Source: Anthostomella pinea
Lineage: Eukaryota > Ascomycota > Sordariomycetes > Xylariales > Xylariaceae
NCBI GenBank assembly: GCA_963556695.1
Contig: CAUWAG010000006.1
Coordinates: forward strand, 3,286,001-3,350,000
Reading direction: 5' to 3'
Length of the DNA: 64,000 nucleotides
In this document: piece after piece, positions 1-64,000 of the stretch
How positions within the stretch are numbered: position 1 is the first letter of the stretch
Layout of the letters: every line of letters begins with the position of its first letter
Notes under the pieces: generated by a model
What the model was told of the DNA's origin: nothing
Databases searched by the model: none
What the model saw: the letters and a program-made list of their open reading frames with translations, nothing else
Made by a program: the position numbers and the translations under genes

Positions 1-834
1 GTGCCACCGGAGCAGGAGGATGATATCACAGACCTGAAGCTTGCATACTACGAGCAGCAGATCACACTCGCGAAGCACGACGACAAGTACCTCGATGCGT
101 GCAAACACTACAGACAAGTGCTTGACACCGAAGCGGTGGAGGAAGATCCCTCAAAGCTTCAGCCGGTATGCGCGAAGGGATCTCATTTCTAATTGCATTG
201 CTAATAAATGGTACAGGTTCTTCAACGGATCATCTACTTCGTCATACTGTCACCCCACGACAACGAACAACATGATCTACTTCACCGCATCCACCGCGAC
301 ACGCGGAACTCCCAGGTCCCCGTCGATACTCAACTCCTCAAGCTATTTACAGTGCATGAGCTTATGCGATGGCCCGAGGTCGCTAAGATGTTCGGACCCC
401 ATATCTGCGGAACCGATGTGTTTGACGGCCAGCCCGGGCAGTCTGGAGACGAGAAGGCCCACCAGCGGTGGCAGGACCTGCGCAAGCGGGTCATTGAGCA
501 CAATGTCAGAGTCGTTGCGAAGTATTACACTCGCATCGGTATGAAGCGCTTGACACAACTGCTCGACCTGACGGAGGATGAGACCGAGAAGTACATCAGC
601 GAACTGGTCTGCTCTAAGACGGTCTTCGCTCGTATTGATCGGCCGGCGCGGGTTGTTGACTTTGCCAAGCCGAGAGATACGGACGACGTTCTGAACGAAT
701 GGAGCCACAACATGAAGAGCTTGCTTGGATTACTGGAGCGTGTTGATCATCTCATCACCAAGGAAGAGATGATGGCGCGGATCCAACCGGGGGCAAAGGG
801 TGGCAAGGACAAGAAGAGTAAGAAGAAGGCGTGA
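1..834 (+). CDS. rpn5: 26S proteasome regulatory subunit RPN5, 3' part
   Basis: C-terminal part of the non-ATPase lid subunit Rpn5/PSMD12, which scaffolds the 19S regulatory particle that feeds ubiquitinated proteins to the proteasome. The reading frame is already open at base 1, so the 5' end lies outside the window. One intron spans 166-216 (GTATGC donor, CTAAT branch site, ACAG acceptor) and joins ...KLQP to VLQRIIYFV.... The downstream exon carries the helical and winged-helix PCI region (LLKLFTVHELMRW, then RIGMKRLTQLLDLTEDETEKY), which mediates subunit contacts in lid, CSN and eIF3 complexes. It ends in the lysine-rich tail GGKDKKSKKKA. Identity rests on recognising the family, without an alignment. 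The next gene is convergent, with 247 bp between the stop codons. Confidence 0.93.
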
Positions 835-1081
835 ATCTCGTAGGAGATTAGGGTTGGGACGTAATGGCCTGGAGCTCGATGGCTGCAAGGACCGGCAAAT
901 ACGGGTTTGCATCACCAGGCATGCGATTGTACACTACTTAGATTAGGAGGCATATACTGCCCGTGTAAAACTGGATTGCCTTCTTCTATACTCTGACCCT
1001 GCTGTGATCGTCTAATCCGTGTATGTTGTGCAACAAAGCTCTAGTCATATATCGATGTAGCAACAAAATCTCACCTCTTCC

Positions 1082-2128
1082 TCACAAAGCCTCCGTAGCC
1101 CCATCATCCGCCTCCTCACACCGCTGCCTCACCCAGCCCGCCAGCGGCATGACCCAGTCCTTCGCCACCGGCACGTAGTGGCCCCCCGGATGCGTCAGCA
1201 CCATCGGGTCCCGACACCGCTCGACGAGCCCCTGGCTCCGGCTCTCCTCCACCACGCTGTCCAGACTGCCCAGGAAGTGCAGCGTCGGCGTCGAGATCTG
1301 GGGGTCGTACAGCCATTGGAGGTTTTCGGGTGGCGCGTAGAAACCGGAGTAGACTACGCAGAACTTTAGGGGCGCGTTGTTGTTGGCTTCGCGGAGGGCT
1401 TGTGCCCAGTTTTGGGCTGGGGTGGGTGATGATGGTGATGAGGCTGGCGGGTTGCGGACTGGATCCTGCTCCAGCGCCGCAGCCACCATGGCCGCGACAG
1501 CACCGCCCTGGCTGAACCCCATGACTCCGTCAATACCACCGCCAATCTCACGGATGGCATTCACGATGGTCTGCATGCCATCTTCCAAGCCGCGATAGTT
1601 CCCCGTGGCCTCGTCTTTGCGGAACCAGGCCCAGGCGTCGCTGTCCTCATGTTCATCTAGGGAGGTGGAGGAAGGGGTATAGCCGGGGATGTCGGAGGGG
1701 CGAAGACGGTGTGGCCCGGTTGGGTAGAGTAAGACGGGGTGCAGGTTTAGGGGGGCCGGTGAGAGGACTTTGAGCAGGAGTTTGGAAAGGGCTTTGGTTT
1801 TGGAGGAGAAGAGGGGGCCGGATTGGGTGTAGCCTGGGTATGTTAGCTTTTGTGGTGTGTATGTGTGGGTGTGGTATGTTTCATGTGTATGTGATGCGAG
1901 AAGGGGATATGGATGGATGAAGAGTCGGGGTGAGCTCTGACGGAATGACAGTGGTTGATGCCACTGTCGTAGACTCCGAGGCCGGGTATGGCTCGATATG
2001 TAAGGTAAGGGATCGGGCGTACCGTGAATCATGAGGATCTTCAGCTCCTTCTTGCCCTTGGGCACGTTGCTGGTCTTCTTATCCTGCGCCGGCTCATTTG
2101 CTGAGCTCAGCTGTCCGTTCGTCGACAT
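1082..2128 (-). CDS. FSH-family serine hydrolase (alpha/beta hydrolase)
   Basis: Two exons, 2128-2023 and 1833-1082, give a 285-residue protein. The intron 1834-2022 splits the diagnostic motif: exon 1 ends LKILMIHG and exon 2 resumes YTQSGPLFSSKTKAL, the typical start of Fsh1/OVCA2-type hydrolases. The nucleophile elbow is GFSQGGA; the acid is probably the Asp in LGSLDSVV and the base the His in PGGHYVP, so the triad looks complete. A Met lies 32 codons further upstream in the same frame, but family members start close to the LKILMLHG strand, so I chose 2128. The family includes Fsh1-3 and standalone hydrolases of polyketide pathways; the substrate here cannot be told. A polyketide role is unlikely because no biosynthetic genes are adjacent. 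Confidence 0.9.
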   Translation of the reverse strand: MSTNGQLSSANEPAQDKKTSNVPKGKKELKILMIHGTPDPLPYISSHTRPRSLRQWHQPLSFRQSSPRLFIHPYPLLASHTHETYHTHTYTPQKLTYPGYTQSGPLFSSKTKALSKLLLKVLSPAPLNLHPVLLYPTGPHRLRPSDIPGYTPSSTSLDEHEDSDAWAWFRKDEATGNYRGLEDGMQTIVNAIREIGGGIDGVMGFSQGGAVAAMVAAALEQDPVRNPPASSPSSPTPAQNWAQALREANNNAPLKFCVVYSGFYAPPENLQWLYDPQISTPTLHFLGSLDSVVEESRSQGLVERCRDPMVLTHPGGHYVPVAKDWVMPLAGWVRQRCEEADDGATEAL

Positions 2129-3401
2129 CACTAGTGAGTGGTTTGAACGGGCCCGTATATGACTGTGTATATGAGAAACGCAAAATGCTGAGAAACGATG
2201 GATTGACGATGTGAATAAAATCATGGAATGGGTTTATTGACTTGGGGGCGTGCGGTCTATGAGGATGTGAGGTGTTGACAGTGCCGAGGGCTTACGGGAT
2301 TTTGAGGTTGTTGATAGCCGGACGGGACCGATGTTCGCTCGGCTGATTATCTGCACTCCCCGGAGGTAGACGGGGACCGTTTCCAACTCCACAACGCCGC
2401 CAAAGGGCAAGCAAGTGTTGAAACAGAATTGATCGAACATATCTTTTTTTATCTTAGATTTGACTTTGTTCCATTTATTGGAGATATGTCCAACCCGTCT
2501 TGCAGGCCGGTAATTACACCGGCTGAGTCACACGCCGGGAGGGATATGAGATAAGATGAAAGACTGGCAGTTAGCTCCTGGCCATCCATTAAGATTCAAC
2601 GACTTCACGTATTGTCTCTATAGAGGTCATGAATGATTCCGTCTATACCGATATAATTTTCTTCCGCGAAGCGCAATCCTTGAGCTTCTGCCATTTTTAC
2701 GGAGGGATTCACGTACATGTTGCAACCCCCAACCGAATCCCTTTCCCTCCAAACGTAAGTACTGATAGGCTATAGACAGAGAGCCATTTGGTACATGCAA
2801 GCATATTGAAATAGTTATGATAGTCGTGCTTGCAACCCCCAGTGGGAAGAGTCTTCACTTTTCAAGTTGTTCAGACCAGCGCACAATGGCAGCAGATGGG
2901 AACGCAACTGTCCTTGATGTTTGGGACAAGAAGAATTACAAGGAGGATTTGGGCCACAGATATCAAAACTGTAGGCCTTAGGAAACCCCAAGAAGATACT
3001 TTAAGAGGCATACGACACTCCACAGTGGCTGATATCAAGAATCACGATAGCATTGCACCTACTTCAGCACGCAGCGATGATACATGGGATCGCACTCAGA
3101 TAGCAAGGATATGAACTGAGAAAGATATATCGGCTGGAGTAGGGCCTTGTTCGTGGCGCCACGGAAAATATACAGCTAGTGGGCTGAAGTTGACATCGTC
3201 ACGGAAATATCGCATGGCTCTTGAGGTACAAATGGGTATGCGTCGAACGCGGCTCTCAATTTGTCGCGATCTCCCAGTCTATGATACAGTCCTGCCTCGT
3301 CCGCGCTCGGGATCGCTTCGGCCGTCTATGATACGTTTCGCAGGACATTGTCGTTTTCGCACTTCCTATTCCGACGCTGTTGTCACTCCATCCAATCCAG
3401 C
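2129..3401. other. Intergenic, no gene seen
   Basis: About 1.3 kb between the hydrolase start and the ATP18 stop. It should hold the hydrolase promoter and the ATP18 3' end. Short open frames occur on both strands but none resembles a known protein or has a splice pattern. Confidence 0.6.
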
Positions 3402-3803
3402 TTAGTGACCAGCCTTGGCGTTCGGGTTGCGCGGGTCGTTCTTCCACTCGTCGGCTAAGTAAAGTGTCAATGGCCTGTGGTTGTCGTTGTGTCTCTGGTG
3501 TTCTGTTCGACACATGGGGTACGTACACTTCATCATGGATGTTTGCGCGGCGTTCACTCCGTATAGGATAACCAGACCTGCTCGTTCGTCAGAGGGCTGT
3601 CCATTTCGGCGCTGATGTCAGCGAGGAAGATGTGCGATATCGTACCGGCCGCGAAGAAGGGAGCCATGGGCTTCACTGTTGTCACCTCTTGTTAGCAGCC
3701 GTCGCACAACGGTTGAGACGGAGGCTCTTTTGGGGGGGGTCTCAATTGACGTACGGACTGGCGCCGGGAACTTCTTGAGGGGGGCAGCACCAAGCCAAGA
3801 CAT
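3402..3803 (-). CDS. atp18: ATP synthase subunit J/I (Atp18)
   Basis: A 60-residue membrane-stalk subunit of mitochondrial F1Fo-ATP synthase, encoded in four tiny exons: 3803-3755, 3675-3646, 3577-3527 and 3454-3402. All junctions are GT-AG and the phases agree. The product starts MSWLGAAPLKKFPAPVLKPM, has one membrane span (FFAAGLVILYGVNAAQTSMM) and ends SDEWKNDPRNPNAKAGH, which is the classic Atp18 C-terminus. Length matches yeast Atp18 (59 residues). Exon 2 is only 30 nt, so automatic annotation may miss or fuse it. Reading through intron 2 stays open for a while and then hits a stop, which supports splicing. It is divergent from the NIPSNAP gene at 4754. Confidence 0.92.
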
Positions 3804-4753
3804 CTTGACGGATTTGTTCGGAGGCGTTTGGGTGGTTTAGAGGGAGCGATTGTTGCGGTTGATCTCAGGCCAAGACTGTCGTCGTGGTCTAAGGCGAGTG
3901 GTTTTCAAAGGTCCTTGCTGGAGCTATGTCTCTCTGCTAGCGGCTGAGAGTGGTGGCTAAGCTATTGTGGCTTGACTGAGAGTAGATGTGTTGTGTGGCT
4001 TGTGAGCTGTGTCAGTCCGGAACCCGGCGTAAGTGTAGCACCGGATATAGCACCAGATGTACCTAGGTACCTGCCCAGTGAAGCCCCGGCCCCGGGGGCC
4101 CGATGGGTGCATGAGGTCCCCTGATGTGACCCGGAATGGGCAAAGCTGAAGTCCGCGGGCCCACCCTCTGGTGATTGATGTCATCCTCCAAGGGCTTGGA
4201 GGCGGCAGCTCAGCTGTCTGCTGTCCCCTTCAAGCAACGGCAAGCGACGTTAAAACCTGGGAGATAAACAGCTCGAACTCACACCTCCAAACACTGAAGC
4301 TTCCAGCATATTGAATGCGGGGGGATACAACCGAATAAATTGAGCCAATTATCGTCGATACTGCCCGCCATCACGCCGAATTGCTTCTCGGCTGTCAGCC
4401 TGTCAACCTGCCAATTCGATCAACTGCCTTGCGGGATCTCCATTTCTGCGTTGTGAACTCAGGTCTCTTCCCCGCGATAAAGCCCGCAGCTGCATCAGCC
4501 CCCCTTGCACAGGACCTGCACCACAGGCAATCAGCGTCTTCACTTCACCACAGCCATCCTTGCTTTGGCATTCCTCCGCACACCTTCTGGTACACTGTAC
4601 CTACACACTGCCCGCAATCCTGCAGTTAGGTGCTGAAGACAACAACTGTCACCCTCTGCCTTCAGCTGTCCCCCTTGTTTACGAGGGAATTGAACACACA
4701 TTCCTCTCCCCAAGTCTCTCTCCCCAAGCCGCGCACATCAACCACTCCCCATC
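3804..4753. promoter_or_regulatory. Shared divergent promoter region of atp18 and the NIPSNAP gene
   Basis: 950 bp separate the start codons of two divergent genes for mitochondrial proteins. A CCAAT box lies at 4345-4349 (plus orientation), a candidate site for the fungal HAP complex that controls respiratory genes. The part next to the plus-strand gene (about 4480-4750) is rich in C and T, as is usual for fungal leaders. No coding sequence is supported here. Confidence 0.45.
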
Positions 4754-5913
4754 ATGTTGACCCGACGCATTGCACGAGCAGCGACAGCAGCTCCGCGCTC
4801 CTTGCGAGCGTTGAGCTCGACTGCTGCTCAGCAACGTGCCCCCTCCATCGCCGACGTCACACCTGCGGGTGTCGACTCGTTCAACGCAAAGCAGAAGGAG
4901 TTCCGCGAGCAGACGATCAGGGCGCAACAGGAGCGAGAAGCAAGTAGGTCCTCTTCAGCCAAATCCAAATCCTCTACTTCCTCCGGTGCCTCTCCCAACG
5001 ACTCCGGTTCCGGTGAGGGCCTCGGCTCATTGACGTCTTCTGCAGGACGAAAGGCCGAAGCCGAAGCGGCCAAGGGCAAAGAAGGAGCTGACCATCCCGA
5101 CGGACTGCTGTCGCGCGTCATTTATGGCACCAAGGAAGGCCGCGAGATGGATGCCCAGCTCGAGGCGAGCTTCTCGGCCGTCCTGGCTCGCGGCAAGTAC
5201 GTCCACTCTATCGTGTTCCACCAGGTCTACCCCGACAAGGTGGAGGAGTACATGGAGCTGGTGGGCAACTGGTATCCGAAGATGGCTTCCATGGAGGAGA
5301 ATAAGGTTCACCTCGTGGGAAGCTGGCGAACAGAGGTTGGCGATTGTGACACATTCGGTGAGTTACTGCGTAACTGGACCCCTTAACATTCGCAGCGAGC
5401 GCAAACTGACGCCAGTCCACCCACCCAGTTCACATCTGGGAATACCAGCGCTACCAAGGATACCACCAGTCCCTGCACTCCATCTCGAGACACCCCGACT
5501 TCCCCGAGTTCGACAGGAAGCTCAAGACCCTGATCAAGTCTAAGAACACGTCCATCATGCAGGAGTTTTCCTTCTGGCCCACCACCGCGCCCCGCCAGCT
5601 CGGCGGCGTCTTCGAGCTGCGCTCCTACACCCTCCACCCCGGCAATCTCCTCGAGTGGGAGACCCACTGGCGACGCGGTCTGAAGGCGCGACGTGAGGTC
5701 ATGGAAGGTGTCGGAGCCTGGTTCGTGCAGATCGGCGACCTGAACACCGTCCACCACCTCTGGCAGTTTGCCGACTTGGAGGAGCGAAAGGTCCGCCGAG
5801 AGGAGAGCTGGAAGCAGGAGGGCTGGGCCGAGACGGTGCACAAGACCGTCCCGCTCATCCAGTCCATGAAGTCCAGGGTTCTGGTCCCGATGCCATGGTC
5901 TCCCGTGGCTTAA
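4754..5913 (+). CDS. NIPSNAP-family mitochondrial protein
   Basis: Three exons, 4754-4943, 5046-5357 and 5429-5913, encode 328 residues. The first 25 residues (MLTRRIARAATAAPRSLRA...) are rich in Arg and Ala with no acidic residue, a likely mitochondrial presequence. Two NIPSNAP modules follow: YVHSIVFHQVYPDKVEEYM in exon 2 continuing to VHIWEYQRYQGYQ in exon 3, then FELRSYTLHPGNLLEWE with VHHLWQFADLEERKVRR. In animals NIPSNAP proteins sit in mitochondria and act in mitophagy signalling; the fungal role is not established. Intron 1 (4944-5045) is 102 nt, a multiple of three without stop codons, so its retention would insert a Ser/Gly-rich stretch of 34 residues. The divergent neighbour is atp18. 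Confidence 0.9.
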
Positions 5914-6751
5914 GCTTAAGCTCATGGGTGGAAATCATTGTTTGCAGCTTGTTTGCGGTTCGGAGTGCGGTTAGCACAGGGACAACCTACCGTTTGGGTT
6001 TAACGGTTTGATGGTCAAGATTGGAGTTCTGAGGGCGAACTGTACCCGTCAATGGATGATGGATGGCTTTGCTGATGATGAGACTGGGAATGGTCTGGAA
6101 AGAAGGAAGTTCTGAGCAAGGAAAGGGAACAATTATTGTGTACACTATCGAGAGTCGAGGACTTTTGCGCCTCGCGAGGTTTGCAGGGTCCAGAGACCAC
6201 TACTTTGCGCGAGCCTCCCTATCGTCGGGGAATGACAGATACCAAAAGAGAAAACAATTCGGCCCAGAAAGCAGGATTGCACATCACTTAAGGGGTACAC
6301 TCAGCCCTCGTAAGTCTCCGTACGCACCATCCATGTTGGGAGGATTCCAGATCACACATCAAATGGAAATTTGGAAATACTGTAATAAGCAGACTGGACA
6401 GGAATAAGCAACTTTGGTTTAGTACAATATGCCACTACTAATGCTTATTCCATGGTGCTTATTCCGGATCGATAAATGTACCGTCCAAACGTTTGCTGGA
6501 CGGGTGGGTGGTGTACGGAGACTTATGAGGGCTCGGTGTACCTACCAGTGATACTGTTTAAGTAGGTACTGTGTTTCCAGTTGAAGCCGAGTCATTGGCA
6601 AGCGGCATTTCCCAGGTATCATAATGCTTTCTATAACAAAACTGCCATAACGAATCCTCCGCAACTCCATTTCGAATGTTTCGAGCCCGACCAAATGCAA
6701 ACGCATACTACTGCGCAAAAGCCCTCCAGCTCTTTCAGCGCCCCCTATCAG
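5914..6751. other. Intergenic, no gene seen
   Basis: This 838-bp stretch separates convergent genes (NIPSNAP and Rogdi-like) and must hold both 3' untranslated regions. No recognisable coding or RNA feature. Confidence 0.6.
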
Positions 6752-8043
6752 TCAGTCCTCGGTCCACACCTCCCCCATAACAGCAGCCAAGTTCCGCCTG
6801 GCCAGATTCAGGGTATTCGCCAGCGCACCCAGCTTGGCCGACATGGACAAGAGGCTCGGATCCGCACTCTCGACCCTGACCTTCTCGCGCACAAAGACCT
6901 CGACCTCGTCGGCGCCCTTTTTGGCGGTGGCATCTTCGAATCCTACTCCCCCAGTCTTGTTGGCGTCTGATGGACTGACGGGATTCCTCACGCCGCCGGC
7001 GCCGCCCGCGGCGTCCTCGACGTGCGTGCTCTCGTCGCAGCAGTACCCGAACACGCGATCCGCCTCGTCGTGCTCGAGGCGCCTCGCCGTGCCGATCGCG
7101 AAGGCGAGCTTGGCGCCGAGGTTCATCGGCGCGTCGGCGGGTTCGAGCGCGCGCAGGTAGAGGACTAGGCTGGCGTCTTGGATCGTGAGGTAGAAGGACA
7201 GGTTGCGGCTCGTGGGCGGCAGGAAGTGCGACAGCGAGACTGAGGTGCGTGTCCAGCCTGTCGGGTCCGTGGCGCGGGGGATGGTGGGGGTATTGGTTGG
7301 CGAGTGGGAGGACGAGGAAGAGGAGGATGGGCGCGATCGGGAGGAGGATGGGGTTCGGCGGGTCTCCGGGATGCTGGGCGGGCCCTTGATGATGGCGGAC
7401 GCCTCGGCGAGGTGCTGCGCCAGCAGGCGGAGCTGCGTCGACAGGAAGGACGCCGTCCAGGCGGCGGGGCCCTCGGACACGCACAGCGCGACCAGGTCGA
7501 CGGCCTCGGTGAGGAGTGTGTTCAGCGTCGCGAGCGCGGGCAGGTGGATGGGCCGCGAAGGGTCGATGGCCATGGTCTGCGGCGGCAGGGTGCGCAGCTT
7601 CAGGTGCACGGTGCCCTTCACTATGCGGGTGCCGACGCGCGTGACGTGGCCCTTGACCGCCTCGTTGTTGCGGGTCGAGAGCACGAGCGTGCTGCCCGGG
7701 TCGATGGGCGCGAGGAGCGCGTAGCTGTCCTCTAGGCCGTGCTTGAGCGACTTGAGGGTCTCGTGGAGGGTCGCGAGGAGCCAGGTGAGCTCGCGGTCCT
7801 GTGGGGGTTGTGAGTGTCGGTGTAAGGGCAAGCTGGGGGTCGGGCAGGGTGGTGGGTATGGGGATTGCAACAGGACGTAGTCGTCGTGGAGGAGCATGGT
7901 GGCAGCGAGTACAGGGAGCTTGGGCATGTGACGATGGCGGGACTCGGTCAAGAACAGGAGGTTTGGGAGCTGCATACCTGGGTGGCATCTTCCTCGATTT
8001 TAAGCTGGTCCGGCGCAATTGAAGGCCAGATCTCAACAGACAT
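6752..8043 (-). CDS. Rogdi/Rav2-like RAVE complex subunit
   Basis: Two exons, 8043-7978 and 7798-6752, give 370 residues. Exon 1 encodes MSVEIWPSIAPDQLKIEEDA and the intron 7799-7977 removes a stretch that is open but Pro/His-rich. The product has the Rogdi leucine-zipper family layout: an N-terminal helix (RELTWLLATLHETLKSLKHG), a beta segment (TLVLSTRNNEAVKGHVTRVG, VHLKLRTLP), long helices, and a conserved tail (KLAFAIGTARRLEHDEADRV ... REKVRVESADPSLLSMSAKL). Rogdi/Rav2 belongs to the RAVE complex, which promotes reassembly of the V-ATPase on vacuoles. A Ser-rich linker and an Ala/Gly-rich insert sit between conserved blocks. It shares a 456-bp promoter with divergent POP7. Confidence 0.85.
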
Positions 8044-8499
8044 CGTGGTGTATCGTTCTCGCTGTCTGGCTGGCACAGGCAGCCATGTCTTAGCGGGCCA
8101 TTGGACAGTGGCGATGGTGTTGAAGCCGGCGCGATGTCGCATCAAGCTGGCAGTTGGGAGTTGGGAGGTGTGGGGAGCTTCGCCGGGGCACAGGGGCAGA
8201 CACCTGTGCTTACTCAACGGGGTGAGCGGTTAGGGCAGCTAAGCTGCAAGAGTACTAGCGCCGAGGAGCTAATCAACCTGCAGCCCTGCAGACGGGACCC
8301 CACCTGCCCAAATTAATAGTGGGCGGAAAGCTTCAAACTAAATTCTTTAATCGATTCCCTCAATGCGCTTTTCGACACCGCCAGCGCCTACTGAATTGAC
8401 ATGACGACAGAGCTATTGGAGTCTGTACACCTCTTCTGTCTACCTGGTGGATGACCCAGGGTCTGATAGTGTTCGCATTCTTCTTCAACACCTGCCATA
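8044..8499. promoter_or_regulatory. Bidirectional promoter between the Rogdi-like gene and pop7
   Basis: 456 bp between two divergent start codons. No coding sequence is supported, so it must contain both promoters and leaders. I could not single out a TATA or CCAAT element with confidence. Confidence 0.4.
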
Positions 8500-9143
8500 A
8501 TGTCCGCTGAGACAGGCAACCCATCGGCGGAGCTTCCACAGCTGCCTGAAGGCAACAGCAATGTACACAAGCTGCCACCTGTACCGAAAGGTAATGACTC
8601 TTCACCGCATGCCCGACGCAATCTGTCACTAAGCAACGTCCACCAGGCGCGACAGTCCGCCGACGCTCCGTACCAGCTCGGACCGCATCCACCCGCTCCA
8701 CGAACCGCATCTACGTGACGCCCAAGACGCCCTTCCGCTCCGTCAGCAGCCGCGTGCGCAAGCAGCTCGACAAGTACCTGCAGCAGGCCTCGAACGACGT
8801 GCGCTCGTCCGCAAACTACCTCGCCAGAAAAAAAGACGCATCGCTCAAGGAGCGCGTGCACCGGATCCAGGCCGTGTCTCGGAGGGGCAACGGCGGCGGC
8901 GGGCTGACGGACCTCGAGGACGCGGGCGAGGTGCTGGTGTGCGGGACGGGACGCGCCATCCAGAAGGTCGTCGAGGTCGCGCTGTTCTTCCAGAAGCAGC
9001 CGGATTGCATCGTGCAGCTTCGCACGGGCAGCGTGGGGGCCGTGGACGATGTCGTCGTGGAGGGCGAGGAGCAGTGGGGAGCCGAGGGCGAGCAGAGGGC
9101 TAGGATGATGAGTTCTCTGGAGGTGTCTATCAAACTCCGTTGA
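8500..9143 (+). CDS. pop7: Ribonuclease P/MRP subunit Pop7 (Rpp20)
   Basis: Two exons, 8500-8590 and 8647-9143, encode 195 residues. The intron 8591-8646 has a GTAATG donor and CCAG acceptor and joins KLPPVPKG to the basic stretch ATVRRRSVPART. The core RIYVTPKTPFRSVSSRV plus VLVCGTGRAIQKVVEVALFF is the Alba-fold Rpp20/Pop7 signature; the GTGRAIQK loop is the RNA-contacting turn of Alba proteins. Pop7 pairs with Pop6 to bind the P3 domain of RNase P and RNase MRP RNA, acting in tRNA and rRNA processing in the nucleus. The Gly-rich loop (RRGNGGGGLTD) and acidic insert near the end are typical embellishments in filamentous fungi. Confidence 0.88.
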
Positions 9144-9510
9144 GGACTAAACCACTGCAACAAGAGATTGTATTTTCAGCAACCAGACTTCGTTGTGAAA
9201 CCCCTGTTCGCCAAGCAAATCTTGAAATCCGTACACTTTGGTATTTCGGTGTGGTGCCGTGCCCGTCAGAGCCGGAAAACAAGTGGCTTGGATGGTATGC
9301 GCTCCGTAGACCGGAGACGGCTCCTCGGAATACGACGGCTAGTCCCCCGAAACACTGGGTCCAATCGGAACGAATGAGGGCTACCATCGACTAGAACATA
9401 CTCATATCTATAGTGATATACACCAAGGGAATCTCAGAGGATCTAAATTCATCAGAACTCAAGTCCTCGAGTCCATGAAGCCGTGACCAGCATTAAATAG
9501 ACCAATCAAC

Positions 9511-11087
9511 ATGGCTTCCACTGGCAATGCCTCCTACATCATAGTAGGAGCCGGCGTATTCGGGACACCGACCGCGCTGCACCTCATCACCAAGTATCCC
9601 AACGCCAGCATAGCCCTAGTCGACCGCCACGCCCCCGACGCACCAACGCGCGTGGCAGCATCATGGGACTGAAACAAAGTCGTCCGGGCCGACTACCGGG
9701 ACCTGCTGTACTGCCGCATGACCCTAGAAGCGCAGGACATATGGCGGACCGATCCGCTGTGGAAGACCTTCTACCACGAGAGCGGCATCTACTGGATCAG
9801 CCGGAGCGGGTTTGCGAAGCAGGTCATCGACAATTTCAAGCAGCTAGGCCGCACGGCTGAGGTGTATTCCCTGCCTGTCGCGGAAGCTCGCAAGTTGTAT
9901 GGGGGGCTGTTCGACGAGGCGGATTACACGGGTGTTAAGCATGTCCTGATCAACAAGACTAGCGGGTGGGCGGACGCCAAGAGCGCCCTGCAGGCCGTGA
10001 TTGAAGAGGCGGTGCGGCTCGGCGTCAAGTACGTGACGGCCGAGGCGGACAAGCTGGAGTTTGATGAGGAGGGGGGTGGTGCTTGTACGGGTATACGCAC
10101 CAGCACGGGGCGAAGCTTGACGGCTACGCATACGATCCTTTCGACGGGGGCTTTCACGCCGAAGCTCCTGGAGAAGACGGCTGATGCCACGGGTCGAGAT
10201 GCGTTCAGAGCTGGGGATCGGATCGTCGCTGCGGGGGTGACTACGGGACTGGCGACGCTGGATGAGGAGACGGCGAGGGTGTTTGCGAGTATGCCGGTTT
10301 GTATCCAGGAGAACCCGCCGGAGCGAGGTATGGCTACTTCTTCTTTTTTGTCACCTCCAGGTGTGGTCTCGGGGTTTGCACGGTAGTCCGTGGAAGCCTA
10401 CACTCATCCCCCCATACAGACGTTTCTCCCCCATCATCGTCATCAGTCTCTCATACCCCTAGAGCAACTAACTGTCTTCCACTCACTCACACATTTTCAT
10501 TTTCCAGGCGCAAGCAACGGAACCCTACCGTTGAACAAAGACAGGCAGTTGAAATGGTGGGGCCAATACATATTCAGGAACACGCAGGAGACGCCAGCCG
10601 GACGCCAGATCTCAGCGCCGCCCCCGGATCCTGACTACGCACAATGGGACGTCCCCGACGTTCTGAAGAAGGACGTCGGCTTCGCCAACCGAGTGACGTT
10701 TGGCAAGCGCGGCGCGGCGTAGAAGATGGAGTCGCATCGCATATGCTGGTGAGTTTCTACTTTGCCCTTGCTCGCTGTACAAGTCAAGTTCAGCCTAGGT
10801 AAGGTAAGTAAGAAGATATTGACCTGCGCGAAAGGGACGCCGTCACGCCAAGCGAGGACTTCATCATTTCGCCACACCCGGCGGCGTCCGGAGGAGGCCT
10901 CTACGTGGCGACGTGCGGCTCGTTCCACGGGTGGAAGTTCTTCCCTGTCATTGGCGACTATGTCGTGCGCATGCTGGAGGGCGAGCTGGAGGCTGATCTC
11001 GTGGAGAGGTGGGCTTGGGATCGTGCGTTGCCGGATCCGAGGGGGAATGTGGTCTGGCCGAGGAAGGAGTTGAAGGACTTGCAGTGA
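9511..11087 (+). pseudogene. FAD-dependent amino-acid/amine oxidase (sarcosine/amadoriase type), two nonsense codons
   Basis: Three exons (9511-10327, 10508-10748, 10835-11087) would encode about 436 residues of the DAO/MSOX family, flavoenzymes that oxidise secondary amines such as fructosyl amino acids, sarcosine or saccharopine. The Rossmann motif YIIVGAGVFGTPTALHL is near the start, and late blocks (HRICWDAVTPSEDF, ISPHP, GSFHGWKFFPVIGDYV) are intact. Two in-frame stops interrupt it: TGA at 9670-9672 in the block ASWD-stop-NKVVRADY, and TAG at 10720-10722 just before KMESHRICW. At both places relatives usually have Trp (TGG), so each is a one-base change. Splice sites and frame are otherwise preserved, implying recent loss. 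Sequencing error is possible but two independent errors in Trp codons seem unlikely. Confidence 0.8.
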
Positions 11088-11871
11088 TTTACGCACGGGG
11101 TTTTGGTCCCTTTGAAGGAAGGGGCGTTTTTGGGGGCTCGGGATATCGTTGCTAACTTAACCGGATTGGAGTAGAGTTTTGGCGCATGTGACGGCTCTAT
11201 CACCAGCTACCTATATTTATATAGGATAGTCGATCTAGCTTCACTGCAAGCAGCCAACAGAACTTAGTTTAGTTCCCGTGAGACATAAGCAGCCATTCGG
11301 GATGTGCGGTCAATTGCGCCTGGGCATGATCGCTTAGCCCAGGCTTACTTTATCCGCTTGATTGGAGAGCATGCTTCGTCCGACAACCGCTTGCTATATG
11401 ACGACGAGGTTATTCGGGGAAACTGTAGAATAATGCATTGCTCCCCGCCATTTTGTACGGCCTCCCTAACGGTTGTTGAGAGGTGTCCGTGCTTCGATTT
11501 TGTTACGTCGCAACAGCTCAAGGATGGTTCTTAACCATAGTCGTCATAAGTGGGGTTTCAACCCCTGTTTTCTTCAACACCTTCCAACCGCAGCGGCGCA
11601 GTCTCATCTGCGTAGATGACAGCTCCCCCAAACTTCTAAGCCCCCGATAATAACAACAATTCCGTTCTACAGCGATTCTGCAGTGCCACTTCGGCGTCCT
11701 GCTACTCGGCTCGGTCCGGCAATGTCTCACTTTCCCCCGATCATCAATTCATCCGTTTCCGCTTAATCTGCCCTCTGTCTAGTGAGGTCTATACCGGTAG
11801 TCGTCGTACATACTTCTTTCCCGTGACATGTCAATTTGATTAGGTCTCTGGAAATATCCCGACTTTCGGAA
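11088..11871. other. Intergenic, no gene seen
   Basis: 784 bp between the oxidase pseudogene and the acyl-CoA synthetase gene, expected to carry the promoter of the latter. No supported coding or RNA feature. Confidence 0.55.
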
Positions 11872-13879
11872 ATGTCTTGTAAGCCGGCAAACACCTACGT
11901 CGTGTGTCCCCACGACGAACGTCCTCTTTCCCTGCTGACGAACCTCCCCAGTGGCCATAGCAGGCGCAGCTGCTGGGGCAGCGGCGCTCGCCGCCTACGT
12001 CGACGCCAAGTTTCTGGTCCGCAATGACATCCGCGTAGGCAGCAAGAAACTGACCATGCTCCGCCTGATGTACACGCTGCGCAAGAGGATCAAAGCAGAC
12101 AAGCTGCTCATCTACGACATCTTCGAGGAGCGCGTCAGGACCCCCATGGGCGACCACGTCTTCCTCATCTTCGAGGGTCGCCAGTGGACGTACACCGAAT
12201 TCTACCGGGCGCTCCAGCCGGTCGGGAATTGGCTGTTGAAGGACCTCGACATCCAGCGGGGAGAACTGGTCGCGGTGGACGGCGGAAACAGTCCGGAATA
12301 CGTCTTGCTTTGGTTCGCGCTGGAGGCCATTGGTGCCGTGCCGGCTTTTCTGAATTGCAATTTGACGGCTAAGCCGCTTGTGCACAGCATCAAGCTCTGC
12401 GGTGCGCGATACGTGCTCGCGGACTCGGACGTCCGCCCTCTGGTATCGCCAGTGGAAGAGGAACTCTCGTCTGCTGGGATAAAGACGGTTTATTACAACC
12501 CAGAGCTCTTCCAGACATTCGCAGACACGGAGCCCCTCCCGCTCTCCCGCCGTCAGAACACCGACCTTGAGAGTATCGCCAATCTGATGTACACGTCCGG
12601 CACGACCGGGCTGCCGAAAGGCGTCGTCATACCCCGGCTACGAGAGCTGATTTTCGCTCTGGGCATCGGCAACATCACACATCTACGCCCCGGCGACCGC
12701 ATGTACACGTGTCTCCCGCTCTACCACGCCACAGCGCACAGTCTCTGCACCCTCTCGTGCATCGGGATCGGCGCGACGGTGGTGCTGTCGCGCAAGTTCT
12801 CGCACAGGACGTTCTGGCCCGAGATCCACGCCTCGCGCGCCACCATCGTGCAGTACGTCGGCGAGCTGTGCCGGTACCTCGTCAACGCACCACCAAACCC
12901 GCTGGACCGCGGCCACGCCGTGCGCATGGCGTGGGGCAACGGCATGCGGCCCGACGTGTGGGACCGGTTCCGCGAGCGGTTTGGGATCGAGATTATTAAT
13001 GAGCTTTATGGTGCTAGCGACGGCATGGGGTTCTCGACCAACCCGAACCGCGGCGATTACTCGCGCAACGCCATCGCGGTCCGCGGCCCGCTGTGGCACC
13101 TGCTGAACGGTGGCGGCGAGAGGCGCATCCGCATCGACCCGGACTCGCAGGAGGTGCTGCGCGGGCCCGACGGCCTGGCGATCGAGGCCCGCACGGGCGA
13201 GGCGGGCGAGATGGTCAACTGGATGGACCCCAATACACCAGAACAGGGCCCGCCTCGGTATTTTGGTAATGAGGGCGCGATGGTGAAGCGGCGCATCAGG
13301 GACGTGTTTAGGAAGGGCGACCTGTGGTTCCGCAGCGGCGACCTGATGCGTCTGGACGCCGAGGGTCGCCTGTTTTTTGTTGATCGGCTCGGCGACACGT
13401 TCCGGTGGCGCTCCGAGAACGTGTCGACTAGCGAGGTCAGCGATGTGGTCGGGTCCTTCCCGCAGGTCGCTGAGGCGAACGTGTATGGGGTGCTGGTCCC
13501 GGGCGCGGACGGGCGGGCCGGGTGTGCGGCTGTTGTGCTGACGGAGGGGACGGCGACGGAGGCGGAGGCGGATGGGAAGGGGGGCGCGAAGACGTTGGAT
13601 TGGACAGCGTTGGCGGACCATTGTCGTGCGAACCTGCCGAGCTATGCGGTGCCCATCTTCATAAGGGTGGTGAAGGAGCTTGAATATACCGGAACCATGA
13701 AACTGCAGAAGGGGCGGTTGAGGTCTGAGGGCATCCAGTTGGACGCCATTGAGAAGGCGGCGAGGGAGAAGGGCGAGGCTGTGGATGCGATGTTTTGGCT
13801 GCCGAGGGGCGCGGGTGGTTATGTGCCTTTTACTGAGAAGGACCTTCGGGAGCTCCAGGGTGGGAGGGCACGGTTGTAA
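11872..13879 (+). CDS. fat1: Very-long-chain fatty acyl-CoA synthetase / fatty acid transport protein (FAT1-like)
   Basis: Encodes 644 residues of the FATP/VLACS branch of ANL adenylating enzymes, which activate very-long-chain fatty acids with ATP and CoA. The main exon 11952-13879 lacks an ATG at its head; an acceptor at 11950-11951 and a micro-exon ATGTCTT at 11872-11878 with a GTAAGC donor give MSLAIAGAAAGAAALAAYV in phase. A hydrophobic N-terminal segment is followed by the AMP-binding P-loop (LMYTSGTTGLPKGVV), the adenine-binding motif (ELYGASDG) and the FATP/VLACS signature (DRLGDTFRWRSENVSTSEV). The C-terminus is -ARL, which fits the peroxisomal PTS1 consensus, so a peroxisomal location is likely. 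Intact and single-copy here. Confidence 0.9.
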
Positions 13880-14753
13880 ATTGGCAACTGGGCGATGTGT
13901 ACTCAAGTGTATATATATGAGTTATGAGACATGATCGGACGTAAGGGGAGTCTGAAGGAAGGGAATTTTACTGTGCGGATTCTACTAGCGGACACGGCAC
14001 TGGGTGCGTACACTTCCGCCAGTCGATCTGCAGCGAAGCTATTACTTGGTGCCAGTGGAATGGTGCAATAGCTTTAGACGATTTCATCTAGCTCTTCTGA
14101 CATGGCGTAATCGAGGCTTATTATGGAGATTTTACTTCGAGGGTTTCGCCATTCTTGCTTGAGTCCTGCTTGTGGGTCCAGATATAGGGGCATGAACTGA
14201 CCTCGACCCAACCATCAGAAGCAAGTTTAGGTTCAGGTAGAATCTGCCATTAATGTTAGAAACACATACTGAGGCACGTCGCTGGTCTGCCATGTTGGAA
14301 GGTGCATTGCACAGTGGGAATCCACCATGTCGGACGTCTCGCTAGCCCTGGAGATTCCGTTCTCCAGCATCCTTTATATGCACCAATTGAAACAGCCAGC
14401 TACAGGGAAGGGCTTGTGAGGGGAAATTGTATGAATTCCTGGTCCAAGCTGCACGCGCCGAGTTGCTCACCATCACGAAGGTAGTTATAAGTACTTGAAG
14501 AACTAATTATTACTATTAGAGAGTGTGTACGTCGGAAATATGATACCTAATAAAAGTCCAGCAGACATGGGAAATACGCGCGAGCTATTTTGTGACTGAG
14601 AGTGAAGGAGGTCTGTAGCATTCGCCAGCATTTCATGCTGAAGGATGGGAAACCCAGTGGGAAAAACCAATCACAATGCATCTACCTCTCGTGAAGTCGT
14701 GACCTTTGCGAGCCGATGCCCCGTACAATGATCTCGAGATGAAGTAGAAGCAA
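13880..14753. other. Intergenic, no gene seen
   Basis: 874 bp between convergent units. Contains the 3' ends of the acyl-CoA synthetase gene and of the pseudogene that follows. Nothing else recognised. Confidence 0.55.
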
Positions 14754-15912
14754 TCATGCCTTCTTCGTAAAGGTCTTGCCCTCCGTCTAATCAACAACGT
14801 CCTGATACGGCCACGCCTCAGCGAGGGTGGTACCTTGCCGCCGGAGAACCACAGCATCGACATCGAAGCAGTCGCGCCCGTCCTTCTCCCCGTCGTCGTT
14901 GCAAACGTCGTATAGCTGCTTTCCCTACGTCATGTGGCAGAACTTGCCCTCGGCGACGTTGAGGAAGTTGGGGCCGAGCGAAGTCTCGCTCTCACAGAGC
15001 GTGGTCGCGAGATGCTGGGCGCGCTCGGAGACGACGAGCCGGCCGCCGGACTTCTCCTCGTCCGTACGCTTCTTCCTGACGGCCCGAGTCTCGTTCCGCG
15101 CGATCTCGGGGAAGCCGTGGGGCCAGGAGATCCCGGCGGATTCGGTGCCATTTCCAGACCCCTCATCGTCGCCGTGAAGATGGTGTTCCTTGCAGTGGCA
15201 CCTGGCGGGACAATGCATCCAGTCAGGGTTGTCCTCGTACCGAACGGAGAAGATCGATTTGTCGCCCATAATCTTTGGCCTTCAAGGCATCCTTCCCCTC
15301 TTTGTCTCCCGGCAGGTCTTTATCTGTGAAGTAGAAACTTGGCCAGTGGATCTGGAAGCCCGTGACGGAGGTCTTGTTCTCGTCGCCGCCGTACTGCTGG
15401 AGCCACATGCAGGCGTCGACGTAGTCTCTGCTGTTGATGTAGACGTTTGAGTAGAACCACGGCACGCCGGCGGGCTGCGCCCAGTCGCCGACCCACGCGT
15501 AGTGACTGCGGTCGTTCCACTCCGTGGTAATTTAGGCAATGCAGAGGGAGTCATCGCCTCCCGTGAACAGCGTGTAGGGTGACTGATGCTCCAGGATGTG
15601 TTTGTCTTCCGGGATGATGTGTACCGTTTCGTGCGCGCCGTTCTCGATGAATTGGCTGTCGTTCGTGGCGAATCCGCCTACGTATACGCAGTTCTCATTC
15701 CAGGCGCGGATGGATGGGAAGGTGCCGGCGCCTCCATCGAGACCGTTGTAGACATCCAGGCCCAGCTGGATTTTATAGGTGTGACCCCCCAGGTGCCATA
15801 TATAGTGATGATCGGCGTCGACCTGGGCGAACTGGCCTGAGAAAAAGTTGACAATGCCTAGCGTGGAGGCATATATGCCAACGGTTGATGCTAGAATTCC
15901 CAATCCTGCCAT
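14754..15912 (-). pseudogene. Broken gene for a fungal protein of unknown function
   Basis: The frame starts at 15912 with MAGLGILASTVGIYASTLGI, a hydrophobic N-terminus, and continues with YTLFTGGDDSLCIA, ITTEWNDRSHYAWVGDW, GFQIHWPSFYFTDKDLPGD and FSVRYEDNPDWMHCPARC. This pattern resembles lineage-specific fungal proteins I have no functional name for. Lesions: TAA at 15532-15534 where a Tyr is expected after SLCIA; a one-base frameshift near 15260-15270 (KAKDYG in one frame, MGDKSIFS in the next); TAG at 14925-14927 (HMT-stop-GKQLYDVC, probably an old Trp); another frameshift near 14860. A GT-AG pair suggests a last short exon ending TFTKKA at 14754. Several lesions of different kinds mean an old, dead copy. 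Confidence 0.7.
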
Positions 15913-16723
15913 GATGCTGTCTTGTGCGTATGGGCGGGTGTGGAGGTGGGGAGTATATGTGTCGAAGGGAAGCCGTGATCCGTTCGGCAAATGTAGAGGG
16001 GTATGATCTGCCGGGCGAAGGATCGGGAACGAAAGATGGGATATGCTGGATATATAACTCGGGCGCTGCTAGGGCAAGCCATAGTACACCCACGGTTCCC
16101 CATCTGTTCCGATCTCATCCTCGGTTATGCAAAACAGTCGACGTTCGGAAAGTTTGATCAGGAATTATGCTTAAATAATAATCCGGTTATAGATGTAACC
16201 AGAGATATGTGTGGCAAGATAGAAGGTCGTATGTCTATTGTCATGGTTTACTGCTGCTGGATGGTCTATGTGTATGTGAAATGGGTGTCACGTGACCGGA
16301 AACTGGAACGCCTGGCCAGGCATAGCCGTCTATTGACTAGTACTAGATTAATACTTGGTTGGGCAGCTTCGTGGGACGGTCTCGCAATAACCATGGTGCG
16401 CCAAGTCATTCAGACCTTGTTGTTTGAAAGAATGCAAGCCCAAGTCCTCTTCATCGATGAGCACGACTTCATAGGCATCTCGGATATCATGAAACTGCAA
16501 GTGCCAGTGGTCCTAGGCAGTACGACAGGACAGCAACTAATGCCGGACCCAACATTGGCATGAGCATGGGCACGGGTAAATCAGCGACAGTTCCTGTGAT
16601 CGATGTTCTCTAGTATATGACCCCTCTTGTCTCCTAGACGGTCCGACCCATGCCCTCCCCCCTCACCCCCCGTCAAGCCTCAATACAGGAGCGCGGGCTC
16701 TGGGTGTAAAATCCCGCGCAGCT
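15913..16723. other. Intergenic, no gene seen
   Basis: 811 bp covering the former promoter of the pseudogene and the 3' side of the amidohydrolase gene. A 186-codon plus-strand open frame at 16003-16563 has no recognisable domain and I do not call it a gene. Confidence 0.5.
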
Positions 16724-17701
16724 TCAACCGAAAGTCTTGGTGGCCTTGACTCCGAACAGCTCCTCGGAGTTCTTATACGCAATCCTCTCCAGCTGATCCG
16801 GCGTAACCAATCCGCTCGCCTCCAGCTCCCTCATGAACGCCAGCCCGTCCTCGTTCTTCGCAAACGGGTAATCGACACTATACAGAATATGCTCTATCCT
16901 CGTGTTCCGCAGGATAGTCGCCATGGGATCGACGCTCCAGACGCCGCTTGTCGTGATCCATATATTCTCGTCGTAGACCTGCCGGAAGAGACGCGTCCTC
17001 TGCCCCCAGCGGACAGACAGCTGCGCGATCCGCTGCAGCATGAACGGGAGCATCTCGCCCATGTGCCCGACGGCGATCTTGAGCCGGGGGAACTTGTCGA
17101 AGACGCCGGATGCGAAAAGCCGCAGCACGTGCAGCGCGACGTCGGAATGCCAGCCCCAGCCCGAGGCCCCCATGCTCGCGCTCGCGCCTGTGGTGAAGTT
17201 TCCTGTGTACAGGAGGTCCGTCTGCACCTGCGTTGGCCAGGTCGGGTGCAGGTATATGGGCACATTCAGCTCCTCTGCTGCCTCCCAGAAGAGAAGGTAT
17301 TCCTCCCCGTCGTAGTACGTGTTACCGTTCCGGTTGTCGATGAGCGCGCCGACGAATCCCAAGTCCTTGATGCAGCGGCGGAGCTCTTGTGCCGAGTGCT
17401 CCGGGTCCGCCATGGGCAGGACGGCAAATCCGGCGAAGCGGGTGGGATTGGCTTTTATGGCCGCGGCACACTGGTCGTTGGCGGCTCTGCACTGCTCCAG
17501 GGGCATCCCGCCCGGCACGTGGGACATGATCTGGAAAGAGACGTGGCCCTGGTCCATGGACTGGAGTCGTAGGGGACCCGTGTCCTGCATCTTGTCGGAC
17601 AGTCCGGGGATGTGCGCCAGCTGCTCGGAGTAGAGTTTCCGGAGGGACTCGGCGCTAGATGCGAGGAAGTGCTCCTCGAGAGTAATCAGGGGAGGAGTCA
17701 T
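16724..17701 (-). CDS. Amidohydrolase-family decarboxylase (2,3-dihydroxybenzoate/gamma-resorcylate decarboxylase-like)
   Basis: A single exon of 325 codons from the Met in MTPPLITLEEHFL; the frame extends 64 codons upstream but that part is unlike the family, whose members start just before the LEEHF strand. Features of the ACMSD-type amidohydrolase superfamily: Glu in TLEEHF, His in IYLHPTWP, His in AVGHMGEMLPFMLQR and Asp in YSVDYPFAKNEDG, matching the metal-binding and catalytic positions of gamma-resorcylate and 2,3-dihydroxybenzoate decarboxylases. These remove CO2 from phenolic acids with a divalent metal. Length fits the family (about 320-350). No other aromatic catabolism gene lies beside it, so the physiological substrate is open. 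Confidence 0.85.
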   Translation of the reverse strand: MTPPLITLEEHFLASSAESLRKLYSEQLAHIPGLSDKMQDTGPLRLQSMDQGHVSFQIMSHVPGGMPLEQCRAANDQCAAAIKANPTRFAGFAVLPMADPEHSAQELRRCIKDLGFVGALIDNRNGNTYYDGEEYLLFWEAAEELNVPIYLHPTWPTQVQTDLLYTGNFTTGASASMGASGWGWHSDVALHVLRLFASGVFDKFPRLKIAVGHMGEMLPFMLQRIAQLSVRWGQRTRLFRQVYDENIWITTSGVWSVDPMATILRNTRIEHILYSVDYPFAKNEDGLAFMRELEASGLVTPDQLERIAYKNSEELFGVKATKTFG

Positions 17702-18431
17702 TCTGACGAAGGCCTTCGATATAGTAAAAAGGACGGTACCAGCAGTCTCAGCTATTGATTCGTGTAGTGAAGTAGGAATCGAAACTCCCCATCCGGCTAC
17801 AACATGCTTTAAGTAATGTGAAGTCGTGACGCAAGGACACGCGAGGCAGGTGGGGGATGATGTACCCATGCAGCAAGCCGGTGTAGTATGCAATCCAGCT
17901 TAGTCTCCTATAGGTGTTAACTTGCACGTCAAACTCTCCTACAGACTACAGTCAGGCATCACGGACTAACAATAGTACCCCGAAGCAGAGTAGGTAAGCT
18001 TCCATGGGAGTACACCGTTTCAGTTGGTGCCCTTTTTGGCAGATCTACATTGTCCAGACCGCTCGTGCCTATGCACGTATGCTCTCTTTTCAAACAGCCC
18101 CTGAACAATGGTGCCGACATACAAAGAACTCAGGGCCTTACAAGACAATCTTCCTTGTTCTCGCGACAACAATGACATTACATACAATGCCAGCATCGCA
18201 TTGTGACATGCCAAGATAGCTGCGCACCATGGTTCAAGGAAATGACCCTTTTCCTGCATCAGCAAGCACGATCCTATATAAACCAGAACCCCCTTTTCCG
18301 TTGACTCAAGAATCTCAAACCCCCAATCAAATCGACACCACAGCCAAAGGTAAGCCAACACACACCTCAAACCGAGGAAGAAAAAGAAAGCACAAGGCTT
18401 ACCCACCTACCTACCTACCCATCCACCCCCA
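17702..18431. other. Intergenic promoter region
   Basis: 730 bp between two divergent genes, the amidohydrolase (minus) and the hypothetical gene at 18432 (plus). Apart from the TATA box listed separately and a CCTA/CCAC-rich leader near 18400, nothing is recognised. Confidence 0.5.
18275..18282 (+). promoter_or_regulatory. TATA box upstream of the hypothetical gene at 18432
   Basis: TATATAAA about 150 bp before the start codon, on the coding strand, with a plausible leader between. Good match to the TATA consensus; no experimental support. Confidence 0.45.
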
Positions 18432-19142
18432 ATGGCGTCCTTCGGATCCTACCGCGACCACTTAACCCAGCGCAGCGACCACTACACCGCCGCCGCCGAC
18501 GTCGACTACCTCCTCCTCCAGCTACCCGGCAGCGGCTGGGACGCCTCCGCCATCGCGCGCTTCACGTCCAGCCCCGACGCCCAAGCGGGCGTCGTTCAAG
18601 CGCCCTACCCCGAGGACGCGTACCGCTCTGCGTACGTTCTAGCCGTGGAAACGATCCAGGAGAAGAGCAGTCTGGTGAACGCCGTGAGCGCCGCGAACCC
18701 CGTGCTCCTCCTGGCGCCGTTCAAGGGCGATGGGAACGAGCGACCGCAGCAAGTGCTGCGGGGCCTGGTGGTCAACCTGCTGGAGCGGGTTCTGCCGCTC
18801 CTGGGGCCCGACGCGAGTCCGGACTCCGTGCACGGGTTACTGGCTGGGACGTATGGGGGTTTGTTCTGGGACTACGACGTCTTGGAGATCGAGGAGGGAC
18901 TGCGGGCTCTGGAGGGTTTGGAGCGGTTGGTGGCCCCGGAGGCTGCTGCTGGTAAGCTTTTGTGTCTTGTTGTTGATGTTGATCGCGCTGAAAGCGAGGA
19001 GACGTGGGAGCAGGTAAGGCGGTTTACCAGTGTGCTGGAGAGGCTTTTTGTGACGGGGGGCTTGGGCGATGTGCTGTTCTTTGTGAGCCGGCCGTATGAC
19101 ATTGTTAGATATCATAACAATGATAGGATGATAACATTGTGA
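18432..19142 (+). CDS. Hypothetical protein, 236 residues
   Basis: Single open frame starting MASFGSYRDHLTQRSDHYTA, just downstream of a TATA box and a leader. The protein is acidic and Leu/Ala-rich, with helix-like segments (LRGLVVNLLERVLPLLGPD, LEIEEGLRALEGLERL) and a beta-like stretch (LLCLVVDVDR). No signal peptide or membrane span is evident and I do not recognise a family. The last residues (RYHNNDRMITL) run to within a few bases of the AT-rich repeat at 19145, so the natural C-terminus may have been replaced by repeat-derived sequence. High third-position GC in the body of the frame supports that it is or was coding. Confidence 0.6.
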   Translation: MASFGSYRDHLTQRSDHYTAAADVDYLLLQLPGSGWDASAIARFTSSPDAQAGVVQAPYPEDAYRSAYVLAVETIQEKSSLVNAVSAANPVLLLAPFKGDGNERPQQVLRGLVVNLLERVLPLLGPDASPDSVHGLLAGTYGGLFWDYDVLEIEEGLRALEGLERLVAPEAAAGKLLCLVVDVDRAESEETWEQVRRFTSVLERLFVTGGLGDVLFFVSRPYDIVRYHNNDRMITL

Positions 19143-19144
19143 GA

Positions 19145-19370
19145 CAGGCTGTCAGGTAGCTTTAATGGCTGTATGCGCTAAAGCGCTAGCTCCAGAGCAT
19201 TTATAATAACCCTATAGCCCTATAAACCCTAGCTTCTAATTGGTCCAATTCGGACATGTCTATTATAATTATCTGGTTATTTAAGGGATTATTAGTTATA
19301 TAATAGAAGCTTTTCTTTCAAAAGATATGATTTTTTTTCTTTTAATATAAAATATTTTTAATTTTAATAT
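19145..19370 (+). repeat. Diverged direct repeat, left copy
   Basis: Shares ordered blocks with 22394-22592 in the same orientation: GTYAGGTAG, TAAAGCGYTAG, GCATTTATAATA, TTATCTGGTTATTT, AAGGGATTATT and GGTTATATAAT-like segments. AT-rich throughout. Probably two decayed copies of one transposon end or LTR flanking the block between them. Confidence 0.6.
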
Positions 19371-19773
19371 AAAAGCATTTTACTTTTGATTACAACCTTT
19401 ATAAATGTTTGAATACTTTTAATTACTTTTGATTTGCTTTTTTCATTTTATAAGGTTTAATTACCTTTATCGCTATATATTTTTTATTAATTTATGAACA
19501 TTAATTACTTTCTTTATTATAGTTTCAAATTATTCCTTAAATACGATATTATCTTTCAATATAAAGGCTTTTTGTGCGCGAAAGTTATTCATTGTATCGT
19601 ATTTAACGTTATTATCATATCTTCAATTAACGTTAATGTGTTTTTGTTTAAGTTATTATTAAGCTTTTAAATTATTAAAAGCTTAATGTCAATGACAAGC
19701 AAGCGGCAATTACAAGCGAACGGCAACTTTTTACCAACCTCACAACTGCCATGTCAAATAATTTAATCACAAC
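19371..19773. other. AT-rich spacer
   Basis: Very AT-rich sequence with long T/A runs and no open frame of note, consistent with sequence decayed by repeat-induced mutation. No gene. Confidence 0.5.
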
Positions 19774-19985
19774 TGTCACGGCGAGCGTACTGAGGAGCTG
19801 GGACATGGCCGGCAGCAAGCAGCTATTACTCTATTGACGAGAATATCAAGACTAGAGAGGAAAGGAAGAGAGAGAGAGATAGGTACAGTGGGAGGTTGCC
19901 CCTTTAAGGGGATCCTCTGGTCAGATCCTTCCCCTATTAGGAAGTATCCACTTGTCATGTGGAAAGGTCTGTGCAGGCCGTCACA
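19774..19985 (+). mobile_element. Solo-LTR-like element, copy A
   Basis: 212 bp beginning TGTCACGGCG and ending GGCCGTCACA, so it has TG...CA ends with a short inverted terminal match. It is flanked on both sides by ACAAC, a perfect 5-bp target duplication. Further copies lie near 43.7 and 44.3 kb. Size, ends and duplication fit a solo LTR; a small MITE with short inverted ends is the alternative. It lies just outside the 3' end of the pogo-like transposase. Confidence 0.75.
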
Positions 19986-20008
19986 ACAACACATTCAATT
20001 CAATTCAA

Positions 20009-21844
20009 TCAATCGGATTCCTCTTCTTCAGACGTTTCTATCTTTATTGTACAAGTTTGCGCATTATGGCCAGTATTGCCGCAAATGCCACACCGTCGCT
20101 CACGCGCTGCCTCCCTCCTTAGACGACATTATCTTCATCTATTTCCTGTCTTGCTAGCTCAGTATTATCCTTTATAGCATGAAGACCTATTATATCTTTA
20201 ACAGAAAATATTCTTCTTTTTATTAAATTTTTATCTTTTAGTTTCTGGCATTTACTTAATAAATGATTGGCCTTTTTTAGCTGATGGATCCAAGAATCAA
20301 CCAAAATGACCTTGTGCTTAAGACCATATGTAGCCTTTAAAAATGAGCTCAATGCATCAATTATTGATATAAGTGAGCTTCCCTGGTGATTTTTGACTCG
20401 ATTCTTGATATAAACCAATGAGTTTACCGCTTTGTTAATAGTGATAGGCGTCTTTGAAGTCCAAGTAGTGGGTGGCAGATTGGGGTCTGGCAACGGTGTT
20501 TGTGCGATAGCGACAACATCCAGTTTTGAAATGACACTTTCTGGGTCAAAAGGAACAAGCCCAGTGGCACTGAAACCTGTTCAGATATTTCCTGGCGTCA
20601 TAGCAGTGTTATATGCTTTACAAAATACAGTAAGGAAGTCCTTCTTTGAAACATGGGTTATATGACACTGGATAAGATCCTTAATCATGCAATCATAAGC
20701 TCGTTTGAACGGGCTAAAACAGCTGACATCTAAAGGCTGGAATCTGTATGACAAGTGGACAGGCATATAAAGGATAATGATACCATTGTTCTGACAATAA
20801 TTCTTAAAGACCTGGGAATGGTGGCTTTCGTGGCCATCTAGGATGAGGAGGCGTTTACCAGCGGTTATACACGGTCTGGTATACTTGTCAAAATGCTGAA
20901 TCCATTTCAAACTGATCTTATTTGTAGTCCATCCGTTGTCAGACACGGCCACCTTCCAATCGCGTGGTAATATTGTGTCGCAATACCATGACGCGAGGTG
21001 GGTTTTGCCCTGTAGAATGATGAATGACGAGACCACCCAACCATCAGCATTAATAACAGAGATTATTGTAGACCATTCTCTGTTACCTTGCTGAGCTTGT
21101 CTAGGCCTGCCACGTCTTTTGGTGCTTGTGACGACTGTTGAATACGAGGGTCAATTGATTGAGTGTATTATGATGTTGTGATCAAGCACTGTCTACCTGT
21201 GTACGAGTTTTCAGTACTAGTTTTTGCCCTGGTGGCTGGTCGCAGTCTAGTGCGCTGTCATCCACGTGACATGGTCAGTGCATGGCCCAAATGGTGCGCT
21301 GGTATCTGACAACGACTATGTCAGACCCAATACTGCCCATCATAAACCCAGTCTTATCAAAGGTATAATTGTCCGTGTCTTAGATACCATATTTCGCGAT
21401 TACTGCCGCAACTTAGTGAAACCACACACAATATGCGTCTGGATCTTTGTTCAAAATCCTCTGGTAGTCCATCCTCTGATAAAAACGCGTCCGGAGGCCT
21501 GGTGTGCGTTTAATGAAGTTGCGTGTCCAGTTCTTTTCAACGCGTCTAGTCCCACGTGCCGCCAGCAATTGATTTGTCATATCTTCAACATAACTGTGCC
21601 AAGGTGGAAATGCTCGCACATCCAGGTCAGAAATGAAGGAAAGAATAGCATTCTCTCTAGAAACAGTACGTTTTAAAGAATTAGGCATGATATCACATTG
21701 TGATAGTCGGCCGGCAATTCTTTGAGCCAATGTAGAGATTGATAGGTGGAAAGTTTTAGCAAACTTTCGAACAGAAATATGAGGGTCCCGTTTTTTAGCT
21801 TGGACAGCTAGCTGCATGTCTGATTCATTATAACGCGGTGCCAT
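20009..21844 (-). pseudogene. Degenerate pogo/Fot1-type (Tc1/mariner) transposase
   Basis: Reading leftwards: an N-terminal helix-turn-helix region (MAPRYNESDMQLAVQAKK, ISVRKFAKTFHLSISTLAQR) and a CENP-B-like domain (LLAARGTRRVEKNWTRNFIK), then the DDE core in a different frame (SDNGWTTNKISLKWI, LLILDGHESHHSQVFKNYC, YRFQPLDVSCFSPFKRAYD), a helical C-terminus (LARQEIDEDN) and finally a CCHC zinc knuckle (CGICGNTGHNAQTC) ending at 20009. The core acidic residues are visible in DNGW, DGH and PLDV. Stops at 21413 and 20581 and frame changes between blocks make it non-functional. A Met 21 codons further upstream is also possible. I could not define its inverted ends. Confidence 0.8.
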
Positions 21845-22121
21845 TGTCGTGGGTGGAGGAATACTGGTTAGAAGTTGAAAGTTTGAGAGGTTCATGAAAG
21901 TATCCAACTTGCTTATATGTCCCGCTTGCTTGTGACCTACGTTATATTAACTGATATATTATTAAAATTATAGCAAAGATAATATTTAGCTCGTTCTTAT
22001 GGATATTAAGAATTACTTAAACTAAATAAAACGTTTAAAAGTGTTATAATATTTCAAACTAACGTGTAACTATATATTACTTAATTATTATTTACTTTAT
22101 AATGTGTATTTATTATTATTA

Positions 22122-22247
<126 letters not shown>

Positions 22248-22393
22248 ACTTATAAGTATATTATAGTATGTTATTTAAGCATATTATAACATTTTAAGGT
22301 TATAAAGTTAATAGATTAATTATGCTCATATTTTTAGTTTGAAAACCCCTATTAAATATGGTAATAATAACAAGATAATAATATTAAAAATAA

Positions 22394-22592
22394 GTTGTTA
22401 GGTAGTTTTGGTACCTACATATGTTAAAGCGTTAGTTCTAAGGCATTTATAATAGCTTGATTGGTTCAATTTCGACTTGTTTATTATAGTTATCTGGTTA
22501 TTTTAAGGGATTATTGGTTATATAATTGGGGCTTTTTCTTTAAGAGATTTACATCTTATTTTTTAAATATAGAATATTTTTAAATTTGACAG
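22394..22592 (+). repeat. Diverged direct repeat, right copy
   Basis: Same order and orientation of blocks as 19145-19370 (for example GCATTTATAATAGC, TTATCTGGTTATTT, AAGGGATTATTGG). About 3.2 kb separates the copies; the pogo-like transposase and LTR-like element lie between them. Confidence 0.6.
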
Positions 22593-24874
22593 ATATTGAG
22601 GATTATTTGGTAGGTCCATGTGACATGTCCTTATTATAGAGGATGAGGATGAGGCCTGTCTAGGTTTATCTTAGTCATCTAGCGACGACGGGTTTGATAA
22701 TTTTTGGTACTGACTCTTTTAAATGCTAATAATTTTGGATTGACACACCACACCAGTGGAGTATTTTTCTCGAGGACACTAAGGGTGGCGTGAGATGAGG
22801 CGAGGACTTAATGAAATCCCCTATGCATCTCTGGATATGTTTTAAGATGCTCTGATTAATTTTCCATTTACTGGCAGTGGCACAGATCAAATGAGAGAGC
22901 GCAATTCCAGGAAACGAACGGAACTTTACGAACGGGGACGCAATGGTGGGGTAGACGAGAAAGGAGGTCCTCTCCAGTCTGAAACCCTGAGACAAGCCAC
23001 CGCGAGACGCGACTTCCGATCTCTTCTAGAGATAGCCACTTTCATTCGCAAAAAAACGAACACCCGTTCATGATCAAGTCGTTGAAATATAAAAGAATCG
23101 TGGCTTAAACCTACACCGGAAACCTTATCTAAGCCCGCAAAGCACCGGTGTCAATACCCGGCCTGGGTAGCGGTCCGGGATTGAGTATAATATCAGATTC
23201 AAATAAGACATACCCGAAGAAGAACACACTATTAACATATATACTATTTCATTGTCAACTACTCAAAGCTCGAAGCTGTTTTGGCCTTGACGTAAGCATG
23301 TAAAGTCGTTGCATATCACAGGGCTGTCAAAAAGGGACTTTCAAAGCATCGACTAACGGACGAAGTGGCGGAGACTGCAGGAAAGACATTCAATTCGTCT
23401 GTCTTGTGGTGAGAATAAAATGATACGGGCGGTATAGTCTGGAGAGGCATGCATGGGTGGGTGAATACCCGTCAGAGGGTTGAAGCGACACGAACTCCCT
23501 TCCTGCAAAGGCTAGGTGACGGGACAAGAACCCTCAGGCCGGGAGCTCTTATTGAAGTCAATGGGAAGTTGGGCACGAAAAAGCAGTCAGGAAGAAGTAG
23601 TGAGTTACGGATCTAAATAGGGAAGAGTAGATCTGAGCAAGTGATTAGCAGTGACGTTACTTATGGACTGTAACAAAGACCAGGGAGCACAAGATAAGTT
23701 AGGGAAGAGGTGGACCGACGACCAACAGGCCACGGACTCCACGATCTCACTCTCTGCTCGCGGTATAAAGACCAACGTATATAATTTTTATGCTCTGACT
23801 TCACCGGTTATAGGTACAGCCTTACCTACATATGCCACGATCTACATAACTGTCTACGAAGTACTAATACTGCCAACCCACCAAAGAGCTCGGCCTTCAA
23901 AGGCCCCCAGCACCCATCGCGCTGACTCAAGGGTCTTGGTCCTGGTGACCAGCACTCGAGTCTACGAAGACACCACTAGTACGCCTCCGCCGTTTGCAAA
24001 GACATTCCAGCCCCGAGGCAGCCGCCCGCCGAGTTCCGGTCCAACCCGTGGCAGCTAGCCGAAAGCACCAATAGCCTGCGGAGCCGAGTCTATCAGGCAC
24101 GAGTAACCAGGAGTCACAACAACCCAATGCGCCGGAATATCCCTTGCGCATCTCAACGTAACGTAGTGCACGACTCCTTCGCTTCTTTAGTCATGCGGCG
24201 TGTAGTTCCCGTGCGAAAATTCGGCGAGTATCGGAATAGGGGTGGGGGGGAGGTAGACGTGCTCCGTAGGTCGCCTGACGGGGACGGGGACAGTGCTCGT
24301 GGGTCTTCGGTATCACGCGCGGTAGAGATCTAATCAGACGGGTAAGATGTCAGCTTTAGGTCTGTCTACTCGAAATAGTGCCGATAAAGCTTTGTATGTC
24401 AGCTGTCTCCTCATTCAGGGGATGGAGTACCGCCGCAGGCATTCGTTCGTTTACCACTTTTGCCCGTATGCCCGTCAACCAGGCAAGCTGGAGATGATAA
24501 ATTAGCACCATATAGCACAGCGCAGGACAGTATGGCACTGTGAAAGAAGGAACTCCTTCAGAAGAGATCAAGTCGAGTCGAGTGAAGTCATGTCGAGACA
24601 AAAGAAGACAGGAACTCCCATGTTAGAGGCAATCGCAGGCTCTGGTTTATGCGGCTGGCTACGAGGGGGGGATCGCCCGGCCGTCCTGGCTTAACAGCAT
24701 GGCAGTAAGACCTGCTGACCGGCGGGAGCCAACTCAGATTATCCTGATCATATAGGAGGGCGCACCAATTAAAGACCGGGTGATCTAGGAATCCCAGACA
24801 GACACGTGGTGAAATCAAGATGTGATGAACTGCTACACGTCTATAGAGAATATACCGGCTTGATTTGTCGTCCT

Positions 24875-24910
24875 TACGAGAGTGAACTACGAGAGTGAAC
24901 TACGAGAGTG
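24875..24910 (+). repeat. 13-bp tandem repeat
   Basis: TACGAGAGTGAAC repeated 2.8 times without mismatch. Confidence 0.9.
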
Positions 24911-27900
24911 GAAGAGGCAACGGAAACATGGGCATGATTCCCACTCGCCTTCCCGCGGTCTGTTAGCCGGACTTTGATGCGATACGAACTCGAATTCGAG
25001 ATAGGGGAGGAAGCAAGCCGGTTGAGCGCCTAGAAGCCTTGGAGGCGTAGGCGAGCCATAATTGCTTGGGTGATGTGGCCTCCTTAACCAGCGTTGGTGA
25101 TAGGAGGTGAGATCCTGGACCGGTAAGCTGTATGCTGTTGGCATTGATCTGAAGCCGGTGCGGTACAGGTAACGTTCCCTGACCTCAGGTACTCGCGCGC
25201 CTGGCAGCGGCAAGAATAAGGGGCGTATGCAGCCTACATACGTCGTACCTTGCATGCATCCTCATCGTATCGTACGCAGCAACAAAAAAAGTGGCGGGCT
25301 CGTGGGTTCGTGTACCGTGACTTCATTCGCACCCAGTCATTCAACGGCAAGTTGGGTACCGAAGCGCTGAATCCCATGGCACCCCCCTATGACCCCGGAC
25401 GCCCCCTATTCCCCACGAAGCTGCTCCATCGTGGCGAGCTGCAGGAGGTCATCCACTCAACACTCCACGCTGATCCTCAAACGCATACTGATGTTGATGT
25501 GAGGTAGCGGAAGGCACCTGAGTCGTCCTATTGGGCGAACTGGGAGGCTCTCCCTGGCTGGCCTTCTGCCATATTTACCCAGCGGCAGCGGAGTGAGGAG
25601 GCAAAACGAAGACTCGGCGGTTATTGTTATCTCGGGTCGGTAACTTCGCGTCCAGATGACAGAGTGCATTTGCCGCAGCCACGTCGCCTTCACCGCCAAC
25701 TCGAGCTTCTGCAAGCAGCAAGCACATCGTTTGAGCACTATGTATCAGCATCCAGAGCATTGATTGGATACCGAGATAGGGAGTAGGCATTCGACAACGA
25801 GACTCGGCTAGACGCATTCCGCATGGGCCCTGGAATTTGCCACCCGGATTTCTATTTCGAGTCCGCTCGAGTCCGAACACGAAGAGATCAGCAATCGGCT
25901 CGGTGCCAGTACCTTTGAGCACTGCCGGCGTTGCGATGATCGGAGAATATGATTTGTAGTTGGCACGGGATGCAGTCGTGACAGCCGCATGCGATGAGGC
26001 TGTGGGGAGCACAATATGGAGCATCCGGTGGCGGATAGTCCTGACGGTTCCCCATTTCGGCTGTTACTATGCTTAGCAACAGTCCCGAACTGCCCTGCAA
26101 AACGTTGATCTTGCGCAACCAGATCTCTTAAAGATGGGCGGCTATATCACAGCGCACAAAAGCAGGTTTGGTAACCCTGCAACTGCATTTGGATTCGCTG
26201 TTCGACCTCAATTGCCCTGTTAGCTCTTCTTGGCAGAACAACCATGTCAAATGCACTGCCGGGACTGCTACCGTCAGATTTGCACGTCTTCAGGAATCGG
26301 GAGGCAAAAGAATTGGCTGTCGTCAATCCGTCATCAGGCATGGCGGGACGTGCTATGGGTCGGACTAGGCCGTCAACCCAAGCGACTTCATCGTGCGCAG
26401 ATTGCAAGTTCCATACGTTCCAGTGTGATCTCTAGGCGCTGTTAAGAATGCACGACTGGACAAGGTATAAGCGGCTCATGATGGTCCCGAAATTCGAATG
26501 CAAGGTGTTTGGAAAGCATCAAGACCGCGGCCCGGGGTGGGTTTTAGTGAAGTGGGAGGTTGACCCCGGGCACCTCGAACTTTCCGGCAGAGGTTATGAG
26601 ATCTGGTCGGAGACATGGAGGCAGGTGCCGCACGCGCGTCTTGATACACTGAATCTGCTGATGTAAGGCGCGAGATATCAAAATTGAAGGCCCGCTGCCT
26701 GCATCGAATTGGACGAATGATGGCGCGCACCTGGTGAAAGATCCCGATGGCTGGGTCGAATTTCGGCGATTTCCCGAAACAGCGCAGGGTGATCATGCTC
26801 ATTCAATTCTCCTATAGCCGACCAGTGACACTGCATGTCATTGTGGGATGAAACCAGGCAAGGTATGGAAGAATGGCTCAGAAGTCTGACCGTTTACCGA
26901 CTTTTCGTCGCCGTTTTTGGGCCCTGTGGCCGAGCCGCCTCAGGCTGTCAGCTATTGATGACGCGGATACTTTTAAGTGTCCCGGTCGGCAAGGTTCGCG
27001 ATGCCTCCTCCTGCAGGGCATACGAGATTAGATGGAAGGCTGATATTTGGGATCATTGAGCTTGGGCTCTCGTCATCCTGGCAGCCTGGGTCTTCAGTGA
27101 TATTATTGGCACGGAGGGTTCTGCCCGCACGTTGCATTGGCGGACCGTTGACGATGAGGGTCTGGTAGCGACATCAGAACGGCAGAACGGTCGATTGGGA
27201 GGCAAAGGTAAGGGGTATTATTAGCGAATCGAGGCGGCGAACTTGGGAGCATTCGAGGCATTCACTGGCGATCCCTACTATCATGCCGGAGGCAGATGCT
27301 GACGAGGGGTTCAATGGACGGTTGTTTGGGTTCCTGGAAAATGGAAATGTTGTCGTGAGCCAGTGAAAGGTCGATGTTGTGAGATGGCAATCTCTCGATA
27401 CGCATCATGGAGGAGCAGGGTCCATCGCCACCTGCAGGCAGGGCGGACACGGACCCCTGGATGCTCTAACCGCGAAACGTGGCTGTGTACCAGCTGTGTG
27501 GCGTGAGGCTTGCACTTGTCTCGACGAGGCTAGTGTGAGCTGATGCTAGATACCCAGTGGCTGATGGGGCTGATGATGTGGGAATGGGATGTGACGGTCT
27601 GAGAGAAATGGCATGTGGTGAAGCTGACAATGAAACACCTTGTTTTCTTCCTACCGACAAGTAGGTTGATCCTTGGGCTGCTCCGGCACAGCTGCTACTG
27701 CACGATCTGTAGTCTAGATTAGGTTAGCACGACGATAACTGCGTGGTCGGGCGGCTTGTCCAATCTTTTGAACTCCAAGAATGGAAGTTCAGTCCTGCCG
27801 GATAGGACCACCCAAATACAGTATTGCGCCTGGTAACAGCAGCTAGCGAGCCATAGTCGCCGTCTCGTTAATCTTTCCCGGTCGGACATGCTATGTGTAC

Positions 27901-29322
27901 TTTTGACTAGAGAGTATGGTAATTGAACAAGACTGGCGATACGATGGCGAAAATACCTTACCTTCCATTCCATAGGATTATCACATTGCGCCGACCTACG
28001 TCATCGCATCCAGTCGAACTTGGCGTCGCTAGGGAACCTAAGGCATGCCTTGAGGCCCTCCCGCTTTCATGGCGTTCACCGTTTCAATAGCATCCATGGA
28101 TGTGGAATATCTGACTCGGTGGTAGACTCGATACGCCAAAAGACAAGGTAGCACGGTTGCAAGACGGACGGACGGCTTGGGCGTGCTTATCAAGACAACC
28201 CCTATCATTGGCATATGCATCGGTCAGACCTATGGATATCAGCGATGGTCAGGAACAAGGAAAATGTGCCGTCCCATCAGCCAAATTTCCAAAAGATATT
28301 GCGCCGACGGCCCCATTTGGAGGTTGAAGTAGCCTGCGGACTTATTAAGCAAGCAGCGGGTAGGCGGCGTGGGAAAAGGAACAATTCCAGATCAAGCACC
28401 AAGTCCGTTCGCTAATCTCCTCATTCAGGTTTTCCTTCTTATTACAGGCCTGCTATTGCCGCCTTTTGAATTGCCCCTCGGATCCTATCCGGCCGGCGCA
28501 TGTGCACGAGATCAATCAGCATGAATAATCTGATGCGACCGTGTTCAAACATTCCCAGCCTTACGCACTGAGCAGAGAGTGCCAGAGAGGATATGTACGT
28601 GATAGGGGGCGAACCAGATCACAGCTGTGCTCGATTGCTGCATATTTTTTTACCTCCACCCAGCCGGGCTTCATGCAATTTTCCGATGTGCGAGGCACTC
28701 GACAGCACAGATAATTCTAGAGGAAGCTCCGCTACGGAGTTAGACGCGCGGTCCGCGGTCACGGTCGCGGTGACGTTGTCACCGTTGAAATCTTATGATT
28801 GACACCGCATATGGTCAAAAGTTGGCCGTTGAACATCGGACGTTCAGACGTCGCAACCTTCGTACACACAACGATGGTCTTGCTGAACGCTGCATGGTAT
28901 AGGAGTTCCAAGTTAGGTCATGCCGTGCCGTGCGTGAAATGATTCATTAGGATTCAGGAGAAGACGCGAGAGTAGCGAGCTTTGTAATCAGTCCGGTCAA
29001 GACATGGATAGGTATCATACTGTGCCTCTCAGAGCCTCTGATAAGCTTTTGATGAGCAGAGTCCAGGGTGGTTATCGATACGCAGGAACACGAGCAGGAT
29101 CAATATACCGAGATTGCGATGATTCATCCGATTGAGTCTCGGATTTATGAGGGGCTGAAGTATAGTATGAGCGTTGAGACGAGGAGCCAATCGTGAGTTT
29201 GTCGAAGGTTTCTATTTCGGTCTGTTAAGGAATTGTGTCATCCCATCATCAGTGATCACCGGTAGGCTGTGCCCCTATTCTACTATTATCATTATTATAT
29301 GTGCTGCAGGTCGGTGCGACAT

Positions 29323-29350
29323 TCAACGGTCAACGGTCAACGGTCAACGG
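29323..29350 (+). repeat. 7-bp tandem repeat
   Basis: Four perfect copies of TCAACGG. Confidence 0.95.
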
Positions 29351-31000
29351 CTGTCGTGCCTGTTCTGAAGGCTTGGCTGGCTGGGGGATCGGCTGGCTGG
29401 GGCTTGAAGCTCTCCACAAAGATGCATCCAGCCCTTGGGCCCCTCGGGGTGGAGAGTGGGATGAAAGATGTTTCTCGGCCGCTGATCATACTCTTCGCCC
29501 AGGGCTCGCCTCGACAGCTGCTCGAATCCCTACTTGCATTATCCGCCACAGATGATGAGCTTCCTCCTATTATCATTCTATCAGATAGAGCAGAAAGAAC
29601 ATCACGGATGCTGGCTATCTGTCCTGTTCACATTAGCCTTTGACGTACAGTACTGCCCGGCCCGTAAGACGATTTTCCCAGAGGTGTTCTACATTGTGGG
29701 CAGGGTTGATGTGACGACTAGTGCTGACATCTCACGGTGATTCTAGCTTTCAGGCTTTCCACGCCAGGAGTCAATACCTTATCAAGATCGAATGACAGGA
29801 GTGAAGGTGCCAGATCATCAGAGCACGAAAGGCGTGTTGTGCGTTCGCAGTCTGACAGGGGCAACTATTTCCCGAAGACCCCTTTTCCGTTTCCAAATGT
29901 TTATCCTCCCGAGAATAGATCAGCACGGGGCGTCATTTCGACTAACTGCACTGCCACCCGATCAGTTGGTGCATCGACGGCCGACGAGGAGACACGGGCA
30001 GAAAACACGTCACTATCACTCACATTTCAATATAGCAAAAGATATACATCTCGCAGTTACCAGCACCCACAGTCCGTGAGATAGATCCCAGGGCCCATGA
30101 GCATGATCTGGTCGGTCTGGCTGTCTGGTTGGCCGACACGATTGAGCACTGTACCCGGAGGCCGGATATTGGCCCCTGGAATGGGCAATTCATATGGACA
30201 ATCGATTAATCGGTTGCACAAAAGCAATTAAGCTCTAATACCACATTAGAACAAACGCAAATATCTCCATTTTCACTGTCGTCATGCCTTTGTCTCTTGT
30301 CTTATTTTCATGCACTTTACATGTTTCCGCTTTCAAGTTTGGTACGCTGACCGCTTGCTTTCTTACACGTGAAGAACAGCATGGTATTTATTATATGATG
30401 CATGCACTTACACAGCACAACCCACATCAGAACCTGAATGCATACGCGATCCGGATCACCACGGTGTTTTAGCGTGGACAGCAGCGCCCGAAACAAGGCC
30501 GCCACTTCCAGGTTGCGACAACATTCATGAAGCCCAACGCATCCATTTTTGACTTTGGCATGGAAGAAGCGAAGTCTGTGTCAGATATTCGCCGGCTCCC
30601 AGGCGCAAGTTCGCAACATCCACCAATGTTTTGTCCCGTTGGAATTGACTGCTAGCGACGACGTGCTTGGCATCTCATGCTGGCCCATTCACCTTGAAAT
30701 AGCTACCTACTTAAGTAGACACTCATCACCCAGGTCGGGTTGCAAGCCCTGCAAGCTTGCTGGTTTGCCTCATATGCCAAGGTCTTGATCAATGTTTCTG
30801 CAGGTCTCGCGATTGCCCGTTGTGACTCTCTACTCTGCTGGTAGGTAGGTAAAGGTGATGTAGACAAAGGGGAGGAGGAGGAAGAAGAGGAAGAGGAACA
30901 TGAACAAGAAAAGCCATCGTGCCATCTCCCTGTGTGTGGGACGGCGGATCAGTGATCACCACATAGCGCAGCAGCTGGCATCGCAAGTCTGGCCGCGGCC

Positions 31001-32196
31001 CGGTCTCCAGGCAACACCGTGGACGCCCCTCCCGCAGCATCCTGCTTACGTGTGTCTGCATGTATCTTGCTGTACCTGCAGCTGTGGGGCACGGACCAGC
31101 TGCGCTCTCACCGTACATGCACTACTCTGACCGCCCATACTGTACCTCAAGACAGTCAACGTGCTTGCCTTACCGTACAAGCAGCACTAGCAGTAGTACA
31201 TGGAGCTACCTTATCGCCGTCCATAGCACCGCCGGAACCACCAGAACCACCAGACCACCTGGCAATCACCAGCTTCGACCGCCTAAACTGCCCACTAGCT
31301 CTTCGCGCGTCCTCCTGGCTGCTGGGAGGGCTTCCGTTTCTTCCACACCCAGGCCCTTTTTCCCTCGCTCACTCAGTCTTTTTTTGCTAGACACCGCCCT
31401 CGCACCGCATCATCTCCTCCGCTGTCGTTCAACCCGTTTCCCGTGTTCTACAGTACAGCACAACACCGCTCTCCACAGCGCCCCATCCGAGTCATTGCGT
31501 TGCGTTGCGTCCATTCGTTATTCTTCTCTTCTTTGTTCCTCTTTGTCGACTCGAGGCACACAACGCACCCAAGCCCCCTCCGACCGGGCATAGCTAGTTT
31601 TGACGTTTGACCATCTAATCCGACCGACCCGCTTCTCACCTGGCCCGTGGTCCTCATACCTTATCCATCCATCAAACTTCGCCGGCTCGACCGCTTTCCA
31701 GGCCGTTACGCTCGTTACCGTTCCTACACCTGGCTTCTGCAACTTTTGTACCGTTGTTGTTGGATCCGGACGCGACACGCACATACACGCCGACTAGCTG
31801 GGGACGTAACCGGGGTTAGAACAGCCTGCCGCCAATCGATCCCTCCCTCGTCTCTGCCTGCATCCCAAAAGCCGCCTCCGAATGGGCCGCTGAATCGACA
31901 CACGACGACCCCCGATCTGCATCAGCCCTTCCTTTCCCGCCGTCCATTTCCACAGCCACTCCCGAATAGGAGAAAGATTATACAGAGGTCGTCTGGAAAC
32001 CAGTTTTCAGGGACGCAAGACATTCATTGGGAGGCGTCGCATCCGCGTCGTGACCTGCGGGCTTGTGGCCGGAGTACAAGGCCATCTTGGCTACATTGCC
32101 TCATTCCGACGCTTCGTAGGGTCCACACAATACACCGACAGCGAGACACAAGTACATCACTGTGGTCTACCCGCTATTCCTCATCTGGTCTCTATC
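31001..32196 (+). promoter_or_regulatory. Promoter and probable long 5' leader of the PanE-like gene
   Basis: Nearly 1.2 kb of C/T-rich sequence (blocks of CCACC, CTTCC, TTCCC) leads to the start codon at 32197. Open frames here have no domain and look like composition artefacts. Long C/T-rich leaders are common upstream of regulated fungal genes. No TATA box stood out. Confidence 0.35.
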
Positions 32197-35001
32197 ATGG
32201 CTCCCGTGGCACCCCGTCTGAAGATCCTCTCGGGTGCGTTTAACTTTCCTTCTTGCTCCCGTCCGTCCTCGTGTCTCAATCTGCTCTTAAGCAGACCTCT
32301 ACCCCCCCTTCCAGTGCCACCATCGGAAGAGACGGACTGTCCGGACTGTCTTCTGTCACGCTATCCTCGCTCGCTTTTCCTTCTATCACTTCACACTCGT
32401 TTTATACCTCCGTGAGAGGACTCGGCCGTCGGCATACCATATGCCTCGAGCCCGTCGTGGCGTCCCGTCATGGAATACTTCGAGCTAATGAGGGTGTGTA
32501 CAGTCGGAGGTAATGCTGTCTCTGCCTTTCTATCCTGGAGGCTTCAGGCCACCAATGCCTGCGATGTAACGCTTGTTTGGAAGTCAGGCTTCGAGAGCGT
32601 TCACCAATATGGCATTTCTTTCAAGTAAGATCCGCCTCCCACACAGGTGGACTCGACTCCGGTCTAACTTTGTTACAGGTCTGGGTCATTTGGCAATGAG
32701 CGATTCAAGCCTCGGCATGGTATGTCTCACCTCCCCTGTTCAGTCTGTTGTGTTGGATCCCTTAGCTTACGATACGTTATTACCAGTTGTTCGAACACCA
32801 GAAGAAGCGGCGCACAACAAAGAGGGTGCATTTGACTATGTCATTCTCTGCATCAAAGCCCTCCCCGACGTCTACGACCTTGCCTCGGTAATCGATGCCG
32901 TCGTTACTCCGCAGCACACCTGCATTCTTGTTAACACCACATATACTCTCGGTGTCGAGAGCGCCATCGAGGAGAGATTTCCGACAAACGTTGTCCTGTC
33001 ACTCGTTTCGAATGCCGAAATCACGCAACAGGGCGCAAGCGAGTTCGAACACACTGGCTCAACGGAGGTCTGGGTTGGTCCCGCGAACAAGAATAGCAAC
33101 ATCCCGCCAGCGATACAGGAAGACATGGCTCAGGCTCTTGCTATGACGTTGAGCACCGGCCGCGTCGACTGCAAAGTATCTATGAACATCCGCCAACAAC
33201 AATTCGAACGAGTCATTGGGTAAGTCATACTGAAATGATGTCAGTACAAATTGCTAATTGCTACAGACCAATTGCTTTCCACCCTGCCAGCGTCATCTTT
33301 GAAACCCCTGCCCATGCGGCTCTCCTAGAAAAGACTGGTGTGCGACAACTGGTGTCAGAGGTTATTAATGAACTAATCACTCTCGCGACGGCGCAAGGCT
33401 GTACGCTAAGTGCCGATTTCAAGGAGAACACGATCAAGGAACAGTGTCAACCCACGGAAACCACGAGCATAATGTGGCAGGACTACGTTGCGCGACGTCC
33501 AATGGAGGTGGAAACTTTCCTCGGATCGCCTATCAAGTTGGCACAGAATTCAGGGATCAGGTTGCCACGAGTGGAGACACTTTACGCCGTTTTGCACAAT
33601 CTCAATGTAGTTAATCAGTCGAGGCCAAAGGAGATTAATGGCCTCCCACCGGCTCCTGGCTCGCCAAGCATGGCACCGCCCATGCCTCGCATGTCGTCGC
33701 AGCCACCGCCTCGTCCCCTGATGAATGGGATGGCGAATGGAAATGGCATGCCCAGACCTCGACCGAGGAACTCGTCGAACTTCTCCGGACCTCCTCCGGG
33801 TATGAGACGCCCTCCTCCTCCTATGAACGGCAATGGTGGACCACCAAACGGGTACCGACCCTCGATGAACGGCCCACCCAATGGGTACCACCCATCAAAG
33901 GTCCCCACAAGGCGTGGCTCATTCGAGGAAACCGATCTTGGGGAGTTCAGTCACCTTGTGGTCTACGACGATACGGAGGGTGGTGGAGATGGCGCATATC
34001 CTGCGGATATACCCGACCTGGCATTAAGAGAAAAAGAAATACAATTGCGTCGGCGAGAGTTGGCATTGAGAGAGCAGGAAATGCGTATGCGGCGAGGCGG
34101 TCCGCCTGGTGGGCCTCCGATGGGGCCTCCGATGGGACCTCCGATGGGACCTCCGATGGGACCTCCGGCTGGGCCTGGACCACGAAGACGCGGCCCCCCA
34201 ATGCGAGGCGGAGGTGACATACACGATGACGAAGACGAAGAGGACGATTATTTCGACCCGAATTCGAGCCCGATCACCCCGATGGTTGATCCCGACAACT
34301 TTGACATGATGAGTGTCACTTCGAGGAAGAATCGCAGCAAGCCGGCACAGAATCGCAGTGATTTCCGGACTAACCCTGAAGGCCCCGGAGGAGGCATGGC
34401 CCCCCGAGGCGGCAGATGGCGGCCGGGGTTTGGAAGAAATCGTTCTAGTCAGATCATGACAGCCGCACCGGGCCTTCACGACGATATCCTCGACGATCCG
34501 CTAATGAACTACTCCTCCAACCGGTATGGCAACGTCGATCGCGGACACATGCAGGCCGGGTCGAGAGCAAATTCTTTGACGGCTTCCCACCTGCAAGAAT
34601 TACAGAACGGCCCCGGTATGATGAATGGAGCGTACCCCAGACGTGCTAGTCAATCGCCCGGGTACAGTCCCTCGATTCGAGGGGGCAATGGACGGCCTTC
34701 ACCCCTAAACGGGGCCGGCGGGCCCATGCCCAACGGGCGTCGTCCATCACCTTCGGACGGGGTGAAACAACCCATCCCTCGGCATCCTCCCGGTCATGGA
34801 AACACGGTGGCGCCACAGCAAGTTGAGCAACGTGTCGGGGTGAGCACTCTCCAACCACCACATGCCAAGACCGTGCGAAGTCTGACCGGAAGTGCGAGCG
34901 CCAGCGCGGGGAGTGGTGACTCGACACACATAGATTCCGAACCCTCGGCGCACAGCAGCTCGAGCAGTCTAGGTCCTCGCCCTCCTATAGGTGTCCGTTA
35001 G
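32197..35001 (+). CDS. Ketopantoate reductase-fold (ApbA/PanE) protein with long disordered tail
   Basis: Five exons (32197-32233, 32504-32624, 32679-32719, 32787-33219, 33267-35001) encode 788 residues; all introns are GT-AG and in phase. The N-terminal third is an ApbA/PanE NAD(P)-binding fold: LKILSVGGNAVSAFLSWRL (nucleotide-binding turn), FDYVILCIKALPD, then the helical C-terminal PanE domain (RQQQFERVIGPIAFHPASVI, RRPMEVETFLGSPIKLAQ). Beyond about residue 340 it is low complexity: Pro/Met/Asn/Gly-rich, a short coiled coil (LREKEIQLRRRELALREQE), a run of GPPM repeats, an acidic patch (HDDEDEEDDYFD) and an Arg/Gly/Ser-rich end. True ketopantoate reductases lack such a tail, so a regulatory or RNA/protein-binding role is more likely than pantothenate synthesis. 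Confidence 0.85.
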
Positions 35002-37515
35002 CCGACGCCGCGAGGATACGGGTGCGAAGATTGGAAGCTCGGGGATAGGATTAATGGGAAGCCATTTGCCGGAGTCCCGGCAGAGACCGGAGCACCGGGC
35101 GGATGCGACATCGAGGGTCTCGGTTTCGTGACCACCCGGATCACGGCGCATTCGATAAGGCTTAGAGAGATTGAGTTTGGACTAACAACTTACGACGTAC
35201 ACAATAATTCTATTCGAACGCGAGGTTTCACGTACATAAACACCTTGGCACGACGAGGCAGTGGCATTTCATTTCTGGTAATATCGCATTGGGGTGCGGG
35301 TTTTCTCCTCTTCATGGCGCGGAAGGCATATACTCTCACCGTCGTCTCCTTTGTCTCACTCCTACAGAACGAGCCCTCCTGCTGTCGTCTCCCCAGACCA
35401 TAGCCGCCCCATCATGTGGCCTCGGGTCGCCACAACCCATACCCGATGACTCGGAGGAAGTCATATGTGTGTCCAATTCGTCCGACGGGGGTTTAATGAG
35501 CGGCGGTAGATATCCGTCGGTTCGATTGGGAGGCGGATGATTTTGTACAAAAGGAGCTTTGAGCCGTGTGCTCTCATGGCGTCGCACGATGGTTCATTTA
35601 CAGTTCCTCGATGATTAGCGGCCCTCGGCAGACCAGCTGGGCACATGTTTACGAAATAGACCTGGGTTGACTCGCGGTCGCATGACGAACAGCAACTGTG
35701 AGTGTCGACAAGAACGGCTTGTGTTGGTATTGTCATACCAAGGTCCAGAACGGTGAATACGAATGTTCTGGTGACTCGGGCAATGGGCCATACAGCAGAA
35801 GACACGCTGTTTTCCTTGTTTGTTTGTCTCTTGCTGGCTGGAATTAATATTTGAAAAGTCGCACATGGTGACTGGGGTTTGTAGATGGACTGCAAATGGG
35901 GGACACTCCATGAGACAGGGACGAGCAGTGGGGGGTGGCTGAAGCGTCAAGGCAGCGACGACATAGTCGTGCCAAGTCCGAGAGTAACAAGGGGAGAAGA
36001 GAGGAGGCTAAAAGGGGACGCAAGGCTGTATGTAATACAGGTCGCTTTTATTCCACGACAGGTCGAAAGTACAAGGCAGTATTCAACGTGACGATGAACA
36101 TACACAGACGTCGGTATCCCCTTTAGGTGGTGATGTAAGACCAAGGGCTGGGTTCTGACTCCACGTCCCCCACGATGTCAATCTCCTCACCCGTTTGATA
36201 CTCTAATAAGCCATGTATATTGCCTACTATCAATGTATGTTTCCATACATTGCGGCTGGACATTTACGCCCAGATTGAGTAAAGGGAGAAGCTCGGCGCC
36301 TGATCTGCATCAGTCTGATGAAAAAGACCAAACCTTGATCACATTACGGTCTCAAAGGGATAAATAAACAGAGGTCTTGGAAGGTGGTGCAACCAACTTC
36401 GGTGCTTGGTATACATATAACCTCGAGTAACATGAATGTCTCTATCACGTCTAATTAAGCTTTTGCTTGCTTGTTTTGTTTGGTTTGGGATGTTTTGTTC
36501 TGTTTTGGTTCGTTCCACGCCTGCCCGTCCCGATGCGGCTCGTGACAGATAATCGCCGTCTAATATACACACTAGAACATTGAGGCTGCCCTGAGGTGGT
36601 TGCGGTTCGGATGCCTGTGGGAGAGGCGCGGCTTGGTATTTCTTAATTAACAACGGTCTGGTTTGAATGAAAAGGTTTGTTTACTTGAATGTTTTCGGGT
36701 GGAAGTTTGGAGGGGGGAAGGGTGAATGAAGGGTGAAAGCCGAAGAGGTGGGACTGGGGGCGCAAAGCTTGGGCGCCGCCGGAGCGGGTACTCGTGTGTT
36801 TTGATTTGTCGACGTGCTGACCCGACGTACTGGCAGCTGGAGGAGGGGATGGCATGTTGTCGCGATGCGTCTATCCGGTGGGTGCGGGGATATCGTTGGA
36901 TTCCATTCTGAGAACCGAGGTAGTGACAACTTGGCTAACGCCCGACGACTGACTGAGGGACAATTGACCATTGACGATTGACGGCCACTCCTTCTATTGC
37001 ACATTGCCCACAACTGCCAACTCAGCTGAGCCTCGCACCGCACACGCCCTCGATCGACACGCAGTCACCCCGTGCCGCCAAGCCCCGATATTCGAGACGG
37101 CGACGAGCCTCGAGCAGCGACGAGACAAGATATTGCATTACTACTTGCCACCCGGCTGCCGAGCGAACTGAGTCGGTCTCTACATGTGCGGTTGATCGGA
37201 TCACTTTTTCTCGACGCGTGCGGATCGCTTGTCGAAGCGCGGTTGGTCTAGAAGACATCTTTATTTACAGACAGAGCAACCAAACAACGCACAACGCTGC
37301 GCGAGCTTCGACTGCCTCGACACCCTCACCGACCGACGCCATACCACCACCTTACTGCCTGTATTCCATACCCGGATCCTGCACATTCTCTACACCGGCC
37401 ACCCCGTACCCGTCTGCCGTCTCACTCTGGATCGAATCTACGCGCCGACGCAACGGCCGGCGAATACCAACCGGACTACCGGAAGCAAGCAAGGACACTG
37501 GGACAGACCGAGAAT
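35002..37515. other. Intergenic, no gene seen
   Basis: 2.5 kb between the PanE-like gene and HSK3. The left part should hold the 3' end of the former and the right part, about 36.9-37.5 kb, the promoter and leader of the latter. Short open frames on both strands show no recognisable motif. Confidence 0.5.
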
Positions 37516-38180
37516 ATGGCCAGCCGCAGCGGAAACACAGATCGCACCCTGGTGATGGGCGGAGGGGGCGGCACCACACGGCCGTCTATGGCGCCGCAGC
37601 AGTCGGGGGGCGTGGTTAAGGCGCGGCAGTTGGTGAGTTTGTGATGTTCTTTTGTTCCCGCTTCTTGGGAGTCGTAGTGAGTGGTGGAATCCTGGCTTCT
37701 ATGGAAAGGGGCAAGGTGCCATGATGAGGGTGTATCGTGGTCTCAAGGGAGACTGGGAGTTGGGGTTGAGGTGGAGTTGGACTATCACTCGAATGCTGTT
37801 GGCCGAATAGGAGGTGCACCTGCTAATGATACTGAAACTAGACACATCTGCACTCGCAGCTGGCGCAGCTCTCGGCCAACCTCGCCAATACGGAAAACCT
37901 GCTGCGCATGACGAGCGTCCAAGCTGAGGCCATGAGAGGGTTGGGAAGCTGGCATGGTGGAATGTGAGTCCCCCATTCTTCATCTGTTTTCTTGGCCGTC
38001 GCCACCTGAATGGCCGAGCATTGCTTCATCTCGCATGGCCTCACCTCCATGCATATATCAGGGCAGTGAGGAGCGACAGCTGATTCCACCTTGACACATA
38101 GGTTCATGGCAGCAAGCAAGGTTCTGGGCGAGGAGTCAGTGAAAGAACAGCCTCCGCAACATGGAGGGAGTCAGAGATGA
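37516..38180 (+). CDS. hsk3: DASH/Dam1 complex subunit Hsk3
   Basis: Three exons (37516-37632, 37842-37963, 38102-38180) give 105 residues. Exon 1 encodes a Gly/Ser-rich lead ending KARQL; exons 2 and 3 encode the Hsk3 signature LHSQLAQLSANLANTENLL, RMTSVQAEAMRGLGSWH and GMFMAASKVLGEES. Hsk3 is a small coiled-coil subunit of the DASH (Dam1) ring, which couples kinetochores to spindle microtubules. The GTGAGT donors and AG acceptors keep the phase, and the split Met codon at the second junction restores FMAASKVLGEE exactly. Fungal Hsk3 proteins are commonly about 70-110 residues. The exons are short enough to be missed by gene finders. Confidence 0.9.
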
Positions 38181-38560
38181 AGAAGCATTCGGTGAGGACT
38201 TATACAAGTACTGAGAGTTGGGATTGTGAAATCAAACTGAACGCTGCAGAGTCGGCTTTCCAGGCTTCATTGGGGCTGAGACTTATCATACCGCCTGATG
38301 AGAGTAAGGGCCACCACTGAGTCGCCAGGCTTACGTGCTTCATGACCAGTGAGTCAACAAGTTTGTGAATGGGCGAAACCACGCTGATGGTTTCACATCA
38401 GCTGGTGGTGGTAGTCTGGTAGGTCACCTCAAACAGGGGAGCGTCAACACCGCCTCAACATCAGTACAACCGCGTTTGCATTGCTGTCCTCGGCCGAGGC
38501 TTGCCTCTATAGATTAATATCCATTCATTCTGTCCGACACGTACGCCATATTCCGCCTCG
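38181..38560. other. Intergenic, no gene seen
   Basis: 380 bp between the convergent stop codons of HSK3 and the secreted protein gene. No feature recognised. Confidence 0.55.
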
Positions 38561-39859
38561 TCAACCCGCTTTGCAAAACAAATCCTTGACCGGGTCGATT
38601 GTCGCCGTGGGGTCGCCATCGGACGTGAAAGCCACCTTCATGGGCGTCCACGTCGTCAACTTGTATTTCTTCGGAATGTCAGTTTCCGGAATGCTGAAGA
38701 CTGTCCCTGGGTACCGGGCCGCTACGAAGGACATGACAAACTCCTCGCGACCCGAGTAGACCCCGTTGGCGTCCATGTCATCGACCGTCTTCATGAGCTT
38801 GACGCTCATCTCCAGCATCCGCACCGCTGACCCCGCCATCACACTCGCCACAAAGTGCTTACACGCCCACGTCCGTGTCGGTTTACTCCAACACGGCGAC
38901 ATGAGCCCTGCCGGCGCATCGGCGTACTGGGCCACCAGCACGCCCCTGTCATCGATATGGTCGATGCCCTTCGCGAGCTTGTCCTTAACCAGGAGGCCAT
39001 TATCCATCACCATACCCCATTCCCGTCCCCGCGTGTCCCTGGGTGCCGGTTTACCCAATAGCCCGGCGTCGACGTACGCAAACTGAGTGGACCCGAACGG
39101 GTTCCGCAACACCGCTTCCCATATCACCGCCGCCTTGGCATTATACACGGCGCTCAGGAATGGGTCATTGTACCACGGCTGTGGTCTCCATAAGGATGAA
39201 GGCATGTATCCGTCGAACTTAGCGAACAACGCTGGCTGGACCTGCTCGAAGTTCTTCTGCTGGTACTTGTTGTTAGGAAAGTCCCAGATGTTCGCGTAGT
39301 CCGAAATGACGAGCAGGCCGTCGGCCTCACTGCGCCATGATATGATTTTGGACGCGACTTCTGGCGGCGCGTACACGACCAGCTGATCGCCCGCGTCGAC
39401 GAGCCGTTTCAAAGACCGCATATAGTTCTCCTGCTTCAATTGGCCGTCTTTGTCGTCCGCCGCCACGGGCTTCGGATAGAAGTGAGTGATGGCTGTCGGG
39501 GCCCCTTTGTGTAGGGGCTCTAACTCCGGTTCGCTGAGGTGCTCGTCAAAGTCGAAATCGGAGTCTTCGCCTGACGAGGCATCGGACGCCGCATCGAAAA
39601 AGGCCTTCTGCCACTTGGCGACATCCTTGCCGAAGGGCTTCGGGTGCGGCTTCAGATACCTTGTCGGTGACGTCTTGGCCTTGACCCCCCAGTTTATGAT
39701 GGACTTGTTCCTGGGGATCGTGTCATCGTGGTGTACTTCGCAGACCTCGTGGTAGAGGGTATCTCTGGCCCATTGACCGGGATCTCTTTTGGCCGTCGGC
39801 CAGGGCGCGGCGAGAGCCGAGGACAAGAGGACAGCCACGAATGCTCGAAGAAAAGACAT
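38561..39859 (-). CDS. Secreted protein resembling the HtrL/YibB family
   Basis: Single exon, 432 residues. The N-terminus MSFLRAFVAVLLSSALAAPW is a clear signal peptide, and the following PTAKR-DPG is a possible Kex2 cleavage site. An acidic insert (SSGEDSDFDFDEHLSEPELE) interrupts the first third. The middle has ENYMRSLKRLVDAGDQLVVY, a block like the start of HtrL/YibB proteins, and NPFGSTQFAYVDAGLL, which resembles their conserved N-PF-S-F-WIDAG-like segment. HtrL/YibB is a glycosyltransferase-like fold family of unknown function. The assignment rests on two motifs by eye, so a plain secreted hypothetical protein is the safe reading. Two near-identical 25-bp sequences lie about 230-310 bp upstream of the start. 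Confidence 0.75.
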   Translation of the reverse strand: MSFLRAFVAVLLSSALAAPWPTAKRDPGQWARDTLYHEVCEVHHDDTIPRNKSIINWGVKAKTSPTRYLKPHPKPFGKDVAKWQKAFFDAASDASSGEDSDFDFDEHLSEPELEPLHKGAPTAITHFYPKPVAADDKDGQLKQENYMRSLKRLVDAGDQLVVYAPPEVASKIISWRSEADGLLVISDYANIWDFPNNKYQQKNFEQVQPALFAKFDGYMPSSLWRPQPWYNDPFLSAVYNAKAAVIWEAVLRNPFGSTQFAYVDAGLLGKPAPRDTRGREWGMVMDNGLLVKDKLAKGIDHIDDRGVLVAQYADAPAGLMSPCWSKPTRTWACKHFVASVMAGSAVRMLEMSVKLMKTVDDMDANGVYSGREEFVMSFVAARYPGTVFSIPETDIPKKYKLTTWTPMKVAFTSDGDPTATIDPVKDLFCKAG

Positions 39860-40085
39860 TGCTTATAAGTTACTAACTCTGCTGGCCCTTCCACTTGAGG
39901 CGTCGAAGGGAAGACGCGCCTGCCGTCTTATACTCGGTCGTGACATGACGTATTTGAGGGACAGGCCGAGCCCTGCCTTCGTGGTCCTCATCGCGGCCCG
40001 TCGCTGGGTGGCCTCAAGGGACACGCCAGCCCCAGATGACAGAAGAAAGGAATCACGACTTCCATTTATAGGATCAGCGGACTTG

Positions 40086-40110
40086 ATCACATGATATATC
40101 ATACTCTCAG
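40086..40110 (+). promoter_or_regulatory. Paired upstream element, copy 1
   Basis: Contains the perfect palindrome ATGATATATCAT within a 25-bp sequence that recurs 60 bp to the right with two differences. It is about 230 bp upstream of the minus-strand start codon at 39859, where an activator or repressor site could lie. Confidence 0.35.
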
Positions 40111-40145
40111 AAAGGAATTCCGACTTCTGTTCCGTCAGACCCTCT

Positions 40146-40170
40146 ATCACATGATGGATCATACTCTCAG
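40146..40170 (+). promoter_or_regulatory. Paired upstream element, copy 2
   Basis: Second copy, with ATGATGGATCAT at the centre and the same flanks (ATCAC before, ACTCTCAG after). Differences fall only in the two central bases of the palindrome, as expected for a dyad protein-binding site. Confidence 0.35.
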
Positions 40171-40400
40171 TCCCCACTGCTAAAGGAACGCCCATTTTCA
40201 ATAATTATAGTTCGGAATGTCTGCGTTTTAACCCGCAATCATCCATACGGACTATGAAGTTCCCGTCATGTGGAATCTTGGAGGGTAGCTACTTAAGCCC
40301 CTATCCCGAACATCGATCCGGCACGGAAGGATCGGGCCCCAAGCGCCGACAGGCCCACCGCGGAAGACCGAGTGCTTGCCACCGCTTCATGTTGGCCATA

Positions 40401-42351
40401 ACATCTCCCACCCCCCTGCGGACCACCCCCCCGCGGACCACCCACCCGCGGACCAGCGCGTTCTGACCCACAAACGCGTAATTCACCAACCACCAGGATT
40501 ATGGTGATCCACCATCTACACCATCACTTTTGCATCTTTTTTTTCACAAAGCACACTATTTGAATCCTTATCCACTGCTGAATCTCATGATGTCATTTTA
40601 CGACCGTCAAATAAAAGCTAAAGCCGCCATTTTGGCCATCCAACACGGAGCTCCAGTCCGCTCGTCAGCCCTCGAATGGCAAATCAGTCGCTCGTACGTC
40701 AACCGACGAATCTCTGGCACCCCAACGCGGAATGAGACCAGCACTCTCCAACAGGCTCTCTCACCGTATCTCGAACATAAGCTGGCAAGCTGGGCCCTGG
40801 GGCAAGCACGGCTAGGGTATTCTCCGGCGGTCTCTAAGTTCCGTCTCATGGCCCAGCGGATGCTCCATGCCACCGGGGATGCTCGAGAATTAGGGAAAAA
40901 TTGGGTATCTAAGTTCCTGTCTCGAAACCCGGAAGTCAAGATAATGAAGTCTCGTGTTATTGACTACAACCAAGTGAATGGTGCTATAGCGGCAAATATC
41001 AACATTTTTTTCGATCGGTGTGACGCCCCTGACGTGGTTAACCTCATGCCAGCACGCTGGTACAATGTCGACGAAATGGGAATCGCCCAGTGGGTTGGGG
41101 ACTCCCATTGGGTGGTCTCCGAGGCCTCCAGCAACGTGGCTATGAAGAAAGGGGTCGAGAAGGGTGAATAAATAACTGCCCTAGAGTGTGTGAGCGGATC
41201 TGGTGAGACCTTGCCGCCGCTGGTGATTCTTAAGGGGGTTAACGTACAAGCCCAGTGGTTTAGCAACCAAAATAAGGGCAAATTCACCAATTAGAGGTTT
41301 ATTATGTCGCCCAATGGATGGACCTCGAATCCCATTGCGTTAGAATGGCTTTAACGTATCTTTATTCCTCATATTCGGGAGGTCCACGGCAACACATGGG
41401 TGGTTTTGGTGTGTGATGGCCATGACTCCCACACGAATGACGAGTTCCTAGCCACCTGCTTGAGAAACAAAGTATGGTTGATCTTTTATGAACCTCACTG
41501 CTCCCATGTAGTCCAGGTATTAGATATGGGAGTCTTTAATTTGGTAAAGAAGAGGTTGAAAACCTTACTCCAGGAGACGCCCAGCGGCCGTCTGGGACTC
41601 AGGCCATCTAAGGAGGAGGTTTTGGAGTGCTACGAGCAGGCCCGGAAGGACACAATGACGCTCCTCAACATCAGAATTACCTGGAAAAAGACTGGGATTG
41701 TTCCTCGCAACAGAGCAGAGGCATTGAAGTCGAAATATGTGATTCTGGAGGACAAGAGGGTGGCCAGGCCACGCCAGAGGGACCCTAAGGCTTCCGAGCG
41801 AGCCACAACACCAGATTTTCTCGAGATGGTAGCTAAAACCATTGTCATAACACCCTCTGGAAGCCGGGCTTTGCAGGAGAGTGCTCAAAAGCTCGAAAGA
41901 AAGGACCCTTCCTTTGGGGGGCCCTCTGAGCGCTTGTTGGTGCAGAAGGCTGGCAAGGCTATGGATGTTCAGGCTGCTACCATTGCAAATCTACGGGCCA
42001 AATGTAAGCTGTTTGAGGCTCAAGTGGCTAAAAAGGCTAATACCACTCGAAAAGCAGTCAAACCAACACCAGGGGAACGATTCGTCACAATGGCTAACAT
42101 AAGGGAGGCCAAAATGGAGCTGAGGAACAGGAGGGTCTATAGGGACTCCGCTGCAGGCGAAGAGGTCCCACAAGAGGTCCCTGGTGAAGATTTAGGGTCG
42201 GAATCGGATTCTGGGAGCTGTATTATGACTAGAACACCACGATCTTAGTGTATTTAGCAACTGTGGTGGTTGTAGATGGCTTCATCTGAATGAGAGTGGT
42301 GTGGTGTGGAGTGGTCCGTGGGGGGGTGGTCCGCAGGGGGGGGTGAGATGT
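40401..42351 (+). mobile_element. Fot1-like (Tc1/mariner, pogo) DNA transposon, full length
   Basis: 1951 bp, flanked by TA at 40399-40400 and 42352-42353. The left end starts ACATCTCCCACCCCCCTGCG and the right end is its near-perfect inverse (...GGTGAGATGT); inverted ends extend over roughly 43 bp with repeated GCGGACCACC blocks. The transposase frame inside has three stop codons but no frameshift. Both ends and the target duplication are intact, so the element could be moved by an active relative. Confidence 0.92.
40587..42248 (+). pseudogene. Fot1-like transposase with three in-frame stops
   Basis: The frame runs MMSFYDRQIKAKAAILAIQ, a helix-turn-helix (ALEWQISRSYVNRRISG), a CENP-B-type DNA-binding part (ELGKNWVSKFLSRNPEVK), then the DDE catalytic core: YNVDEMGIAQW, VLVCDGHDSHTNDEFLA and HVVQVLDMGVFNLVKKR. 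A coiled-coil C-terminus follows (LRAKCKLFEAQVAKKANTT). Stops: TAA at 41169-41171, TAG at 41292-41294, TAA at 41352-41354. All three lie in one frame between the first and second catalytic blocks, and the frame stays open on both sides. Inactive as an autonomous element. Confidence 0.88.
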
Positions 42352-42353
42352 TA

Positions 42354-43536
42354 CCCACAGTGATTCCCGCCCCACTTCCTTATTACCTTCGAACACATTT
42401 CCTATTGTAGGGCAAGAGACCGAAGACGTCCGCACTGGAGTCGACGACTGTCTCGGCAGAGCAGCTTCTCGCCTAGGATTTCCTGGTATGTACCTACGAC
42501 TACGTGGCGGAGCGGTCTCGGTCAAAGCTGGACGTCGAGAACTTCTTCACCATCCTGGCCCGGAAGCGGCGTGGCGACGAACCATGCATTACCTTGCTAA
42601 ATCTTCTCTCCATTCTTCGTATGAGAAGCGCCCGGTCGACAACTGTCACAAATAGGTGCTTATCGCCTGGTTATGGGCGACGGCGAAAACGAAGGGCGGA
42701 TGTCGGTATCCATTGTTTCTTAGTTGTCCGTCGGGAGTCTTATCGAAATGCGTGGGCTGGGGCGGGCTCAGGTCGCCGTGCTTGCTTGGATATAGCTGTT
42801 CAGGACTTTGCGACACTTCAGATAGAGTGCAGCACCTGGACGTAGACTCTCTATTGCTCTAATGCTCGCTCTTAGGTTCTCGTCCACAGGGCATGGCCTT
42901 TACTCATTTATCATTGAGGGATACCTGTCAAACAGAGCGTAGGGGCTTTTAGATGGGTGAAAACGTATATCTTGGTGTAATCCGTGTTCTTGTTGTATCT
43001 GTGTGAAAAATCCTTCTGTGGGCTAAGTGGCCCAAGAATGCCCTATTGGCCTTGTTGGTGCACTGTGGCAACCTCTCTGAAAGCCACGGTGGCTTGGCGC
43101 GCCATTCAACAATACCCGGACCGAGGACCGACATGGTCGTTGCCTCTGTCGTAGCCATTCCCTTTGTCATTCCCTTTGCTAGTTATGTCTAGGAAGCTGT
43201 TTCAACCGATATTGTTTTAAAATAAAAGAAGTATTATCAAAAAGCATCCCGTAAATTAGTTTTTTGTATATATATACATAGCTTCCGCGCTTAATTAGTA
43301 TTATATCTCTTTATAGAACAACATATTATTTACCCCCCCCCCTAATGGTTGGCCTTTTAACACGAGTCTTGGTTTTAATAAAGTGTTTATGACTTCGTTG
43401 CTTCGACCTACGAGGTCTACCTAGGCTGCGGCCAGCAATACGCGGTGTAGCCTTTGTAGGAGCCATGCTGCACGGAAACTGCACGGCCTCGCCAGCCTTG
43501 TTCTGTTGAGCAGCACGTAGGCAGTCAACGCTATGC
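42354..43536. other. Intergenic, transposon-derived or decayed
   Basis: No gene recognised. A plus-strand stretch at about 42504-42640 (RSRSKLDVENFFTILARKRR) looks coding-like but cannot be extended or named. An AT-rich patch occupies about 43200-43330, ending in a C homopolymer near 43331-43341. Confidence 0.4.
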
Positions 43537-43674
43537 TTACTTGATGCTCCGTACGCCATCACCAGCTCGGTCGGTGGCAATGCCCGCTCGAGTGCTCCGC
43601 TGACACGGTACCTGGCGAAAATTAGCCGCGACGGCTGTGGCAAGCAACAAAGTGGCCCAGACTGAAGAGTGCAT
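43537..43674 (-). CDS. Possible secreted-protein fragment
   Basis: 45-codon frame starting MHSSVWATLLLATAVAANF, which reads as a good signal peptide, then CQRSTRAGIATDRAGDG. It begins only 38 bp inside the left edge of LTR-like copy B, on the same strand, so it may be a truncated gene whose promoter was replaced. A GTACC sequence after NFRQ could be a donor to the next frame (MAYGASSKHSVDCLRAA). Speculative. Confidence 0.25.
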   Translation of the reverse strand: MHSSVWATLLLATAVAANFRQVPCQRSTRAGIATDRAGDGVRSIK

Positions 43675-43711
43675 AGTGAACAGTGGCAGGTGAGACGAGA
43701 CGTTGAGGAAT

Positions 43712-43925
43712 TGTGACGGCCTGCACGGACCTTCCCACATGACAAGCCGATACTTCCCAATAAGGGAAGGATCTGACCAGAGGATCCCCTTAAAGGGGCA
43801 ACCTCCTGCTGTACCTATATCTCTCTCTCTCTTCCTTTCCTCTCTAGTCTTGATATTCTCGTCAATAGAGTAATAGCTACTTGCTGCCGGCCATGTCCCA
43901 GCTCTTCAGTACGCTCGCCGTGACA
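43712..43925 (-). mobile_element. Solo-LTR-like element, copy B
   Basis: 214 bp, reverse-complement orientation relative to copy A, with ends TGTGACGGCC and CGCCGTGACA. The flanking pentamers (GGAAT and TAATA) do not match, so no target duplication is visible and the copy may have been rearranged. Confidence 0.7.
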
Positions 43926-44295
43926 TAATATCAAGACTTGTCCATACCAGATCAGAAGCCTTGTCTTCAGATCACCACTGTAAGGAGTTTTACCTCTAGC
44001 GGTGACAGGTGCAGTGTCTCTGAATACCCACCTATCCCAAGACTTTATCATCCCTTTACTATTTCACCTATCATTACCACTGATTCTGTCTAACACACCG
44101 TGACGATGAGTACCATTATCATTCCAGAACGCCAGGATAGTTCTGAAAGGACTGGAAGACCAGTCCAACCTATCTAAACAACCCCCAATACTAATAACCT
44201 TCCCCCAAAGAAAGGAAAGAAGAAACAGAGGCACAAGGCACAAGGGGGTCAGAGCCAGCCAAACACGCGATCAAAGGCCGCTTTGACCCACAGCC

Positions 44296-44509
44296 TGTCA
44301 CGGCGAGCGTACTGAGGAGCTGGGACATGGCCGGCAGAAAGCAGCTATTACTCTATTGACGAGAATATCAAGACTAGAGAGGAAAGGAAGAGAGAGAGAG
44401 AGATAGGTACAGTGGGAGGTTGCCCCTTTAAGGGGATCCTCTGGTCAGATCCTTCCCCTATTGGGAAGTATCCGCTTGTCATGTGGGAAGGTCCGTGCAG
44501 GCCGTCACA
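44296..44509 (+). mobile_element. Solo-LTR-like element, copy C
   Basis: 214 bp, almost identical to copy A, TGTCACGGCG to GGCCGTCACA. It sits exactly at the breakpoint between the LINE 5' remnant and the reverse-transcriptase remnant. No matching 5-bp flanks. Confidence 0.75.
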
Positions 44510-44616
44510 ATCTCTCTCTCTCTTCCTTTCCTCTCTAGTCTTGATATTCTCGTCAATAGAGTAATAGCTGCTTGCTGCAGGCCATGTCCCAGCTCCTCAG
44601 TACGCTCGCTGTGACA
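44510..44616 (-). mobile_element. Solo-LTR-like element, partial inverted copy D
   Basis: About 107 bp, the reverse complement of the first half of the LTR-like unit, directly abutting copy C. Together C and D can form a stem of about 100 bp; copies B and C form a larger inverted pair around 44.1 kb. Confidence 0.7.
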
Positions 44617-46201
44617 GGAGCCAGCACTACGCTGGCTGAGGGTTTGGATTGATCGGAAATTCACCCTCAAGCGACATGTTCAAGAACGTGCTGGCAAAAT
44701 CATGCAGCTATCCTGGCATATACGAAACCTAGCCAACACCAACTACGGACCCCCGGCGTCCGGATTACGAAAGGCTGTGATCACCTGCGTCCTTCCCACA
44801 GCGCTATACGGGTCAGAAGTCTATTACGATGGACAGAAGTAGTCGACACACAACCAGTCACAGGCAGGCAAGCCTGAAGTTAGTGCTGGTATAAGATGGC
44901 ATATCAATATCTTGCAGAGATCTATCACGATAGCAGCACGGGCGGCACTGCCATGCTGGCGGACCACACTGAATAACGTCATTTTCAGGGACGCTGGCCT
45001 CCTTACGGCAGAGGTGGCGCTTAATGCAGCGCTATGGCGGTTTGTTTTCAGGCTACGTACTGTAGACAAGAAGTATCTCTTTGTTAAGCGAATCCAACTC
45101 CCAGCGATTATACGGGCCATGGTGCAGGCGGCTTTTAACGCCTTAAAACTAAATTACAGCTAGCAGCTCGCCTGTTATACCCTGTATAGCGGCCCTTATT
45201 AGTGTTACTGCGCTTCATACCTGGCTGCAGGATCGATCTAACCAGAGGTATTGATAAGGAGCAGGCTGTCAAGGACTTCAAGACCTGGTTTGAGGCTCTG
45301 CCACTATATGACGTGGTGGTCTTTTCAGACGGCTTGAAGGAACGGATACACGTCGGATACGGCTATGCAATCTACCAGGGCGGGCGCCTGCTCGCCACTG
45401 GCAAGGGTCATCTAGACCCGTGTTCTATCGTGTTTGATGCAGAAGTGCTCAGAGCCTGGAAGGGACTTCAGCACGTGGTCAAGTCACCCCCAGAGCTCAG
45501 TCAGCGCCGGATCTGGGTATGTGTGGACAACATAGGAGCGATCTGGGGGCTCTGCGGCAATGCCGCGGTGTCCTACCAATGGGCTTACCTGAAGTTCCAT
45601 GCTGAGGCTGAAGTCCGTAATATTAATGTCAAGTGGTGCCCTGGGCACTGCGCTATTGAGGGCAATGAACTGGCAGACAAGCTGGCTAAGGCCGGCTCTA
45701 AGCTCTCTAATACTGACTCTGACTGCACACCAACAGCGTACGGCATCAAAGCAGAGGCGAGACTTAAGCTCGAAGTCTCGCGCGACATATGGTGGACCAA
45801 GGCCCAGACCAAGCTATCGGCCCGCTATAAGTACTAGAACCTGAAGTACAAACTGTGCTATTACGAGGAATTGTAGGTACTCAACAGGCCGTTATTACAC
45901 CGCTTCCTTGCTGTCTGCTCAGGGCACGGCGACTTCCCTTGGTATCATGTCAAGTTCAAACATCAGGACGCCGTCCTTGACTGCTCGTGCAGCCAGAGCA
46001 AAACTCTGACGCACTTCATCCACTGTCGGAAGACTCTGGCACGGTACATAGTCTGGCCAAGGGCCCCGGCATCCCGGCCGGAGCTCGGAGCCAGGCTCGA
46101 AGCCAGGCTCGAGTATCTAGACGAACTCATGACTTCCCCACAGGAGTACATGGACCTACTCGTGGGTACTGACTTCTATGGCAGCATCTGCCCTCCTCAC
46201 T

Positions 46202-46721
46202 GAGGGCATACTCACTCTTTCCTTTTATTATGGCATCTAGGAGCTTTATCTTTCTATCTTTTCTTTTTAATATCTCACAGGGCGCGTAAGAACTATTACG
46301 GTATGCCACGGCATCTACTATAAGCTTTAAGAGCACTAAACCTGGCGATGCGCCCTAAAAACTGAACATTTGGGACCCCAGCCGATACTTCTCCTTACCC
46401 GGAGGAGGGGGGACACGGTGTGATCCGCCGCTTAAGTGTGGTGGTTGTTTACGGAATTGACCTGCTAAATGGGCAGTGTATGTACATAGAAGACCTAGCC
46501 TAGCACGCCTGAGCGGCCTCTTGGAGCCCCTGGTTGACGCCGCTACGTGGCAGTCCCCCCGGCGTTAAATGCTACAACAACAATGGATTTGATGTCCTCG
46601 ACATGCATGATCTTCGCCTGGCTGGTGTTCAGGTAGCATCTCTGTTCTGGTCGGTGTCGTCTTGTGTGTTCCTGACGATGTGAGGTAGTACGTGTATGTA
46701 AATGAAGGAGTTGGTTGGAGG
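46202..46721. other. Intergenic, probable LINE 3' flank
   Basis: 520 bp after the last LINE codon; the first part is T/A-rich and may be the LINE 3' untranslated region. No gene recognised. Confidence 0.4.
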
Positions 46722-47048
46722 TTACGGTTCGGGTTTGCAGTTGGTGCCTTCTATGACGTCCTCTATGAAAGTTGCTCCGTATGTAACAAGCACCTCTCGG
46801 ATGGCATCGGTAGTGCGGATGTTCTTGTAGAGTTTGTTTGTTTGTTTTGTATTCAACGTGGGGGGTAGCTCCATGTTCTTGTAGAGGTACCCAATAAGAG
46901 CTGCTACGTGGCCAATACTTTCCTTGTAGAGCTTGAACCAATCAAGGACGTACATTAACTTCTGTTTGCCCATTTTCATGAGATCGAATATCGCGTACGT
47001 GTCGGCAAGGACGTAAAGCTTGGCGTGCAAGAAACACACCCGTGAAAT
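46722..47048 (-). pseudogene. BTB/POZ-domain gene, C-terminal exon
   Basis: Reads ISRVCFLHAKLYVLADTYAI, FDLMKMGKQKLMYVLD and later RTTDAIREVLVTYGATF. The LHAKLYVLADTYAI block followed by L-K--A--KL is the second half of the BTB domain in the large fungal BTB family, usually followed by the I-E-VLV-Y helix seen here. An acceptor at 47049-47050 (CTGAAG) precedes it, but no upstream exon with the first half of the BTB domain was found within 1 kb, so the gene is probably truncated. A three-exon gene with an unrecognised first exon cannot be excluded. Confidence 0.5.
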
Positions 47049-47885
47049 CTTCAGCGGGTGACTGTTGGGAACGGTCCATGTCCAGCCTCCAATTGTCCAG
47101 CGAATCGAACTTGCCAAACGCCCACTATCTGGCGTACCACCATCACGATTCCTTTCCAGCAAGGCACCAGCGAGGCACTGGCAATCAACCACCGCCCGCA
47201 CCTTCTCCACCCTCAACCTCATCCTCATTGTCGTTGTCACCGGAAGGCGACGGGAAGGTCGCGCAAATCGCCTCTCGGTTCTAAGATCCATCAGTACATG
47301 CTTCGCAGGTGCTTCACTAGGGGGTAGCGGCTACCTACCACGTAGGTTTAGGACTCGCTAAAAGCCTCAAAAGCACGAGCAAGGCGCTCATTGCTTGCAG
47401 CCACAGCCTCATTCGCTCGAGCGTTCTGCTCGAGTGCGAGGAGCCATGGCCAACCATCCGCCTCCCAACAACGTTTTGGGCTCTCCATGCTGATGATAAG
47501 TCTACTTCTCAGCTTATACCTTGTCCCAACTCACTGCTAGTTCTCTCGGTGTCGCATCAAACGATGAAGGGCTCGCTCTCGGATTACCAAGAGTCCCGCG
47601 TTCCATAAAGACGCTTGTCGTGGACTTCGAAGACATACATGAGCTGGTTAGGTCTGACTGCTACGCTGTGGTCATCCGCGACTACCTTAAAGCGTGCGTG
47701 TGTGTGTTTGTGGGTGTTTTTCACTATATGTCCGTTGCCGCAGGTGAAGCTTGCAACAAGTGGTGATCCATTGCGTCGATTTGCTTGCCAACGGTCGTTA
47801 GTGTGCCATGCGAACTCGCCGTATTGGTATAAGTGATGGGGAGGAGGCGTAAAGGGGCAGCTAAGGTGCAGGTGCTAAAACCGGA
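47049..47885. other. Intergenic, no gene seen
   Basis: Between the BTB exon and the DUF3716-like gene. A plus-strand open frame at 47521-47766 has no recognisable domain. Nothing else. Confidence 0.4.
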
Positions 47886-48464
47886 TCAGGACAAGAGAAG
47901 GTAGATGAATGTGCTTGCCCAACCGTTTTCGTAGATAAAAATGGCGGAGCAAACGCTCCACGAGCCGGCGCAGCGGCCAGCACCAACAGAAGGCCACCCA
48001 GGCCCACAACCACACCGCCAGGACGAACCAGGCCACGGCGGTCGACGCCGGAACGCCGAAGAACAAAGCCACCGACAACTCGCCGGGAAAGGCACAGCCC
48101 AAGAGGTACCGGTAATGTAGAATGTGGGTGGTGGTATAAGTGATGGTGCATCCCCGTCGAAAGCCCCACAATAAAACGAGGGTTGTGGAGGGCTTGGACG
48201 TCGGTCAAGGCTCTTCTTCAGATTGCTTGCTGCCTTTTCGCGGGCCTTGCGTTCGTGTTTCCGTGCATGGCGTTGAGAGTTGCTGAATGAGCATGTAGTC
48301 TTAAAGCCTCGGGCCACACAGTTTGAGCACGCTCCGCCAGCCAGCGTGTCCGCCACTATGCACTGGGCGTAGGGGCCTCTCTGGTCTGGAGTGAGCTTTC
48401 CCTCGGCATTGCAGTTTGTACATCGTTGGCCCGGAGGTATGATGTCCGTACTGAACGTGGACAT
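47886..48464 (-). CDS. DUF3716-like cysteine-cluster protein
   Basis: The first 80 residues carry a zinc-type cysteine pattern: RCTNCNAEGKL, GPYAQCIVADTLAGGACSNC, ARGFKTTCSFSNSQ, followed by a basic helix (RHARKHERKAREKAASNLKK). This C-x2-C...C...C-x2-C...C layout is that of DUF3716, a domain expanded in some Pezizomycotina and of unknown function. After residue 85 the frame turns into Trp/Arg/Pro-rich sequence that looks unnatural, while another frame over 47.95-48.15 kb encodes strongly hydrophobic helices (VAWFVLAVWLWAWVAFCWCW). A missed intron or a frameshift may link the cysteine module to that membrane segment. Treat the C-terminus as uncertain. Confidence 0.5.
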   Translation of the reverse strand: MSTFSTDIIPPGQRCTNCNAEGKLTPDQRGPYAQCIVADTLAGGACSNCVARGFKTTCSFSNSQRHARKHERKAREKAASNLKKSLDRRPSPPQPSFYCGAFDGDAPSLIPPPTFYITGTSWAVPFPASCRWLCSSAFRRRPPWPGSSWRCGCGPGWPSVGAGRCAGSWSVCSAIFIYENGWASTFIYLLLS

Positions 48465-48829
48465 GATCTGTGCCAGGTGGAGTTTCTCAGCAGCGGGCTC
48501 TGCAAATTAGGTGATTTGTGGCGTTTTATTTTAATGGACTTAGCATATAGCACGGGGGCTCTGCTTTTTGTTGTCTTTTGGGGTATTTGGGTTTGGCTTC
48601 TCCTTTCCGGACGAAGAGCTTAAATATAAAAAAATAAATCGTAAATCGGGCCGCAAACAAGTGACTAGCGGCCGCTGAGGTGGGAGGTAGGAGGTGACAG
48701 TGTGACAGTCGAGGAGGTAGGAGCCCACTCGGCTTCCGTGTTGGCATCTTGGGAGGGAGCCGACGTGTTGGTAACCACAAGAGCCCGCGAGTTGAGAACC
48801 GGGGAGGAGGTGACGGCGAGGCAGGGGGC

Positions 48830-48842
48830 ATTGTAAGACTGG
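48830..48842 (+). repeat. Target-site duplication of the minus-strand SINE (left)
   Basis: ATTGTAAGACTGG, identical to 49398-49410 on the other side of the element. Confidence 0.9.
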
Positions 48843-49397
48843 TTGATTGATTGATTGTATTTATCGTGGGTGCAGTCCCTCAACAGGGCAAACCACGCCT
48901 CCCAGAGCCATTGCATCGCAAGGTTGTAAAGGTGTCAGTCTAGATATATTCAGATCCACGCATGAGCCTATCCTCGCTGTAGCGGTACCAATCTGGAGTG
49001 TCCAGATAGTTTTAGTCAATATCCAAGCACAATTCTGTCAAAAAAACCTCTTATCTAGTGACAAAACGACCCAGTGGACCTCAGTCCTCTGGTGTACACA
49101 TTGTTCCAGTAGCCGTTCGATATATGTCGCATTGGTGGGTGAAATAGGTATTTATTATTTACTAATGAGGGAAATCATAAGGGGAAAAACTTTACAAGAA
49201 TGGGTGTTATAGAGACAAGTTGTTTGGCTATCAGGCTCTGCGATAATAAGGCCTTTTTATTATCGTGTGCTGGTTGTCAACTCGCACAAGCTGGGTCAGA
49301 AGGGGGCTGTAGCAGGATTCGAACCCACTTGTTCTCGTCGCCCACCGCACAAACGAGACCACAACCAGGCGCATTTGACCATTGCGCCATATGGCCC
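48843..49397 (-). mobile_element. tRNA-derived SINE, copy 1
   Basis: 555 bp. Read on the minus strand it begins GGGCCATATGGCGCAATGGT (acceptor and D-arm, A-box-like TGGCGCAATGG) and has a canonical B box GGTTCGAATCC about 70 bp in. The D-arm and long variable arm resemble a class II tRNA, most like tRNA-Leu. A unique body of about 440 bp follows, ending ...CACCCACGATAAATACAATCAATCAATCAA, i.e. an AATC-repeat tail. Flanked by a perfect 13-bp target duplication. The second copy at 57697-58252 is about 95% identical by eye. No coding capacity. Confidence 0.9.
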
Positions 49398-49410
49398 ATT
49401 GTAAGACTGG
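49398..49410 (+). repeat. Target-site duplication of the minus-strand SINE (right)
   Basis: ATTGTAAGACTGG, identical to 48830-48842. Confidence 0.9.
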
Positions 49411-49745
49411 GAACAGGAGCTGCGGCAACAGGAGCTGCAGGAAGGGATTCAGAACCATCCGAGCGCTCCGGTCTTGAGCCGCGGGTATAGCATGCGAGGG
49501 TAGATTTCCGGACTCCCTTGAATCTATGGTTCGAAGGGCCTTTCAGTGCGACGCAGTGGACCTTCATCTCGGCCAGGATCTCGGAAGATTGGCGGTGCGC
49601 AACGAAGACCTTGGCCAGGCAGATGGCGCCATCTGGGGCGTTCTTGGGTATTTGGTCGACGATAAATTTCTCTAAAAGCAAGTGGTAAAGCTGGAGGGCG
49701 GGTACGTTCCAAGACGCGACTGCAGCATCGGCGTGAAGTCTTAGG

Positions 49746-50027
49746 TTGGTTGGTTGCAGTCTTTTACGTCTGCGAACGGCTGCGAAGCAGCTGCCCGCCT
49801 GCGGGCCTCTCGGGCGATGTGACGTGACAAGCAGTCCAAGGCACCTATCTATCTCGTATGCTAGCTACGTACATATTGTGGTGTTTTGGCTGCTGAAGTC
49901 AATTTATACCTCCATGAGGGCGAGGTTACCAGGGCCTCCAGTCCACTCCTTTTAGGACTATCAGGACAGCGTTTCGTTGTCCCCTACCGCTGTATATGCC
50001 AGCGTGTGGGATGTGGGATGTATGTGT
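49746..50027 (-). mobile_element. 282-bp insertion flanked by 16-bp direct repeats
   Basis: GGCGTGAAGTCTTAGG occurs at 49730-49745 and 50028-50043, immediately on both sides. The insert starts TTGGTTGGTTGCAG on the plus strand, so on the minus strand it ends in a CCAA repeat, the kind of simple tail seen in SINEs. No B box is evident and it does not match the 555-bp SINE. It looks like a second short retroelement family or a 5'-truncated retrocopy moved by LINE machinery. Confidence 0.6.
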
Positions 50028-50043
50028 GGCGTGAAGTCTTAGG

Positions 50044-50782
50044 GTAGGTGGGTGGCCTGTAAGTGCTCGGCGGAGATACCAGCTGGATTGGAGATGGGGA
50101 CGGCGGCGATAAGATCGTACAAGGGGCCGAAGGGTTCACCGGTCTGCTGCATGATCTATTGGAGGTCCGCTGCCAAGTGAACTCGACCTTGACAAGGCGT
50201 GTGTTGGGCGTGCAACTGGACCCTGTATGTGGCGTCCGGTCTGACCGCGCGACTGAAACCAAAGTCGCCACTGGTGCGATTTACCAAGACTGAGTCAAAG
50301 GGTCCCAATGTCAAGGGTAAGGTGCTCTGTTTTCGTTTTCGTCGCCGTTCTGAGAAAAACTCCGGTATGAGATACACGCCCGTGATTGATCGGTGCATAT
50401 TTCCATATAATCGGAACGCATTGACGAACATTTGGAATGGTAGGGAGAGAACCTTTTTACCGGTAGGTAGGGAGTTATGTGAAAGGTTGGCGAAGACGAC
50501 ACAGCCATCTTGCCCTTGCCCTTGCCATGGATAACAGAGTCGGCCGGGCGCATATCGGCATTATAGGCAGGGTTGGAATGGAGGTGTACACATTGAAATC
50601 CTTACTGAAAGGTTATGTTGTGAGAAAGATGGTTGAGTTTGAGGCTGCAGACGGGCTCTGGTTAGATGAGGGAGAGGAATTGCTGACAGTGAAGGCTCGG
50701 GCTCTCAACAAATGAATGGAAACTTTTTGGGAAAGACGAAGATCGGATACGGGACTTCCACAAATCCTTGGCGTACTTATCG
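50044..50782. other. Accessory-island sequence, no gene named
   Basis: Short open frames on both strands. Part of it may be the 5' end of the interrupted gene on the minus strand (a CTTACAG acceptor lies near 50062-50068). Nothing certain. Confidence 0.35.
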
Positions 50783-50992
50783 TCATTTCTCTTGTTGTCG
50801 TTGTCCTGCTCGTCGTCTTGCGCGTCGTTGGCGTCGTTGGCGTCGTTGTAAAGGGAGGCGGCCAATCTGTTGAATCTTGCTAGAGCGGGATACAACAGCC
50901 AGTCCGACAGCTACGATCAGTACAATGACAGCGCCGAGGATAAGACAGCGGACCGTCTTCACGCACGCAAGTAATGCCCCGAGAGTAGACAT
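50783..50992 (-). CDS. Small single-span membrane protein, hypothetical
   Basis: 69 codons from MSTLGALLACVKTVRCLIL. One strong membrane span (CLILGAVIVLIVAVGLAVV) is followed by a very basic tail (RRQRRQRRARRRAGQRQQE) made of a 9-bp-like DNA repeat. By the positive-inside rule the tail would face the cytosol. No family recognised; the frame extends upstream but this Met gives the compact product. Could be a random open frame in repeat-like sequence. Confidence 0.3.
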   Translation of the reverse strand: MSTLGALLACVKTVRCLILGAVIVLIVAVGLAVVSRSSKIQQIGRLPLQRRQRRQRRARRRAGQRQQEK

Positions 50993-53008
50993 GACTGAAC
51001 GTGGTTTCGGTGACTGTATGGTCAAGTAGTGGATGATTGAGAGAGAATTTGTGGCGAAGTCTCTGTGCGAGGATCTGGCATTATATAGGACTTCGTAACT
51101 TATCGGAGGCAGGTGCTTGACGACCAAGGTTTTCTGTGGCTTATGGTGCTGTGTGTAAGGTTTGAAAGTGTTCTGTGTTACAAAGAAGAAGAAGTCTGCA
51201 AGGGATTGACTCCCCCACTTGTAGACTGGGGATCCTAAGAGATGACCAATATCATGCTCAGGCTAGTACGCCACTGAGCACCCATTCTGGAAATGTGGAG
51301 GGAGTTAGATGGATAAGGTTTAGTGACGAAAGCGAAAACGTGAAAGGAAACTGCTTTTCTCTTTTGAAGCTCCGCCTCGCCAGACTCTAGACCTTTTGTG
51401 GTCACGCGGATGTGCGACAGAACCTCCAACTGCAGGTCGCCATGGCTTGCCGAGGTGTGCGCAGTCGGCGTTGGAACGAAGTTGAAAAAAGCTGCGAAAG
51501 CCCCGCGATCAAGTCGGAACCGATGGCGATTTGATTTGCCGCTGGCGTGTTGCATCAGTCGCAGCTTCCTTCAACGTCGAGATCAATCCCAAGCCGAGAC
51601 AGAACCTCCAATGTCTCCGAGGCATTCCTGAAGACATTGTTGTTTGCCGTCAGAGCGACTTTTGGGACGAGGATGTCGAAGGTTACCGCGCGGCGCATGG
51701 CGGTCGCATCGCAGTAGTCTGTTCGAGGGTTGTTAGGCTTGCCGTTAGAGTGCTTTAACATCAGTTTTTGCGTTGCGATGGGAAGCATTTAGTACAGTAC
51801 ACAGTATGGGTGAGGGCTTTAAAGTTCTGTGGTTTATGCGATAAGGTAGTGTTAAAGTATGGTGTCTGCGATGAGGAAAAACCCGGTGTTGCTTGTATTG
51901 TACAAGACGGACAAGACACGTTCATGTTAACATCTGTTACTGAGGCTACCATTCAGAGAGAGTGTAGCTGTCAAAAATAACGGGTATAAGGCGTTGGGAA
52001 CTTGTCTTGATGATGGTGCGTCATCCTAAGGCTGGCCAGCTGGGATCCAGCGTCAAGTCTCGAGTCGCTACGTTGAATGCCATGTGGACAGCAGACGAGC
52101 GAGAGAGGGGTAACCTACGTGCAGTAGCGATGAAGGTACGAGCGCCAGTGCACGACGAGGGCCGAGTGAGTGGCGTCTGCGATGTTGGGTATGGTACTAT
52201 GGTAGATTTCCACTGGGTTTGAAACTTGATACCAATCCTCATTTTCTTGGGTCGAGAATTATCTGGCAAGCTTGTGCGCGACACGGGGGCCGGAGGGACG
52301 ATATAACCCACCTTTTCGCGTGCTAAGATGGGCTTGTAAGGCTTGTCTATCGTCTGCTCGCGGCCTTTGCGCAGTGTACCAAGTCGCTTCACTTCTTCCT
52401 GGGCGTCAGCAACATCGTTCTCAAGCCCCTCCATGGCGTTTCTGAGCTTCGTTGTCTTGGTACCATCGTCAACTTCCAGGGAACGTCGACGAGCTTCGCG
52501 CGACCCCGACAGCGACCATGTTAAAAGTAACAATGCCGGCCAAGTCCTGTCTCTGTGGAATTGTGTGAAAAGTATATGTGCGTTCTAGTTGGTATTGAAT
52601 GCGCAAGTGTGTGTGAGTGTGTGTAGGATGCGTCACAGGTTCGTCATTAGTTCGTGGCGCTTGAAACGTGAAGCTCAGTAGGATACAGCTCGAGTCATCG
52701 AGACCAGGCGTTATCAGCGGAAGGATTGTCGATTTATCCACAACGGTTTCCCAATCGTGCGCGATCGTCGAAGAGTTCATCTGGGTCGAGAGCCGAGCCT
52801 CGGTAAGATGCGTGTGGGTTGAGGTCCTAAGTTGGACTTACCCAATATATGTGCGAACATGGATATCTTCACTTCCTGTGCTGTTGGGTGCTCACTGATC
52901 TTGGCGGCTCGGAATGTCGGCCGAGGTGTGATAGTTAAGGACTGAGGCTTGCAACCTCACGCATAATAGACACGGTAATCAGCTTCTCTTGGAATTTTGT
53001 GGTAGAAG
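50993..53008. other. Accessory-island sequence, mostly unassigned
   Basis: Apart from the coiled-coil frame listed separately, only short frames without known motifs. A minus-strand stretch at 51555-51788 (ALTANNNVFRNASETLEVLS) looks protein-like but cannot be placed. Confidence 0.35.
52021..52533 (-). CDS. Coiled-coil hypothetical ORF
   Basis: 170 codons. The segment KLRNAMEGLENDVADAQEEV plus KRLGTLRKGREQTID has heptad spacing of a coiled coil and natural charge balance; the rest is low in pattern. No start context or splice evidence decides the true ends. Possibly an exon remnant of a decayed accessory gene. Confidence 0.25.
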   Translation of the reverse strand: MLLLTWSLSGSREARRRSLEVDDGTKTTKLRNAMEGLENDVADAQEEVKRLGTLRKGREQTIDKPYKPILAREKVGYIVPPAPVSRTSLPDNSRPKKMRIGIKFQTQWKSTIVPYPTSQTPLTRPSSCTGARTFIATARRLPLSRSSAVHMAFNVATRDLTLDPSWPALG

Positions 53009-53040
53009 AATCTCTGGCTGTGGTAATCTCTGGCTGTGGT
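53009..53040 (+). repeat. 16-bp tandem duplication
   Basis: Two perfect head-to-tail copies of AATCTCTGGCTGTGGT, about 40 bp left of the hAT element. Confidence 0.9.
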
Positions 53041-53224
53041 ATGATGTAAAGACCACATGCTTGATTTCTTTCGTCACCTTGTGGCAGGGCCCAAATCAAT
53101 TACATTACATCCACGAAGCCACGGATTCGCGTGGATGTAAGGATTTACACCAAATCCACGAAATAGTGGTGCCGTAATATTTGTCCCTTTGCCCGAAAGG
53201 GTGTAATAGCCTCTCGTTCAACTG

Positions 53225-55556
53225 CTAGCAGTATTCTTCGTCGTCTGCTTCACGTGTCCTTTCGCTAACTGCTATCCACGCAGTTGCCCACTTTGCGAGC
53301 TCGTCAGAGGACATCCTTTCGACGTAATCAACTTCATCCTTCTTGTCGGGTGACAGCAATACGGGGTCTAACTCGTGTATAACACCAGCTCGTAGCCACG
53401 AACGCAGTACCTGGCAGAGACTGATGATCATAGCATCTAGGGCGCCGCGAAGGCTAGTCGTCATTAAGGGTGTTCTGTATCTCGAGATCACGGTATTCGG
53501 TATCCCACAGCTCTTGGACCAAATCTTTTGCCTTCTGAATCCATTCGGGCCGATCATTCCATTTCTGTTCGAACCAGTGCCATCGGAATCGGGGGTGAAG
53601 GGCTATAGCCGCGTAATAGAGGGGGGTCTCGTCGAGCTTCTGATAATATTTGTCTAGCTTCATCCAATTAAGGTTGATGTTAGCTACGAAGTGTTCACTA
53701 TTAGGAAGCTTGTTAGCAGTAATTTTATAACCCTTAAGCTTGCCAAGAAGGAATTCAAATCCAAAGATAACATCCCAGATGTTACCATACGAACCGGTCC
53801 ATCCTTTCCGCTTGTGTTGCATGCCATCCCCTTCGAGTAATTTCACGGTGTGTTCATAGTCAGTAAGGATAGCGGCAGTGTGCTCAAGAACGGTCCAATC
53901 GTGATCATTTAGATGATTCTCTTCTTTGAGGATTCGGGGCCGCCTTGCCATGGCCCTGCCACTAACGAGGCCAGTCCTCTTGGATCTGTGTTGGTCTTCC
54001 CATTCCTGATTAAATTGGGCTATCATTCGAGGGAGATACGGGCGAAGCTTGATGAGACGGCGGATCATATATAACTGTGAAAGCCATCTAGTGTCGTTAT
54101 CGAGGATGACACACAGTGCCCTGGTATGAGGAACTGTGAAATCGAGGACATCTTGCCGTTGGACGTCAAGAAGGATGTAATGCAAGCGGTCAGATCGCCA
54201 GATATCAACGACGAGGTTGTGAGCCTTGCCAACAGGGCCTAATCGGTGATACAACGCGTGTTCAGCAACCGAAAGAGATTTGACCTTGCTGATCTCTGTT
54301 TCGAATGCTTCAACATCAGTACCAAACAATAAGGATTTGGCAGAGAGATTCAACTGATGCCCGAAGCACCGGCCACGCCGTTTCTTGCCCTCGAAGCCTA
54401 GGGCTAGCCCTATCTCGGTTGATGCCGTATCCATATTGGCAGCGTTATCGAGAATAAGAAAGCCGATCTTATGATCAATACCAAACATCTTTAAGACTTC
54501 GACGATTTGCGTGGCAATATTTTGATATGTGTGACGAATGGAGACCTCGGGGATGCCGAGAACTAGCTTGCAAGGCTTGTTGTATTCATCTCTGAAAAAG
54601 ACGACTACGCCATACAAAGCGCGATGATTACCTGACCGCCAGCCATCAAAGGATACGTGTATCTTGCCAGGTGAAGCCCTCAACGCCTCGATGATGGCTC
54701 CCTTGTGCCGTTGGAATTCGCGTATGATTTTTTTGCGTAGCCCGGTCGAGGAGATGTGCCCGCTTTGGTCTGTGATACACGGGTTGAGGTATTCGTGTGC
54801 AAGGCGTAATTTGGGATGATTCACAGTAGCAAAAGGAAGGTTCTCTTCGACGATCCATTCCATAAGGAGGCGGTGAAAGGTATCTCGATCGAAGTTCTTC
54901 AGCATGCTATTGGTTATTGCTTGGTCTCGAGGGTTCTCTAGGTTGACGGAGAGATATCGGTGAAGCCGTTGTTGGCTCGTATCGTTGATTGTTTCGGCTC
55001 GTAATTGTGCCTTGGATCTGGTCTTTTCACCCCCAGGGGCAGAGATCGATTCGACTAGATACAGGTGCTGTATGGCGTTCTGAAGGCCTGCAGATATGAA
55101 AGAATCGGGTACGGGATTGCGGCGAGTGATACAGTATCGGCACACCCATTTGAAGGTCCTACCCTTCTGGATGTCATATCCGTGATCCCAGGCCCAGGAG
55201 TTGAGACCTCGCTTCCACTGAGCCCACGTGTAGCCATGAAAACACGCAAAAAGGAAGGCTTCGTCGCCCTGAGAGATGCTGAGAGATGCCGTGGCGGAGG
55301 GATTCTCGTCGAGATGATTGGGGTGCTGGCGAGGGGGTTGCGGACAAAGGGACGTTGTTGGGAGGCTCGGAGCCACCGTGTATCGAGGATTCGGGTGTAC
55401 CGGCCATGGTGAAGCGTGCTGAGGGTACTGCTTGCAATTCGAGGCGAAAAAATTGAATGAACAGGTGAGTTCGAGTGGTTGGGTCGTATTCGAGTGAATC
55501 TGAATGATTTGCCTGCTTTGGAGTGGTTTGCGTGGTCTGAATGTTGTTTGTGCCAT
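53225..55556 (-). pseudogene. hAT transposase, dimerisation domain apparently deleted
   Basis: A 700-codon frame (55556-53454) contains the BED-like Cys/His part (FKWVCRYCITRR), a helical region, and the RNase H-like core: HVSFDGWRSGNHRALYGVVV (first Asp), IGFLILDNAANMDTASTEIG (second Asp), RCFGHQLNLSAKSLLFG, and DNDTRWLSQLYMI. It stops at TAG just after EIQNTLNDD. The following frame resumes MIISLCQVLRSWLRAGVIHE, a C-terminal block that in fungal hAT transposases follows the dimerisation segment with the ERVFS-like motif. That segment and the last catalytic Glu region appear to be missing, so the copy is probably inactive through an internal deletion plus frame change. Confidence 0.85.
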
Positions 55557-55658
55557 TTGGTGACTGCATTCAGAATTTGCATGCTAGCTAGCTAGGTGGT
55601 TGAAATCATATGTCAATGTTTCTACCAGTGATATAATGCCCAACTCTTGATTAAATGC

Positions 55659-55735
55659 GCATTATCTTGGTATAGTGGTATGGTAGCGCAAAGTTTGCCT
55701 TGCGGAAAAGGCTACGTTCAGATCCTATAGGAAGC
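55659..55735 (+). other. tRNA-like sequence inside the hAT element
   Basis: Contains TGGTATAGTGGTA (A-box-like, as in tRNA-Gly/Asp D-arms), an anticodon-like hairpin with CGCAA/TTGCG stem and TTTGCC loop, and GTTCAGATCC (imperfect B box), followed at 55742 by a T-run that would end pol III transcription. The loop is 8 nt and the acceptor stem poor, so it is a tRNA pseudogene or SINE head rather than a working tRNA. Confidence 0.4.
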
Positions 55736-56076
55736 TCAGGATTTTTTTTTTTGTAAAAAACGGGGCTCTTAGATTTTTGGACCAATCAGAGCCCATATTT
55801 CATCCACTGTCATACACTCGTCCATTACGTCAATTACACTAAGCCTTGAATGTAATGGATGACCCCTTCAGCTCCAGTGGATGTACGCCAAAGTGCTCCA
55901 CTAGCGTGTACACCAGTGGACTAGCGTGTAATTGATTTGACCCTTGCCTTGTGGCGAACAAGCTTGAGTTGCGGCTGCAAACGGGAAAGTTTTGGCAGCA
56001 TGACGCCTTTTACAACCATTGAGACGATATGTTGTTGATCGTCCCCGAGCAACACGTGGATTGACTCATGGTTGTG

Positions 56077-56451
56077 TTATCCTACAAGTATAACAAACTC
56101 AGAGTGTGCCTTCAGTGCCTGGTATCTCGCAATGGGAATAAAGACCAGAATATTAGCTGACTGGTTGGATAAAAGAAAAGAAACAGTGGTAGACCCTATT
56201 AGAGAGGTTGCATGAGTCATGTAGGGCATACTGCCAGCAAAAGTCGCTGCGGTGATTTGGTGGTTGCTGAGGCCGAAATCGCCGGGCTGGAGACGGTGTT
56301 GGTCTGGCCGTGATACATAGAGAATATTCTCCGGCTTTATGTCTTGGTGGACGATGCTCACAGTTGCAAGGCAATCAAGTGCTTGGAGCATGTGATGGAA
56401 GACGGTATCGCCAAGGTCGGTGATAAGAATGGAACACCTGCCCTTGAGCAT
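56077..56451 (-). pseudogene. Protein kinase fragment
   Basis: Contains the catalytic loop VHQDIKPENILY and the activation segment start GDFGLSNHQ followed by FAGSMPYM, the core of a Ser/Thr kinase C-lobe. The N-lobe (Gly loop, Lys) and the later APE/DxWxxG blocks are absent, and the flanks have no continuation. It is a remnant of about 70 residues of true homology, 130 bp right of the hAT insertion. Arg of the HRD motif is Gln here (HQD). Confidence 0.7.
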
Positions 56452-57683
56452 CCCTTGGGGCGCTTCGCGGGCGGTGGCCTAGGATATAAATGTTAACTGG
56501 GCGTATAAGTTAGGAGACTGTTGAAAGGCTTTTTATCACGGGAATTCGAAGTGTGGCACCCACATCAGGGCGTTGTCCTTGTCCTTGTCCTTGTCTTCGA
56601 CCTGCATGATCTTTCTTGAGGGAATTTGGTCGGCGGCTGCCACTTCTGGTCGGACGTCAAGATGAAGCACATGACCCAGGAGCTTGATAGATATGCGTCA
56701 GAGTAAAGGGCTTGAGTCGATGGTAGATGTAAAAGTGTTTGCTGCTGGAGAGTCTCTACCGAAAATTGTCACGGAAGAGTCTAGCAACCAGGGCGCATGC
56801 TCGACAGCACCGTTTGGAGACCAAAAGGACTTCAAGTAGGGAGTCAAAGTCCTGTAAGAGAGCCGCAGTTGGGGAGTTATTATTTTCTTCACGTAGCTCC
56901 TGGGACGAATCACTGTCTTGATCTTTGTTGCATTGCTGTAAGAGGTAGAGGCCTATCGGAGTAGTCGTCCGTAAGCTTACTCCAAGGATGCCCAGCAGTG
57001 CGGGTATATCGACTGACGAACCGATTCCTCATATCTCAGAAAACATGGTACCACGAATCAGCACTCAGAGCAAGCGTGAACGCCGGAGTAGTTTTCTATG
57101 TCGCAACGGAAATGTTGGGGGGTTCCCGGTCTGCGATCTTGTCGTAAATTGTTTCGCAATTAAATCGTACCTCAAACCCCCCTTTTTATGTTAACTCGAT
57201 ATAGGCCGGGTCATGTTATAGTTAGACCTTCCGGGGTGAGGCGCCTGAAGCCGTTGTCCGTCCAGCTTGTAGTTTGTCTGAAAAGTTCAAACTGGTATAG
57301 AATACCGCTTTCGCTTGATACTGGGAAGCTTTCCAAAGTCCCCGGCTGTCCACCAGAGTTCGGTGGATCGGGAGCAGTGGAATATCTTGACTGCGTGCAG
57401 TGGAACGCGAGGGGCTGTGGGCGGCGCTGGGCATGGTGCTTGACTTGCTATTGTCGTCTAAAGGGGAGAGGGCGGGGATCGAGGGTGTTTCTGATTTTCT
57501 GGCGTTGGTAAGGATGGGTAATGATACTGATCATTCCAAGGAGACCGAAAACGTGAGTATTAATGTTGATGGAGAAAAGAGACGAGAGGAGAGGAGAGAA
57601 AGCTGGGGGTTTTACCGACACAGAGGAGCTGGTCTGCTTCCTTCTCCTGGGTCCGTTCTTGCCGCCTACGCTTCGATGAACTG
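56452..57683. other. Accessory-island sequence, no gene named
   Basis: Includes a short TCCTTG hexamer repeat near 56572-56600. Minus-strand frames show isolated protein-like bits but none I can name. Confidence 0.4.
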
Positions 57684-57696
57684 ATCTCTGTATTGG
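57684..57696 (+). repeat. Target-site duplication of the plus-strand SINE (left)
   Basis: ATCTCTGTATTGG, identical to 58253-58265. Confidence 0.9.
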
Positions 57697-58252
57697 GCCG
57701 TATGGCGCAATGGTCAAATGCGCCTGGTTGTGTTCTCGTTTGTGCGGTGGGCGACGAGAACAAGTGGGTTCGAATCTTGCTATGGCCTCCTTCTGACCCA
57801 GCTTGTGCGAGTCGACAACCAGCACATGACAATAAAGAGGCCCCATTATCGCAGAGCCTGATAGCCAAGCAGCTTGTCTCCATAACACCTATTCCTGTAA
57901 AGTTTTTCCTCTTATGGTTTCCCTCATTAATAGATAACAAATACCTATTTCACCCACTAATGCGACATATATCGAACGGCTACTGGAACAATATGTACAC
58001 CAGAGGACTGAGGTCCACTGGGTCGTTTTGTCACTAGATAAGAGGTTTTTTTGACAGAATTGTGCTTAGATATTGACTAAAACTATCTGGACACTCCAGA
58101 TTGGTATCGCTACAGCGAGGATAGGCTCGTGCGTGGATCTGAATATATCTAGACTGACACCTCTACAACCTTGCGATGCAATGGCTCTGGGAGGCGTGGT
58201 TTGCCCTGTTGAGGGACTGCACCCACGATAAATACAATCAATCAATCAATCA
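57697..58252 (+). mobile_element. tRNA-derived SINE, copy 2
   Basis: 556 bp, same family as 48843-49397. Head GCCGTATGGCGCAATGGTCA, B box GGTTCGAATCT (one change from copy 1), acceptor-stem partner ATGGCCT downstream of the T-arm, so the 3' half of the tRNA fold is still recognisable. The tail is four to five AATC units. Perfect 13-bp target duplication on both sides. The slightly mutated B box may reduce pol III transcription of this copy. Confidence 0.9.
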
Positions 58253-58265
58253 ATCTCTGTATTGG
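58253..58265 (+). repeat. Target-site duplication of the plus-strand SINE (right)
   Basis: ATCTCTGTATTGG, identical to 57684-57696. Confidence 0.9.
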
Positions 58266-59236
58266 AAAGGGCATATGTGTTAGGTGGCCATCTGGGACTA
58301 GGCTACTTCGCGAGCATCTTGTATTGCGGTGGTGCAAACTTAATGAATATCAGGAGCAGCTGAGGTGTCATTGAGGAAGTTAATAACCCCAGGTGGAAGT
58401 ATTTTGTGATTATCAAAGAGCAGCGGACGGCTCGTATGTCTTCGCCTCATGGTAGGTTTTTGAATTAAAAGTTACGAAGACTACGTTTATATTTAGAGGT
58501 TATATCCGTTGTTATCTCTTTGACGCGTTTCGTGCCGGTACGAGCAGTTTGGGGGGTTCTGAATGTTATTGTAAGAGAGATCGAAATCTCGGAGGGTAGA
58601 TGGCTGCGGTGGCCTGGTGGTTGGTGTTTTGTCTTGCGTTCTTGTCGAGCTGGGGCTCTCGTCTGATCTCTTGTGGAATTTTGCGATCAATCGTGTTGCC
58701 GTGCCCTAATGGCTCGAATCAGGGGGTTTTGACGAGATTGGGGTGTTGAGTGTGCGGAAGCGCTGGTAGAGTGAAAATCTCGAGAAATGACCATGAGATT
58801 GGTGTGGGACTCTGTGTGGTACAGAGCTCCTTGGTGTGAATCGTCACTAATGGAAAGTAGCTTTACAAGGTGGTGACGTGTGCCGTCTGGTCGACCAAAG
58901 GTTTGGTATCGCAGTACTCCGGAGAGCACGGCGAATCTGGCGTAGATGGCTAGTGAAGCGAGGTAGTTTGGATACGTGGTGAAGTTGTGAAATGACCGGT
59001 AGCGACCTGGCGAGGTTTGGTGACGGCGTTTCTGGGTACTTACCGTGAAGTTATCCAGCGGTTCTCTTGTTGGGGATCCTGGGGGTGACGACAATGCTAA
59101 GAAAAACTCAGGATTAAGTGACGGGTATCCTATTCACGTGTCTTAGTTCCTCCCAAAGGCACAACAAAACTAGTACACTATATACACAATATGCACGGGT
59201 TCCTGCGTTACTTCGAGGGAGCTAGGTGGTAGCGGC
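58266..59236. other. Intergenic, no gene seen
   Basis: Nearly 1 kb between the SINE and the Pth11-like gene. Minus-strand frames at 58493-59094 are Ser/Thr/His-rich and show no motif. Confidence 0.45.
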
Positions 59237-60733
59237 CTAGAAAGCACGTCCAGGCTGATGAGTTGTCGCACCGCGCTCCAGGTCGGCCGGCACATGAATC
59301 GTCTCCAGCGTGAAAGTATCCGTCCTCGTGATCTGATGGTGGTGGTGTTCCTTGCCCCCCGAGACGACGAGATTCCGAGGATCCGAATGCACTTTGTGAT
59401 GGTACCCTTGCCACTGATGTGCGTTCTTGGCCGATGGGTTCCTCCCAGATCGCGTCACGTTGAGCGTGATGGCGCAGAAGTAGGATTTCGTTGATTCAGA
59501 GAGGTGGTACCTCAGGAAGGCCGGCAGCAGCATGAGACAGGAGCAGATGAGTCCGACGTTGATTTCCAGTGTACTAGACGATTGATTGTCAGCGGAGTCA
59601 GACCTTCCGATACGACGATGGGAGCGTTCGTTCGCGAGTCACTCACGCCCAGACTGAAACAGAGGCAATGTTGTATGTAGAGTCCAAGTCGCTCTGTAGG
59701 AGTGGCGTGAAGCCCAGGCGGACGAGGCTGGCCGCACAGGCACTAGAATTAAGGGGTTGAGCATCGTGTTCACCCACACGGCAGAGCAAGGGCGTTGGGA
59801 CGCAACCTACAAGATACCAATTCCAAAGACGGCCCCGAGTCTCAGCTTCTGCCTTGGGCTCATGTTCAATCCCCAGAGCAGTGGAACGGGCAGGATCAGC
59901 ACGTAGACATCCACGGCGGCATTCCACACGCCACTGAGATAAGAGACTGGGGCAGGGTCTGAGCAATGGCCTTCGACAGAGTCATCCCACGCCTTTCGGA
60001 CCGGGGTGCAGAAGAAGATGATAGCAAGCAAGAGCGCTATGCCCATGAGGAGGACGACGACAATCCCGCCGTTGACGAAGTACTTGGCCTTCTTCTTCAA
60101 GTTGAATAGACGACGGTATAGGAAGAGGAGGCTGAGTTTGATCGCAGTGGCGGCTACGAGGTACACCTGGGACGCTATGGTTTGAAACTATGGAAAGGAG
60201 GTTAGTTTCGCCTTGGTAGAGCCGCGATTTGACGACATTGGGAGACGCACCTTCAACGCTGAGACGAGCCAGGTCGCCGGCTCTTCCCATATGTGACGGC
60301 CGATTCCCCAGTGGAAACCTTCCCACCAAGTCAGCGAATAGTCCCTACTAGTATAAGTTGAGCAGCATACACTCGAGAAGTAATCCTGACCATGCTGCCG
60401 TCGCGCACTGTCGATTCGACGTCAGTCCATGTACCTGGAGTTCGAGGCTCGGGAGTAGCTTGCAAGTGCAAAGAGGCAGATGTCTGAGTACTATAGCATC
60501 AGTAGCCGATCATGATAGGTGTGCGTTTGCGGAAACTCACAATCGTCAGCACCCAGATTCACTCGAGAAATATGCACTCGGGTGTATATCCGCATGGCAA
60601 CAGCCAAGGTGCTCAGCGTGAGGAAGACGGTGTGGATCGCTATGTTCTCTGTCATCTGGTTCGGCGGATCGACGAAGTTCGGCGTTACCCCTGCTGGTGG
60701 TGGCACCACGCCCTGAGACCACTGTGATGACAT
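59237..60733 (-). CDS. Pth11/rhodopsin-domain seven-helix membrane protein
   Basis: Six exons (60733-60541, 60483-60435, 60344-60251, 60187-59811, 59742-59647, 59573-59237) give 381 residues with all GT-AG junctions in phase. The family pattern of fungal rhodopsin-domain integral membrane proteins is clear: first helix IAIHTVFLTLSTLAVAMRIY, LGADDY, WWEGFHWGIGRHIWEEP, YLVAATAIKLSLLFLYRRLF, IVVVLLMGIALLLAIIFFC, VWNAAVDVYVLILPVPLLWG, KLRLGAVFGIGIF, and EINVGLICSCLML before a His-rich cytosolic tail (GGKEHHHHQ). Pth11 itself is a plasma-membrane receptor for surface cues; most relatives are uncharacterised. No CFEM domain precedes it. The segment between helices 1 and 3 is short, so one small exon may be mis-joined. 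Confidence 0.85.
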
Positions 60734-61562
60734 GTGTCTCTTTGACTTCGTGCTGCAAAGACGAAAACGAGGCGACGAGATTGATACGCGGATCAAGGAA
60801 GGGAAGTGAGAACGGACGACAGCAGCAGCAGCTACACTGACTGATCTCGGGCTGCGCACCAGTCATCAGTAATCCGGATGCGAATCGAGCCTGCTGGCCC
60901 GGATTAAAGAGCTGCCCCCTTTGAAGGGTATTCAGGATCTCACGTCAGGGCAGGTGGGTGGGTGACAGTGCAGGATTCTTCGAACAGAAGAGAGCTGAAG
61001 GATTCCAACTGCAACCCTCTGCTCTGCCATGTAGCAGCCACTCAAGCCACTGTATGCTCATGCATGTCAAGGCGTATAGTGTTTTGCTGACCACCACTGA
61101 TGATTCAGCCATACATAATCCAATCATATACCCATGAACGGCACGGGGACGGCGCAGTCCTGCGCCTGAATGTTACGTCGGGATCACGGAGTAGAAGCGA
61201 GACTGACTGTACGCAACAGTAGCGCACGCCACCATGCGATCGTTGCAGGATTATCTTCATCCTGCCGCCTCTATGAGCCCATAACTCAAATAAGTTATAA
61301 CATGATGTGCTCTCATAGACCTGGTACAATGAAGGCCACATGTCCAACGAAGGCTGGATCGACATCTCGCAAGCTGCACTGCAACCCAGTACCATGCATG
61401 AGAACTGCCATGCAGCCCATTTTACCCCAACAGGATCAAAGCTAGGGTAACATCCCAGGCTTCGTATGCAGCCCAAATCACATGGTCGTCACCATCATGC
61501 AGTGGACGTGCGGGCCCGAGCCGCCCTCTATCTTATGTGGCTACCTTGGCGGCAGGCGTCAG
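60734..61562. other. Intergenic, no gene seen
   Basis: 829 bp between two tandem minus-strand genes. It holds the promoter of the Pth11-like gene and the 3' region of the P450 gene. No other feature. Confidence 0.5.
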
Positions 61563-63580
61563 TCAGTGTACGATAGCCCTGATGCCCTTGCTATCCAAAC
61601 GAGATGTTGCGACCATGAAGTCGTGAACCAGCTGCACGTCGCTTTCATCTGTCTCGAAGACCTCCAGTTGAGGACCACTGGGGCGAAAGAGCACAGCCAG
61701 AGCATAGGCTATCTCGGCCATTGCCAAGCTGAAGGAGAGGTGGTGATATCAGTATCCAACTCAACTCGCGCACATATATAGGGGGGCGTATGTGAATGAA
61801 TGCACTTACTGGATACCTAGACAGTTTCTGGATCCACGGGCGAAGGGCACGTAGTTCCGGTTCATCGCCGGGTCGATGTCGCCGATCCAACGTTCGGGTC
61901 TGAACTCGAGTGGCGCTTCGTACACGCTGGTATCTGTGTGCATGAGATACGACGACATGCCTACTGGAACCTTAAAGGCGGTCAGTAAATAAAGTCGACG
62001 AAAGCTATCTCTGGTGACATACCCCAGGTGGAATGGTATACTGCTTGTACTGAATGGGAACATCGGGCGAGATTCGAGGTAGGCGGTGCATTACGCCATA
62101 GCTGATACTGTTGCCCGTGTCTCAGTGTCCACCGTCAAGTCGGGAGGGGTGGTAGAAACAGTACGCGGGCAACCTACCGCAAGGACTCCTTGATGACAGC
62201 CTGGAGGAGCACCAATTTCTCGAGCTCGGCCCATGCCGGGACGACTTGGGGCCATTTGACCATTACATCTCTGAGCTCTGCCTCAACTGCACGTTGCAGC
62301 TCGGGTCGGGACAGGATATAGTAAGACGCTACCCCGATTGTACGACCGCTGGTCCAGGTCCCTCCCGCCATGATCAGCATGGCCTCCATCACGAGCCGGG
62401 GCTCGGTCTTCTCCGACTCGGGCATGTCGCTGTTGACGACGTGGTGGAAGAGGGACGTGACGTTCTCGTCCTGTACGGAGTCGCTCTTCAGGACTTTGCG
62501 GATATTCTCCCTGGCTTTCTGCACCGGATGTCAGCTGCCAGAGCTGGGTCGAGTAAGGGGGGCACATGGTCTTCCTCACCTGCCTCAGTTTGCGCAATCC
62601 TTCTCCGCGGGGATATGCGAGCAGAAAGAGTCGCTCTGGGATGTAGCTCATTATCCTAGAAAGGTGTTAAGTAACTAGGTCGGCTCCTCCATGGCTGGCA
62701 GGTGATCACGTACAAGACCAGTGTTGGGAATGCCGTGGCGATGGGTATGGAGCGGATGATCATATACATCGCATTGAACCTGGATCCTCATTCAATATCG
62801 TCAACAGCACTCATTGTAGGTTGACGTACCAATCGGGTGAGAACTCGGGATCGCTTAGGAACCTGTCCCCATGATCTTTGGTATCAAGGCACATCCTTCC
62901 CACAACATCGCCGGTGTACGCAGTGAAAGCGTGGTCTAGGCGGATGATGTCGTTGGTACCAGAGTACTCTCGGAGGCGGGTTTCAAGATGCAGGGCTACC
63001 TCTGTAATCACCGGCAGGTAGCGATTGATGCCCATCCTTGTGAAAGTCGGCTCCAAGGCCTTCCTCCTGACCCGGTGGAGATCGTGCTCCTTCGTAAACA
63101 GGTGGGAATCTGGACAGGGAAGTCGGTCAGTGGCCATTCACAGTCCTTGGATGTACACGCTTACCTTCAAAGCCAATTCCTTTGCCAAACGCGTCATAGT
63201 GGTCAGTCCGCCGCTTATTCTCAGTGACATACAGCTCATTGTAGAATTCCGGGTCGTGTATGGAAAGCTCATCAGGGTTGACTCGGACGATGGGACCTGC
63301 ATTGCCGTCTTAGCTGCCTTACTCGATGGCGGATAATGGTGGTCAAGATACACCTACCATATTTCTTGTGCATCTTTTCAATCTCGAATATGTACTTGCC
63401 GTTACGCAAGACCTGATAGTAAAACTCATACCAGCCAGTCGCCGCAGCTATAGGAGGTCCAGGGAAATCCGCGATAGGTGAAAAGTACAGGCGGTAGACG
63501 ACGACAGAGAAGAACCAGACGCATTGTGCGAGGATCAATGATCCTATCGCTGCTCCAAGAACTGAATAATCGAGAGCCAT
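61563..63580 (-). CDS. Cytochrome P450 monooxygenase (trichodiene-oxygenase-like group)
   Basis: Nine exons (63580-63358, 63296-63165, 63109-62830, 62779-62714, 62655-62580, 62518-62178, 62107-62023, 61970-61810, 61728-61563) give 509 residues with every phase consistent. An N-terminal membrane anchor (AAIGSLILAQCVWFFSVVVY) and Pro-rich hinge (FPGPP) are followed by DSHLFTKEHDLHRVRRKALE (C-helix WxxxR region), the I-helix (AGGTWTSGRT), K-helix ExxR (KESLR), PERW, and heme loop FARGSRNCLGIH with the Cys ligand. The WYEFYYQVLRNGKYIFEIEK block and C-helix text are those of the large fungal group related to trichodiene oxygenase. No terpene cyclase or other pathway gene is in view, so the substrate is unknown. 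Appears intact. Confidence 0.92.
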
Positions 63581-64000
63581 GCTGGTTCGCCCTCAAGGGT
63601 CGGATCCTGAGAGATTCGTGGATGGTGTAGGTAAGATAGGCGAACAGGGTATCTCGGAAAGAGAACAGGGTTGGTGTAGCCAGGAGTCAGTCTCTTGTAG
63701 TCCGATGTGAATCACTACGGCTAACTATAATGACTGCATGCGATGCAGATGTGACACGGGCAACCCGAGCGCCGATTTGCAAGGGCTGCTTATCTTGCCC
63801 CCATGCATGACGATTTAGATGCAGCTCCTCCGGCGTAGACTTCCCCTTGTAGGCCCCCCGTCTGGGCGCCCACGCTGTCGATCATGTTGGGCCGCTGCCC
63901 TTGTGCCCTGATGGGCTAGAACGGAAGACCCTCCATGGGGATTATGTCCGATTCAAGACTGGTATTTAGGATGGGTTGGCTGATGCTGCGAGCACCACCG
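63581..64000. other. Upstream region of the P450 gene
   Basis: 420 bp to the window edge, containing the P450 promoter. No other feature recognised. Confidence 0.45.

Follow-up and report, generated by a model that had tools for sequence, protein, structure and literature searches.

SINEs that appear to depend on a LINE of the same genome have been described in a few fungi, and the source passages we drew on tabulate two fungal SINE/LINE pairs (PMC3747384) and give one more (PMC5063351). Closest to the case presented here is the Mg-SINE/MGL (MGR583) pair of Magnaporthe, in which a tRNA-derived SINE of ~0.5 kb carries a 3' end like that of a LINE from the same genome (PMC2104539), a pair also tabulated in PMC3747384. 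In Blumeria, the tRNA SINE SINE2-1_BG is paired with a fungal Tad1 LINE, Tad1-24_BG (PMC3747384), and in A. fumigatus the tRNA-related AfuSINE2-1a resembles, at its 3' end, the 3' UTR of a Tad1/I-type LINE, I-1_AF, and terminates in a simple repeat (PMC5063351). Fungal SINEs of 472 bp (Mg-SINE), 700 bp (Egr1) and 800 bp (mgsr1) are cited in the latter source (PMC5063351), so that the initial annotation's view of the present element as longer than most was not borne out; AfuSINE2-1a is shorter, with positions up to 335 named (PMC5063351). For strains of Neoarthrinium moseri, 33-35 stretches (about 2.3 kb) are listed as masked SINE sequence (PMC12369201). A search of open-licence titles and abstracts returned no SINE of Xylariales or Amphisphaeriales, which does not establish absence from print.

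We analysed a window of 64,000 nucleotides from Anthostomella pinea (contig CAUWAG010000006.1, positions 3,286,001 to 3,350,000, forward strand), which holds two full-length copies of a SINE family with a tRNA-like head, both with an AATC tail (T-type): copy 1 on the minus strand (48843..49397) and copy 2 on the plus strand (57697..58252, 556 bp). Re-reading of the sequence confirmed the initial description of both copies as regards coordinates and orientation, the tRNA-like head with its B box, the tail of AATC repeats and the two target duplications. Copy 2 is flanked perfectly by ATCTCTGTATTGG (57684..57696 on the 5' side, 58253..58265 on the 3' side). Its tRNA-like head with a long variable arm (57696..57790; ARAGORN His-GTG, Rfam tRNA 24.5 bits), whose base 1 (57696) can also be counted as part of the duplication, contains an A box TGGCGCAATGG at 57703..57713 and a B box GGTTCGAATC at 57767..57776, and is followed by a SINE-specific body of ~317 nt (57791..58106) and by a LINE-related 3' region (58107..58252), with the (AATC)n tail starting at 58236. 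Copy 1 is likewise flanked by a perfect duplication, CCAGTCTTACAAT (reverse complement of ATTGTAAGACTGG; 5' at 49398..49410, 3' at 48830..48842, both minus strand), for which a 14-bp reading is also possible; its head, called by ARAGORN, lies at 49302..49396 and its LINE-related 3' region with tail, placed by alignment to copy 2, at 48843..48986, a match to the LINE being found at 48840-48937. No open reading frame of at least 150 aa, the size class examined, was listed over either copy.

In the whole genome (53.7 Mb, 16 contigs), a DNA search listed at least 41 matches, 40 of the 852 first-look candidates being scored. Genomic matches numbered 264 for a 23-base pattern from the head (up to 3 mismatches) and 284 for a 30-base pattern from the body, against 0 for either pattern when reversed as a control; these are pattern matches rather than inspected copies, and the family is present at roughly 260 to 280 genomic places. 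Thirty T-type copies were fetched by similarity to copy 2, and are thus among the most query-like, a non-random sample. Their 3' variant was CCTGTTGAGG in 15, CCTATGGAGG in 10 and neither in 5, all being called T-type, and one of them (L023) ended in an A-rich tail, not AATC. In 28, an individual target duplication of 10-16 bp flanked the copy, whereas duplications of at least 10 bp arose by chance in 4 of 870 mismatched flank pairs; the duplication was absent in L004 and L016. Counting the L-type subfamily described below, 45 copies with distinct duplications were found beyond the window pair (26 T-type, and 16 full-length plus 3 truncated L-type). Among 42 copies (L029 and L014, with a 14-bp duplication each, and L004 and L016, with none, were left out), the base left of the duplication was C in ~24 and A in 1 (binomial test run), a mild target-site preference. 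The family thus has the features of a SINE2 element, i.e., a length of ~556 bp, an AATC or AAAC tail and dispersed copies with differing duplications; a search of a plasmid collection gave no match.

Of the 30 copies compared, the two in the window are most similar to each other (94.9%), and only 8.3 kb separates them, which could speak for a segmental duplication, or for a MITE-like repeat copied at the DNA level without reverse transcription. Against this stand the individual duplications (28/30) and the confinement of the similarity to the element itself, 48836-49398 and 57694-58256 being 95% complementary in an alignment of 563 nt beyond which the resemblance stops. Moreover, tail lengths vary, the three truncated copies examined are cut on the 5' side, and no inverted repeat was seen by eye at the SINE ends. 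DNA-level copying is thus extremely improbable, and the earlier reading of the pair as independent insertions is upheld by a separate duplication at each copy.

Since their duplications differ, a joint segmental copy of copies 1 and 2 is excluded. They have 26 differences from the consensus in common, out of 36 and 44, respectively, while the next best pair shares 10, and 76 of the 80 changes of the pair are C to T or G to A. CpA is the usual target of RIP. The change rates (CA 0.145, CG 0.167, CT 0.154, CC 0.071) did not favour CpA, and classical RIP was rejected as the cause of this decay. The changes in common could stem from hypermutation that struck both linked repeats, from gene conversion, or from one mutated source of both copies.

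Over the whole window, ARAGORN reported both SINE heads as 95-nt tRNAs with anticodon GTG and nothing else, and it drew the head of the consensus with a long variable arm; its His call is based on a poor anticodon stem. The score of the copy 2 head lies under the Rfam family cut-off of 29, at which the tRNA model had no match anywhere in the window, and we therefore regard the head as degenerate and tRNA-derived rather than as a tRNA gene. The promoter-like boxes are well kept, the A box TGGCGCAATGG being exact in 27/30 T-type and 16/16 L-type copies and the B box GGTTCGANNC present in 25/30 and 16/16, respectively; ARAGORN called a tRNA in 26/30 T-type copies. As to the parent tRNA, two tRNA-His patterns had 0 matches in the genome, and a Leu/Ser pattern occurred at three genomic places, whose alignment to the SINE head revealed no clear parent. 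When introns were allowed, ARAGORN called Val, Thr and Leu(TAA) at these three places, and it called no tRNA there when they were not; the Leu(TAA) place and the SINE head have the T-arm GGTTCGAATCCTGC in common.

The candidate partner was sought among reverse transcriptase (RT) matches in the genome (474 candidates, of which 150 were scored), and 24 of the 150 lay in frames open for 1254-1256 aa without a stop. In L061, the one open LINE frame out of the 24 that was read whole, ORF2 matched Pfam Exo_endo_phos_2 (an APE-type endonuclease), RVT_1 and RNase_H, with YADD in the RT translation, and was preceded by a 547-aa open frame (ORF1), of which a 507-aa part had no Pfam match. Judged by its domains, the LINE fits the Tad1-clade layout, with APE endonuclease, RT and RNase H in ORF2 behind ORF1. 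Its named best protein matches are ascomycete elements, and the best outside match of ORF2 (67% over 68% of its length) is from Neoarthrinium moseri (Amphisphaeriales, Xylariomycetidae). The ITS1 of the genome carries a repeated CTACCCTGTAG, which we take to be a repeat familiar from Xylariales. The LINE 3'-end pattern (up to 1 mismatch) had 530 genomic matches. Duplications of 14-18 bp flanked 5'-truncated LINE copies in 3 of 9 rows; the other 6 had no true duplication, one match falling inside AATC repeats and L088 and L089 being internal parts of longer matches, and a duplication looked for in the L061 flanks was not found. Within the window, a decayed relative of the LINE lies at 44624..46032 (+), in pieces with 32-54% protein identity and with an RNase H match slightly below the Pfam cut-off.

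Other repeats lie in the same window. A ~220-bp repeat, complete or partial and in both inverted and direct orientation, occurs at 43705-44618 and 19773-19986, as well as at several SINE or LINE loci elsewhere (L007, L022, L023, L024, L089, L090); one copy has TGTGACGG...CCGTGACA ends, and it is perhaps a solo LTR or a MITE. The stretch 18000-24000 is AT-rich (GC 0.38-0.47 in 2-kb steps, vs 0.49-0.62 in the rest of the window) and includes a long TTA array at 22110-22246.

The SINE and this LINE are alike at their 3' ends. The terminal ~146 nt of the SINE are 74-84% identical to the LINE 3' end, and SINE consensus 412-557, tail included, matches L061 directly behind ORF2 at 77%. SINE-like 3' sequence was present in all 20 stretches chosen downstream of other RT matches, 19 of them being LINE 3' ends (74-78%) and the remaining one, L073, a SINE inserted in a LINE. 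In addition, 18 loci chosen from exact matches of ACGTTAAATACAATCAATC proved to be LINE 3' ends with AATC tails, 77-84% identical to the SINE. The SINE 3' end had no such match in L062 and L063, two different RT loci that contain A-runs and were taken as LINEs on their RT match alone. The LINE-driven transposition proposed in the initial annotation is thereby supported at the sequence level, the SINE 3' ~146 nt matching the 3' end of this abundant LINE of the same genome.

This LINE-related 3' ~146 nt might also suggest that the 555-bp unit derives from the LINE by internal deletion, as a non-autonomous element, and is not a SINE that has captured a LINE tail. Such an origin is very unlikely in view of the tRNA-like head with its A and B boxes and of the 317-nt body, for which a comparison with the L104 + L061 stretch (with ~2.1 kb upstream of the ORF1 frame, in one copy, as the LINE 5' side) and with 34 other loci, under three scorings, gave no significant match (best E 2.8). 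Similarly, the body was not found to be part of any larger autonomous element, the LINE sharing the 3' ~146 nt only, as far as searched. For 12 chosen 3' ends (7 LINE, 5 SINE), a common fold of 26 pairs had 98.4% of cells paired, a percentage reached by 12 of 500 shuffles; its covariation score was reached by 11/500 shuffles, and only 2 pairs changed on both sides, a number that 178/500 shuffles also reached. A 5-bp CGTGG/CCACG stem was invariant. A shared 3' RNA structure of SINE and LINE is thus plausible but, with little covariation, weakly supported.

SINE copies were found inside LINE copies at L073, L110 and L119, and at L070 a LINE tail adjoins a cut SINE head; the two families thus nest in each other.

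A second, younger group of SINEs bears an end that is the LINE's own. The defining L-type pattern, in which SINE-side CAATGG is joined to LINE-side GCACTACTGAGG, had 99 genomic matches, 87 of them exact; among the 12 one-mismatch matches, 4 differed at SINE/LINE-distinguishing bases and one (L124) was a LINE end. The 20 L-type loci examined (19 fetched, plus L073) comprised 16 full-length SINEs, 3 5'-truncated SINEs and the LINE L124, which was not counted as a SINE. The 16 full-length copies were 99.0% alike over the first 500 alignment columns, identical in columns 500-545 and 0-1.7% away from their own consensus, vs 94.1% alike and 1.5-8.1% from their own consensus for T-type copies (n = 28, L004 and L016 being left out of this alignment). 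Between the two groups, bodies were 94.1% alike and columns 500-545 only 79.7%. A 57-nt end, start of the tail included, was present in 19/19 L-type SINE loci and identical in the LINE loci L064, L065, L074 and L075; letter for letter, it occurred in no other LINE locus among the 41 checked (L061-L101, of which L073 is a SINE). Since the first 22 nt of this end are common to SINE and LINE, the replaced part corresponds to the last ~35 nt plus the tail. Thus, on alignment, the L-type end looks like a recent replacement of the SINE 3' end by the LINE's own.

Further differences point to the history of this subfamily. Body changes at consensus positions 211, 310 and 394 were present in 16/16 L-type and 0/28 T-type copies, which makes one founder likely; this leaves three adjacent differences at 456-458 unexplained. 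The body contains a run of 5 T, which might stop Pol III, and in 15 of the 16 L-type copies one T-run was shortened from 5 to 4, a change that might ease read-through. All 16 full-length L-type copies had duplications of 10-16 bp, within 1 nt of the element in 14 and 6 or 10 nt away from it in 2. The three truncated copies were cut at SINE position 243, 321 or 386 and had duplications of 14-15 bp. Truncation on the 5' side is a trace of target-primed reverse transcription. The shortest case seen lies in the window itself (46833..46872, minus strand): a 40-bp insertion, one base off the common 3' end, consisting of the 5'-truncated end shared by LINE and L-type SINE with an (AAAC)n tail, and flanked by a perfect 14-bp duplication CTCTACAAGAACAT (46873-46886 and 46819-46832). 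It may stem from a LINE or an L-type SINE, because both end alike. The insertion with its duplications (46819-46886) falls inside a listed open reading frame, 46722-47291 (minus).

How the L-type SINE came by its new end admits of two routes. DNA-level gene conversion or recombination between SINE and LINE could have been helped by the SINEs lying inside LINEs (L073, L110, L119), which bring both sequences together, and a switch within or beside the 22-nt common stretch fits this route as well as template switching during reverse transcription. However, the exchange extends as far as the tail, which is what one expects of template switching that proceeds from the end at which the LINE primes, whereas conversion tracts would more often be internal. 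We therefore consider the DNA-level route unlikely, though far from negligible, and template switching as the most likely origin of the L-type end.

Two tail types, (AATC)n and (AAAC)n, occur on both partners, one or the other closing the LINE ends examined and nearly all SINEs examined. ACGTTAAATACAATCAATC had at least 100 exact genomic matches and 260 in total with one mismatch, the latter including SINEs because their GATAAATA differs from it by one base. Identity to L061 was compared for 38 loci of unequal length, belonging to two sets chosen differently (by RT matches and by tail pattern). It averaged 98.2% in AAAC copies with an L061-like end (9 loci), 92.9% in AAAC copies with one extra C (10 rows, including the SINE L073), 94.9% in AATC copies sharing that extra-C end (n = 8) and 90.7% in AATC copies with GAGCGATCC (n = 8), with 94-97% in 3 other loci. 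Distance from L061 is thus not consistently greater in AATC LINE copies than in AAAC ones; the 98.2% group together with the young SINEs indicate, without proving it, that AAAC is the newer tail. Concerning the older SINE end, a hybrid pattern setting the T-type end (GCCCTGTTGAGG...GATAAATA) against LINE bodies had 57 genomic matches, of which 56 were SINE-like and the remaining one, LINE-like, had an end close to that of the LINE itself, and this genome search found no LINE donor of the T-type end.

Taken together, these comparisons make it highly probable that the element is a tRNA-headed SINE, present in at least two generations, which a single abundant LINE of its own genome has mobilised in trans. 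The SINE would most likely be transcribed by RNA polymerase III from its A and B boxes; the ORF2 protein of the LINE would recognise the 3' end common to both RNAs, its APE-type endonuclease would nick the target, reverse transcription would start at the simple-repeat tail, and insertion would leave duplications of ~13-15 bp. We infer the steps of recognition, nicking and priming from the 3' ends that both elements have in common, from their tails and duplications, and from truncation on the 5' side. One generation, with the AATC tail, includes both window copies, and the younger one would have had its terminal segment replaced by the LINE's 3' end with its AAAC tail, most likely through a template switch during reverse transcription. 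More tentatively, and with somewhat less than even confidence, we propose that the SINE persists by copying the evolving 3' end of its LINE, in a manner of "updating its key": the LINE end and tail would have gone from AATC to AAAC, one SINE RNA would have gained the new terminal ~35 nt and tail, with a switch point probably at the 22-nt stretch common to both elements, and this chimera would have seeded the young subfamily while the AATC generation lagged.

One assembly thus holds both partners, with long open LINE frames, young SINEs, two tail generations and a 40-bp insertion, and this co-occurrence makes what a fungal LINE recognises at an RNA 3' end directly testable. It also provides a natural experiment on the way a SINE keeps up with its LINE. 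Compared by description, the present pair differs from Mg-SINE/MGL by its two tail generations in both partners and its recent end replacement, and the passages of PMC3747384 on SINE2-1_BG/Tad1-24_BG, also compared by description, do not mention subfamilies. In A. fumigatus most LINE-like sequences are called not intact (PMC5063351), whereas here long open frames contain 24 of the 150 scored RT matches, and one SINE subfamily is 0-1.7% from its consensus. Foxy of Fusarium oxysporum is another fungal SINE family comparable by description, with ~160 copies, and is called active (PMC5063351). Jumps of a fungal LINE RT between LINE, SINE and other RNAs have been inferred from MINE and WEIRD-MgSINE-MGL in PMC2104539; there the LINE/SINE chimera is single-copy, whereas here a multi-copy subfamily carries such a chimera-like end. 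SINE subfamilies differing in their tail repeat are also described for Squam3, a CORE-SINE of scaled reptiles, which differs in being a vertebrate element with an L2-related 3' end and few target duplications (PMC7983390). As far as can be told, the A. pinea SINE is thus a new family of an already known kind, in an unusually clear case of SINE-LINE co-evolution, and the end replacement is its most interesting feature.
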